The translations under genes were made by a program, and so were the position numbers. Shown in pieces: positions 1 to 64,000 of a stretch of DNA of 64,000 nt. Origin of the DNA: Saccoglossus kowalevskii (lineage: Eukaryota; Hemichordata; Enteropneusta; Harrimaniidae). How positions within the stretch are numbered: position 1 is the first letter of the stretch; every line of letters starts with the position of its first letter. The stretch is from assembly GCF_000003605.2 (NCBI RefSeq), contig NW_003139318.1, positions 233,972-297,971 of the forward strand, given 5' to 3'. The notes under the pieces are model-generated. The model did not search any database and was not told the origin of the DNA. It worked only from the letters and a program-made list of their open reading frames with translations.

Positions 1-205
1 TTCTTTCAATAATTTCAAAAAACTTGCATATGATATAAAAATATTTGAACGCGATTATTAATAATTTGATTTTTGCTATACCAGAAACAGAACAGACAAC
101 ATGGGACAAGTGCACATACTCTGAACATTATTATGTATGTAACTATAATTATGTTGGTTTAGAAATAAATAAATATAATTTTCTATTATTTTCCCTCTTA
201 AGCAA

Positions 206-420
206 TACTGTAAATCATGTCTTTTTAGCGAGCATGTTATTTTAGCTAATTTAGCTATTTTGTAATTTAGCTAATTCAAGATGTCACTAATTTAAAATAA
301 AGTATATTCTCACAATGAGATTGTTGACACTTTAGCTATTAAAATTAAGATTCAGTTAATTCATGCATGGAGTCAAATTCGCTAAAATGGCATGTAGCTA
401 TTTAAACATGTTTTACAGTA
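206..420. mobile_element. MITE with TACTGTA ends (family TA-3)
   Basis: A 215-bp foldback element. It begins TACTGTAAATCATG and ends CATGTTTTACAGTA. The arms match as inverted repeats, and short blocks of TTTTAGC or GCTAAA follow inside each arm. TA at both outer edges fits a TA target duplication, as in Tc1/mariner-type MITEs; the superfamily is an inference. There is no coding capacity. A 66-codon frame at 45-245 that runs into the left arm has no support as a gene. Only one copy of this family is seen here, but its ends match three other families in the window. Confidence 0.6.
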
Positions 421-2139
421 TTTTCCAAAATTTTCTCAGTCATGTGATCTGGTTTCTCAATGAAATGAGTCACTCTGAGAAATATTCTGTGTAATTTCAT
501 GCATTTTGTATTAAAATACACCAGATTCAGGATGAATTTTAGGATAACAAATTTGCAAATACCGTTGTATACAAGTCTAAAACATAATAGTTCAGCAGCC
601 CCCTAAGGTAAATTAAGTGGGGTCATACTATGGGAAATGTGACAATAGCGTTAAGACTGTTACCATCGAACTTGACATTATTGTAATACGAATGATTTAA
701 TGATAAGAATAATTAAAAAAATAATTGAAGAATTTTATTATTAATATATTAATAATAATAACGGCCATAATCCAGTGATATATAAGCTAAATAAAAATTA
801 TATTTTCTAATTAATACATAGATTCAGGAATAGATGTCAGAGTCACGAACATATCTTGCCCTAAAGTGGTTATTGTCTTATCTTAGTTTTAAATCTCTGT
901 CATTTGTTCAAATGTTCAGCTGTTAATGCAACTTGGCAACATTGCTGTGTCTGCGTTCAACTTCCTCACGCATGGTGAGCTTAATGCTCACAACATACTA
1001 CAAAATGATCATCAAAAGACATTATCGTTACCGATTCCACCGTTGTAATATTATCCGCAGCAAGCAAGAATGATCAAGGCTGATTCAACCCAGGGTATTT
1101 GAAGAGCATTAAAATGCAACGAGTTCAAGCCATCCAATAGCGTGTTATATTTTAACCACAATAGCATTAGCCAAATGCTAATGGAAAAGGCCAGATAGTG
1201 GTAGATTTAACCTTCTGAGTATATACTCAAAAAAAAAATCTTTATATGTAAATTAAGAATAAATACCATGCAAGTTGTGTTGAAATTAACCACATGTAAG
1301 TGACATGCAAGCTAACTAGATTATGTAGATTTTGTAAATATGCAAATTAGTACAGTTCTACACATGGCAATGTGTCTGTTCTTATTCATGTATTGTACTG
1401 CTTTACGACTCGGCTTCCACGCAGGTAACCACGACTTGCATGCAAGATTAGAATGCCAGCCTTCAAGGTATGAAATTTAATGGCATCTCCCGAAAAGTTT
1501 GAAGCTATTTATCAACGAAACAAATTTTGAAATTGATATCAGTGACGAATTTAAACGACGACAAAAAAATGTTGCTAAGTGCATTTAATTATTATCTAAG
1601 AAAAAGAAAAAACTATGCATTCTAAATTCTCACTAACTCAAATAAGAACAAGTGGGACCTTGTTTCCACTGTTTTACGTCATTCAAACAAAATCGTTAAA
1701 AAGACAACAAAAATGCATAACAGAGTACATAATTTCACTTGTACTATGACCAATACAATACAATACACAATTTTTTTCAAGCAAAAATATCATTTCATAC
1801 AGTGGAACACGAAATGTGTGTTTAAGTGTATAAGATACATGATCTCTGTCGGCAATTATATAAATTCAAATCTATGTTTACAATAATTTTCAAACAAACG
1901 CACAATATGCATGGAGAGTTTTTGATTAACAAGTCATTGTAAATAATTGAAGTGACTTGGCAATTTTTTAAATCATACAAAGCCACTGAAATTATGCTTA
2001 AAAGTAATGATTTGAAAAAATTTAACTTTGATCCAGAGAAACACATTGAAATCTGCAGACATGGTGAAGTATTACTATTTAGGCCACTGTTACATCTAAA
2101 CTGGCCCCCTTCAGCCATATTTAATCAAACTAAAAAGTA
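421..2139. other. Unannotated AT-rich stretch
   Basis: No gene, RNA or clear repeat was recognised. Frames are short and interrupted. A 98-codon minus frame (1822-2118) and the start of a plus frame at 1952 have no recognisable family and partly run into the adjacent array. Confidence 0.5.
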
Positions 2140-3358
2140 CCGGTATTACACTGGACTGACATCGAGTGTTTCTATTATGGACCAATATTACACTGGACTG
2201 ACATGGAGTGTCTCCATTATGGACCAGTACTACACTAGACTGACATGGAGTGTGTCCATTATGGACCAGTACTACACTGGACTGACACGGAGTGTTTCCA
2301 TTATGGACCAGTACTACACTGGACTGACATGGAGTGTGTCCATTATGGATAAGTACTACACTGGACTGACACGGAGTGTTTCCATTATGGACCAGTACTA
2401 CACTGGACTGACATGGAGTGTCTTCATTATGGACCAGTAAAACACTGGACTGACATGGAGTGTTTCCATTATGGACCAGTATTACACTGGACTGACATGG
2501 AGTGTGTCCATTATGGACAAGTACTACACTGGACTGATACGGAGTGTTTCCATTATGGACCAGTACTACACTGGACTGACATGGAGTGTTTCCATTATGG
2601 ACCAGTACTATACTGGACTGACATGGAGTGTGTCCATTATGGACAAGTACTACACTGGACTGACACAGAGTGTTTCCATTATGGACCAGTACTACACTGG
2701 ACTGACATGGAGTGTCTTCATTATGGACCAGTAAAACACTGGACTGACATGGAGTGTCTCCATTATGGACCAGTACTACACTGGACTGACATGGAGTGTC
2801 TTCATTATGGACCAGTAAAACACTGGACTGACATGGAGTGTCTCCATTATGGACCAGTATTACACTGGACTGACATGGAGTGTCTCCATTATAGACCAGT
2901 ATTACACTGGTCTGACATGTAGTGTCTCCATTATAGACCAGTATTACACTGGTCTGACATGTAGTGTCTCCATTATAGACCAGTATTACACTGGTCTGAC
3001 ATGTAGTGTCTCCATTATGGACCAGTATTACACTGGTCTGACATGTAGTGTCTCCATTATAGACCAGTATTACACTGGTCTGACATGTAGTGTCTCCATT
3101 ATGGACCAGTATTACACTGGTCTGACATGTAGTGTCTCCATTATGGACCAGTACTACACTGGACTGACATGGAGTGTCTCCATTATGTACCGGTAATACA
3201 CTGGACTGACATGGAGTGTCTCCATTATGGACCAGTATTACACTGGACTGACATGGAGTGTCTCCATTATGTACCAGTATTACACTGGACTGACATGGAG
3301 TGTCTCCATTATGGACCAGTATTACACTGGACTGAGATGGAGTGCTCCTATTATACAT
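2111..3358 (-). other. 415-codon open frame through the 42-bp array; probably not a gene
   Basis: The longest open frame in the window. The predicted product is almost entirely a 14-residue repeat around VHNGDTPCQSSV, with a unique start of about eight residues and a short unique tail. There is no signal peptide, membrane segment or recognised domain. A repeat unit whose length is a multiple of three and lacks a stop in one frame gives such a frame automatically. Plus-strand frames through the same array are broken by stops in some units, whereas this one is open in every unit; that is weak evidence for constraint. Most likely a shadow of the minisatellite. A Cys- and Asn-rich repeat protein cannot be excluded. 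Confidence 0.15.
2140..3350. repeat. 42-bp minisatellite, about 29 units, two hairpins per unit
   Basis: Tandem array of a 42-bp unit. Each unit holds two short inverted repeats: ATGGAGTGTCTCCAT (6-bp arms, 3-nt loop) and CCAGTATTACACTGG (5-bp arms, 5-nt loop), separated by 6-nt spacers (15+6+15+6). Unit variants are not random. Units near 2890-3150 carry ATGTAG and TCTGAC in place of ATGGAG and ACTGAC, and a multi-unit pattern recurs between about 2290-2450 and 2470-2740. Because 42 is a multiple of three, frames run open through the array on both strands. Confidence 0.95.
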
Positions 3359-6300
3359 TATGCATATTATACATACGCTTTGACCTATATCACATGTGCA
3401 TGTAGGCAGCAGAACTGTTTTTGTAAAGCCTTTTTACCAATGCATTACTTTGTAATAATGTTGAGCTATATAGCCTGATATTACTTGCATGCATGTTATG
3501 AACAGTTCACAATTCCAGTAAACAGTTTATTCTCAACTAATTTGCTGGAATCTGACAAAATGAATGTTAAATTCTGACTGCGAGTTAAAACACACGGACT
3601 TGGATTCAGTGGAGACATAGTGTCACCAAACACAGTAAAAGCAATGAATATTTAATGACTACACATCATCTTTTGACTCGATACGGCTTCAACCGTGACA
3701 TTCTTAGAAATGATGCGATAAACAGCATCTCAAAAAGCACTTCTGAAATGTAATTTGCCAAATACTTCCTGTTTTCATCAAAGTGCATGTAATTTCAGAT
3801 TATATCAAATGCAAAAACCACAGATGCAACCTGTCTGACGATTACACTTTTGTTTTTTGAAAAACTGGAAATATCTTTTATTTTCGCAATCGTGCCTTCA
3901 CATTGTCTCCCAGCAGGAAGACATTTACAGGTGCACACAATCAACTGACTGCACGGAGATGTGATTAGAGAAATAAATATACACAAACTATCTTTTTTTT
4001 TCAAATATGGTGTTTGGAATTCAAATCATCTTCCTTTTAGTATTAGATAAACAAATGAATCCAAGAAACCAGTTTGTTTTAGCTTCACGCATCATCTTGC
4101 CGTACATTACAATGCATCGCAGCAGCATTTTTCCTGCAAGCCACCGGTAAACAAGCTTTTTTTTTTGTCACATAATAGTATGACTTCTTTAAAATCTACA
4201 ACACGATACAGCCTCATCATCTCAACATTGCCTTCACAGTTGCTATGCTAGTGCTCTCAAGCCAATCCATGGAGACACTATGGCTAGTGACCTGTCTTGC
4301 TTCATTATATCGCCATGGCAACCACCTCTCTGGGAAATATTCAGTTTCTCTAGATCTTCTTAAATTATGGCTTACGAGACTGAATGCTATACACTTGGGC
4401 GTCAGTCCAAATATTCAGTTTGTGGGTTGTGAGATCTCCCATGGGGGCTCCAGCTGAGAGATAAAATCATGTACAAGACAGTGTATTGTAAAATTTGTAC
4501 GTAGACTCAATGGCCATTTCCATCTCGCTTATTGCACAAGATCACCAATGGTCTTCAATAATTTAGGATGCAATTAAAGCGTTAACAAGAATATTTATTC
4601 TCCGTAAAAGAAGAAAAAATTAATATGTGACTGGGAATTCTTCTTTGAAGTCATTTGAAAAAGTAAACTATTTTATCTTAGAAGAGATGGGTCATGTGGG
4701 ACTCAGGAAAGTCAACTTTATTCAAGAAATTGTCTTACAAATTATTCAATTTAGGTTTAATTTGTTTACTTGAATATGAAATTGAATGAAAAAAATAATT
4801 TCTAACATTAATTCAACACAGAATTCAAATTAATTACGGTATATGATTTTTTTTGCAAATTTTCCACTCATCTATATTATTTATGCAAATTTTTCTCAAT
4901 TGCATCACCATAGAAACCGTACATATTGAGCTTTTGATTATAAAAATCTATAAAATTTAGCAGAGAAAAGAAAGAAAGAAAAAAAGATCAATTCATAGCA
5001 ATTGTTTTGAAATTGATATTTGGGGTAAAATGTTATATTTAATGGAAATCGTGCACTTTCATGGATTCCTAACAGTCCCCCTTAGTTGTAAAATTAATCA
5101 TACACCGACATTACAACGATCCTTCACGTAATCAATTTCCAGTCTAACTTGATAGAATATACTCCTGTACTCATGATGTAACGTGCCAAAGAAAAAAAAA
5201 GACGATGATATTACGATAACCTTCGATGAACTAACAATCATTATAATGTAATCCGTCAAAATACCTTCTGACATGTATGTGTATGCAGTTAAATTAATAG
5301 CTATGATCACAAGTGTATAAAAGTGCTAATGACGATAATTAGAAAGCTACGAAAAATTTATAAGTGTGTAATATTTTTTTTAAAAAAACAGACATTGATA
5401 TGAAATATATGTTTTTTCCCTGTGTGATAGTCACGTGACACCACAATTGTTCGAGCTTTTGGGTAAGTAATACAAAGCCTGAAGCGCATCCTGTGTTTTT
5501 AAACAAACACCGAGTATTAGCGTTATTCAGAATTCACGCAAGGACATACATGTACATCTGCCATATCTGAAGCACACATTAAAAATTGACAGGTTACGGC
5601 TCACTAAAAAAATAACACTATTTATAACGGTTGTTACTGCTGAATGTTTGTCAACTCTGACTAAATGATCTAAGAGTAGTAGAACCCAAAATTACGAATA
5701 CGAGTTTGTTTTTTACATATTTTTATAAATACATTTTTTTTGATAATTTTGAACCAGATCTTGTTCAACAGAAAAAAGTAAGCATTAAAACCACTAGACA
5801 AAAGTTGGCTTCATAGGGGGAAACAAAAACATTTTCTGAGGCTCTCATTTTTAATGTGATAGTTGTCAAGTAAATTAACATACCTACTAAAATAAATTTC
5901 TAACATGTGCACAATCAATTCCTTAAATCATTTTTTCACCTAAAATGATTATTGTTTTACAGAAAAACATATTTTTTCAATTGATATTAATGTTCCTCTT
6001 GGGAAATTGGTTCCTTTTAATTGCTGTATACATCTACCATGGCTTTGTTTATTTGTTAGTTTTTTTTTTACCAAATAATGCTTAAATCTCATCACCTTCA
6101 TCTTACCAAGCTGAGAAATCACCCTCCCCCCTCAAAAAAAAAAGAAAGACAATCCCACTATAATTCATTATAATTCACACCATGATTTGAGCAATCACCA
6201 TTGTGTAAAATTAATTCATTTTTAACGTTGCATGAGAATGTTTAATGGAGAGGTATCAGAAGAGAAATTGCAATGCACATGAATAGGGGCCAGCAGTTGA

Positions 6301-7957
6301 TCAGCAAGATGTTTTCACACTTTCTTATAAAATATATCATGCAGAGCAGAGAGAGTGAAACAACTGAAATTGTACATCCTGTTTGTAAAATAAAGGAAGT
6401 TATTCTGGGGAATATCTTCTGCCAAACGCAGTGATTGCAATCATCAGTCAGGACAATTGCAGAAGAAATGAGAAGAAAGATGAAGCTTACCTCCTGATGG
6501 AGAAAGAATGAGCCTAGTGATCTCCGTACGAAATCGCTGTATCACAGACCTCAGATATGAACTGGAGACGATACAGAATTCTAATCATAGGTACGGAACT
6601 TGTAATAATTGTCTACGAACACTATCAATCATCTATCGCATGGTGGTTTTACTCGTAGAGCAAAAACTAGGTGCATTGCTATGCGATGCCTAAAACACAA
6701 TTGTTGACAACGTGGCTCCCTAGGTTAGTGGTAATTCACAATAGATGACGCCTCTGATTGGAGATGCTTATCTATACGTAATGTAACTGCACTTTGGGCT
6801 CATCTTTATTTCGATATTTTCACTTTAGATTTTTTACATCATCTTAGAGTTGCAGCCAGGAGGAGGAGAAGAGAGAAAAGATAAAAACTGATAAACCTAT
6901 CACCATGGATACTAAGGTTGGAGAGGCATACAATTCAATCACTGTCTCCATTTCTCACATCAGTATTGTAATGTTGACAGTATTTTTAGCGCTAGAAAAT
7001 AAACTTACTGCAAATTACATTTATTTCCTCAATTTTTGTTGTGAAAGGTTGTATAAAATCAGATCAAAAACTTTATTTCTCACTCGACCTTTTTTTTTTT
7101 GCATTAATTTCTAGAAATTCAGAAACTTTTTGTTTTGTCTATTTCATCCAATAAAAATTCAATTTCACGATGAAAGAATCTAAATACTTATTCAAGTACT
7201 AGATTCGTTGCTATAGTAACCTGATCACCACCATAACCAGGAAGAAAAATGTCATCTCCACGATATTTTGATATCAACTGACATTAATTAGTTCACTCAG
7301 TTTCAAAGCAGTGAATTGCGACAAATCTGTATTACGGTCATAAGAAATATATTTTACTGAAGAAATGTTTTTGTGGTCAGCATTATCCATCATTTAAAAA
7401 GCAGTTACTCACAACATTTTTTTTCCTGATTTCTATCAATATATTGTGAAAATGAGAAGAAAAAAAAGCAAAAAAAAACACTTGCTGAACTGAGTACTTG
7501 TTTATATACATTTAAATTTAAAGATGCTACTTTTGAAAAATAGAAATAATGGAAGCATTAACACAATATGTTTCGACATACAGTTAAATAAACTGATCCT
7601 ATGTCTCAAATACATATTCCCAACACATAAATATGCATATTTCAGTGACAAACCATTTTATTGACAGGGGTGGTATATTTGTGTATGTTTCTGGCTATCA
7701 ATTACTTAGCGAATATTGTTTTACAAAGAATTAATAATTTTTACCATTTTTGTCTGACAAGATGTCTTTCAACACCTCATCCGAGTTTGTTAATGGTTTA
7801 ACCCTTACTTTCAATGCCAAGATTATTCATCTTGATGTACAAATCATGCATGACTTCATATGTGATACAAGCGAAGAATGATAAGATAAATAACAATAAT
7901 AAATTTGATATGTTAATAAGAAGATTTTTACTAATATTTGGGTATATTTATACATAT
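3359..7957. other. Unannotated stretch, mostly unique AT-rich sequence
   Basis: No gene was recognised. A somewhat GC-richer patch at about 4200-4470 contains an imperfect RFX-like dyad (CGCCATGGCAAC near 4311) and could be conserved non-coding DNA. A minus-strand GTAAG donor-like site lies at about 6489 after a 30-codon open frame, but no acceptor or family was found. The 61-70 codon frames at 3795-4004, 4245-4457, 5098-5310, 6508-6693 and 6905-7114 look like chance. Confidence 0.4.
7207..7220. promoter_or_regulatory. RFX X-box-like dyad
   Basis: GTTGCTATAGTAAC fits the X-box consensus GTHNYYATRRNAAC at every position and is nearly self-complementary. RFX factors are known to bind such sites in animals. 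No promoter or gene is evident nearby, so function is unproven. Confidence 0.35.
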
Positions 7958-8715
7958 GACTGGGTGAATATACAAAATATATCTATTCTGTGATTGGGTA
8001 AATAAATATAACTGTTTTGTGATTGTGTGGATACAGTACACCTGCTTTGTGATTGAGTGAATACATCTACTTTGTGATTGGATGAATACACCTGCTTTGT
8101 GATTGGCTAAATATTATTGTTTTGTGATTGGATGAATACACCTACTTTGTGATTGGCTAAATATTATTGTTTTGTGATTGGATGAATACACCTACTTTGT
8201 GATTGGATGAATACACCTGCTTTGTGATTGGCTAAATATTATTGTTTTGTGATTAGGTGAATACACCTACATTGTGATTGAGTGAATTCACTTGCTTTGT
8301 GATTGGATGAATACACCTGTTTTGTGATTGGATCAATACATCTGCTTTGTGATTGGATGAATACACCTACTTTGTGATTGGATGAATACACCTGCTTTGT
8401 GATTGGCTAAATATTATTGTTTTGTGATTGGATGAATACACCTGCTTTGTGATTAGATGAATACACCTACTTTGTGATTGGATGAATACACCTACTTTGT
8501 GATTGGATGAATACACCTACTTTGTGATTGGATGAATACACCTACTTTGTGATTGGATGAATACAACTGCTTTGTGATTGGCTAAATATTATTGTTTTGT
8601 GATTAGGTGAATACACCTACTTTGTGATTAGGTGAATACACCTGCTTTGTGATTAGGTGAATACACCTGCTTTGTGATTAGATAAATATATCTTCTTTGT
8701 GATTGGGTAAATTCT
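7958..8715. repeat. 25-bp minisatellite, about 30 units, each with an inverted CCAAT
   Basis: Direct repeats of a 25-bp unit around TTTGTGATTGGATGAATACA plus CCTAC. Nearly every unit carries GATTGG, an inverted CCAAT core. A variant block with GCTAAATATTATTG recurs at about 8104, 8155, 8230, 8402 and 8579, so multi-unit blocks have been duplicated. The left edge fades through degenerate units from about 7958. Confidence 0.92.
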
Positions 8716-9962
8716 GCAAAACTAATTTAATTGTAGAAGAAACAATTTTGTGACGAGAAATTTATGGCAGTGAAAATTTCACTGAGATTTCAGTTTTGTA
8801 AAATTTAGTTATGAAGTGCCCCTCAAACTTTCTTTTTTATTAAATTTAACCATTTTTTTAGCTCAATTTTGATACAACCGGCCAGGACAGAGTTCTGTCT
8901 AACAAGTGTCTTTGAGTGTAAAGAAATGATTGTTATACGATGCGAGAACAAATCAAGACCACTAATGCTCACTTCCACTTGAGCTGGCAAAATTAATACG
9001 ATATATTCTAATTACTTATGTATGGTTTAGTAATTCCCACTGGTGACTTGGGGCGAGTGTGCAGTTAACAGTGTCTTCATTGACCGGCAACTGTAATCAA
9101 CCGTAACAAATGAAGGAGTATTTACATTGTGAGAAAATAAACAATTTAACGGTTATTGTAAGATTACTCTAAACCGATAAAATTCTGCCACTGGAAACTT
9201 TCGTAATTTGATTTTGAAGACACTGGTGTCAGAAATGCTTGACGTGTGTTATTTTTAAAATTTTATTAATTAAGTCCTCTGATTGATCTTTAACACATTA
9301 CTGTGACTCAAGGTCTTAATCCTGTGTGCAAGAAGTTAAATTTTGTCACTATTTACAAAATAAATCTTTATAACTGTTTCCATATTTTAATAATCAAAAA
9401 TGTTGATCAACACTTGTAGCCGAGGGGAAATTCTGTTCATTTGCTCCAAAATGAGCGAAGAAATTATTGAAAAATACATAACAATGTGCAAAATCTTGTC
9501 CCAAAAATTTTGGCAAAAAAATTATGACATTCAACGGATTCCATAACAGCCTCAAACCCAGAAAATTTGTTCTGATTAGAAAAAAAAAAAAAAATTTTTA
9601 TGTAAAAGCAAAATTGAATATAATGAGAAAATGTGCATAAATTTTACAAAACCAATTTGACTAAAATCTTTTTTCCTGGGCATAATTTTAGGTGATCATT
9701 TCCAAATTGTGTAATTTTCTATAAAATCTGATTTTCTGTCAAAATGAAAGTAGGTGACAATACATACATGTACAGTATGTGTAATCAAAATCAGAGATAA
9801 TTTACGGCTGTGTTCAGGTCATATCAATACACAAGTCGATTGAGAAGTGACTGAGCAATTGATGTTTAGTATTATTTCAGCAGAAATATTCAGTTGAATA
9901 GAAGCATTTATAAAAGACAAGATTTGATTTGTTGAAATAACCTGCCATCAAAGAAGCTGTTT

Positions 9963-10009
9963 TCTGATTGGCTTGAAGATTTGATGTTGAGGTTGTGCAG
10001 CCAATCAGA
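9963..10009. repeat. 11-bp inverted repeat of CCAAT sites
   Basis: TCTGATTGGCT at 9963-9973 and its exact complement AGCCAATCAGA at 9999-10009, separated by 25 nt. Each arm contains a CCAAT core followed by CA, as in NF-Y sites. It may be a cruciform-prone relic of a small foldback element or a paired factor site. Confidence 0.5.
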
Positions 10010-10712
10010 TACAATCAAGTTATTAACATTGCACCATACGAGTACTAATTGCTGTTATCCAATCTAAAATATTCTAAATTGCGATGATAAAAAAGGTATC
10101 GTCACACAATTTCACTTTCTCCATATACTGTTCGAACACACACAAATTGACGATGAGTAACGTGACGTCTATCATACAACATCAGCAGCTACATTTCACA
10201 CAGAATGACACAACTATAATTAATATGGATGATGGTTATTGATAATAATGATAAATGTACTCATCAAAATACACATGTTCTTTAACATAAGCCAACATTT
10301 TTTATAAATTGCTGAGTCTTTTTCTTTAATGGATAATGCTTATTCGTTTCACTACAGTCACCTCGTTTTGATTCAATTGAGCACTTATTGTTTTTACGAG
10401 TGTTATTCGCAGCGTAAATTGGACACTCCATAATCTCATTATAAACTTCGAGCTGAGAATGTAGAATTGTGTAACAAATTATTTCTCACTTAATTGCCTT
10501 AATTTTTTCATCGGGAGAATTCCAATTCAAAATACTTTTAAAATATTCCATATATGCGCTTTTAGTCGGAAAGGGTTACATAGGTCTTGCATTAGTCTTT
10601 TAACGATGAAACACGTAAATGCATATTAAAAGAAATCAATTGAAAAGTTTTTCAAAACTAAATGGCTGTTAATGTGTGTAAAGAAAAAAATGTTATGATA
10701 ATTTAAATGACT

Positions 10713-10726
10713 GTCACCATAGCAAC
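10713..10726. promoter_or_regulatory. RFX X-box-like dyad
   Basis: GTCACCATAGCAAC fits GTHNYYATRRNAAC exactly. No adjacent gene is visible. Confidence 0.3.
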
Positions 10727-11299
10727 CACACGATTAACATTTTTAAGTGGTGGTTAAAAAAGTTTCCTTACTCTTAAAATGGCTTATAAATGTCAGTTCA
10801 AAAGTTTTCAGGCCCACACGGTGGCACTAGTCTCCCATAATGCATTGCAAATTACATGCACAGCATATGATCACGGAAATCATCACTAAATCCTGAAGCG
10901 TATTCAATCCACTCGTATTTCAAGTCTGCCCATGAATGAAAATCAGAAAATGGAACAAGTTTGTAATAAGAACTTTTCAAACTATCTGGCTGAAAGATTT
11001 TTTGTGGTTAGACAACATAAAATTAATGTTTTTGCTATGGCTGTGAAGAAGCCTAGAAGTCTAATAAATCCAGAATGACGATTCAACTACTAGTTGATTA
11101 TTAAATGCTAAATTTATTAAGCTATAGAACTCAGATATTGTACAAAATAAAAATAAAACAAATTTATTCCAAAACCTGACTTTATTTTATACTGTTTTTT
11201 TTAAACTGTGGCTAATGTTTTTTCAAATTTAATGTTTCGTATCCACTGATGAGCAGTGATAATGTGTCAGGGCAAGTGTACCAACATTTAAAACACCCG

Positions 11300-11315
11300 C
11301 TCACTCACTCACTCA

Positions 11316-11369
<54 letters not shown>
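11300..11369. repeat. (CACT)n followed by (TA)n microsatellite
   Basis: About five CACT units (11300-11318) run directly into an uninterrupted TA run of about 25 units (11319-11369). It is likely length-polymorphic. Confidence 0.98.
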
Positions 11370-11372
<3 letters not shown>

Positions 11373-12790
11373 AAACTATACACCCCTACAACACAAGTGG
11401 TTTGCGCCATTTTCATTATCGCCTCCAGTCCATATGTGTACTTAAATTCTTCGCATGGTGGCTCACATATTAATAGGCACCATCTTTTTCAAACACAAAT
11501 ATAAAGCCTGAGGCTGGACGGTACTAGTAATATTCGTAAAAGAAAGAGAGCCGCAAGATACTAGAATGAAATGACATGACAGGACAAAAGAAGTATTTCC
11601 TTGATAACGACTACTATCATCCAGTAAAAATTGATTCAGCGACCACGCAACATCTTTACAAGAGCTGGCAGACAAGAAATGTCAAAAGTAACATTGGTTT
11701 ATGAAAAAAAAAATATTTTGTTATACAGAATTTTTATCTAGAAAATGAAAGATTTTCAAATTTAGGATGGTTAAGAAAAGTCTTCCAGGAGGTAAACGAA
11801 CTAAAGTGACCTCTAGTCAATAAAGACAATTTGGATCTGGCATAGCAGTTTACCCAGGGTCCTTTGCAAGTTTTCCAACTATTGGGTCAACTGACATTTA
11901 GAAACAGTTGAATCAGATTCAGAATTAGTTGATACTGCCATAACAGTGATATGTGGAAATGTTGGAGGACTTCACACAGTGAGAACTTCTCAAAATAATT
12001 CAGGACGAAGATAAAACATAAAGTGCGTTATTCCCTGTCAGATTTGTTTACAGTTAGTGGAAACAGAATCAGTTCATTCGCCTGTCAAGAATTACAACTT
12101 AAGATGAGTTGAGACAAAATAAAAATCGAATGAGTGGTTCTGGATGAATCTGATAGAACACACATACAGACAGTGTAAACTCGTAGGCTTATATTGTGCA
12201 CACAGGAAGCAAACATCAGTTTCCAACTTCCGTGTACACTCACCATAACATAATGATATTAAAATAATATTGTTACTACAGGAAACATCCTGTCAAAACA
12301 GTCCATCAATGCTTCATTTAAATCATGCCAAAAAGTTAAATCTTTTAACAATATTTTATAGCGTGCAATTACATGTAATTAGACACTGATTTATCACTCA
12401 TTAAAATAATAATGACAGCAATTTTATCTATGACAGACATATAACAAGATTTGAAATATGTGAAAGCATATTTTAACATGTAACCTGTTTTTAAATCTGC
12501 GCATGTATACATGATACCTGAAGTGGACGCTGCACATGTACAAAATTGTAGATCACTAGTACATGTGTATCCATGCTCAAAAATAATAAGAAAAGTTGGC
12601 CTAAAGATCAAAATATGCATCCATTGCATATTATGTCAGTATCATAGAAGTTACTGATGTCAGTGATGCAGCTTTAATAATCAGATATTGGATGTAATTT
12701 GCACTTGCGTTGACTTCCCTGCTGTTTTTTTTTTAGATTGTGCATACATTGCAGAAGTTGAGATCTTACACATAGGGTCCCGAAAAAACA
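11370..12790. other. Unannotated stretch
   Basis: No gene, RNA or strong repeat was recognised. Minus frames of 70 and 86 codons (11463-11675, 12369-12629) match no known family. Confidence 0.45.
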
Positions 12791-13210
12791 CTAACTGATG
12801 GTGCTATACATGCAAGAAGTGAATTATTACATCTTTCAAACAAAGACCTGAGTTCAAATCCTACCTTGGGTTAAACACTAAAAAGTGTTGACCCTAACCC
12901 TGGGTGAGACTCGATGGGAAGGCCAATTCCACTGGACGAGAATCATTCACAAACGAATGCAACTTTGGGGAAACCTCCATGGTAAAAAAATTAAGGTCCC
13001 CAGGTGCTTGTATTTGACCAGGCCTGGTTGATGCCAGGATAGTGCAATAAATTGCCATAATGCTATTATGATAGGAAGATGGTCACACAAAGCTGCCACG
13101 TAGTGCCAAACAGGAATATCGTCTCTGTGGCAAGTACTTACACTTGCAAAATAAAAAAAGTCAGGAGAGACAGCAGTGGCATTCAATGTCCTGAATAATA
13201 TTATTTAAAA
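12791..13210 (+). mobile_element. tRNA-derived SINE, copy 1
   Basis: Pol III box B-like GAGTTCAAATCC at 12850-12861, with a degenerate A-box region at about 12799-12816, is followed by a body that matches the minus-strand element at 15800-16195 over most of its length. Shared blocks include GGTGCTTGT, CCTGGTTGA..CCAGGATAG, GATAGGAAGATGG and a tail with GTCAGGA(A/G)AGACA and ATTCAATGTCC. The A box is eroded, so this copy is probably old. It ends directly against HINE copy 1. No coding capacity. Confidence 0.7.
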
Positions 13211-14197
13211 CAAGCCATGCATGGCACAGTCCCCGTTAGTTATCAAATTTATAATATATAGTTTTGTTTATAGTAATATAGCTGAAATATAACCATGTCA
13301 GGAATATGATTTTTCAACATTAAAATGATTGACATTTGTATCTGATCGTCAAAAAAGTACTTGTCCATATTGAGAGATATTGCTCTGGAACAGCTTTCAA
13401 AATCAGCCATTTTGAATACATGTATATATATAACATGATGTATAACAAATATATAAAATTTAAATATAATCAGTCAAAGCATTTAGGAGATATGGCTCTA
13501 GAAGCCCCATCATTAAGACAAAATGGCTGCCAGTCAGCCACTTTGAATCCAATCTGAAAAATAAAATGACGTGCATCAGAAACCTGTAATGTCTAATGTA
13601 CAAAATGTATGTTCCAAGTTTGAACAAAATCCATACATAAATGCCAGAAATGCTTGATATTTGATGATTTTTTAGCACAAAAATGGCCACCATTCAGCCA
13701 TTTTGAATAGGATCATCAAACCAATATAACTGTTTATATATGACATGATGCATAATGAATATTTAAAATTTGAATATAATCAGTCAAAACAAGTCGGAGA
13801 TAAGGCACGAGAACCACATTCATTAAAACAAAATGGCCGCCAGACAGCCATTTTGAATCCGATCTGAAAAATAAATGATGTGCATCAGGAACCTGTAATG
13901 TCTAACATATGTACCAAGTTTGAACAAAATCCATCCATAAATGCTTGATATTTGATGATTTTTTTAGCACAAAAATGGCGACCATTTGGCCATTTTGAAT
14001 AGGATAGTCAAACCAATATATCTGTCTATCTATGACATGATGTATAATGAATATTTAAAATTTGAACATAATCAGTGAAAGCAAGTCAGAATTATGGCAC
14101 GAGAACCACATTCATTAAAACAAAATGGCTCAGCCATTTTGAATCTTATCTGAAAAACAAAATTATTTGCATCAAGGTCCCATAATGTCAAATGTAC

Positions 14198-14402
14198 TGT
14201 GGAATACTTTATTTTCGCTGGAATTAATTTTCACTGAAAAGGCTTTTTGGGCGTTTTGTGTGGAATTAATTTTCACTGATTTTTGAGTTTAATTTGAAAT
14301 ATAGAAAAAAAAGTATATTCGCTGGATTTTATTTTCACGGAATCATCCCTTCAGCGAAAATAGCGAAATTAAATTCCAAGCAAAAATAAAGTATTCTACA
14401 GT
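14198..14402 (+). mobile_element. Family A MITE (CTGTRGAATAC), copy 1
   Basis: Element of 205 bp between TA dinucleotides. It begins CTGTGGAATACTTTATTTTC and ends in its near-complement GTATTCTACAG. Inside are more inverted blocks of ATTTTCGCTG and CAGCGAAAAT. It interrupts a HINE core repeat. Other core units read AATGTATGTACCAAG where this copy has AATGTA, the element, then TATATATCAAG. This is direct evidence for insertion at TA with TA duplication. No coding capacity. Confidence 0.88.
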
Positions 14403-14662
14403 ATATATCAAGTTTGAACAAAATCCATCTGTAAACAACCGAGAAATACTTGTTTTTGATGATTTTCAGCACAAAAATGGCCGCCATTCAACCATCTTGA
14501 ATCAGATCGTGAAACAAATTGACGTGCATATGTATACTATCCTGTATGATGTATGTGTGAAGTTTGATTGTGATTGGTCCAGGCATTTCTCAGATACAGG
14601 TCCGGACGCACGCACAGACGCACACACGCACGCACGCACAGACACACGGAGGTCAAAACATA

Positions 14663-14697
14663 AGTCCCCGTTTTCGGACTGCGTCCGAACAGGGACT
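14663..14697. repeat. 3'-terminal hairpin of HINE copy 1
   Basis: AGTCCCCG, TT, TTCGGAC, a TGC loop, then GTCCGAA and (C/A)GGGACT. The stem is interrupted only by two unpaired T residues. It is followed by AAAAAGTT. This copy has one change in the distal arm (CAGGGACT), which gives one weak pair. Confidence 0.9.
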
Positions 14698-14707
14698 AAA
14701 AAGTTAC

Positions 14708-15715
14708 ACTGCTTGGTGCAGGTAATTCCCAAAACCAACAAGCAAACTTAGCATGCTGGGAAATTTGCTATTTAAATTTTTATATAAATTGAGTAACAAA
14801 ATTTATTTTTATTGTGGCTGCAGCTGTAGGCTAGGTGAACATAGAACTTAGTTTCTTTTATTTTCGAGATAAGAGATTGTTTAAAGGAATAGGGTTTCCC
14901 GCTCCATGTCTCCAGGTGTTTTTCATTTACAATCAGTATTACCATTTCTCTCCTGCTTTTTTTTAACATATAGGATTCCAATAATGGCGAACAACGACAT
15001 CTGTTGGTGATACATATATACATCACTTAAGGTGGCGTACTAGTAGCACATGTTAAAATTTCAATTTTCTGCGCTGTAACCGTCGCATGGTTCCAAACCT
15101 AACTTGACACAATGGGAGGGATGCTTCACACATCTCTGGCCGCTGGGTTTGTGAGAACACCAGTATAAGAACAGTACAACCACACACTCTGAATTCATGC
15201 ATGAACATGTTTTGTAAAACGTTCTCTGATTCGATACATTAGTATATACATAAAAAAACTGTCCAATGGTGCGATACGTAGCCTGTAAATCTACAAGGTG
15301 ATCGAACAAAAAATTCAGAAATGACAGATGCCGTACGACCCGGGAATGCTGACGTTTAAAGATGAGACAAACTACAATTTTTAATATGATTACTGAATAC
15401 AGAACATCTTAGAAGTATCACCACTGTGCTATAAAATTAATGTCTCATCTGTGGAAGATGTGAATCGTTCAGCAGAAAAACTTAATGTGAGTTTATGCCT
15501 GCAGCACCAGAAACTTCAAAATGCTGTTTTGTTTCTGTCAGTCGCTAGTTACTGTGTATGTGGTTTGTACTAAACCATAAATATGAATCTTTCTATGTGC
15601 ATAGTTACAATACTATATGTTGTTGTCCAAGATTCAGTTTTATATTTCTATCTAGCAAATATTTATTTTGGCCATTTTGGAGCCGATTTTTTGTGTCAGT
15701 GGGTATGGTTTACCG
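14708..15715. other. Unannotated stretch
   Basis: No gene was recognised. Minus frames of 82-84 codons (14772-15026, 15061-15309) have no family match I can name. Confidence 0.4.
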
Positions 15716-15790
15716 GTATTGGTTAGCATGGCCGCCTGCAATTACAAGGCGATATATGCAGTGTGTGTGAGTTTGAATCAGACGTTGTAT
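15716..15790 (+). mobile_element. tRNA-like SINE head, second type
   Basis: A-box-like GGTTAGCATGGCC at 15721-15733 and B-box-like GAGTTTGAATC at 15769-15779, about 46 nt apart, resemble a tRNA promoter. There is no acceptor stem, so it is not a functional tRNA gene. It lies head-on to the tail of the minus-strand SINE next to it. Its body, if any, was replaced or is too diverged to see. Confidence 0.5.
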
Positions 15791-15799
15791 GTGTAAATC

Positions 15800-16195
15800 T
15801 TTTTTTGTTTCGTTTTTGTGCCATGCGACAGTTCCGGACATTGAATATCACTGTTGTCTTTCCTGACTTTTTTTTGTGTTTTACAAATGCTGACACATAG
15901 TGCATTTTTGCCACAGAAGTCATATTCATATTTGAGACTACATGTCAGGGCTGTGCGGCCATCTTCCTATCAAATGGCAATTTGTGCTATCCTGGTGTCA
16001 ACCAGGCTCGGTCGAACACAAGCACCTGCGGACCTTACCCAAGGTTTCCTCAAAGTCACAATGAATCTCGGCCATTGAGTCTGTGGCACACTCACCTAGG
16101 GTATGGGTCAACCCTTTTGATGATCAGCCTGAGGTTAGATTTGAACTTGATCATGAGTCTGATGCGACAACCACTATGCTACCTTTGACCGGTTG
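15800..16195 (-). mobile_element. tRNA-derived SINE, copy 2
   Basis: Read on the minus strand. The A box TAGCATAGTGGTT (about 16168-16181) and B box AAGTTCAAATCT (16137-16148) lie at tRNA-like spacing. They are followed by a body shared with copy 1 at 12791-13210 and an A-rich tail near 15803-15840. The head is better kept than in copy 1. The shared tail block (GTCAGGAAAGACAACAGTG, ATTCAATGTCC) may come from a partner LINE, but that partner is not visible here. Confidence 0.78.
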
Positions 16196-16528
16196 TAAAC
16201 GTGTAAACGTTTGTTTGCCTATAATTATATTAATATTATTATATTCATTCAAGTTACTATAAAGTAAAACTCAAAATATATTATTATTTAATTTATATCC
16301 ATTTGGTAATCATATATAATTATACAGCTGATGATATGAGAACATCTTTGGATTTGAAATATTACATCCACTGATTTGAGTCGCCTTGCATCTACTGTAA
16401 ACAAATCAATCTTGTTTTCTCTATTTAATAACGGATTTTGTGGTAATGTGAGATTGTCATCCGCAAATCCGCAACTTGCATGAGAAATCACATCCCAAGC
16501 CCTGGAGGTATGGGATTCTATTTCTATT

Positions 16529-16711
16529 CTGTTCTCAAGGTTGGAGCAACGTCACAGACTGTTCTATGTTGCTAAGATACCACTGTACTATGTATTTCTA
16601 TGGGGTCTGCGCAAGCTGCCGTGAAATACCAGTCGAAGAGTTTTCACCCTTTGTTTTAACTGTGATGGTTGCCAGGCAGCAAAAATACCTGGATGTCCAT
16701 CCCCGAGAATA
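16529..16711 (+). mobile_element. Family B MITE, internally deleted copy
   Basis: Diverged, shortened member of the CCTCGGGGGCGG family. It keeps CAACGTCACAGACTGTTC, CACTGTACTATGTATTTCTA, GGTTGCCAGGCAG and a degraded terminal GTCCATCCCCGAGAATA. The middle ~130 bp seen in the longer copies is missing. Confidence 0.75.
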
Positions 16712-17708
16712 GGATATGATTATATAAAATTTTTAGCAGCTTGAATTCTTTTGTGGTTGGGGAAAGTATAAACTTGAATGTGTCCCACAAAACATTTGAA
16801 GATTTCCCAGAATAGATTAGGAAGCAAGTTTTTTCATCAATGGGTATACATGTATTTATTGAAAAATGAAACAGAGTCTATGAGATACCTCCTGTAAGAC
16901 TGCTCACAAAATCTAGACTAAAAGTGCACGACCAGCACGTGGAAATGTATACAACAGTAACAAAGTTCTGGCGCCAACTTAGACGCATAAATTAAGAACT
17001 TATTTAGTAACAATGAATCACCTACATGCAATAGATGTAAACGATTGAATGGAAATAAATGATTATTCGAACCCGTCTCTCAAGATGGAAATTGATGTAA
17101 TGCATCTTATTAAGTCAACTTTCATTTAAATATTACACCACAGTTAAAAAAGGAATAATTATATTATTATAGCATAATAAATAAATACTGTAATTGAATC
17201 AATAAGAATTAAATGGATATGGTCTGACATTAATAAAATAATATTTTATAATAATAAACAACTTTTCATAGACAAGATGGATTTTCAAAATTATTTTGCC
17301 CATTGTTTGAGGTTTGTTTTCAGGCCGACATTCTCGTCAGGCTAACTTACTCATCGCGCACATTTGAAGTCGTTTACGCTCCAATATTCCTTGAGACTTA
17401 TAACTATGTTGTTTCTGACACTGTAATAGACTGTTACTTTCACAGACAGGGTCAATAACTGACGATAACATTCAATAGAAATACTTTTATCCGAACATAA
17501 TTTTAATCTGACAATTCATTGAATATAAATTACATGTGTCAACCCAAATTTACAGTTTCAGCCAAAAATTAATTCCACCAAAATAAGGTTACGTACAGTG
17601 TTATAGATCTAGCATGATAGTTTAACATTCCTAGATTTTACCCAGGGTTGCACTATCTATTAAGGTAGTCTCCAACTATTCAAACTTATAGAGAATGCCC
17701 ACGAACGT
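16712..17708. other. Mostly unannotated; one possible exon
   Basis: A 68-codon frame without a start codon runs from about 17253 to the stop at 17455. A T-rich acceptor-like GTTTGTTTTCAG precedes 17323. The peptide after it begins ADILVRLTYSSRTFEVVYAP and matches no family I recognise. The remainder is unremarkable AT-rich DNA. Confidence 0.25.
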
Positions 17709-17957
17709 TGAAGCGTTATTTTTGCAAACTTTTCTCAATGAAGCCTAAATTTCATTGAAATTGGAAAATCAGTGACACATTCTTTTTTTTTAATTCAAAT
17801 ACATCTAATTCAAACTGTATTTTGCAATTTGTTAAAGCGTTATTTTTGCAAACTTTTCTCAGTGAGGAGCCTAAATTACATTGAAATTGAAAAATCAGTG
17901 AATCTTTTTTTTAATTTAAATACATCTATTAAATTCAAACTGTATTTTGCGATGCAA
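17709..17957. repeat. Tandem duplication, 2 x ~123 bp
   Basis: Two adjacent diverged copies, both starting with AAGCGTTATTTTTGCAAACT (17711 and 17835) and both ending with TTCAAACTGTATTTTGC. Between these lie ATTGAAATTG and AAAAATCAGTGA blocks and a T-rich run. Confidence 0.9.
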
Positions 17958-18244
17958 TCACAGTATTGAAAATTAGATTGAGAAGAACACTGATAGATGA
18001 GCATTTCATCTCACTCCATTGAAAAGGTGTGGGTTTTTTTAGAAAAATGATCAATAAGAACATTAATGTGTGAGTGAACCTTTTTTTTCAAGTCATGAAT
18101 TGACAAATGCATGTACATCAATAATCTTGCAACTGCACTCATTATATATTACTCCACTACATGCTTAGCTACAATGCTAGTATTATCTTATCATGCTCAA
18201 CTACTGGCCATAAATTTAAGTGCTTGTGAAATGACATCAACATA

Positions 18245-19336
18245 AGCATTATGTCAATCATTTTAGTGACGGGTGATTATGGAGTATTCCTTGTGCAGAG
18301 CATTTAAACTGGCCAATGAAAATAAAGCGACCATATTTTATTTCAATTACAAAATTACAAAATCTTATAGGGTGTGATGTTCACATAAATCTGAATGGGT
18401 AATGTGATATTACTAGCATGACAGCTAGGCATTAGTGCAATGTTGTAAAGTGACTGGATTATGGGGGATTCTCTGTGCTAAGCATTCAAATTGGCCAATA
18501 AACATATTTGAGTATCTTATTTCCAGAGACCAATTATGAATTCGCATAGTGTGCAACATTTGCATAAATCTGAATGGGTAATGAGATATTACTAGCATCA
18601 CAGCTAGGCATTAGTGGAATGTTGTAAAGTGACTGGACTATGGGAGATTTCCTGTGCTAAGCATTAAAATTGGCCAATAAATATATTTGAGTATCTTATT
18701 TCCAGAGACCAATTATGAATTTGCATAGTGTGCGACATTTGCATAAATCTGAATGGGTAATGAGATATTACTAGCATCACAGCTAGGCATTAGTGGATTG
18801 TTGTAAAGTGACTGTATTATGAGGGATTTCCTGTGCTAAGCATTCAAATTGGCCAATAAACATATTTGAATATCTTATTTCCAGAGACTAATTATGAATT
18901 CGCATAGTGTGCGACATTTGCATAAATCTGAATGGGTAATGAGATATTACTAGCATCACATCTAGGCATTAGTGGAATGTTGTAAAGTGACTGACTTATG
19001 GGGGATTCTCTGTGCTAAGCATTCAAATTGGCCAATAAACACATTTGAGTATCTTATTTCCAGAGACCAATTATGAATTCGCATAGTGTGCAACATTTGC
19101 ATAAATCTGAATGGGTAATGAGATATTACTAGCATCACAGCTAGGCATTAGTGGAATGTTGTAAAGTGACTGCATTATGGGGGATTCCCTGTGCTAAGCA
19201 TTCAAATTGGCCAATAAACATATTTGAGTATCTTATTTCCAGAGACCAATTATGAATTCGCATAGTGTGCGACATTTGCATAAATCTGAATGGGTAATGA
19301 GATATTACTAGCATCACAGCTAGGCATTAGTGGAAT
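18245..19336. repeat. 179-bp satellite-like tandem array, about six units
   Basis: The landmark CTAGCATCACAGCTAGGCAT recurs at 18413, 18592, 18771, 18950, 19129 and 19308, so the period is exactly 179 bp. The five inner units are highly alike. The first (18245-18412) is much more diverged, and the last is cut off after about 30 bp. Most units hold the perfect palindrome ATTGGCCAAT and the phrase ATAAATCTGAATGGGTAATG. There is no open frame of note. Confidence 0.96.
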
Positions 19337-20396
19337 GGCGTATGTAGGATTCCACATAGATTCTTGAATTGTTCTACTTTATGATCACAATGGAATAAAA
19401 CTAACTCAGATAAGCTTTAAAATGGCAAGTCAACCAACCATCTCGAAAAAAACCTCTATCATTCCTTCCTATCAATATATACATCCTTGTATTTGCACGT
19501 TTTGGTTCTTGATCACAGAAAGGTTGATCAGGTCAGGTAAATGGCAATCCCATGTATGAGTTTGGAAATGCCACCTCAATTCATTGGTTCAGTAGTGAGA
19601 CTCAGATGTTCGGTTTCATCGTCTCCAGGGAAACAAGTCCACAGCGGTAGAAAGCATAGAAATCTACTACTATGAATCATTTGTACTTTTTTTTCGCAAT
19701 GCCAACTGAATAACAATTTTTTTGTCTGTATTTTTAGAGAAAATATCTATAATATATAAAATAGGACGGTTAGAAACTAAAATTAGCATAGTTTATCCAG
19801 CTAAATGACGGCAATTATGAATGTTGTTCACAAAATATTATAATTCTCTCAAAAATATTTGGTTGAAAATTAAATAATAAACAAAATGATGAAAAAATTT
19901 GGTGTGTGTGTGTGGGGGGGGGGGGGGGGGCAGGCAAAACGGACAAGTTGGGCCACATTTATCTATTTATTTGTGTTCACATGTATGCCCACAGCTCAAG
20001 TATTTTGTGTGTTTTTTCAATTGGTTAAGGGTTATCGAATCCCCAAATGATAAAATTTCAATAATTTTCTTAAATATACTGCTGATGCACATAAAATCAT
20101 GAAACGCAATCATTGCTTAAAAAGTAATGCAAAATCTAAATAAAATATATGAAAAAAAATAATTTCTGTCAGAACTTGTTTGTCAGTGAAAGGTACAATG
20201 ATATGACTCATCGCATCAAATGACCAAAAAAATCATGTTTTTTGAGTAAAAACTCTGAAATCCAACAGTTTGGCAGAATTAATTTTATACCAAATTATAA
20301 CCACGCATAAATTTGACAATTAAAATGAAATAAAAAAAAATCAGCAGAAAGCAACAATTTGTATCGGAAATGTACAAATATGCGCAGCAATGCCAA
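19337..20396. other. Unannotated stretch with a GT/poly-G tract
   Basis: No gene was recognised. A (GT)n run leads into 17 consecutive G residues (about 19901-19930). A 67-codon frame crossing it is an artefact of the low-complexity run. Confidence 0.6.
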
Positions 20397-20643
20397 TTAA
20401 CCTTTTTACTACCAGACTTTCTCGCCCAAAATTTTTTTGCATATTTTTCTTGAATATTCTTAAATATTTCTGGAAATGAACCATGATTTTGGAGCCAACA
20501 GATGAAATTTTAGTCAATTTTCAGTTTTTACTCAAAAAATGTGGCTATTTTTGTCCCAATCTTTTGAAGGAAAGTGCAGACGATATAGGGGACTATTTTG
20601 TGAATTTGCGATGAAAACAGGGAACTGGTGGTAAAAAGGTTAA
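20397..20643 (-). mobile_element. Family E MITE, piggyBac-like, copy 1
   Basis: Begins TTAACCTTTTTACTACCAG and ends CTGGTGGTAAAAAGGTTAA, so the arms are 15-19 bp inverted repeats flanked by TTAA. Shared internal blocks are TGGCTATTTTTGTC, GACTATTTTGTGAATTTG and CAATTTTCAGTTTTTACTCA. The TTAA ends suggest mobilisation by a piggyBac-type transposase; this is an inference. Length 247 bp, no coding capacity. Orientation is given relative to the copy at 54160. Confidence 0.85.
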
Positions 20644-21134
20644 AAACAAGTTAAAATTCATACAGGTAGCTTATGACTCATCCACCTGAATGATTAAAAA
20701 TATATGTGACAATGCGCATGTTAAGCGGATATCTTGACGAAACTGAGAAAAGAAAAGAAAAAATGCAAATATAAAGTTCAACTAGTGTCTACGAAGAATT
20801 CTGTTTAATTTATCATTTAATCATAATTTGATTAATTAAATATGATTTAATTTTTTTTTTAATTTAATGACGTATTATTTATCATTTATGGTAATGTGTT
20901 TTTTTTTTTCGTATTCAATTTAGATAATGTTGTTTAATACATCATACTGTAAATCATGTGATTTTCTCTGCTAAGAATTTTCAGGATTTGGTCATTTTAT
21001 GGTATCTATAAAAACAAAATGTTGTGAAAGCTGCTGTGTTGTAAGACTAAAAAAAAATCAAAATTTTCACAGACCCATGAAAGTTTTGTATCTCAAATCA
21101 AATTTCTTTAAAGTGATTCATAGTAGTTATTAAC
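20644..21134. other. Unannotated AT-rich stretch
   Basis: No gene was recognised. A TACTGTAAATCATGTGATTT sequence at about 20944 resembles one MITE end, but no matching second end was found. Confidence 0.4.
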
Positions 21135-21346
21135 TACTGTAGAATACTGTATTTTCGCTTGGAATTTATTTTCGCTATTTTCGCTGAATGGATGATTCCG
21201 TGAAAATAAAATCCAGCGAATATACTTTTTTTCCTATATTTCACATTAAATTCATCAAAAATCAGTGAAAATTAGTTCCATACAAAACGCCCAAAAAGCC
21301 TTTTCAGCGAAAATTAATTCCAGCGAAAATAAAGTATTCCACAGTA
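21135..21346 (-). mobile_element. Family A MITE, copy 2
   Basis: Begins TACTGTAGAATACTGTATTT and ends AAAGTATTCCACAGTA. It is opposite in orientation to the copy at 14198. It keeps all internal landmarks (AAAATAAAATCCAGCGAATA, AACGCCCAAAAAGCCTTTTC). Length 212 bp including TA flanks. Confidence 0.9.
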
Positions 21347-22225
21347 TTACCCCGGTAAGCGCAATCGATTTTCATACCAAAATTTTGGAGCAAAATTTTG
21401 AAAATATTCATAAATTATTCAATTTTTTGCTAATTTTTTAACCAGATGAACTAAAATTTGCTATTGCTTACAGGTTTTAAACTAAAATTTTAAAAATTTT
21501 AAAATTGGAAAAATGTTTTCGCAATGTAAGTGCGAAAAGCAAATATGCTACAGAAATAAGGTTGTTAAGTGGTTCGGAAAAATTTGTAAAAGTATATTCT
21601 GTAAGAGAATTTTTCAAACTTAACTGAAAGAGGAATAAAATTACTTGAACTGAAAAAAATCCAAACGTAGTACATTATCTAATAATAATTTAAAAGCAGT
21701 TTGTGATGAGAAAGAATCAAATTATAGAGGGAAAAAAAATCATGCTGATATTAGAGCAATTGGCATCGAATAGTTTTTAAATGCATACAGGAAGGGCTTG
21801 GAACCCTCTGCAAGTCATTTGAAAAGGCAGCCGTACTGCTGAAAACTGCACATTGGGGTTATTGTCACACGAGACAAATTGGCAATTTTTTAACACTTTT
21901 TAATGATACGAATGAGACAAAATCTTTGCGTCTGAGATAACAATTATAGTCTGAGTACTCCAGCAGTTATTGAAAAAAATCACACTGTTGAGTTGAATTG
22001 AAAATAGTATGAGTCTTTTAGTAAGGATTGAATGCTTAAAGAATTCTATAATAAATTGTATTTTGTTATTTAGTAATTGGTACACATAGCATCAATAACA
22101 AAACATATGTATAAGAAATTTCATTGTATGAACTAAATATAGTCACGCACGCTGTTCTATCGTTCACTAAATATATATTTGAATATTTTTTTTTCATTCA
22201 TACGAAGTCCACAATTCACGCCAAG
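21347..22225. other. Unannotated AT-rich stretch
   Basis: No gene or clear repeat was recognised. A 61-codon minus frame at 21900-22085 has no support. Confidence 0.45.
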
Positions 22226-23165
22226 ACCACCCCTTAAGCTTCCTCTCATTTCCTTCAACACAACCCCCTAAGTTACATTTTATTGCACAGAACCAGGCAT
22301 CTAATGTACAATGCACTTCACCACAACCCCCTAAGTTACCTATCATTACACACTACCAGGTATCTAATGTATATTGTACTTTAACACAACCCCCTAAGTT
22401 TCCTATCATTACACACTACCAGGTATCTAATGTATATTGTACTTTAACACAACCCCCTAAGTTACCTATCATTACACACTACCAGGTATCTAATGTATAT
22501 TTACTTCAACACAACCCCCTAAGTTTCCTATCATTACACACTACCAGGTATCTAATGTATATTGTACTTTAACATAACCCCCTAAGTTTCCTATCATTAC
22601 ACACTACCAGTATCTAATGTATATTGTACTTTAACACAAACCCCTAAGTTTCCTATCATTACACACTACCAGGTATCTAATGTATATTGTACTTTAACAC
22701 AACCCCCTAAGTTTCCTATCATAACACACTACCAGTATCTAATGTATATTTACTTCAACACAACCCCCTAAGTTACCTATCATTACACACTACCAGTATC
22801 TAATGTATATTGTACTTTAACACAACCCCCTAAGTTACCTATCATTACACACTTCCAGGTATCTAATGTATATTTACTTCAACACAACCCCCTAAGTTTC
22901 CTATCATTACACACTACCAGTATCTAATGTATATTGTACTTTAACACAACCCCCTAAGTTTCCTGTCATTACACACTACCAGTATCTAATGTATATTTAC
23001 TTCAACACAAACCCTTAAATTACCTATCATTACACACTACCAGTATCTAATGTATATTGCATTTCAACACAACCCCCTAAGTTACCTATCATTACACACT
23101 TCCAGGTATGTAATGTATATTGTACTTTAACACAACCCCCCTAAGATACCTATTATTGCACACAG
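22226..23165. repeat. ~63-bp minisatellite, about 15 units
   Basis: Tandem units built on AACACAACCCCCTAAGTT, CCTATCATTACACACTACCAG and TATCTAATGTATATTGTACT. The period is 63 bp, with shortened units of about 57-59 bp caused by loss of a few bases around TGTACTTTA or the G of CAGG. The C-rich block makes it stand out from the AT-rich surroundings. There is no coherent open frame. Confidence 0.95.
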
Positions 23166-23605
23166 ATACAAGTAATCCAATACCTGAATTGGATCACTAA
23201 ACTATGCATCAGGTGTCCATTACAATTCCTCAATCAGACCCTCCCACAGAAGTTCCTGTTACATTCCCACTAGCATTCCTCATCTGGACCCTGGAAGTAC
23301 CCCCCTTAAATTCCCACTAGTTTTCTCAACAAGACCCTCCAAGTTCCCCATTATATTCCCCTACTATATTGCAACAAATATCCCTTAAATGGGCCCTCCA
23401 AGTTCCCTGTTATATTGCAAATATTATTTCTCAACAAGACTCTCCAAGTTCCTCATTATATTCCTCCACAATATGCCCTGTTATATTCCAACTAGTATTC
23501 CTCAACTGGACCTTCAAAGTTCTTCATTATATATTCCTGCAACAAAAACTCAACTGGATTCGTTTGTTACAATTATACAAAAATCTCCCCTCTAATAATC
23601 AATAA
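23166..23605. repeat. Degenerate pyrimidine-rich repeat
   Basis: Loose recurrence of CTCAACAAGACCCTCCAAGTT, TATATTCC and CCCACTAG blocks at about 60-70 bp spacing. It continues the C-rich character of the preceding array and may be an older relative of it. Frames of 68-78 codons here (23369-23605) are side effects. Confidence 0.6.
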
Positions 23606-23884
23606 TATTCATCTCTCAGTAATATTCAATCTATGATATACAGCGATAAATTTGAGAAATAAACACAAAAAAAGTTATTCATTTGGAACACATCAAGTAT
23701 ACCCCTGGAAAATTACTACAGAAGAAAATGAGATAGTTGTGTTTTTCATGTTTCTCTGAAATCCAATTTGAATCATCAATCCATCTCATGCATCCTAAAT
23801 ATGAGAACAAGTAATTCAATTTGGAAATATTCGTTAACTGTACGTCTGATGTAACTAATTCTATTACCTTTACGTCATGCAATA

Positions 23885-24076
23885 TTTGGTCTAGTATATC
23901 ACCATGGCGATAACTATCATCCGCAAACCATGGAAACAGAATATAAAATCTATAGGAGAGATGTCGCCCTAATAAGCATGACCTATGACCCAAGCAATGC
24001 AAACTAAAAATACATCTTTAGATGGAGGAAGCATTTCTCTTATTACTAATTATAATGTCTGGTTGCCGTGGCAACA
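23885..24076. promoter_or_regulatory. Possible regulatory cluster: DR1 plus dyads
   Basis: A 190-bp stretch with TCACCATGGCGAT (about 23900), ACCATGGAAAC, a perfect nuclear-receptor DR1 TGACCTATGACCC (23979-23991; the complement is two AGGTCA-type half sites one base apart) and the dyad GTTGCCGTGGCAAC (24062-24075). The density of near-consensus sites suggests an enhancer or promoter. No transcript start is visible. The 107-codon minus frame at 23679-24002 overlaps it and has no recognisable domain. Confidence 0.3.
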
Positions 24077-24595
24077 GTCTGGGAGAGGAAATCACAGAAA
24101 AGATTTCTTTTTGTATGAGTTTATAAGTCTGTTGTGCAGTAACCGGTGAAGGAATGAATAAAAGAATGTTCTGATTTGGATTCTGTCGTTCGTCTTTGGA
24201 AAGATTTAGAATGAGCCATTCAAGAATGAGAATTACTGCTTCTGACTATTTTTTTCATCTAAGTAGGTTAATCAATTAAACTTGTTAATTTTTCACAAAA
24301 TGCGATAATTTGAAAAAAAACGCATAGTTGGAGTGTAAAAGTTTAAACTTAATGTATTTGTCAAAAGCATTTTTATTTATATCTGTATTTAATTATTCTG
24401 CTATAGTAATGTGCATTGGCAGGTGAATGCTAACAGGTGGCACACACCTATACATATTCAGTATAAAACGAAAGGTTTTATTTTTCTTGAAGTAATCTGG
24501 TACTTACTGCAACAAAATACTGTGGGGGGGGGGGGGTGTATAAGTACAATGAGAATTGAAAAAATAAAAGCTCAAACAACCGACAACTTTACGAC
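24077..24595. other. Unannotated stretch with a poly-G run
   Basis: No gene was recognised. A run of 13 G residues lies at 24524-24536. Confidence 0.5.
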
Positions 24596-24793
24596 TCCCT
24601 CCCACTGAACACTTTTCTCACATACGCCACTGACTTGCGTTCTCTTCCACTGAACACCGTTCTCGCATAAATCTCCAATTTACGTTCCTTTTCCACTGAA
24701 CATCATTCTCGCATAAGTCCCTGATTTACGTTCCCTTTCAACTGAACATCATTTTCACATAAACATCCAATTTACATCCCCCTTCAGCTGAAT
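24596..24793. repeat. ~62-bp tandem repeat, about 3.3 units
   Basis: Units share CCACTGAACA(C/T)C(A/G)TTCTCGCATAA followed by a TTTACGTTCC block. Identity falls toward the right end. Confidence 0.85.
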
Positions 24794-26035
24794 CCCATTT
24801 TCTTAACTAGGAATAAAAGAATCCTGGAACTAACAACAGACATTTTTTTTCTTGACAATCAGATCATTAAAACAACACAGTCACCACACAATGTTGTATT
24901 CGATGAAAGTCCCATGAAAAATGTGTAAAACCAAATGCATTACCTTGACGCTTTAAATTCAGTTGTGCAAGACAATTTTTTGTGTATTTTGCGATTCACT
25001 AAGAATCGCAAAATGTGTTGGCTGTGTAAATTTCACTAGGGTATTTAGAGTACTGCATATGAAATATTATACAAACAAACGCCATTATAGTCACCAAATC
25101 TTAAAAATTATTAGTAGCGAAAATTAACAGCATTCTATATTATCTATATTTTTATATTATGTTGTAACACAATTTTTTCTGGTTAAACTAAGCCTTGAAA
25201 AGTCAGGTTTTCATTGCAAAGCTTACCCCAGTATCCATCTTTATTTTATTCATAAATCCATTCGCGTCTAACTTTATGACTACTACAGTTAAAAAAACGA
25301 GCTTTCATTACATTTTTTTATTGTTTTCTAGTTGTTAGTAACTATGCTGTACTTTCTAAAGTCATTGTTGTGACGTGTCACTAAATGAATAAATGTAAAT
25401 GTTAGGTTTAGATCTGAAGGTTGTTGCTATTGCAACAAAGTTGTGGGCAGCCATTTTGCTAAGCCATGTATGAGATTCTAAGAAAAGGGTTCAGAACTAA
25501 AAATCAATGTGGATTTCAACAAACAAGGAAATTTAGTTTTGGCTTCCTTTGGTTCATATCCTTGATATGGGTGCCAGTGATTAAGGCAGGATAAATGTCG
25601 CCAGGAATACTGCAGGTATACCCATGATGAGTAATCAAGTATTTCCTGGAATCCTAGGATGAAAACACTGATCACCATAGAAACTAGAATTCACAACTGT
25701 AAATCAATTTCAACATATCAAATTTTATTTTCAAAATTTGGTAAATTAATGGTCATGTAAGAAGATGACATATCATGAAAGTTGTTGTGATTTGCCATAA
25801 AAAACGTAGATCTCGTTGTTAATTTGGAGAATTTATAGAGAAATGTGAATATATTCCTCAAATCTATAACATTTTTATCATTGGTTAATATAATAAATGT
25901 ATTTAGCATTTTTTTTCACATATCACGTCATATTTACGAACAGCATCCGACAATTTGCAAATCAACATGTTGAAGTATGAATATCAAACACTGACGGTTC
26001 TCACCCTTGATGGAGGGCGGAGTGTCCCACTAGTG
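24794..26035. other. Unannotated stretch
   Basis: No gene was recognised. An RFX-like dyad with one mismatch, GTTGCTATTGCAAC, lies at 25423-25436. Minus frames of 63-66 codons (25478-25678, 25718-25909) have no family. Confidence 0.4.
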
Positions 26036-26048
26036 ACACTAGAGGGCA
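26036..26048 (+). promoter_or_regulatory. CTCF-like site
   Basis: ACACTAGAGGGCA matches the CTCF core CCASYAGRKGGCR at all but the first base. A single short match in 64 kb is weak evidence. Confidence 0.2.
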
Positions 26049-26079
26049 GCAGACTGACCAATAATAACAAATCAGACAA

Positions 26080-26399
26080 TATCCTCGGGGGCGGAGCTAC
26101 GTCACAGACGTTCCACATTGCTACGACAAGCACCACTGTACCATGCATTTCTATGGGCTCTGTGGAACACCGGTCGAGCTGGTGAAAATTCGAGAAAACA
26201 ATACAAACTCAACTTTGAAGTAATCCCGAACAATCAAATTTATATATGTTACACACGTAGGGCTAATCTTGTTGCACTGTTCAGAGGAGTCTCAACAATC
26301 ACCCCGAAGTACCGTTTTATGCGAGTTTTGGGCCTTTGTTTTCACCGCCGCGGGTTGCCAGGCGGTGAAAATGCCCGGATGTACGCCCCCCCGAGGATA
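26080..26399 (+). mobile_element. Family B MITE, long copy 1
   Basis: 320 bp, beginning TATCCTCGGGGGCGGAGC and ending GCCCCCCCGAGGATA, so the terminal inverted repeat is about 15 bp. It is markedly GC-richer than its surroundings. A second inner pair (CGGTCGAGCTGGTGAAAA versus TTTTCACCG...) also lies in inverted order. TA at both edges fits a TA target. The 104-codon frame at 26118-26432 falls within it and is not a gene. Confidence 0.9.
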
Positions 26400-27808
26400 A
26401 TACTGTTTTCTCGATCAAGCATTAGAATATAGTTGCTACTTCATGCAGTGGTCTTTGCACTGTTTTTTGTTCAATAAAAATTGTTGTTGACTCGCCGAAT
26501 GATATAAAACATGAGCTGCTATTTCTTGCAATATATTTAATCAAAAATACACATAATAATTATCAAAATACAGTTTCTGACTGAATATTTACTAAAGGTT
26601 GACAAGCAGGATATTGTTGCCAGTGTTTGGAGAAAAGCTGCTGTGACACTTGGCCAGAATAAAGATCGAATGACTGAGGGAAAATGAATCAGTTTAAAAA
26701 TACAGCATATCACATGAATCAGTAAGGAGACAATAGTTAGGCCAGGTAAAAAAAATTCTCTGTTTCTCGTTTCATGGAAATTTTAAAATGAGGCGGCGGG
26801 GCATTTTTTTTTTTAAATAGTGAGCTTAAATAGGGGAAACTTGAGACAAGTGCAAGTACAAGCGCATTTTGGAATGCTTTAGAAGGAAAAAAACGTCTGA
26901 GGCACATATAAGAGAAACAGAGATATTTTTTTTCTCAGCCTTAGGACAAATTTACACATTGACCCTTGATCCATTTCCCTTTCTTTTTTATGAAATTCAA
27001 TAAAAGCGATGATAGTCATGTTGCATAATTATCAAGCATTTAGGAGAATTACAAGCAACCAATGACATCATCCTATTTAATACATTGATCTCACCTGATC
27101 AAAGTCAATTTTTTTGTCAGGGAAACTTTTAATTTTCCCACTAAAATTTTGAAGCAGCATTTTGCGTCTAATTATATATTATTTTTTGGAAATTTTTTTT
27201 GTTAATTTTGGACACAATAATGAACATCTCCAGAGTTTGATAATTTTTTTAAGTAAGGGCATAAAAATGAAGAAAATTAAATATTTATATATTTTGCTGA
27301 GTTAGCCCTGCCTTGGGTCGACCCCTAAATCAATATACAAATCGCGTTTGTTAGGATCCTGCTATAATTTCAAGACTTCCTCATACTGTTTAATACTGCT
27401 AATAACACTCCACAAAAGTTCAGTAGTGTCCTATATAATTTACTTTGCAATATATCATACTATTAAAGGCAGCCATAGTAAGCTTTCAGCCTGACGTCTA
27501 AGCAATATCTAGTATTAAAAGTCACTGAAAGTCTATTAGGAACAGCAGCCTCTGTAGAGTCGTATAAATTATTGACTCCTCTAGACACACCAAGATTATA
27601 GCAGTCTCTTAACTCGGATACTAAAAATCTTTATCAAACTTCCCTTACAAGCCTAGATACAGGATAATAAACCTAGTTAGGCCTGCACAATAAATAAATG
27701 TGCCATGCATTTTTTAACGGCAGTTATATTTACTGAATAGCAGGCATGAATTAATTTTAATATTTTATGTTATGTAGTTTAACCCATGAGTAGAATAAAG
27801 TTTAAACG

Positions 27809-27811
<3 letters not shown>
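26400..27811. other. Mostly unannotated; one weak foldback
   Basis: No gene was recognised. TTCTCTGTTTCTCGTTTCAT at about 26756 and AAGAGAAACAGAGATATTTT at about 26910 form an inverted pair (~190 bp apart). The latter motif recurs at about 60680, so this may be a degraded MITE. The rest is AT-rich. Confidence 0.4.

Positions 27812-27868
<57 letters not shown>
27812..27868. repeat. (TA)n microsatellite beside the ribozyme
   Basis: About 28 uninterrupted TA units. On the minus strand it lies about 30 nt downstream of the hammerhead domain, so it may belong to the same retroelement end. Confidence 0.98.
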
Positions 27869-27869
<1 letters not shown>

Positions 27870-27898
27870 GTGGACAGAGAAATTAAGACACGACTACA

Positions 27899-27976
27899 TG
27901 AGTAAAGTTCACTCTACAGTACTGTTTCGTAAGGTACATGGAGTACCTCACTCATCAGGAGTTAAGACTTTATTAA
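27899..27976 (-). ncRNA. Type I hammerhead self-cleaving ribozyme
   Basis: Read on the minus strand, every core element is present in order. Stem I strand ending ACUC; CUGAUGA (27952-27958); stem II GUGAGGUAC, loop UCCAU, GUACCUUAC (nine pairs, one G-U, with the conserved G-C closing pair); GAAA (27925-27928); a four-pair stem III ACAG/CUGU closed by a UA loop. Then comes the cleavage nucleotide A after GU (predicted cut between 27915 and 27914), and GAGU re-pairs with ACUC to form stem I. Short stem III is typical of hammerheads in Penelope-like retroelements and metazoan retrozymes, which often need dimers to cut efficiently. No reverse transcriptase is visible nearby, so this is probably a solo terminal repeat. 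Confidence 0.92.
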
Positions 27977-28394
27977 ATAAACCACCGAAACAGACTACGT
28001 TATAAGCGCTACAGATTTGCATAACAATGGAGTGTGTTTACGATATTAAAACTAGTTGTTGCATAGCAACGATTTGGCTCTGTGAAAGAAAAAAGCTCAT
28101 TTCTTTTATTTAAACTACAGTAATGTGGTTGGAAAATTATAATATATTTCTCTCTAATACATAAGTTGCAACATTTGCTTGAAGTATTGTATGGTGCAGC
28201 ACGCGATAACACTCCATTTGATGTCGTAATCGATGTTATTGTCTTTTAATGACCAAGCGTATTTACTGAGCTCTGTTGCGTTTCTCAATGATTGGTTGCG
28301 TAGCAATGCAGTGTGGTTTCTGTATATATATATATAGCTTTTTTTGTGATATACTGGTAAACATACCCTCAGTCTTATTATCTGGTAAACTTGT
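27977..28394. other. Possible remains of the ribozyme-bearing retroelement
   Basis: ATGGAGTGTGTTTACGATAT (28028) and AACACTCCAT (about 28208-28217) form an inverted pair, and TTG(T/G)TTGC(A/G)TAGCAA occurs twice (about 28049 and 28291). This may be terminal-repeat material upstream of the hammerhead in transcription order, or a separate foldback. No domain was recognised in the 67- and 88-codon minus frames here. Confidence 0.3.
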
Positions 28395-28723
28395 TTAAAG
28401 AGCGATGGTCTCCACACCACGCATGTTCAAGACTTCTGTTGATAAACTTTCACTTTCCCACAATCCAATGCTCTCACTTAGTGGCAAGCATGAATACGAA
28501 TTTGAAACTGAATACAATGTGCACTGAATACTGACTTCTTGGATTACTGACTTTTCGAAATACTGACTTCTTGGAATACTGACAATAAATTTTAATCATT
28601 CCAAGAATTATGTAACATCTCTTTCTTTGTACTCATTGATCTGTATAGCAATAAAAGTCGCCATCCTTGTTGTATGGGACCCACATCTCTTGCATGCGTG
28701 GTACAATAACCACCACCTTTTAA
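28395..28723 (+). mobile_element. Family D MITE, copy 1
   Basis: Begins TTAAAGAGCGATGGTCTCCA..CACCACGCATG and ends GCATGCGTGGTACAATAACC..CCTTTTAA, so the ends are inverted repeats of roughly 30 bp with interruptions. It shares with the copies at 36752 and 47656 the blocks GTTGATAAAC, CACAATCCAATGC and AAAGTCGCCATC. TTAA-like edges are seen. A small internal repeat (ACTGACTTCTTGGA(A/T)TACTGAC) is unique to this copy. No coding capacity. Confidence 0.8.
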
Positions 28724-30189
28724 CCTGTGTGCTATTTGCTATAATCATTACAAAACCTGGTGTTATACCAATAGGTTTCTGAATTTTGGCCACAACAAAA
28801 AAATATATGGACCTGGAAGACCCACCATGTCTTACTGGAAGATTATATGACATTAAGGCAATTTTCTACTCCATGAGATGTTTAACATACACAAAAGGCA
28901 GTCATTTTATAATGTACATATATGAATAAAGACGTCAAATTTCAGACTCAGGCATTCAATACGTCATGCATACTTTCTAAAACACATAATTTTTAGTTGA
29001 GTGGCAGTTTATTGTTATAGATTTGATCATCATCTACGATGGGGAAAGGCAGATTTTGATGGATTAGTTTGAGCAAATTTGTTCGTCATCAATCTTCGTA
29101 GGAGACACTCTTGATATAGTAGATTTGTTCGGTTTACTTCAAAGATTTACACTTAAGGTATTGAAAGAGAAACTTCCTAATATCCAGCAGCGATACATCC
29201 TTCTGCATGGCAAGAAAACTGTGATACGCCAAAAAAGTGGACAGAAAAAATACACATTTTCAGTGGGAAGAGATGGCTATGGAAATCAAACCCATATATT
29301 TCAATCATACGTAAATTCCATATAACAAACAACAGTGTTTAAATGTGACTTTAATAAAAATAAATTTTACACATATGCCAAGTAATGAAGTTGCCTACAT
29401 AGGGTGCAACGAACAACACAATGTTACCATTTCATTGCATAATGTATAAAATCTATCAAAGAGATGAATAGTCCTTATACGTATCGAAGCATGGGGTATA
29501 TTAATTTTTTCCGGTTTTAGCCATGAACATGTACATGGCCAATAAATGTTTACCATAAATGTCGGCCATCAAAAAATGACTGTTGATTAGTAACGACACA
29601 TGACTCTAACTGACCAGTGGATATTGAGCAATGACATAATGACCACTGTCAGTAGACCACTGAAAACTGCAATGCTCATTGACTAAGACCATAACAATCA
29701 ATGATCGTTGGCCAGTTAATCAACCATTGACACAATGACCAATGATAGTCACATATGACCAGTGCAATTCAATTAATTAACAGTTGACCCCTGGATATTC
29801 ATAACAATTAATGAATGTAAATATGAATGATAAATAATATAATATTAATTTAAAATAACTTTGTTGAATGTCAATACTGATCTGATTAATTTCAGTCAAA
29901 TTCTGAACTGTAAATCTTTGTCACCTGGAACAAAAATATTATACGAAAGCTGAACTGTAAATATTTATGAATCAATTTCTGATAGATATAATTCATGGCA
30001 CCTCGATAAAATGTAAACAATAACAGTTGTAACAGTTATTCACTAAAGAATATATAGTGATAACATTTCACAACGAAGAAACCTACTAAGAACCTACCTT
30101 TCGTATATCCATTACAGCTCAAAGCAAAGTTCATGTTTTTTTATGAGATATTTTCCATGCACTGCTTTCAACATTGCCCCAGTATTGTA
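28724..30189. other. Unannotated stretch with loose TGACCA repeats
   Basis: No gene was recognised. Between about 29600 and 29790 short words such as TGACCACTG, TGACCAGTG and ATGACCAATG recur irregularly, probably an old simple repeat. A 66-codon frame at 29125-29325 and an 81-codon minus frame at 28608-28853 (inside family D) are not supported. Confidence 0.4.
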
Positions 30190-30400
30190 TTAACCTTTTC
30201 ACCACCAGTTCCCTCTTTCACAAATTCACAAAATAGTCCAGTTTATAGAAGATCTGGACAAAAATAGCCAAATTTTTTAGGTGAAAACTGAAAATTGACT
30301 CAAATTTTGTCTTTTGGCTTCAAAATTATTGTTCAATTCCAGAAGTATTGAAGAACACAAGACAAATTTGAGCGAGTAAGTCTACTGGTGAAAAGGTTAA
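30190..30400 (+). mobile_element. Family E MITE, copy 2
   Basis: Begins TTAACCTTTTCACCACCAG and ends CTGGTGAAAAGGTTAA. It is 211 bp, shorter than the other copies by small internal losses. Internal blocks TTCACAAATTCACAAAATAG and GACAAAAATAGCCAAATTTT match the copy at 54160. Confidence 0.88.
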
Positions 30401-31756
30401 TGTAAAAGGGTGGCTCAGTAAATGAACTTATAAGTGACAGAAAAGTCTTAAAATATGTGGTAGGGTGGGACAGAAAGTTGGGGTGGGAAACTTATAGTTT
30501 CTGCTTAATTTTGTTAACATTAATGTCATATTTTTATCTCAATTTGAAACAAAAAAATTTGTGTGTGTATTTTTTATTTATTTTTTAAGAAAAAAACATG
30601 AAAAACATTAAATTAAATATGTATAAGAATTATCCGCACCCATTGTGTCTTTATCTTTATCCCACCCAACATAAGCATTAATGATAACTCCCTGTCCATT
30701 TTTACTGACAAGGCCAACTTGTCTATCAAGATTATTGGAGTTGAATAGGTAAGATATAGTTTATGATTCAAGCAGTGTTTGATTTGCAATCATTTTCAAA
30801 TTGTTGTTCTCATTCTTTTTAATTTGACTGTACCGAATGCAACCAAGTAGAGAACAAGAATGTTCTCTGTGGGTACAAAGACAACGATATTAAGGTGGAA
30901 AAGTCACTTTGAGTCAACATAAGTTCAGCTGTGTTATTAATCACTTTAGAAGTTACTTGTTAATGATTGGCATGACTATTTACAGACTAAAATCCAATGT
31001 AAACAAACGTGGTTCGTAGGAATTGAGCCGATGTGACTATGTATATGATATCAGGAACAGGTAAATTTTAGTTCATCAAAGCATAGAGCGTAAAATTACA
31101 ATTCTGTCTAAAATCTTACAAATTTTCACAAAAATTGGACGAAAATGGCAAAAAAGGGTAATCGTGCATGCAACTGTCATTTCACACTGACAAGGTAATG
31201 TATTGTTATTTAGCAAACTTATCAACTGTGCTCAACGACATGTAATAACTTTAGTCAACAAGGAGTAAAGACGATAAACAAACACGCAGCTGGCACCCGA
31301 GGATCGCTAACTATTCAGAGGCAGAACTGTTCTGAATGAATGCACCTCTCTAATTTCATTCTGAAATACATTTCTAGTATGTTTGTCGAAAAAAATACCA
31401 TTTAGAAAAATGTGCAGCAAGTGAGAGAAAAGATAAAGCCATTTATTGTACTGACAATTGAGACATTACTGGTATATAAACCAGTATCTTATATATTTGA
31501 CTAGAACTAGATTATATTTCTGCCAAATATTCTTCATAGTCCCATTTTTCACTTTTTGTTAGTATTACATTAAGTAACAGTTTATTTTAAGTGTCTGTTA
31601 AGAGAGTTTTCAAAATTTTGATAAAATAAAAAAAAAAAAAAATCTGAAAAATATATATACATTTATATATGTTTTTAACTACCGGTAACTTGTTTTTGCG
31701 ATTAAAATGGTACTCCCAAATACAAGCAGATTTAACAAAAAATCATCTATGTCGTT
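30401..31756. other. Unannotated AT-rich stretch
   Basis: No gene was recognised. A small palindrome TACTGGT-ATATAA-ACCAGTA lies at about 31468. Confidence 0.45.
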
Positions 31757-32010
31757 TACAGTCAATTTCATGAAGGCATGAATTTTTTTTTATATAAAGC
31801 ACTTCTAAATATTGACCATATAGGATACCTTTTGCATCTACGGCAGTAAATCGGTCAGTGAAATCGAAAGGAACCTCCAAATGGTTTTTATAGCCAAAAA
31901 CTGTATCCTTTTGATTTTAATAAGAACAAGGCTATCCTGGGTTGAATGTTTTATGAATATTTTATTGATTTCTATGAAAAAACATTCATGCCTTTGTGAA
32001 ATTGACTGTA
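31757..32010. mobile_element. Short inverted-repeat element, 254 bp
   Basis: Starts TACAGTCAATTTCATGAAGG and ends in its near complement CCTTTGTGAAATTGACTGTA. The terminal inverted repeat is about 33 bp, continuing through GCATGAAT and a T-run. TA flanks both ends. The ends begin CAGTC, unlike the CTGTA families. One copy only. No transposase; the 71-codon minus frame at 31838-32053 is unsupported. Confidence 0.75.
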
Positions 32011-32184
32011 GTGTTAGCAATGTGTTAAAAAATTGACGAAATATCAATGACATTATCTCATATCATTTCAAAGTAAGGAACAAGTTATAATCTGTCAAGA
32101 ATAAAGAGACTAAACAAATTTATTTTTTCAAAAAAACATGAGACCAATGAAATTAAAATTACCTTTCATGTTTGTATTTTCAAA

Positions 32185-32341
32185 TTAATGTTGTAATGTT
32201 TATGGTCATTAACTGCAATCAGACAACCCCCCAAATAAAAATAAAATGTTCACAATCATTAAGGGCAACCAGACGAGCGCAACTAGAAATAAAATGTTTA
32301 CGACGATTATGGGCAATCAGAAAACCCCCCAACTAGAAATT
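32185..32341. repeat. 49-bp tandem repeat, left part
   Basis: About three units of a 49-bp repeat (AACTAGAAATAAAATGTTTA, CGATCATTAACCGCAATCAG, ACAACTCCC). The landmark GTTTAC or GTT(C/T)A recurs at 32198, 32248 and 32296. The array breaks off after AACTAGAAATT and resumes at about 33378. Confidence 0.88.
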
Positions 32342-33377
32342 ACAAGTCATTGTCAATGACACGTCCCCGTTCCGTTCATATTTGAGTGACATATACATTC
32401 AAAGCAGATCATGACCGAAATGCACCTGCATATGTACAACACATTGTGCTAAATCTGAACAAAATCCATCCATGCATGACTGAGATCCGGTTCTGCAATT
32501 GTGAAAATATGTGATTTTGATGCATTTTCGGCCTTAAAATGGCCATCATTCCGCTATTGTTAAGCAGATCATGAAACAAATGCACATATCTATTTGTGAC
32601 ATGATGTACCATGTGTGTGTGAAGTTTGAACTTGATCAATCCAGACATGTCTTGGATACGGATCCAGAACTGAATTCTTTAAAACAAAATGGCCGCCAGT
32701 CGGCTATTTCGAACTTGATCCGAAAAAAAAATGACGTGCATCAAGGTCCTATTATGTTTAATGTATGTACCAAATTTGAATGAAATCCGTCCATGCATAA
32801 CTGAGATCCGGGTCCGGAATGGTGAAAATGTGCGATTTCAATGCATTTTCGGCCTTAAAGCGGCCGCCATTTGGCTATCGTTAATGAGATCATGAAACAA
32901 ATGCACATACATATTTGTGACATGATGTACCTTGTGTGTGTGAAGTTTGAACTCGATCAATCCAAGTATGTCTCAGATACGGATCCAGAACTGAATTCTT
33001 TAAAACAAAATGGCCGCCAGTCGGCCATTTCGAACCCGATCCAAAAAAAAAAATGACGTGCATCAAGGTCCTATTATGTTTAATGTATGTACCAAATTTG
33101 AACAAAATCCGACTATGCATAACTGAGATCCGGGTCCGGAATGGTGAAAATGCCTTAAAATGGCCGCTATTCGGCTATCGTTAATCGGATCATGAAAAAA
33201 ATGCATGTGCATATGTCCCATATAATGTGTGATGTATGAGTGAAGTTTGAACTTAATCGGTCCATGCATGTTCGAGATACAGGTGATCACGGACGCACGG
33301 ACGCACGGACGCACGGACGCACGGACGCACACAAAACATAAGTCCCCGTTTTCGGACTGCGTCCGAACGGGGACTAA
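32342..33377 (+). mobile_element. Helentron/HINE-like non-autonomous element, copy 2
   Basis: Same plan as the copy at 13215. The 5' palindrome GTCATTGTCAATGAC is followed by ACGTCCCCGTT (32361). Then come about 2.7 core repeats of ~320 bp (AAAATCC landmarks at about 32457, 32776 and 33100), five tandem GGACGCAC units (33291-33330) and a 3' hairpin (33341-33375). It sits inside a 49-bp array, so flanking unique sequence marks it as an insertion. The core repeats carry paired AAAATGGCCGCCA / GGCCATTT motifs. No open frame longer than 109 codons, so it must be moved by an enzyme supplied elsewhere. Confidence 0.72.
33341..33375. repeat. 3'-terminal hairpin of HINE copy 2
   Basis: AGTCCCCGTT, TT, CGGAC, loop TGC, GTCCG, AACGGGGACT. 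All pairs are formed apart from a TT bulge. It is followed by AAAAAGTT as in copy 1, with an intact distal arm CGGGGACT. Confidence 0.92.
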
Positions 33378-33572
33378 AAAGTTTACGATCATTAACTACG
33401 ATCGGACAACTCCTAACTAGAAATTAAATGTTTACAATCATTAACCACGATCGGACAACTCCTAACTAGAAATAAAATGTTTACGATCATTAACCGCAAT
33501 CAGACAACTCCCAACTTGAAATAAAATGTTTACTATGATTAAGGGAAATCAGACACGCCTAACTAGAAATAA
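33378..33572. repeat. 49-bp tandem repeat, right part
   Basis: Four units with GTTTAC at 33381, 33430 and 33479 and GTTTAC(T) at 33528, an exact 49-bp period. It is the continuation of the array at 32185-32341, separated by the inserted element. Confidence 0.92.
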
Positions 33573-36500
33573 GTGGGCTGGAACTAAAGCAAGGAAAGAT
33601 ACGGAAGACATGCTGAAAATTATAATTTGTTTGTGTCAAGCAATTAATTAATTAGATCGTTAGGTACACATTAGACTGTAATCACTACTTAATACCTCAT
33701 TTATTATCTGATTAATGATCAAGAAAATGTAGTACTGATTAAAATGTAGTATGTTGCATTGTGCATATCTAATGAGATTGCAACTTTCTCTTGAACCAGC
33801 TCAACAATCAGTAGACTGCCCTCTATTGTTGACAATTGATTTTTACTTTGTTTTTTGTTTTCAAACTTGCAAAATATCACAGTATTTATTTTGCAGACAC
33901 TTTATTTGAATGAAGGCATTGACACAATTTTATACAGAAGAAAATTTAATTTGATCGATACTAGAAAATTATATTTTGAACTGCAAATGTAGGTCAGTCA
34001 CTTGAATGTGTAAATTTGCTTTGCTTTTGGAATTGAATTTCAAAAACTTTCCAAAAATTACATTCCCCATTTCTGAGCGCCTTTTAAACTATCTGAGGTA
34101 CCACATACTACAAATACAAGTCTATAATATACAAGAACATAAAACATTTAAAAAGCAGTTTGTCACTACACATAATAGACCCCACATGTGTAACTAAAAC
34201 AGGTTTTCACACAAAATCTGAATGAGTGGTTCATGACAAAAGGGCAGCATTTCAAGATTTTATTACAACTTGATCACAAACTGTAATTTACTACAAATAA
34301 CACAATTAATTCATTCTCACTTTTAATCAGTCGCCACTCAGTGTTACATTATTAGTATTGTTATATTTTGTTTATATAAGAGATTATATTTATTATATTA
34401 TATTTATTTATATGTATTGTTATATTTTGTAACCATGGCAATTTTAGAATTATATTTAAAATGGCAGAACATATTAAAAGTTTGTGTAAAGAAAACAATG
34501 ATTGTTACATGGCGTTGTTTACGTTGCATGGGACCCACAACACATCACCAATTCTATAATCTATTCAAAACTGGCAGTTATAAACATTATCAACAGACCT
34601 GTAAATCCTGAAAACTTTTTTTTTATATTTCAACCTAAGTTTGTTTTCGTCTTACCAGTTGAGAAAAGAAAGTCATTACAAAAAGTAACAATTTTTAAAA
34701 ACAGTTAATTGTGCGACTTATCTAAAGGAAAATGGAGCACTTATGAGTCTGTGACACCGAGAATAAACTTAAATCCTATCATGTACATTGTACCCTGTTC
34801 AAATAACAATGGGGGGGGGGGGGTTAAATTTTGAAGTGAGGACACTCCACAAAAACATTTAATGACTGCAGCGGTGACACCTACACGTCTATTGGGTCGC
34901 AGAGAGTTACCTGAGTCAACTTACAAGGGTACGTGAAGGCGTCCATTAGTCCAGAGACTGTGAGACAACAGACACAATAGTAAGGTATGCACGGTTTAAG
35001 TATGGGTCAACAAGTGGCGCTGTACACTTTATTTGCGTCAATCGTATGCTGTAGATGTTGATCAGTAAAACATAATGTCATTGAGAAGATAATATATTTA
35101 ATTTATTTAATTTTCACTTTGTATATGTTTGTTTGGGTTAATAGACTATTCTGAACAAATATTATTATTATATTATTTCAATTATATATATTATATTTCG
35201 AAAGATACATTAAATACCAAAATACACATTTTTTTACGAGTAAATGTTGTAAATCAGATTATTTTAATGTACAGACACGTCTGAAAAATAAAAAGACTTT
35301 GTTTTTATACCTTACCGGTACTCTAATTATTATGTTCTCGTGCACAATAAACAGGTCAGATTTGGTAACTAGTTAAGAACTACTAGATGTTTAAAGACAA
35401 AGGGACGATGACCTCATTTTCTGTAATCTACTGGTCATCAGACAGTCAATGAGAAGACAGTTAATGTTAAAAATGTCTACACTTGATTGCAGTCCTTATT
35501 TTGATCTCAAATTTAGGGTCAGTTTTTGGAGGAAGGTTGTCCACAATAGTAGGGAGACACAATAACTATTTCATAAGGGAGGTAATCTAATTTCGTAGTG
35601 AGGGACGAACAGTTGAAAGCCTGGAGTTTTGTACAATGTGTCATGAGAATGAGAGGCAACAGGTACATCATTCACCTTGGCAACAAGTGGTCCAAACCCT
35701 AAAGTCTGAATTACTTCACAAACATTATAAAGAAATCTATCAATATTTGAAGAATTTTCATGAGTAAAAAATCTATGAAATTTTAAATAATATGTTGAAC
35801 ATATTGATTACATTTTCTGATTTTGATAACTTTGAAAACTTATGTGCATGCAAATTGTGAACAATTTTAGAAGTTTTACTTAATTCTCAAAACCCATCCC
35901 ACCCCCACCTCAAAAATAGAATGACCCTCACTATTTGTATCTGATTGGCCAATCACCTCCTTGACGCCACAGATGCACCCCTCAGAATTTAATTAACTTC
36001 ATGCTTGTGTTATGAGGGAAATACGATAAGAAATGTTGTTCGTTTCTACGATACGGTGAAGTTTCTGAATTTCAAGTTAAACGTTTCAAAACTCTGGTGG
36101 CATTGTCCTGGTATTGAAGTGTTTTAGCAATAAATCTCGGTAACAAGTCTGTCTTTAAACAACAGTTTTGAACACTGTGTCAATGGCCAACTGTTGACCT
36201 TTTTTTTTTAAATATGGGTCGAACAAAATACATGGATTTCATTTTCGGTGATTTATAGACCTTTACACAGTTTATATTTGATATTTCTATAACTGACATA
36301 TTTTTTTCAATGCTTTCTTCCCTCAGTTTATTTACGTTTTCCTCACTTGGATTGAACATCTCCCTAGCATAATCCAATGAATACTTTTATTGTAAAAACC
36401 ATGAGTGGAGACTAGAATTAACAAACACACATATACACAGATTACTCCATTTGTACATTTGTATATCAGTGTCCATGGCAACACTCAACCATCAGCTTTA

Positions 36501-36751
36501 TACATATTTATAACAGATGGAAACACAACCCACTTAATGCTAAACCAATAAATGGCAGCAATTCGGCACAATTACAAATCTTACCTTTGGTTGTCTATGC
36601 ATACCGCAAACCCAAACAAATCCGTGTTCATGTTCAGAAATCAATTTTCGTTCAGTGTGCTAATTTTACTATTTGTTGTGTGTGGAGGTATCCCACTTGC
36701 TGTGTTTGTTTGTGTTCACATTTTATCACCAGGAAGCACAATAGAGTGATA
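33573..36751. other. Unannotated AT-rich stretch
   Basis: No gene was recognised in over 3 kb. It contains a 13-G run (34811-34823), the perfect palindrome TGATTGGCCAATCA (35942-35955) and an RFX-like dyad with one mismatch, GTGTCCATGGCAAC (36469-36482). Frames of 61-68 codons (34006, 34417, 34502, 36180 minus, 36552, 36587) are unsupported. Confidence 0.4.
35942..35955. promoter_or_regulatory. Palindromic double CCAAT site
   Basis: TGATTGGCCAATCA is a perfect 14-bp palindrome made of two back-to-back CCAAT cores with the favoured CA flank. The same core, ATTGGCCAAT, recurs in the 179-bp array at 18.4-19.3 kb. Confidence 0.35.
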
Positions 36752-37064
36752 TTAAAGAGCGGTAGTCGCCGCGCTGCCTATGTGTGATATTTGTGTTGAT
36801 AAACATTGAATTTCCTACAATACAATGCACTCTTCTAATGGAAATCACGAGTACAAGTTTTGACCTGAGCACAAATTTCACTAATTACCGCCAATAACTC
36901 CTTTGATACCTTCCAATTACCTAAAAAAAACCTAATTAAAGCTTGGTGCTGTCTCAGTTTGTACTCGTTGATCTGACTGCAACAGTCAAAGTCGCTATTT
37001 TTGTTTATATGAGACCCATATATACATCGCACGCATGCGTGGCACGATGACTAACGCCCTTTAT
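36752..37064 (+). mobile_element. Family D MITE, copy 2
   Basis: Begins TTAAAGAGCGGTAGTCGCCG and ends CGCATGCGTGGCACGATGAC..CGCCCTTTA. Internal landmarks TTGATAAACATTGAATTTCC, AGTACAAGTTTTGACCTG, GTACTCGTTG and AAAGTCGC(T/C)AT match the copy at 47656 closely. Length 313 bp. Confidence 0.85.
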
Positions 37065-37111
37065 CCAATGTTGTAAATATAACTGGTATGTTATGGTATT
37101 GGTACGAGGTC

Positions 37112-37213
37112 TTAAAGGGAGATGGTTGTCTCAGAGCACATGTACGAATATTATGTAAACAAACAATGCATTTTACCCATGTTGTACACGTGACGACCAC
37201 CACCACCCTTTAA
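37112..37213. mobile_element. Family D-related short foldback
   Basis: 102 bp from TTAAAGGGAGATGGTTGTC to GACGACCACCACCACCCTTTAA. The ends are inverted repeats resembling family D termini, with almost no interior. It lies 48 bp from a full family D copy and may be a deletion derivative or a separate insertion. Confidence 0.7.
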
Positions 37214-37865
37214 GTTTGAAATTCACAAATAATACAAAACAAATCTTTAAACGTAATATTTCAGAGGCAAGAAAACTTTAAACAAATTAAAAAATACTTA
37301 AAAATTATTTTTTAAGACTAAACTTTGATACAGAACAATTCTTTAAAACAAGTTTTCTGTTGAGTTCCCTGTTCAAATGGGAATAAAAATCTCAAATAAA
37401 ATAAAATATTTAAATATATCATTTAAGTATCAACAAAACTCAGGAACGTATAAAGATAATAAGGATGTATTACTGTTGTTTCCAATTTTAAAATGTCATC
37501 AAAAATGAAGAAAGTGATAGTTTTTCTTACAAGAATTTGAGACAGCTAGTGTTCATCAATAACATAACTGCTTGGATGGGTTTTTATTACTAAATTACTT
37601 CATCTTCTTCTTTATGTGTGACAGTTTTTTACATCGATTTTCAGTAGTAATTGCAATCAGAATAAAAAAGTACTTTATAAAATCACTGTAATCTGATTGG
37701 TCAATATAAGGAGATTGGACTTTTCGCATCATGGCTGATGATCTCAAAACACTCCAATCTATTAACAGCTTGGTGGTTTCAGACCGTATCTCTTGAAGGA
37801 TAGTTATAAATTACAGTAATTTGAATATTTCTGTAGTTTAGTGCAAATAACACAAGGATTGTCAC
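37214..37865. other. Unannotated AT-rich stretch
   Basis: No gene or clear repeat was recognised. Confidence 0.45.
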
Positions 37866-38101
37866 GACAATACACCTGGTCAGTTCTGTGATGTTTATTC
37901 CAACGTTTCGCCCTAGAAATAGGGCTTCTTCAAGAAAACTCTGTTGGGATACCGTGAGATGTAAATTGGCATCTGTAGTTTAGGATATGGGTTTAAATGG
38001 ATGGTGAAGCCATGTATACTCAAGGCACAATTTCTAATTTCCTTAATCTCAACAGGTCCATGCATCATAGTTTGTTTTCTACCCTTGTGACTATTTCCCA
38101 C
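37866..38101 (-). mobile_element. Penelope-like retroelement 3' end, degraded fragment
   Basis: On the minus strand a 62-codon frame (38101 to 37913) contains GPVEIKEIRNCALSIHG. It resembles the REAIEIR-type segment found near the C-terminus of Penelope-like polyproteins. It ends at the hammerhead-like fold described next, and its stop codon lies within the stem II loop region. Sequence downstream (GAAACGTTGGAATAAAC, then a CACAG run) resembles the terminal repeat of such elements. No polymerase or GIY-YIG core is visible, so this is a short relic. The assignment rests on motif memory and needs a profile search. Confidence 0.5.
37902..37936 (-). ncRNA. Hammerhead-like fold, core diverged
   Basis: On the minus strand CUUGAAGA precedes a perfect stem II (GCCCUA, loop UUUC, UAGGGC; 37910-37925), followed at once by GAAA (37906-37909) and CGUUGG. 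Stem II and GAAA are as in a hammerhead, but the CUGAUGA box is altered, so activity is unlikely. GUUGG downstream could pair with CCAAC upstream (about 37943). It is best read as a retroelement terminal motif related to hammerheads. Confidence 0.5.
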
Positions 38102-38355
38102 AGATGTGTAAGTCTTATGTTACCAATGTGGCCCCAAAACTGTAAATATAGGGACTTTTCCATGGTCAAAATAAGTAATATTTTTATGATTTATTATATA
38201 GCCAATGTGATTTTTGGACTATATGCCCTAATATTAGGAATGTGCTTCTAATAGAAATATTACGATATATGTGATAAGTAACATTTGTGACTATATATGT
38301 ATGATATCAAATTTGTTAAACTTGTCTGTTATTGTAGGTTCGTTAACAAGATATC
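38102..38355. other. Unannotated stretch
   Basis: No further retroelement domain was recognised upstream of the fragment. The 84-codon plus frame at 37997-38251 overlaps it and is unsupported. Confidence 0.35.
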
Positions 38356-38560
38356 TACTGTAGATTACTTTATTTTTGCTTAGAATTAATATTTTCGCTG
38401 AAGGAATGATTCAGTGAAAATAAAATCCAGCGAATATACCTTTTTTCCTATACTTTACATTCAACTTGTCAAAAATCAGTGAAAATAAATTCCATACAAA
38501 ACACCCAAAATGTCTTTTCAGCGAAAATTTATTCCAGCTAAAATAAAGTATTTTACAGTA
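38356..38560 (-). mobile_element. Family A MITE, copy 3
   Basis: Begins TACTGTAGATTACTTTATTT and ends AATAAAGTATTTTACAGTA. It is in the same orientation as the copy at 21135, with a short loss near its left end and several substitutions. Length 205 bp including TA flanks. Confidence 0.88.
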
Positions 38561-39161
38561 TTATGTGTTTCACTGCTAAAAATTGTCCATCGAAAATATA
38601 TGAACGCAACATTTTCCAATTTTGTCTATTTCCTGGATTTTTTTTATACAAAAATTTCAAATCTGAACTGTTCACATTTTTTACCAAAAATAGCTAAAAA
38701 CACCAAAAACGTTTTGCATTAGTACACTCTATTAAGATAAAAATGTTGGTGATACGAGTCAATTTTCATCACTTTTCAGGTTAGAAATTTCCGCAGGAAA
38801 CTGTTTAAATCAACATACAAAATCATTTGTTACAAACTCGTCAGATTTAAATTCTGATCGGTATACTTAACGATGACGATAAATTCAAAGCACGGTACAT
38901 TAAACACAAAACTCGTTCAAATCTTTGTGACAGACTGTAAAGTGACTGAGTAGACAAAAGAAAATTGCTACTCTGTGACAATTACGGAAATACATTGTAG
39001 TAAGGACAATCCATCAGACAGAATTGTATTGTCTTGATTGACAGTGATTTGTAAATCATCGAAAAATGACTCATCGAAAAAGAGTTATGCTCAATAATCC
39101 ATAACAGCAGAACAAATGATAGATTGGATCTGGGACTGTTATTCTCAAAGAAAATTAAACA
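38561..39161. other. Unannotated stretch
   Basis: No gene or repeat was recognised. The 60-codon minus frame at 38982-39164 is unsupported. Confidence 0.4.
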
Positions 39162-39738
39162 CAAAGCATAGTGTGCATGTCAGATGGTATTATCAAAGCT
39201 GCATGTCAGTTTCAGAGGGACTCAAACTCTGTAAATTTTACGGCTTGTCAAAAAATGTATATAAATCTGATCCATATTAGGAAGATATTACACTTGAAGG
39301 AAATACAAGATGGAATAAATCAAATCTACTATCAATACATGACGAAAATATGTCAAAGCATAGTGTGCATGTTAGATGGTATTATCAAAGCTGCATGTTG
39401 GTTTCAGAGAGATTCAAATTCTGTCAATTTTACGGCTTGTCAAAAAATGTATATAAATCTGATCCATATTAGGAAGATATTACACTTGAAGGAAATACAA
39501 GATGGAATAAATCAAATCTACTATCAATACATGACGAAAATATGTCAAAGCATAGTGTGCATGTCAGATGGTATTATCAAAGCTGCATGTTGGTTTCAGA
39601 GAGATTCAAATTCTGTCAATTTTACAGCTTGAACCATTTACATTGATATTAGGAAGATATTACACTTGAAAAAATTAAAGAAATACACAATGGAATAAAT
39701 CAAATCTACTATCAATACATGATGAAAATATGTCAAAC
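39162..39738 (+). repeat. 192-bp tandem repeat, three units, open in one frame
   Basis: GCATAGTGTGCATGT recurs at 39166, 39358 and 39550, an exact 192-bp (64-codon) period. A fourth unit is internally deleted. Units two and three are nearly identical; the first has a few differences. Since 192 is a multiple of three, a 153-codon frame (39171-39632) runs through, with the repeating peptide SDGIIKAACWFQRDSNSVNF and QKMYINLIHIRKILHLKEIQ. No family was recognised and there is no stop-codon bias test, so the frame is not claimed as a gene. Confidence 0.92.
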
Positions 39739-39740
39739 TG

Positions 39741-40295
39741 ATGTAGGTGTAGTCTGCAGTTTTTGTGTAGTCTGCAAAATGTTAGTATAGTCGGCAAATT
39801 TTTGTGTAGTTTGCAAAATGTTGTGGACATCATAGTGTTGGTTCAGTCTGCAAGATGTTGGTGGTCTTCTAAATGTTTGTGTAGTCAACACAATGTTGAC
39901 ATAGACTGCAAAATGTTGGTGTAGTCTGCAAACTATTAGTATAGTCTGCAAAATGTTCTGTAGTTTGCAAAATGTTGTGTGAATATCATAATGTTGGCAT
40001 AGACTGCAAAATGTTGGTGTAGACTTCAAAATGTTTATGTAGTCTGCAAACTATTAGTATAGTTTGCATAATGTTTTGTAGTCTGCAAGATGTTGGTGGT
40101 CTTCTAAATGTTTGTGTAGTCAACACAATGTTGGTGTAGACTTCAAAATGATTGTGTAGTCTGCAAACTATTTAATTAAGTCTACACAATATTGTAGTAG
40201 TGTGCAAAATATTGGTATCGTCTACAAAGTATGGTGTAGTCTGCAAAATGTTTTTGTAGTCGTCAAAATGTTAGCGTAGTCTACAAACTGTCTAC
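39741..40295. repeat. ~20-bp minisatellite, degenerate
   Basis: About 27 loose units of TGTAGTCTGCAAAATGTTGG with many variants (CTTCTAAATGTTTG, CAACACAATGTTG, CTGCAAACTATTAG). A block around 39840-39950 resembles one at 40080-40170, so larger blocks have been duplicated. It abuts the 192-bp array. The 98-codon minus frame at 39733-40029 is a by-product. Confidence 0.9.
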
Positions 40296-41014
40296 TGTCT
40301 GCTTGTTACCCATATGAAAATTGCCAAATTAATATGCATAAATTTGTATATCTAACCAAACCAGTTTTTCTTGAAGAGAAATGGACAATACAAGAAGAGA
40401 TGGACAAACCAACATCAGTACAAAATTATGTTGTGTTGAAATTAAAGAAAAAGAAAGAGAGAAAACACTTTGAAGGGGATTGTCAAATCTTGAGAAGCTC
40501 ACAAAACCGCCTCGAAATATATACTACATCATGAAGCCCATACTGAAGATAAATCCAGTAGATAAATCAAAGGGAAGTAATCAGAAAGCAAAAAAAAAAA
40601 ATACCTGGCTGTTTCTCAGCGTGCCGTGATTGCCATCATGCTGAGACGGGACAAATAAAACACACGATTTATGTAGCTCATAGAACATTACAGTCATCGG
40701 ATTGTATGTGTCATCCACTTTAAACGGTTACTACATGCTCTATGCCAGGTGGGTTTGGTTGCTATGTATAATTTGGCTCTGGGTTAATCATAGAGAACGT
40801 TAAAATCGGGTAATGATCTTTGAAACTTTTATTATTGCCCATTTTTTGGTTGATATGGAATTACACAGTACAAATAATGAATAATAAGTTAAAAGATATG
40901 AACTTTGACCTTTATATTTTATTTATATCAACAACATTTATTAGCATTTTCTAGATATTAATTTCTGATAAATCCTTTAAACAAAAGTTTAAAAACTGGT
41001 TGCCAACATTCTAC
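40296..41014. other. Unannotated stretch
   Basis: No gene was recognised. A 66-codon plus frame (40334-40534) rich in Lys and Glu has no family match. Confidence 0.4.
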
Positions 41015-41199
41015 TACTGTAAAATCTGTATTAGAAGCCGCGACTTCTATTGAAATGGTACAATGCAACAGAGGGGATGCGGCTTCTATTAGAGCATCTA
41101 CACATATGAGAAATGATGAATTTTTGGTTCTCAATTGTTCAAAAAAGAATGGGTGCGACTTCTATTAGAGATGCGGCTTCTAATACAGATTTTACGGTA
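41015..41199 (+). mobile_element. MITE family TA-2, copy 1
   Basis: Begins TACTGTAAAATCTGTATTAG and ends CTAATACAGATTTTACGGTA. The terminal inverted repeat of about 27 bp reaches GAAGCC. Inside, GACTTCTATT and GCGGCTTCTATTAGAG blocks are also inverted or repeated. Length 185 bp with TA flanks. No coding capacity. Confidence 0.9.
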
Positions 41200-42631
41200 G
41201 TAAGCACTATTATCCTGGGAATAAATTAGATAAAAATGGTAAATATATTCAAAGTTTTTGTACCATTATTCCTTTGCCAGTGTTGCCACTGGCTCACTTT
41301 TTACGAAAGCTAACTAAATCTGGTTTGACACAAGTTTTTCACTAAGACATTGCTAGCAGCATTTTGCAAATTTTTTTGAACTTATCTACAATTTTTTTGT
41401 TAACTTTGGACAAAATGAACATGAATTTTCAATTGGCTATATTATTGATCAAAATTGGTGAAAAAATTAGTGCAGATTTATTTTGTGAATGCTATCAGAA
41501 TTGACATTGGTGTTTGAAGTGTTAAACCTCTGTGACAGTCTCTTTCTATCTATCTATCTATTTCGTGACGTGTGCCACGACACGTAAAAGTCGTATGTAA
41601 ATACAACTAAACTTTACACATACGAAGAAGTATGTCACCACAAATTACCATAACAGAACGTGTCATATATTTTATGTGACAAAACTAGTTGTGCTAATTC
41701 ACTGGCACATTGACGCAATAGAAAATCGTATGTTGATATAGTGATCTTAAAATAATCTGTTAAAATGAAATTCACAAAATAATGGACATAAAAGCGAAAA
41801 TTCACCTACTACATGTACGTTTATTAGTTCAAGACTTGTTATAGTATACTATTTACCAGTATAGTGAAAAAAAAGTTCTGGGTGCATTTCGATTTGAAAA
41901 GACCCCCTAACCCCCTCCCTTAGTATCAAATGGACAACCCTTAATCTGTTTCCAGAAAAACTTTTGGCTGATATTCTTTCGCACAACATTTAAAATTACC
42001 AATCTCCTCCAAGTATGTATCGAGAATACAGAAACTTGTCAAATATCACAACACAGACTCAAGTTCAAAATCAGCAATTTACCTTTATATTTTACCAATA
42101 TTTTTCTTATTTAGAAGAAATTAAATAAAATTTGGAATAAAATTGAACCCATTCACAACGTTCAATGTTTCCTTCCGAGCGTAACTTTCACAGCTACTGG
42201 GCACCAAGAGTTGCTAAATATAATCCCACTCACTAATTCAAAGTGTCACGTTCACAACTACTAGCTTCTGAGAGTTGCTGGGAAATGTTACACAGAGATT
42301 AGATTTAGCATGCCAAAATTCACATCAACTTGTTGGATTTCACAATATATACCTTGCAACCAAACCTGAATGTTTTTTGTCAGTGTTCCTAAGCAAGCGA
42401 GAAATTCGCAGGTGTCTTTCAAATTAGCACACCTGGTGTATGTTTCTGTATACATTAATCTGACACTTTGTATCCTCAAGGGTCAAAGGTTATGCACGTC
42501 ACTGTTACGCTCCACCAGCACATTTTTATTAGCTCTAATGTCAACTCGCTGTCGAGTGGAACTTATCATATGAGTGATTGTCTGTCGTTGTCAACTTTGC
42601 CTGTGTCAACTTTTTATCTTTTCGATTTCTT
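41200..42631. other. Mostly unannotated
   Basis: No gene was recognised. It includes a short (CTAT)n run at about 41546, a small palindrome ACGTGT-GCCACG-ACACGT near 41566, and two diverged ~64-bp units (about 42176-42286) sharing TTCACA(G/A)CTACT and GAGAGTTGCT-like blocks. Frames at 42288-42479 minus and 42370-42740 have no recognised domain. Confidence 0.4.
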
Positions 42632-43160
42632 CTTAAAAACTACAAGCCTGATTGCTTTGATACTTGGTATATATGTACCTTGGGTACACCTCAATTTGAT
42701 TTGTTCATTTCATGATGATATCTTCAATTCTCTAATTTAGATTAATATTTTTGTCATTTTTTGTAAAAAGAGATATTTGTTAAAAAACACAAGCAGATTG
42801 CTTTGATATTATACATTATGGTACTTTGGGTACACCTCAATTTGATTTGTTCATTTCATGATGATATCTTCAATTCTCTAATTTAGATTAATATTTTTGT
42901 CATTTTTTGTAAAAAGAGATATTTGTTAAAAAACACAAGCAGATTGCTTTGATATTATACATAAAGGTACTACAGGTAGACCTCTTCAGATTTGTGATGA
43001 TATCTTCAATTCTCTAATTTAGATTAATATTTTTGTCATTTTTTGTAAAAAGAGATATTTGTTAAAAAACACAAGCAGATTGCTTTGATATTATACATAA
43101 AGGTACTACAGGTAGACCTCTCTCAGATTTGTTCATTTTATGATGATATCTTACTCTATA
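42632..43160. repeat. 146-bp tandem repeat, about 3.6 units
   Basis: GATTGCTTTGATA recurs at 42650, 42796, 42942 and 43078 (periods 146, 146, 136). Units two to four share AAAACACAAGCAGATTGCTT. Units one to three all contain TCAATTCTCTAATTTAGATT and GTAAAAAGAGATATTTGTTA. The third unit lost about 10 bp. The left edge of unit one is the most diverged. Confidence 0.95.
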
Positions 43161-43744
43161 TGTGCATTGCTAACAGCAGGGCTATCTCAGCCGAGAGGCT
43201 GCTTGTTCCTTTTTTTTTAAATTCATCAAATTATCCTAACTCCCAAAAATGAAATGAAGGTTGTTCACTCAAAATTGTATATTTAATAAAAAACATTACA
43301 TGAAAATGAAAATAAAAAAATCTACACAATTAATGCTTCTAAACAGCACAATTCGAGCAATGACACTAAAATCTTAAAATAGATATTGTTCATGAACATT
43401 TCTGTTTAATGACAGTACACCTGAGCATTTGTGTTACAGCGCCCCCACACAATATCTAAAAAAACTTTTGTTTTTTTTTACATTTTAGAAATAATTTGAT
43501 TAGCAATATTTTGTCCAATTTTGATCAAACAGAGATTAAATCTGAAACCCATATAATAACCATTCAGTGGAATACTTTGCTTCCGAAACATACAAGGAGC
43601 CTAATGTTTTAATTCTATTTTAAAATAATGACATGTTAACTGTTGTGGCTCTTAGCCAATGTAATACAAACAAACAATTTTCATGACACAACTAGTTATG
43701 CTCATTCTGTATGAACTCCAAATGATGCAATAGAAAATCATACA
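43161..43744. other. Unannotated stretch
   Basis: No gene or repeat was recognised. Confidence 0.45.
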
Positions 43745-44056
43745 TATCCTCTGGCAGGCATCCGGGTATTTTCACCGCCAGGCAACCTTCATGGTGAAAA
43801 CAAAGGCTGAAAATTCCCAGAAAACTGTATATGGTATAGTTAATGAGACTCCCTTGAAAAGTGTATCAAGATTACCCCTACTAGTGTAACATTCAGTTGC
43901 CCAGGATTAGTTGAGTTTGTGGTGTTTCCTCGACTTTAGCTGTTTTCACCGGCATTCCACAGCAGCTCACACAGAGCCCATAGAAATACATGGTACTGAG
44001 TGGTGCGCCTTAGCAAAATAGAACATTGTGTGACGTATAGCTCCGCTCCCAAAGAC
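43745..44056 (-). mobile_element. Family B MITE, diverged copy
   Basis: Reverse-orientation member. Landmarks in order are CATCCGGGTATTTTCACCGC, GGTGAAAACAAAGGCTGAAA, TGTTTTCACCGGCATTCCAC, CATAGAAATACATGGTAC and GTGTGACGTATAGCTCCGCT. Both terminal CCTCGGGGG blocks are degraded (left TATCCTCTGGC), so this is older than the copies at 26080 and 47231. Confidence 0.85.
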
Positions 44057-47000
44057 AGTTTTTCATCAAAAACATTCTTTTGGTAAATTACACTTCTCAT
44101 ATTTTATATTTAACACAAAATGAGTCTAAAACGAAGGATATCGAGTGTCAGAAGCATTTAGTTTTTACGTTTTTTAAAAGTCACCTACAGCCACATAAAT
44201 CTTTATATTTCCCTGAAGACTACTTCCCCTAGTAGTCAATAAACTGACCCAACTTGAGTTTTGAAATTCCATTGTGACTCAAAACCCCTGCAAAATCAGT
44301 TCTGTTAGAGGGTGCACTGATAGAAACTAGTTTTATTTTCGCACAATTGCAGAGCCTGGCAAACCAGCAGCCATTTTTGAGCGAAGTACATATGTATACT
44401 TAACTTTGAAAAGATTTGCATGTTTTTGTCAATCTTTATAGGCATTACTGCTTTTATTCCAGACACAATTGTCATTTACATAAATATCTATATTTATACT
44501 ATAAACGGAATAATTTACATTAAAAAAAATCACAGAGGGATTTTTGAGGGTGACACACTTTTTGAACGGCGCCGGTAATGATTAGATGTAATTACTTCAC
44601 ATTCAGTTCAGTATAATTTGTCGATTCATTCATCTGAGCGTTAATTCAGTGGTCAACAAAGCGGAAAAACACATCGCTAAACCCAGCTTGCTTTAATTTT
44701 AGTAATTACAAGATTACTTTCAATACGGGCAGCTTGTGACAGTTCATTTACGTTTCTTTTGTTCGAGTAACGTCTTATTCGCATTTGCGATATTAGATTC
44801 ATCAATCCATGTGGCGTTGGCGATTTCGAGTGAAACTTAGCGTAATCGTCACTAGCATGCTCATTTCATCCAATCATTTGGATCGTCCTGCTTGAAAGCC
44901 ATACTGAAAAAAAGATTCGTTTTGCTCGCATGCATTAAATACATTACTATATACTAAATTATAGAAATTTTAATTTAATTTTAAACTTTAATTCAACATT
45001 TTTGATATTCGACTTGCAAATTCAGTGAGTGAGCTAGGGTTGATGAAGTAGTTAGTGGAATGAATCTTCTAATCAGTAAAAGTTGAGTTTTGTTTTAAAG
45101 CGTGGAGTCATCACCCTGGCATGCAACAGACAGCCATATTGTGTCATTGTTTAAAAACAAGTGTCTACCCATTAGCCTTTGCATTTTTAGCGTGCATTGT
45201 TATTAATGTCGCTTAGTACTCAATACCCACTTTAATTAAAGCATGATTTATTACAATCCAACTACGTAGAAATAACTAACAGATAATCCTAGCATTTAGA
45301 GTGTGGCCTAGATACATGTACCAAGATCATGGTACCCTCAAAAATTTGTTTTTCTTGTCTGTATTGCAGTGGAAACACACACTTCCATATGGTACATATA
45401 CAAGCCTATACGTGACGTCATTCTCACCACCACCATTGAACACAGACCCAAGCCCTTGATTAACCGCCTTTTAGAAAATAATTCAAACAAAATTTTTGTT
45501 ATTAACCCTCTGAATGCCAATGTCAACTTCAGGTACCATCCACAAAATAGGTACATTTATAGTCTGCCTTTTTTCACACAAAATTTTGATGAAAATTTCA
45601 ACTTTTTTGATCAAAAACTAAAAACAATTTTCTGTTTGGTCCAAAATTAAGATTGAATTCAGTGAAAATTACAGTAAATGTGAACAAATTTACGTTATTT
45701 TGAGCAGGAAAAAAATTTGGCACTGAAAAGTTTAAACGAGCAGTCACAAAAAAATCACTCATAACATTTTCAAGATTTATCAAGATTACTCTCTGATTTA
45801 CAATGCCACAAGATCTTCAGAAAATCACAAAATAATTAATAATATGATAAAATAACACTTAAATCTCTTGCTTTGGTTTTTTTTTCTACACAAGAGTAAC
45901 AGCAAGGAAGGAAAAAAAAAAGTCTTTACCTAAAACTGATCATAAGTCATGAGATGGGAAATGAAGTGCAGTCACATGATTTGCACATCACTGAGATAGA
46001 CTCAGAAGATTGGTGTTATCAATCTTTCTCAAAGCCTGAGGCAGGAACTCCTGTTTCTATCTGTACATTAAAAGCAAACAGAAAGAAATTCACGATCTGC
46101 ATGTCGTAATTTTCAAACGAACAATCTGCAAACATCAATTTACGAGATCATTCGGATGCGGTTGACATGGCAACCAGAATTTATGCTTCAGGTTATCCAA
46201 ATACTTGTGTTTTACCGCTGTGACGAATTTCTAGCCTGCTAAATTATCGATCATAAAAAAGAAGTTTTCAGTCTTGTGCATTGCATCAAGGGAAACATTC
46301 AACAATAAAAACATTTGCATATTATAAAACCCAAAAACAACAAACATTTGAAATTTAATTCAATCTATATTTTAGTGACTGAAACACAATGCATGGAACG
46401 AGAGACATAATTGCATATGTTTAACACCCACATTTATGAACAGAATTTCCAGTAAAACAAATTACATAATATTTGTTGAACATAGAAGCCGAATGATCAA
46501 TGCCAACTTATTCTAGAACATTCTACAGTAGTAGAAATAACTTTTTTAACAAAAGCACAAGAACATTTTTCACGAAATTACGATTGATTTGCGTTACATC
46601 ATCACCATCTCATGAATATGCATGAGCACGTTTCATTTGACCAAAAAAATCAGTAGTCAAAAACTGGAATAGAAAATGATGTATTATTCATGACTTTTGT
46701 GGCCTGGAAATAATTTTGCAGTGTCATTGTACAGGAAGTAAACTTCACAAAGATTCATAAAAAAAAGTCACTGAAAAGCTGCAACAAGAAGATGCATATA
46801 AAGTAGAAGAGATCTGTCCATGTTGTTCATGTTTGATCCGTTTTACTCATTGAACAATGTTCTAAGGTTACGGCAGTGCAGTTCAGTTAGAAAATCTCAT
46901 AATCATAACTAATGCTATTAACAAAAAAATTGAAAAACTTTAATTTATCATCTAATTGAAAAAAAGTATGTATCAATATGGAAACAATAATTGATTGTAA

Positions 47001-47230
47001 AAATTATTACATTCAAGTTAGGTTTCATGTTTCATGGCACATTGGAGTAATATTTTCCCATCTAAAAAACAAACCAAAATGGATCATTGCACTTGATGAT
47101 ACAAACTGATCAATCAATAATATGAAAATGCTAGAGGTACATGTACATGATAACGTTTAGTAGCAAAGAAAGCTACTCTCATTATGATGGAGTATGTGAT
47201 AGATAGGTGACATCATCCGGCTATCATTTA
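44057..47230. other. Unannotated stretch
   Basis: No gene was recognised in over 3 kb. A 93-codon plus frame (45369-45650) lacks a recognisable domain. An RFX-like dyad with one mismatch, GTTGACATGGCAAC, lies at 46161-46174. Confidence 0.4.
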
Positions 47231-47560
47231 TATCCTCGGGGGCGGAGCTACGTCACAGACGTTCTACGTTGCTAAAACGCGCATCACTGTACCACGTATT
47301 TCTATGAGCGTTGTGCGCGCTGCTGTGGAACGCCGGTGGAGCCGGTGAAAATTCAAGAAAACAACACAAACTCAACTTTAAAGTACTCCTGAACAACCAA
47401 ATTCATATATGTTACACACGTAGGGCTAATCTTGTTACACTGTTCAGGGGACTCTCAACAACCATCGCAAAGTAACGTTTTCTGCGAGTTTTTGATCTTT
47501 GTTTTCACCGCGAGGGTTGCCAGGCGGTAGAAAATGCCCGGATGTCCGCCCCCGAGGATA
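47231..47560 (+). mobile_element. Family B MITE, long copy 2
   Basis: 330 bp, beginning TATCCTCGGGGGCGGAGCTA and ending GTCCGCCCCCGAGGATA. The termini are the cleanest of the four copies, with a perfect inverted repeat TATCCTCGGGGGCGGA. It is very similar to the copy at 26080 throughout, which suggests relatively recent activity. It lies about 95 bp from a family D copy. Confidence 0.93.
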
Positions 47561-47655
47561 CATATATGTCTGAGCATACATGTGAAGTGTATTCTGCTAC
47601 AGGAACCATTTAGTGACACAGTTGCTGTGTGACAATCTTCCTAACATACTGGCAT

Positions 47656-47935
47656 TTAAAGGGCAGTGGCGATAAACATTGATTTTTCCCATAATTCAAT
47701 GCTTCTAATGGAATCGCAAGTACCGATACAAGTTTTGACCTGGCGTGACATGCAAGATTACCGCTGGTGACTTCGTCGATACCTTTTGACCACCTAACAA
47801 ATTACCTAGACTTAAAGCTTGGTAACGTTTTAGCTTGTACCGGTACTCGTTGGTCTGCGCAACAGTCAAAGTCTCCATCTTTGTTTATATGAGACACTTA
47901 TTTCGCACATGCGTGGTGCGAGAAAACAGTTTTGA
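47656..47935 (+). mobile_element. Family D MITE, copy 3
   Basis: Begins TTAAAGGGCAGTGGCGATAA and carries TACAAGTTTTGACCTGGC, TTAAAGCTTGGTA, AAAGTCTCCATCTTTGTTTA and CGCACATGCGTGGTGCGA. The right terminus fades after GCGAGAAAAC, so it is truncated or mutated there. Confidence 0.82.
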
Positions 47936-48596
47936 AAACGGTCTGCAAGCTTAAGATGGTACTTCTTAAAAAAGTATTGCGAGTGATTGGGGGAGCTAAT
48001 TAATATTAAAATCTTTTCGAAATGATATGAATTTAGAGAGTGATACATGTAATTAGTTTTTCTGGGTTGTTTTGATTTGGGGATTTTGAGTGATCACTTT
48101 CTTTAGAAGGTAAGGTCTACATTATGCCAATTCAATGAGCTATCCCGGCAACAAGGCACTGGTCAAACATGGACCCATGGATCTTCAATTTTACACATTT
48201 TCATATAATTATATAATTGATTATTAATAAATACATAAATTCCTTGGGAAAATTAAAAAGTATCTCCTGCCAAATTTGTGTACATTGTTTGAAAGCCTCC
48301 AGAAACCTCCAAAATGTATGAAAAAACCAGTAGGCAATGTGTTAATAGAAGGGCACTCTTTGAGATTAGCTTTTCCTATTAAAATTCACATTCAAAAATG
48401 ATTCCCGACCAGTGCAGCTTAATCAAGTCAAGCACACTTGGGCTACACTGCACAATCATACAGTAGCGGCAATGTAAATTCTGATCACATGCCCCAAGCA
48501 ACAAATACAATATTAGTGGCAATTCAATTTGTGTACTAAAAACAATGTTTGAAATATTTTTGTGTTAGACGTATATATAATAAATTTAGTAATAAT
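47936..48596. other. Unannotated stretch
   Basis: No gene or repeat was recognised. Confidence 0.45.
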
Positions 48597-48806
48597 ACTG
48601 TAAAGGGGTTAATTATTCACTGGGTTTTAATTTAGCTTATTTCGCTGACTGGAAAATGCGCTAAATTAAAACCCAGTGAATATGTAAAATTTAGCATAGA
48701 ACACATTATCTAAATGATAAAACCGTGAATTTAAACCCCACTGAATATGCCTGAAATGGTAAATCAGCGAAATTTTAACCCAGTGAAAATTAGTCATTTT
48801 ACAGTA
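48597..48806. mobile_element. MITE family TA-4 with TACTGTA ends
   Basis: 210 bp from TACTGTAAAGGGGTTAATTA to ATTAGTCATTTTACAGTA. The arms align as inverted repeats through TTCACTGGGTT and AACCCAGTGAA for about 45 bp. Inner blocks (GCGCTAAATTAAAACCCAGTG) repeat the same words. Layout and word choice (CACTG, GCGAAA) recall family A, though the sequences differ. Confidence 0.8.
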
Positions 48807-49123
48807 TATTTATTGAATTCTTAAAAATAGCTTACATCGGTTAACAGCGTTAAAAGGCTAGACAGTGTGACAGTTATCGGCACTAGGGCTTGAACTTCGC
48901 CGAGACATCAAAAGACATTGCCTTGATGACCCAATGAGTTTGCCTTGGTGCTTTTTTGATATCCATTTTATAAATTTTGGCTTAGAAAATTGGTGCCCTC
49001 TCAACTCTCAAGCTCAAGCTCCGCCACACTTGTGTTTCATGACTTTTTTTAAATGTAGAATTTGTAAAAGTGTTGGTATGTATTGCGTATACAGCATGTT
49101 TTCAGAAAGGCAGTATTCCATAG
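48807..49123. other. Unannotated stretch
   Basis: No gene was recognised. A 66-codon plus frame (48934-49134) is unsupported. Confidence 0.4.
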
Positions 49124-49475
49124 GCGTACTCTAAAACACCAATACAACATAGTATATGCAGTCACTACTCTCGTCACCATATAGAAGACGAAATACATTT
49201 ACATATGATATGCTCTAAATACCAAAACCATCAAACTGATATACTTCCAAACGTAGTTTCCATCTGCAATCACAAATGACCAACAAAAATTCATATACTT
49301 GAATGGAAAGTACTAACAAAAATATAATATTATTGGTTAATTTTAACATTTTCTTGTTTTGACTAATTTTCTTTTGTATCATTATTTGTTGTTTGTATTT
49401 CATCTTTATTGCTATAAACTGATAGAAACACTGATATATTTCTATCGATGCAATAAAGTTATTATTATTTTTATT
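49124..49475 (+). mobile_element. LINE 3' end, 5'-truncated
   Basis: An in-frame stretch 49124-49276 reads HHIEDEIHLHMICSKYQNHQ. It fits the C-terminal zinc-knuckle region of many non-LTR reverse transcriptases, where (V/I)EDEIHF is followed by a Cys-Pro or Cys-Ser and Lys-Tyr. After a stop comes a 3' UTR ending GATGCAATAAAGTTATTATT and a (TTA)n-like tail. The endonuclease and polymerase are absent, as expected for 5' truncation during insertion. The clade cannot be told from this piece. Confidence 0.75.
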
Positions 49476-49705
49476 ATTATTATAATGCCATTATTATAAA
49501 CATGGATATGCTATTGTGGCGCAAACGTAACCAATCATACTTAGTCGCAGAACCATCAGTAAACAAATCACAGCTAGTGGCTTTATTATTATTATTATTA
49601 TTGAAATGCAATTATTATAAACATGAATATGCTATTGTGATGCAACCGTAACCAAGGTTACCTAAAGTCACAGGATCATAAGTTAACAAATCACAGCTGA
49701 AACCT
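49476..49705. repeat. Tandem duplication, 2 x ~117 bp
   Basis: Two units sharing ATTATTATAAACATG(G/A)ATATG, CTATTGTG, CGTAACCAA and AACAAATCACAGCT. Each starts at a TTA-rich run, so the LINE tail may have seeded the duplication. The second unit holds the palindrome GTAACC-AA-GGTTAC. Confidence 0.85.
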
Positions 49706-50285
49706 GCATACCTGGGCTACAATGTTGATGATTAATTTACCTGAAAAATCTATTCACCTTACATGTGTATACTCAGCCTAAAACCATAAAATGTTACTAT
49801 TTTAATGTTCTCACTTTGCGTAATTTCAATTTCCCCTGTTTTGCGACTGTGAAATTGATTTCTCAAAGTGCACAGACACCTTGAAGATATTTTGAAAGCA
49901 AGCCATTGTTCTCTCTGTCACAATAAATCTAGTAACCATGACGATAGTATATTTTATCAATATTTTCATCACGTATAGATAGTAAAACTCGATTGCAATT
50001 GACAAAATCGTAAATTTTCAAAAAACAACTACCATGATACCTGTCATCATTTTTAAAAGCCAAATATAACAGTGATATTGTGTTTTCTGATTTTTTGGCT
50101 TGAGTAAATTTATATCAAAACAATTATGCAAATTTATTATTAGACACTGCAACTGATTAATCATATAAAGTATTATTTTTCCATGATACTAATAAATCAA
50201 ACAACTGTATTTTGTGCAGCCATGGAGGTAAAAGACAGCAGCCAATAGCTACGGTCATTTGGCTGTTTAAAAAATTTAGGAAATC
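49706..50285. other. Unannotated stretch
   Basis: No gene or repeat was recognised. Confidence 0.45.
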
Positions 50286-50410
50286 AGAAGTACAATGACT
50301 GACTATTTATTTTTATTATTATATGAATTGTATTTTATTACTAACGTTTTATTGCTGATAACCAATGAAACTATTCCCAAGGATGCAATAAATTTATTAT
50401 TATTTATATT
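50286..50410 (+). mobile_element. Second LINE-type 3' tail
   Basis: TTGTATTTTATTACTAACGT, TTTATTGCTGATAAC and GGATGCAATAAATTTATTAT resemble the 3' UTR and tail of the LINE fragment ending at 49475. No coding remains are recognisable, so this is a very short, older insertion of a related element. Confidence 0.5.
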
Positions 50411-50886
50411 TGGCATGCGTAACTGCAAACAACTACAGTTGTTCTGACACTAACAGGCACTAAATGACCCAATGTCCTGAACGATCAGTGGTTGATTCAT
50501 TCATGACCGAAGCATCAGTCTATTAAAACTCAGTGAAAGCACTTTGGTGACAAGAAAGTTTAGGTCAAAGATATAATCAGAGAATTAAATCATGATTACG
50601 AAAGTTGACTACATAACAGTGTACAATTAATATGGGTCATTGTGAACAGAACACCAGGTATTCGTATTTTGTGCAACCAAGGTCTGGAATTGTCCTTTCT
50701 TTAACCCGATGGAATGTCACTAAATGACTTGTGTCATTCATTCTAGTGTAACTGTAGCTAATACGTCACCATTGGCAATGTGCTAACATTGAAAAATTCA
50801 CATCCCTATTTCCCTAAAAAGTAAACAGCGCCACCACAGGCAGTTCAAGGATACAGTAAAAGCATGATTTGTAATATCAAATTATA
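50411..50886. other. Unannotated stretch
   Basis: No gene or repeat was recognised. Confidence 0.45.
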
Positions 50887-51204
50887 TACTGTGGAATACT
50901 TTATTTTCGCTGGAATTAATTTTCGCTGAAAAGGTTTTTTGGGCGTTTTGCTTTTGAATTTATTTTCACTGATTTTTGATGAGTTTAATGTGAAATATAG
51001 GAAAAAAAGTATATTCGCTGGATTTTATTTTCACGGAATCATCCCTTCAGCGAAAATANNNNNNNNNNNNNNNNNNNNNNNNNNNNNNNNNNNNNNNNNN
51101 NNNNNNNNAAAAAGTATATTCGCTGGATTTTATTTTCACGGAATCATCCCTTCAGCGAAAATAGCGAAAATAAATTCCAAGCGAAAATAAAGTATTCTAC
51201 AGTA
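50887..51204 (+). mobile_element. Family A MITE, copy 4, interrupted by an assembly gap
   Basis: Begins TACTGTGGAATACTTTATTT and ends AAAGTATTCTACAGTA. The interior contains 50 N. About 55 bp just left of the N run is repeated identically just right of it. Removing the N run and one copy leaves an element of about 210 bp, the normal family A length. The frame crossing the gap (50939-51190) is not a gene. Confidence 0.9.
51059..51108. other. Assembly gap (50 N)
   Basis: Exactly 50 undetermined bases flanked by the same sequence on both sides (51004-51058 and 51109-51163). This suggests two overlapping contig ends joined without merging rather than missing DNA. Confidence 0.95.
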
Positions 51205-51817
51205 TCGCAGTTTGTTTTTTTGCTGATGGATTCTCTGACATATCATCATACACTATGGCAATTTGTACACATACAAAGGGAATATGGGACTATCGACTAT
51301 TCATACTGTTTTCGCTATTTTTTATATAAAGCTGTTGCTACTAATAAACTTCCCAATCACCTCCAATTTATAGCACTTGGAATCAATAAGCCAGAAATTA
51401 TACAATTCTGAATGATTGGTACTTTTCAACAAGCAAAACAAGGCGGTGATGACGGATATTAAAACCATAGGTGAAATAAATCACTATTATAACAACTAAA
51501 CATGTCATTTTTATTAGCTGCTTAACGACTAGAACATTACATTAATTCTGAAAATCTCACACCCCTTGATGATGTCATTGAGACACTTTTATTATCATAT
51601 TTGTGGCAAATTGTTAATACATTAATAAAATATTAATAAATCTGATGATAAATTATCAGTGGTGAAGTCTGGTAATCTGAATTCATTCATCGGATTAAAT
51701 GGATTTCTGATTGTTAAATCAATCTTTCTACATTTTATAAATATTAATCATAAAGCATTACTACATTACTATGTGGTTCAGCAAATTATCATTTTCAAGG
51801 AATATTTTTTAAAAAAA
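51205..51817. other. Unannotated stretch
   Basis: No gene was recognised. A 63-codon plus frame (51220-51411) has no family match. Confidence 0.4.
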
Positions 51818-52045
51818 CCATGCCCACTTTTGTGAAACCACGCCCAAATTGTTACTCGTTGTTCGAGTTACTAAATGTGAACATTCAACAAAAACAAAAA
51901 TATATGTTGCCCATAACTCAAAGTTCCGTCAACTGTTAATTGAACATTGAGTTACATTTTGGGCGTGATTTTGCAAAGGTGGGTGTAGTTTCTAAAATAT
52001 GAGCGTGGTCATTTTTGTAACTTGACGTTCATAACTCGAACAATT
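51818..52045. repeat. Imperfect ~200-bp palindrome
   Basis: The left arm has CCATGCCCACTTTTG, AAACCACGCCCAAATTGTTA and CTC(G)TTGTTCGAGTTA. The right arm, on the other strand, has CCACGCTCATATTTT, AAACTACACCCACC, AATCACGCCCAAAATGTAAC and CTCAATGTTC. This is an imperfect inverted repeat with a loop of about 60 bp. It may be a decayed foldback transposon; no clear target duplication was seen. Confidence 0.65.
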
Positions 52046-53024
52046 CAGCATCTCGAAGCAGACACACTGATATTAAAGTCTCACAGTTTGCAAGAATCTT
52101 TAAGCACCTGCAAATGCCAAGTGATTTTTATTGGTGAAAATATAAAAAAAAAACTAAAGTGATCCAACAGGTACAAGTGACTTCAATAAACAAGAATTTA
52201 TTCAACAGGTTTTATGAAAATGTGCAAAAAAATATGTAGGTTTATTTTATGAAAGGTGACGACAGTTGATATTAGCATTTACAGTTGAACAAATATTTTT
52301 TGGCAAGAAAATCATATTTGGAGAAAATATAATATAATAATATAATAATATAACACTGATGAAAGGGATATTCTGTACACTGAATTAACCAAGGAAATCC
52401 CCACTTCCAGTCTGAAAACAATATCAACAAGTTTATTATCATTATTAATATTAACCATCCTAAACTAATTAGATATGTGAGACAGTATCTGAAAGTGTGT
52501 TTTGAAAAACACAAACTACCGGTACATTCATTTTTTACTACCTAATCTTATGTTATTTTAACATTCTGTTTTTTACTTACCTTTCTTTTCATTACTTTCA
52601 GCCAAAAATGAATTAGTAATTTCATTACGGTGTAATAAATCTGTATTATTATTATTATTGTTATTATTATTATTATTGTTATTATTATTATTATTATTAT
52701 TCCTATTACAGTCTGGAAGCTTTGTTATACTACACCATCAATAGTTACATATTTCTAAAAATAAAATTAATTAAATCTACCTGATCAATTACACGGAACC
52801 TACCAGTAGAAGTGTAAGAGTGAATCTAAATAAATATGAAGTCTTTTGTTTGGCCGAATTATGTTATATTCAGCTACTGAAACATTTTCTGTCAAACATT
52901 ATTTTGTAACAAATTTTGTTTTTAAATTACTCAACTATTTGAACAGAAAAATGTGGCTGTACCATTAGAGATAGACCAACGATATTTTAGTAGAACAAAG
53001 TTTTTTTTTCATTGTGTGACTTCT
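52046..53024. other. Unannotated stretch with a (TTA)n/(TTG) microsatellite
   Basis: No gene was recognised. A TTA-rich microsatellite lies at about 52634-52700, preceded by GTGTAATAAATCTGTATTAT, which could be another LINE tail. The 80-codon minus frame (52272-52514), rich in Ile and Leu, is unsupported. Confidence 0.45.
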
Positions 53025-53252
53025 TTAATCTTTTCATCACCAAAATATCTCGTCCAAAATTTTTATTATTATATTCTTTATTATTTTTGGAAATAAACTT
53101 TAATTTTGAAGGCAAAAAAAATGTCAATTTTCAGTTTTTACTCAAAACATTTGGCTATTTTTGTCTCGATCTTCTTAAGGAAAGTGAAACTATGAATTGG
53201 ACTATTTTGTGAATTTGTGATGAAAAGAGGGAACTGGTGGTGAAAAGGTTAG
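53025..53252 (-). mobile_element. Family E MITE, copy 3
   Basis: Begins TTAATCTTTTCATCACCA and ends GGGAACTGGTGGTGAAAAGGTTAG. Shared internal blocks are CAATTTTCAGTTTTTACTCA, TTTGGCTATTTTTGTC and GGACTATTTTGTGAATTTGT. It has the same orientation as the copy at 20397. The left terminus has a few substitutions. Confidence 0.85.
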
Positions 53253-54159
53253 ACGCATTGGCATGCCCCTACTACATATGGAAAAGAAAATGTATCATAG
53301 CAAGATCTCATTGGTCTTTTTGCCCCCTGCAGAAAGCTCAATATTCTGAGACCCTCAAAGTAGTATATACTGGGTACAAAAAATAATCTCCCCTGATACG
53401 AGTCACTTGATATTTCACCTGATGCATGGTGACTTACAGGAGACAATATATCATCACTGGCACCAACATGGATGACTTATTAAATATCAAATTTCACAGA
53501 TCAAAGGTAAAACTGTTTTTTTTTTATTTCACCAGAGTGTAACAGAAACCAAATGGGAGTGTCTACTTGATTTGGCTTATCATGTGACTAAGTCATAAAA
53601 AAGATAGATTTATGGTCACTGATACAAATACTGCTATTTCATAAACAAGATCCTAAAAAGTAAAGAAAAATGTTGTCAGTCTATAATTCCAGACATTGAA
53701 GTCACTGCTCTCTCTCACATTTAGGTATTAGGAGCCAACCATTTAAAATCATGGGGGAGGTGGGGGTATTGGGGGGGTGGCTGGAAGAGTGTGACGAGTG
53801 CAATTTTTTTTCAGCGTCTTATTTGATAATTTATATTTTTTTTTAATTTGCCAATAGTTTTTCTTCTTTTGCTGTCTAATTTGCAATTTTTTTTAACAAA
53901 TTTTCCAGCGACACTCCATAATTTCACATGATTGAGCCTTTAGGCAGTAATTGCAATTGCTTGTGTGCAAACTAGTCTCTCAAATTTACGAAGCTCTACT
54001 TGTATCTATACTGTTGAGTGAAACAGCTGCCTCTGGCAATCAAACCCAGCATTTCACTGATCCTGTCTTTCTAAATCAAAAATTAACAAAGAAAAATACA
54101 GGAAAATATGCCAAATAATTCATCAAAAGTTTGGTGAGAAAAATTGTGGGATTAAAGGT
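53253..54159. other. Unannotated stretch
   Basis: No gene was recognised. A short G-rich patch (GGGGGAGGTGGGGGTATTGG) lies at about 53752-53783. Confidence 0.4.
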
Positions 54160-54406
54160 TTAATCTTTTCACCACCAGTTCCCTTATATTATCACAAATT
54201 CACAAAACAGTCCTGTTTATAGTCTGCACTATCCTTCAGAAGATTGGGACAAAAATAGCAAAATTTTTTGTGAAAATACTGAAAATTAACTAAAATTTTG
54301 TCTGTTGGCTCCAAAATTAGGGTTCATTTCCAGAAATATTGAGGAATATAAGGAAAAAAAAGTGCAGGAAAATTTGGGCCAGAAAATCTGGTGGTGAAAA
54401 GGTTAA
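54160..54406 (+). mobile_element. Family E MITE, copy 4
   Basis: Begins TTAATCTTTTCACCACCAGT and ends CTGGTGGTGAAAAGGTTAA, 247 bp. TTAA is present at both edges, and internal blocks are the reverse complement of those in the copies at 20397 and 53025. It is only 0.9 kb from copy 3 and in opposite orientation. Confidence 0.9.
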
Positions 54407-55468
54407 AGTCACCATGAGTTTTTGCCAGTACATCAACTCCATGTATTGTATGGCAACACGATTTTGAAGCCTCATGAATTCCCATAAATTGTGTTGCAAA
54501 ATTAATTAGCTTACAGTATACCTGTGCACTTTAAATAGGGTTAATACAATAGTATGCCACACATTATCAGGAAGTGACTATAAAATTGAAATTGCGTACG
54601 ATTTTTTGTTAATACAAAATTGCCTACAGCTTTATGAAGATTAAACCTCACCAGAATATGCCTGCCTATAGAGCCAGGAGTTGATTGTATACAATTATGT
54701 AATACTCAAAAAAAAAACGCCTATAGCGATGGATTGGGTATATTTGTAATGTTTCTCATTCCATTGTTCAAATTGCAGGAAAACACAACAATGGCAGACA
54801 GTCTACGATTGGGAACACCAATTATTTAAAATTATCTGAACTTGTTGGGCACCCTTGCCCTGAGGTGACAAATATGAGTGATGCATCTGTTCGTCTATAG
54901 AGGTAATATTGTAATACGATCGCGACAATCATTTGCATTTAAAACCAGCAGTCTGGTAGACTGGGTTTGGAATTACTTTAAAGCCGAGTGTTACTTAACA
55001 TTGACAGCGCATGTTTTAAAACGTTGCGAATAAATCAGGGAATGTATTATTTTAAAAGCACTGAGTTAACACAGTACTATAGGGTTATCGATCATCGAGT
55101 GATCATGGCGAACTTTTAAGTACGCCTAACATGATGCGATACGGAACCATTGTTTTACGTCTGGCAGATGGTTCCAGCTTTCAGAAAATAATTAATCCTT
55201 TGACCGCAACGATGTGCTTGTTTTATCTCTCACTGAAATAAACCTACATAGTGTTTTTTTTCAAAAATTTGAAAGAACTAGTCTAAGAATCCTATGTGAA
55301 TGTATACATATATTCATTTGGTCTGAAACTAACAAATTCAAGAATAATACAATGTATGGAAAATTGTGTGCCACACCCATTTTTACATGATAAATTATAT
55401 ACATAAACTTTTTTTTGTATATTGTTGATGGATATTCACAGAAGGAAAGTAACACAACTTAGAACTAC
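54407..55468. other. Unannotated stretch
   Basis: No gene or repeat was recognised. Minus frames of 60-64 codons (54317-54499, 55261-55455) are unsupported. Confidence 0.4.
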
Positions 55469-55647
55469 TACTGTAAAATCTGTATTAGAAACCAACGCTT
55501 CTATTAAAATGATACAATGCAACAAAGGAGATGCGGTTTCTATTATCTACACATATGAGAAATAATGAATTTTTGGTTTTCAATTATTCAAAAATAATGG
55601 GTGCGACTTCTATTAGGGATGCAGCATATAATACAGACTTTACGGTA
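55469..55647 (+). mobile_element. MITE family TA-2, copy 2
   Basis: Begins TACTGTAAAATCTGTATTAG and ends ATAATACAGACTTTACGGTA, 179 bp. Internal text closely follows the copy at 41015, with about a 6-bp loss after GGTTTCTATTA and scattered substitutions. Confidence 0.9.
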
Positions 55648-55742
55648 ATAGCTTTTAATTTCTCTGAAATTGTACATGTGTATCTGAGATTTGAACCGCC
55701 AAATCTATGCACTTTCAATCTGATGGAAACATGTAGTAGATG

Positions 55743-55756
55743 GTAACCATGACAAC
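55743..55756. promoter_or_regulatory. RFX X-box-like dyad
   Basis: GTAACCATGACAAC fits GTHNYYATRRNAAC exactly. It lies 95 bp from a MITE; no gene start is visible. Confidence 0.3.
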
Positions 55757-56255
55757 TAGACTGGCACATCAGTTTCCTCATAACTTGAAAACTAATTTAA
55801 TTACTCAAGCACTATTCTTTCATCCCAGCATCGCCATGGAGACAAAAACACAGATTGCTAAGGGTAACAATTTAGGAGACAATAGATTAGTGACCAAACA
55901 ATTTATAAAACAACAAAGAGGAGATAACATTATTTAAACATATTTGAGATGGTAAATGAAGTTGTCTTTCAATAGTTCTGTATGACAGATGCCTCATTTA
56001 ATTTCTTTATCATATTACAATAAAAATCGGAAAGGATGAATGACTGGTATGACATAAATTGAGTCGGCTATTGTGATGTACACACATCACGATTGAAATT
56101 AGAATTTTGTTCCTGAGAAACCTGGCTTAGTTACTATCTGGAAAGCTGTAAATGTAGCTCTGTTGGTTGTGTACTTAAGGAGATTACATAACACTGCAAA
56201 TACAATATAAATACACTCCATACCTGTTTGATTAAACCAAGGCAATTGATTCAGT
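55757..56255. other. Unannotated stretch
   Basis: No gene or repeat was recognised. A 65-codon plus frame (55740-55937) is unsupported. Confidence 0.4.
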
Positions 56256-56420
56256 GTATACAACCAGTTTGAGCCAGTTCATGCCAGTTTCTGTAACTGG
56301 GTTTATCCAGTCTATGCAACTGGTTTGATCCAGCCAATGTAACTGGTATGATCCAGTTCATAAAATTGGTTTGATCCAGCTTATACAGCAAGGTTTAATG
56401 TTGTTTATAAACGGGTTTGA
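56256..56420. repeat. 23-bp minisatellite, about six degenerate units
   Basis: Units of AACTGGTTTGATCCAG plus seven variable bases. AACTGG starts at 56295, 56318 and 56341, and the pattern fades on both sides. Each unit contains AACTGG and (A)TCCAG(T), which are loosely inverted. Confidence 0.85.
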
Positions 56421-56551
56421 TGAAGCTCTATGAAGCCTCCACCCTTTCGTCTAGAACTCCTACTGTCTGCAAGCTATATTTGGGGAAATTATCTCCCATA
56501 CTTTCTGCATGATATGATTCTGTATTTTTGTAAAAAGCTAATTCTGTCAAA

Positions 56552-56938
56552 TTGGAAGAGTTTAACTCCCTGAGGACAGTCAACATTCTTAATTTGGACT
56601 TCAAACATCAAACAAATATTGTGTCTGGAGGTTTAGGTCTAATCAGTGATAAAAATGAAATAATGTTCTTCCTCCGAGCTAATTTGAGAGTGCCTCTAAC
56701 TGGATTACAGATCGTATCACGACATGTAACTTTGTTACAAAGAAATTACTTCCAGTCAAGCATTAACCCCCTTGTAGTCAGAATGATTTCTGTTGTAGAC
56801 TTGATGTACGCTTTCCCTTATTCTCAATATTATTTCATAAATTTAACTTTTTTTTTTGGACTAAAATTAAAAAAAAAAAATAATTTAAAGGGTCCAGTGT
56901 ATTTCAGAATACGGATTGAATCAAGTTTGTATAAATAG
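56552..56938 (+). other. 128-codon open frame of unknown meaning
   Basis: The longest frame outside tandem arrays. The protein starts MEEFNSLRTVNILNLDFKHQ, has a hydrophobic stretch with FFLRANLRVPLTG, and a Lys/Phe-rich end (FFFGLKLKKKNNLKG) encoded by T- and A-runs. No domain, signal peptide or splice context was recognised. In 64 kb of AT-rich DNA one such frame by chance is plausible. Confidence 0.12.
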
Positions 56939-57199
56939 AAAAGATTGGAGGTGGATGTGAATAGCACTGAAAGCATGAAATACTAAGTGAGTCCGATGGG
57001 GGATTTGGGAAAGGAGGTCGAGAGGGTATTAGCTTGGCTATAATGATAAGGATATGCCGGCAGTACCTCCAAATCTCTACTTGTTTCAGACAGCAAAAAT
57101 ATTAGTTTTCAGACAGTTTTGCGCTAAATGTATGCATGTATATCCTTCTTAACCTATAGTTCATCTTCAACATATAAAAACATTTAAATACACCCTCCC

Positions 57200-57960
57200 T
57201 CCATTTAATTTATCAACCATCATTGGCTTTATCAATAATTTATTGATTGTATTAACCATTTACTATTATTATTTTTATTAATATTATTACTATTTTTACT
57301 ATTTTTAACTTTATCAACCAGTATACCTTTATCAATAATTTATCAATTGTATTAACCATTTACTATTATTATTTTTAATAATATTATTACTTTTTAACTT
57401 TATCAACCAGTATACCTTTATCAATAATTTATCAATTGTATTAACCATTTAGTTACTATTATTATTTTTAATAATATTATTACTATTTTTAACTTCATCA
57501 ACCAGTATACCTTTATCAATAATTTATCAATTGTATTAACCATTTACTATTATTATTTTTATTAATATTATTACTATTTTTAACTTTATCAACCAGTATA
57601 CCTTTATCAATAATTTATTGATTGTATTAACCATTTACTATTATTATTTTTAATAATATTATTACTATTTTTAACTTCATCAACCAGTATACCTTTATCA
57701 ATAATTTATCAATTGTATTAACCATTTACTATTATTATTTTTATTAATATTATTACTATTTTTTAACTTTATCAACCAGTATACCTTTATCAATAATTTA
57801 TTGATTGTATTAACCATTTACTATTATTATTTTTAATAATATTATTACTATTTTTAACTTTATCAACCAGTATACCTTTATCAATAATTTATTAATTTTA
57901 TTTACTATTTAATAATATTTTTATTTTTAACTAATTATCATCAACTTTATTCATTTACTA
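57200..57960. repeat. ~91-bp tandem repeat, about eight units, dimeric structure
   Basis: CAACCAGTATACCTTTATCA recurs at 57315, 57404, 57499, 57590, 57681, 57773 and 57864. Units alternate between two types in the middle of the array (ATCAATTG with ATTAATATT, then ATTGATTG with AATAATATT and CTTCATC), giving a ~182-bp dimer. It is extremely AT-rich. Decayed remnants continue to about 58050. Confidence 0.95.
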
Positions 57961-58784
57961 CTTATTACATCATCAATTATATCAATATATTAAATATCAA
58001 CCAGTTGTAAATTTTATCAACCATTTATTAACTAGTCACAAAATATTATTAACCAGTAACAATATAAGTGTGCCAAACATGTATCAATATTATAAATCAT
58101 CTATGAACTTTTTACTTGAATAAAAAAACAAAATCTTGTATTTAAAAACACACAATCATGTTTGTTTTTCCTGCAACTCATCTCAAATAAGTACAAAATG
58201 TACACAACTAGACAAACTGCTGGTTTCCGGGGAATTGAGCTCTTGAAAATGTCAAAAAGAATCACTGATTCTTTTTTTTAAATAAAGCATGGAAAACATG
58301 ACATTTTGGACTGACAACAAAAATTGAGTATTACAAATTCACAATTAAGATCTAGTGTCCAAACTTTGATAAATGAACTTTTAATAGCAATTTTGCCCCG
58401 AAACATTTTCAATATCAGTTTTGATGTGACCCTAAATGTAGCAAGCTTTCATCACCGATTTCGTCAGACTTGCATAACTGACAACACAGCGATTGCTAGA
58501 TGCATTGTTCTACCTTCGTCTTCCCACTGGGAATCGATGACTCAACAGAAATGAGTGATACTAAAAATAAAACCAAAGCACTCTAAAGAAACCACCCATT
58601 TACAAGCATGATGACAATAATGGTTTCTGACAGACGACACTTATGTTTTGCTTGAAAATGCAAAAAGAATTTTAAATATCGCTTCTAATCATTTTTTTTT
58701 TCAATTTGATTTCAAGCAGAAAATGTTTGGGAAACATACAGAATGTTTGGTTTACAAAAAAAAAATACATTAAAATGCAACTAC
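57961..58784. other. Unannotated stretch
   Basis: No gene was recognised. The 76-codon plus frame at 58324-58554 has no family match. Confidence 0.4.
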
Positions 58785-58968
58785 TACTGTAAAATCTATA
58801 TTAGGAGCCACATCCATAATAGAAGTTGCACCTATTCATTTTGAACAATTGAGAACCAAAAATCCATCATTTCTCATATGTGTAAATGCTCTGATAGAAG
58901 CTGCATCTTCACTACTGCTTTGTACTATTTTAATAGAAGCCACAGCTTCTAATACAGATTTTACAGTG
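58785..58968 (-). mobile_element. MITE family TA-2, copy 3
   Basis: Begins TACTGTAAAATCTATATTAG and ends TAATACAGATTTTACAGT, in opposite orientation to the copies at 41015 and 55469 (CAATTGAGAACCAAAAATCC is the complement of their interior). Length 184 bp. Confidence 0.9.
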
Positions 58969-61900
58969 TTATTTGTTGTTTGCAAATAAAAAATATTGGA
59001 AATTCAATCTGTCATTTTTTATGAAAACTTATGTGTGCATGTACAAAGATGCAAATTACCATACATAGTCATTAAAATACAGCCAATATTAATATTGGCA
59101 TCACGCAATGGATTATTCTTGATGATAAAACAAACATGCTGGACCAAAAATGATTTTTGATGACCATGTGACTTTTGAACTTCTAGGAAGTGACTGAAAA
59201 AAATACAGAAAAGATAACACTCGAACATAAAAATTTAAATGGAGGTGGAGATGCATCTAATTCTATGTATTGTCATAGAAGACAATGATATAAAAGTACA
59301 AATTACATTTTCAGTTTGTGTTTGTAGTTTTTGTTTGATATAAAGGTCCTCTTTGGTAACTTTTCCCATGATGCAACAGATTAAAAACATTTGCATCATG
59401 CATTCATACTGGAGATACTGAGAGAAATAGAGATTTTTTTTTTTTACATAAATGTTTTTATCAGACACACGTATGGATTGTTTGACAAATTATGTAAATC
59501 ACTTTAACTTTGTAAAAGAGGTATTTTCATGAATTTGGAGAGTCAGGGAAAATTGCAAAATTTTGCTATAAAAATCATGAAAATAGGTAGAAGTAAAACC
59601 AGTTTAAAGAACATTTTTATCAAAAATTTTGTTATATTATTATTAGAGTATTTTTTGAAAATACATTCTTTATTAATTTCATAAATGCTGAAAATTTGGT
59701 AATGTTGAATCATGTTCATAATGCTGGAGACAGACATGCCAGTGTATTAATTGACGTAATTCCTCTGAGAAGTCAAAATTGAAATGTCACATTCAGTTAA
59801 CGACCGGAATCATCAAACAACGCTACAACTTTTCACAATATGGAACCCAACCCTCCACGGAATGCTTTTAATATTTGCTTAGGGAATTCAGAATTTAAGA
59901 AAGCAAATACTAAGGCATCATTCGATCTGACCTTTGACTTTGTCTATGATTTTACATGTTTGCAATTTGGGTTCAGAAAAGTAATTATTGTAACTCAGAA
60001 TGCCGGTTACGTATAACGCCTGGGAGCTGTATTGTTTACATGGAAACCAATTGCGTTCAAAATTTAGTTTGAGTGAAATATTTCAGACAGAAACCACTTA
60101 GAAAGAAATATTTCTGTCATATTCAGATGATTTATGTATAGCTCTAAGGCAAAACAAGAATCATAATCTACATATAAGTATTGACATTTTTTAAAGACAG
60201 GAGAGTTTATTAATATAGTCATGATCGATTATGTCTTCAATCAAAATGGAATTGGGACTGGCTGAAGAGAAAGCACAAAGCAAACTCTTCGACACCTGAT
60301 TTCCTTTGTTTTTATATTTTGCTTGTTTCCACAACTATGATATATACGTTTTTCTGAGTCAAAATATGGTTTTCTTTTGCGTCATTGGTGTGCAAGGGAA
60401 TACCAATCTGAACTGCAGACTAGAGGTGTTGATACTCTGCCGTCAACCGAGAAAATATCAGGGCGGTTATATATTTATAACAAGCATATTTTCACACTAT
60501 TACACAGTGAAAGAGTATTAACAGTGAAACTATTGCTAGAATAATATGGAATATAAATATATCACTTGATGCCTCATATGTTAGTTTTGTTGATGACCTG
60601 TTGTTTTATTTCAGGCAAACACCTTGCATACACTGTGTGGCGATTTTGCTTGTTGGTAATACACGATGCATGCGGAAACGAGAAACAGAGATATTTTTTT
60701 TGGAGGGACTAATACAAACATGAGCTTGTCATAATGAACTATTATTACCACAATCTGCAGTTATCAAAACATATATAAAGAATAAGCTCTGAACAACGTT
60801 TAGGTAGATTGAAATAAAGTTCAGTCGTATATGACGTTGGTTACAGTGGTGATATGGATTTATGATCTGCCCTATGTCACATCACAGTGTGGTGATACAC
60901 AAATTATGCATGTGAAACAGATCTTGTCCTTATTTATGTAAGACATTATAAATGGAAAATCTACTCAACATATGCATGACATTTCCAAAACCCAAATTTG
61001 GTAAGGCCAAATAAAACAAATAATATGTTTCTAGTAACCCAACCTTGCTTAGATTTTTCAGGCTGATCCTGTGATTTTTTTTATGGCCAAATAAAAATTC
61101 TTCATTTTTGAAGCAAAATGCCAACTTGTACATGCAAGATGAGTTATGATAAAATAAAAGTTTATTCCAACCTACATTACCTTGTTTTGTTCTCAATGTT
61201 ACCAGAAACACAATATTAAATTTATTTGGCCTAATCAGAATATTCATGCACTGAAGTACCATTTGTTATGCAATGCATGAAGCAGAATATATTTACATGA
61301 AAAATATTGTTATTATCCACAGTTCAATTATTATTATATAATAATCCCTTAAATCATTTCAATATTATGTATAAGTTTTATTATTATTGCTTTTTTGAAA
61401 GTGGCGAGACCAACTTGGCAACCCGCAGGTATGTAAATTACTGTACCTTGTGTAATCAACAGTGCGTGTAACGGATCTACTGGGCCCGACTACTCTAATG
61501 AATTCAGAGGATTCAATACTTACAATAGCGTGACAACGGGCTATGACTCAGAGTTATGACAATCAACTCGCGCTGATACTCCATGAAATGCATTTCAAAA
61601 GAATACCACTCAAGAAATCAATGAAATGGTCACGTTCTCGTCACATAGGGCGAATTATGTGGCATTTGTTCAGATAATGATCTGGAACATTTTTTTTATA
61701 CATTTTGCAAAATTTTGTGTATTTTTCTAAAATTTCATCAATTATGGACAAAATGAACATATTTTCATGTAGACAGAATTTTGTAATTTTATAAAAGTGA
61801 CGAAAGGGAAATTTTAACGGACTTGTATGCCAACCTTTGGTGGAGGGCATTGACCACTTCCTCTGAAGTCAAAAATACAGTATTTTGTATGCAGATGCAA

Positions 61901-62307
61901 CCTACTAGTATATTAAGGATGCATCTGCTATGTAAGTTGCACGCGTGATATTGTGATTGTGATTGTACCAACCAACATGACAAAGTAAGATTTCATTTAC
62001 CGAATCTCAGCAGACTGATATATTTGTATTTGGATCCCATGAAAAAATACAAACGTCTTGTTTGCAAATTAGTCTCACGACTTCCGGCAACATGGTTTAT
62101 CTTCTAACAACACTGCACACATAAGTAATTTCAAAGGAATAAAAAAAAAGAGAATATTTTTTTCAACACAATTGATTTTAAAGCGCACATAAACCAACAT
62201 TTGCATTCATTGAATACAAATCATGAAATCACTTTTGTTGATCATGAACATACAATGTATTTCTGTTGTTTACGCAAATGCATGCGCACTAGAGCAAATA
62301 TGGTAAA
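58969..62307. other. Unannotated stretch
   Basis: No gene was recognised in over 3 kb. The 110-codon minus frame at 60930-61262 and several of 61-77 codons have no recognisable domain. A GAAACAGAGATATTTTTTTT motif at about 60690 recurs from 26.9 kb. Confidence 0.4.
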
Positions 62308-62523
62308 TACTGTAAAATACTTTTCAATATTTTAGCTGGAATTAATTTTCGCTGAAGAGACTTTTTGGGTATTTTGTATGGAATTTATTTTCACTGATTT
62401 TTGACAAGTTTAAAGTAAAATGTAGGAAAAAATATATATTCGCTTGATTTTATTTTCACTGAATCATTCCTTCAGCGAAAATAGCAAAATAAATTCCAAG
62501 CGAAAATAAAGTATTCTACAGTA
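62308..62523 (+). mobile_element. Family A MITE, copy 5
   Basis: Begins TACTGTAAAATACTTTTCAA and ends AAAGTATTCTACAGTA, 216 bp. The left arm is more diverged than in other copies. Its first bases, CTGTAAAATAC, are intermediate between family A and the TA-2 and TA-4 ends. Confidence 0.87.
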
Positions 62524-63179
62524 CATTTTTGGGGGTTCAATTTATACAAGTGAAAGTGCAAATTATCCCTAATATTAAAAAAAAAACAGAAAAAATGAAT
62601 AAATCTGTGCAGACTATAATTTGTAAAGAAGGCACTCAGTATGCAGGTCAGGAAGCTCACTGGTTGTCTTCTCTTTGATCATGATTTATCCAAAGTACCT
62701 GTAATCTGTACATTACATCAAAGACTCTTTCACTAATCTTGCTGTTTTTAATGATCTCACTAGGACATTTATAACTAATAATTAACTGTTCTTAGTTGCA
62801 TCTTGTATTGGCAAAACAAATGGCCGCCGGAGCCACGCTGATTAATCCTACTGTTTCTCATCATCAGTACTAAATTAATCAGAGCCACTGATATTTTTAG
62901 TTTTGTATCCTTGCATACAATTTTATTAAAATTACTTTTTCAAAAGAAAATTTAATATTGGTCGATTTTACATTGCAAATGAGTCTGAATACGAATAGAG
63001 TCTAATTTAGGGTTTAATTTTAGGGGATTTTCTCCAGATTTCAAATTCAGTAATTTGTGAAATAAACATTTTATTATCAACTTTGACCTGGATTTTAATT
63101 TAGCAAATGTAGCTATCAACGAAATATGTGGGAACAATAAATGGCTAATAATTACCGTAAGCTTGAAAAAGTATCTGAA
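62524..63179. other. Unannotated stretch
   Basis: No gene or repeat was recognised. The 107-codon minus frame at 62952-63275 partly overlaps the next array and is unsupported. Confidence 0.4.
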
Positions 63180-63945
63180 TATCTGTAAAGTTAGGGGAAC
63201 TTGCACACCAGTATCTAATTTGCATATTGAACTGAATCTAACTACATGTAGTAGAATTAGGGGGAGCATATACATGATGGATTCTGCATTGAGAATAAAT
63301 ATGAATATGAGAGGAGTTAGGGGGTTTAAATATAAGTATCAATTTCACTTTAAAGATAAATCTGAATATGAGTGGAGTTAGGGAGCTTGAATATAAATAT
63401 CGATTACAATTTAAAGATAAAGCTGAATATGAGTGGAGTTAGGGGGCTTGAATATTAATATCAATTTTACTTTAAAAATAAATCTGAATATGAGTGGAGT
63501 TAGGGGGCTTGAATATAAATATCGATTACAATTTAAAGATAAAGCTGAATATGAGTGGAGTTAGGGGGCTTAAATATTAATATTGATTTTACATTAAAGA
63601 TAAATCTGAATATGAGTAGACTTAGAGGGCTTAAATGTGAGTATCAGTTTCACTTTAAAGCTAAATCTGAATATGAATGGAGTTAGGGAGCTTAAATATT
63701 AATATTGATTTCACATTAAAGATAAATCTGAATATGAGTAAACTTACGGGGCTTAAATGCAAGTATCAATTTCTCTTTAAAGCTAAATCCGAATATGAGT
63801 GGAGTTAGGAGCCTTAAAAACAAGTATCAATTTCACTTTAAAGCTAAATAAGTATGAGTGGAGTTAGGGAGCTTACATGTGAGCCTCCATTTTGTATTAA
63901 TTTAAATGTGACTAAGAGTGGACTAAGGGGCTTACTACAAAGCCA
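63180..63945. repeat. 61-bp minisatellite, about 12 units
   Basis: Units of GAATATGAGTGGAGTTAGGG, GGCTTGAATATAAATATC and a TTTAAAGATAAATCT block. GAGTTAGGG recurs every 60-62 bp from 63313 on, and the first units are degenerate. It reaches almost to the window edge. A dimer pattern shows at 63375-63560, where units with ATCGATTACAATTTAAAGAT alternate with ATCAATTTTACTTTAAAAAT. Confidence 0.93.
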
Positions 63946-64000
63946 TATTGTTTTGAAGACCAAAACAACAACATTGCTAGATTAAAGTTGCTGACTGGTT

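Follow-up and report, generated by a model that had tools for sequence, protein, structure and literature searches.

A probable minimal type I hammerhead in the 3′ end of a decayed Penelope-like element

What is the hammerhead-like sequence on the minus strand of this locus, and what kind of element carries it? The window analyzed here is the whole stretch of 64,000 nucleotides, in which an earlier note had reported a complete type I hammerhead ribozyme belonging either to a solo terminal repeat or to a small non-coding retrozyme. Our results favor a dead, 5′-truncated copy of a Penelope-like element (PLE) lying in a TA repeat, with a conserved minimal type I hammerhead in its 3′ untranslated region (UTR) or terminal repeat. 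We assign this reading a probability of roughly 0.86.

Anatomy of the motif

The hammerhead scheme consists of the CUGANGA and GAA boxes, three helices, the A15.1-U16.1 pair and the residue H17, with the ends of the molecule open in stem I. The window motif has all of these type I features, and its parts are as follows.

27903..27972, minus strand: minimal type I hammerhead motif, whole (direct reading and descriptor; its match to model R1, introduced below, is by construction)
27972-27967 and 27962-27959, minus strand: 5′ side of stem I, UAAAGU and ACUC (direct reading)
27952..27958, minus strand: catalytic core box CUGAUGA (direct reading)
27929..27951, minus strand: stem II, 9 pairs and loop UCCAU (direct reading)
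27926..27928, minus strand: core box GAA (direct reading)
27916..27925, minus strand: stem III, self-complementary ACAGUACUGU (reading; dimer interface in the two-molecule fold)
27915, minus strand: predicted cleavage after A (H17, site GUA; from the hammerhead scheme)
27914-27911 and 27908-27903, minus strand: 3′ side of stem I, GAGU and ACUUUA, with GA between them (direct reading)

By this anatomy, and not by a covariance-model match, minus-strand 27972-27903 is confirmed as a type I hammerhead motif; its activity is a prediction. The earlier note had placed such a motif on the minus strand, and its parts are indeed all there in order, as the descriptor match and direct reading agree, with its coordinates and its cleavage base, A27915, unchanged. 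The nine pairs it had counted in stem II were read again, one of them being G-U (strands GUGAGGUAC at 27951-27943 and GUACCUUAC at 27937-27929, on either side of UCCAU). Its four-pair stem III with a two-base loop had to be abandoned, because the standard energy model does not allow a loop of that size. The stem I that it described as re-forming does pair, but not continuously: helices of 4 and 6 bp flank an internal loop, CUUA/GA. Of 22 copies belonging to the same subfamily, the window copy counted in, 20 have an undamaged CUGAUGA box.

The element that carries it

The PLE context was searched in the same 572-Mb genome. At least 43 matches to a 201-nt query around the motif were found there (the best 40 of 147 candidates were scored). 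Twenty stretches around the best of these matches were fetched, the window's own locus among them, and the window was compared with them by blastn. The longest matches begin at query base q1677 (window 28324), and the shared part stops at CCACG (27869), before (TA)n. The features at this locus are given below.

27869..28324, minus strand: 3′ end of a 5′-truncated PLE (blastn against 20 loci of the same genome)
28052..28324, minus strand: decayed coding remnant, C-terminus of a GIY-YIG-type endonuclease (protein matches)
27812..27868, no strand: (AT)28.5 microsatellite at the 3′ end of the element (TRF)
28323..28336, no strand: (TA)7 at the 5′ truncation point (sequence reading)

Segment 27869..28324 is made up of the endonuclease remnant and the 3′ UTR/terminal-repeat region, and we infer that this copy was inserted inside a TA repeat. 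The reading frame is broken within the remnant; the stop codon of the family, TAG, lies at 28054-28052, and the hammerhead follows about 80 nt downstream of it. Two protein matches, C3045:262052-262186 and C3045:262026-262298, correspond to window positions 28081-28215 and 28055-28327, the second with four internal stops. The earlier note's pointer to PLE terminal repeats was thus well aimed, the motif being in the 3′ untranslated end of a PLE. Its two specific proposals fared differently. A solo terminal repeat was rejected, since about 270 nt of decayed endonuclease C-terminus stand upstream of the motif, and this coding remnant also speaks against a small non-coding retrozyme, as does coding sequence upstream of the motif in the relatives.

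In locus L013, a C-terminus of 215 aa is open upstream of the motif; it contains a Cys-rich stretch as well as YVGLT, FKTRYRNH and NATEL motifs. By motif, we take this C-terminus to be the GIY-YIG endonuclease of PLEs. VGL, FKTRYRN and NATEL are unchanged across six copies; P0001 reads VYQA..YVGLT..FKTRYRNH..NATEL, and five relatives have the same motifs with some changes. Protein matches in the genome number at least 146 (the best 150 of 169 candidates were scored), many of them 45-70% identical. Neither the endonuclease pieces nor the RT pieces were recognized by Pfam. PF01541, scanned against the genome, gave 24 places, none overlapping the PLE protein-match places, and searches of PDB sequences with both pieces returned nothing meaningful. 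In L038, an RT fragment with YRDD lies upstream in the same copy and strand, in a different frame, and a relative, L066, holds an RT-like frame of 419 aa with YRDD-type sequence and no Pfam or PDB-sequence match. YRDD in these two loci is presumably the PLE-type RT motif.

Residues 75-89 of P0001 read C-x-C-x5-C-x5-C, and three of the four Cys are present in all six copies. A Cys-rich domain between RT and endonuclease is the mark of Neptune-like elements in the relevant passages of PMC3846280. The Cys-rich stretch found here has that position, and the window PLE is probably Neptune-like. No 5′ pLTR with a hammerhead came out of the RT search, the tail search or the 1.8 kb examined upstream in one copy; the fetched sequences showed neither an intact element of full length nor a direct tandem.

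Copies of the family are truncated at many points at the 5′ side. An apparent clustering of these points near the stop codon was dropped, because the window copy has a small indel that displaces the alignment starts. A script detected a TA repeat behind the 3′ end of 21 of 23 aligned segments (L024 is TA by eye, and the segment of L023 meets N), and one precedes the 5′ end in four of the 23 (the window copy, L012, L018 and L019), as well as, by eye, in several of 12 short-copy flanks. Three of the 20 loci (L011, L023 and L026) have a second terminal copy, inverted and head-to-head. Two forms of 3′ end occur, a short one and one extended by a tail of about 65 nt; the tail was seen in 7 of 23 segments. 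A tail search gave at least 45 genome matches (the best 40 of 64 candidates were scored), and those listed stop either near query base 48 (45-52) or at its end, 116 (98-116). Inverted terminal repeats, an optional tail, 5′ truncation and AT-rich targets are thus all seen in this family. For PLEs, inverted pLTRs, palindromic junctions, an optional tail and AT-rich targets are in print (in parts of PMC3846280 and PMC11167929).

Two further observations concern the ends of copies. In L026, L049 and L058, the PLE ends within or beside another repeat (TTCTATTTTTATAGAAGAACCTTCCCAAATAAAAG...), in some cases next to a TA run; this repeat is perhaps a favored PLE target. In L038 (G000:C3767), at about position 2267, the family match stops after the last base of stem II and before GAA, an odd 3′ break point.

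Conservation in two subfamilies and alternative readings

A second subfamily was observed behind related coding sequences. We hand-picked 18 of the at least 146 protein matches (46-70% identical and reaching the C-terminal end of the protein), fetched their 3′ flanks and searched these with R1, a model built on 15 first-subfamily copies, one of which is the window copy. Seventeen flanks matched at E <=10, the weakest at 0.053; the other, L049, is a first-subfamily sequence cut before the motif. The boxes are undamaged in 15 of the 18 flanks and damaged in L050 and L053. In the second form, stem II is GUGAGGUAC-UU-GUACCUUAC, stem III is ACAGUGCUGU, the site is mostly GUC, and stem I has 6 bp and lacks the outer helix. 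Its motif occupies the same place behind an endonuclease-type frame.

Both forms were also found by exact patterns, which overlook decayed copies. The pattern CTGATGAGN{10,30}CGAAACN{2,8}GTA has 37 matches in the genome versus 4 in a reversed control, and by reading 33 of the 37 are the two subfamily forms. For CTGATGAGN{8,30}CGAAACN{2,12}GTC, there are 59 genome matches versus 0 in the control: by reading, 38 belong to the second form and 11 to the first, with 10 others. Ten of those 11 were already in the GTA-pattern set and matched here through GAGTC of stem I.

Between the subfamilies, identity is 85% in the 44-nt catalytic part, 48% in the preceding 79-nt spacer and 67% in the last 69 nt of coding sequence, as calculated from 3 first-subfamily rows against 14, without L049, the damaged L050 and L053, and L061, which the alignment lacked, and with L038, L044, L063 and L064 unused. 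With L050, L053, L061 and L044 added, the values are 78-79% for the catalytic part, 47% for the spacer and 66% for the coding end. The higher identity of the catalytic part points to selection on the motif, with gene conversion as another possible cause.

In 31 distinct copies, 96.7% of the base-pair cells are paired. Among these copies, none of the 17 pairs is altered on both sides, so compensatory changes were not observed; four pairs of stem III and two of stem II are invariant, and shuffled alignments do as well in covariation score (469 of 500 were as high). Because the copies are too alike, covariation speaks neither for nor against the motif. Stem III is ACAGUACUGU in 15 of the 31 copies and ACAGUGCUGU in 16, and it is self-complementary in all 31, in the case of ACAGUGCUGU through G-U pairs; these stem III counts are biased, as the copies were gathered with a pattern fixing most of its letters. 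In two other genome copies, C4613 and C1549, the self-complementarity of stem III is broken.

These data bear on the reading of a truly inherited but inert motif, an ordinary stretch of the PLE 3′ UTR that persists solely through the youth of the copies. Such inertness would agree with the missing compensatory changes, with the misfolding of the monomer (see below) and with the fact that 42 of 43 among the matches listed are at least 90% identical, in a list that favors close copies. It accounts poorly for a catalytic part 78-85% identical next to a spacer at 47-48%, behind endonuclease-type sequence at 46-70% in the 18 chosen matches, and for two stem III variants that are both self-complementary, the bias of that count and the two broken copies notwithstanding. 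We therefore regard an inert motif as unlikely and retain the conserved hammerhead of a dead PLE copy.

Metazoan retrozymes, as described in passages of PMC7229834, consist of short non-coding repeats arranged in tandem, about 150-450 bp in size, and have type I hammerheads within AT-rich repeats, with canonical loop contacts. A retrozyme of this kind, bearing a canonical type I hammerhead in its short tandem repeat and giving a small circular RNA, would share with our locus the type I topology and the dispersed copies of an AT-rich repeat measuring a few hundred bp. Neither the non-coding tandem arrangement nor the canonical loop contacts were seen here, the window holds no tandem array bearing the motif, and the copies run upstream into endonuclease-type and RT-type coding sequence. 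Moreover, model R1 finds a single motif in the window and in each of 18 of 20 fetched loci, the other two having inverted pairs. A retrozyme is therefore very improbable.

How often would such a motif arise by chance? Both strands of the window were searched with a descriptor requiring the boxes and at least 4 pairs in stem II, 3 in stem III and 4 in stem I. The present site was the sole match, and 1500 first-order Markov windows gave 8. With at least 7 bp in stem II and 4 bp in stem III, there was none in the 1500, in agreement with the earlier note, which had called a chance occurrence very unlikely.

The covariance models gave another result. Rfam at the gathering score left the window without a match; at E up to 10, 901 bases produced 11 rows of other families, mostly AT repeat, and no hammerhead, and the relatives had no hammerhead match either. 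The earlier note had proposed the Rfam type I model as a check and had named a missing hit as grounds for rejecting its own claim, and a missing hit is what was obtained. It is worth stressing that another candidate, the hammerhead-like element L079:343-382 with a perfect 6-bp stem I, was likewise missed by Rfam at E <=10, and for this reason we do not treat the miss as decisive. In our judgment, the Rfam test is weak for minimal hammerhead forms. A chance resemblance or low-complexity artefact, in line as it is with the missing Rfam hit, is hardly credible, as no simulated window held a motif as strong and the motif recurs in the genome behind one and the same coding sequence, at a constant position.

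Predicted dimer and published counterparts

When folded alone, a 96-nt RNA of the window copy has as its best structure stem II and a competing 3′ hairpin, not the hammerhead (z = -1.36; 19 of 200 shuffles were as stable). In the monomer, stem III could reach 3 bp with a 4-base loop. As a perfect palindrome of 10 bases, ACAGUACUGU is suited to dimer formation. The unconstrained fold of two molecules of the window RNA is indeed a double hammerhead, at -51.0 kcal/mol versus -40.8 kcal/mol for two monomers. Of 15 distinct copies, 14 have the double hammerhead as their optimum, if at least 8 of 10 pairs in stem III and at least 3 of 4 in the inner part of stem I are required; the fold of L020 is without stem I. 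None of 300 dinucleotide shuffles had a dimer energy as low, while the energy gained on dimerization is not unusual (56 of 300 shuffles gained as much). For the second subfamily, of which one copy was folded, the double hammerhead is not the optimum (-38.8 versus -45.5 for another dimer fold). Its stem III self-pairs with the help of G-U pairs (UA to UG in the center, 10 of 10 pairs).

On the strength of these models, cleavage as a dimer is likely to be the mode of action. When two motifs meet, in tandem in one transcript or on two transcripts, their stem III strands would pair over 10 bp, and the paired stem III would complete two hammerheads, each cutting after A/C17. Element transcripts would in this way be trimmed at the terminal repeat. 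The window copy itself could be active only if transcribed and paired with another copy.

It is also conceivable, albeit doubtful, that the self-complementary stem III is primarily an RNA dimerization signal that joins two transcripts, switching on cleavage and juxtaposing two templates. If true, this might account for the inverted terminal copies that stand head-to-head in PLEs.

Dimer cleavage, the mode of action that we prefer, has precedents. According to passages of PMC7761336, minimal type I hammerheads of PLEs were reported in 2014 (Cervera and de la Pena), their cleavage as dimers is in print (Lunse et al. 2017), and this 2020 review still called their role unknown. The motifs it describes resemble ours in being type I and in the terminal repeat, with a weak or missing stem III and a proposed dimer cleavage. 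Compared with them by description only, the window motif differs in a stem III of 4 + 2 + 4 letters that is a full 10-base palindrome in a long stem II of 9 bp and, in one subfamily, in an additional outer helix of stem I beyond an internal loop; these traits may not be unusual. Passages of PMC6155905 and PMC1564403 agree with the picture of PLE-borne hammerheads, and the window motif is a PLE-borne minimal type I hammerhead of a kind already in print. Literature searches, unspecific without a species, did not find the window PLE family under a name. The locus adds a clear example of two identical PLE RNAs whose joint energy optimum is predicted to be a double hammerhead. The role of PLE hammerheads thereby becomes testable on a small construct; in other respects, the locus agrees with what is in print.

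Two published systems are close. In PAc, a Poseidon element of Anolis carolinensis, the hammerhead lies by the pLTR, targets are AT-rich, and two adjacent RT start sites give the tail, according to passages of PMC11167929. The PAc hammerhead overlaps the start of the ORF and needs a protein to cleave, whereas ours was seen behind the stop codon, no ORF start having been found. The same paper states that cleavage is not required for insertion of the Anolis PLE in vitro. This is in line with our short-copy flanks: none of the 12 (one N-masked) starts at the base after A27915, the nearest starts preceding the cleaved A by 2 bases or following it by 4. The 12 places were chosen for starts near the motif, so their clustering there has no meaning. 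Cleaved RNA as a template was dropped, as no short-copy flank starts at the cleavage site.

The second system comprises the EN-containing Penelope families of Adineta vaga, which share with ours inverted pLTRs, palindromic head-to-head junctions, an optional 3′ tail and 5′ truncations (sections of PMC3846280). Their tail has 31 bp versus about 65 nt here, and they are Penelope/Poseidon families, while ours has a Cys-rich linker as in Neptune. The main text of PMC3846280 does not contain the words hammerhead or ribozyme.

Several other motifs and repeats were noticed. In L068 (G000:C4783:217190-217290), inverted terminal fragments stand head-to-head as a nearly perfect palindrome, a few bases from the predicted cleavage site. 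The motif at L079:343-382 (G000:C3217:4242-4281) is a different one, with stem I GAGGUC/GACCUC of 6 bp, stem II of 3 bp and a palindromic stem III, ACCGGU. At <=2 mismatches, it has seven places in the genome and 0 in the control, the others being C3217:8551 and 11716, C2261:778142, C2900:1805, C504:137854 and C3427:64288. Three of the seven lie on one 12-kb contig (C3217), on the same strand and 3-4 kb apart, and the motif could belong to another PLE family in tandem or to a retrozyme. At G000:C569:2759-2788 and C4632:1123-1152, we found CTGATGAGCTCGT(A/G)GAGAGCGAAACC(T/G)GTC, with a stem II of 4 bp and a 5-base loop; these we assume to resemble canonical metazoan hammerheads.

Within the window, a 62-bp tandem repeat of 14.6 copies occupies 22253-23163, and GC skew reaches -0.44 over 22001-24000, strong and local. 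Five more tandem arrays were observed at 2139-3354 (42 bp x 29), 8037-8706 (25 bp x 27), 18384-19337 (179 bp x 5.3), 57204-57930 (91/183 bp) and 63295-63875 (61 bp x 9.6).
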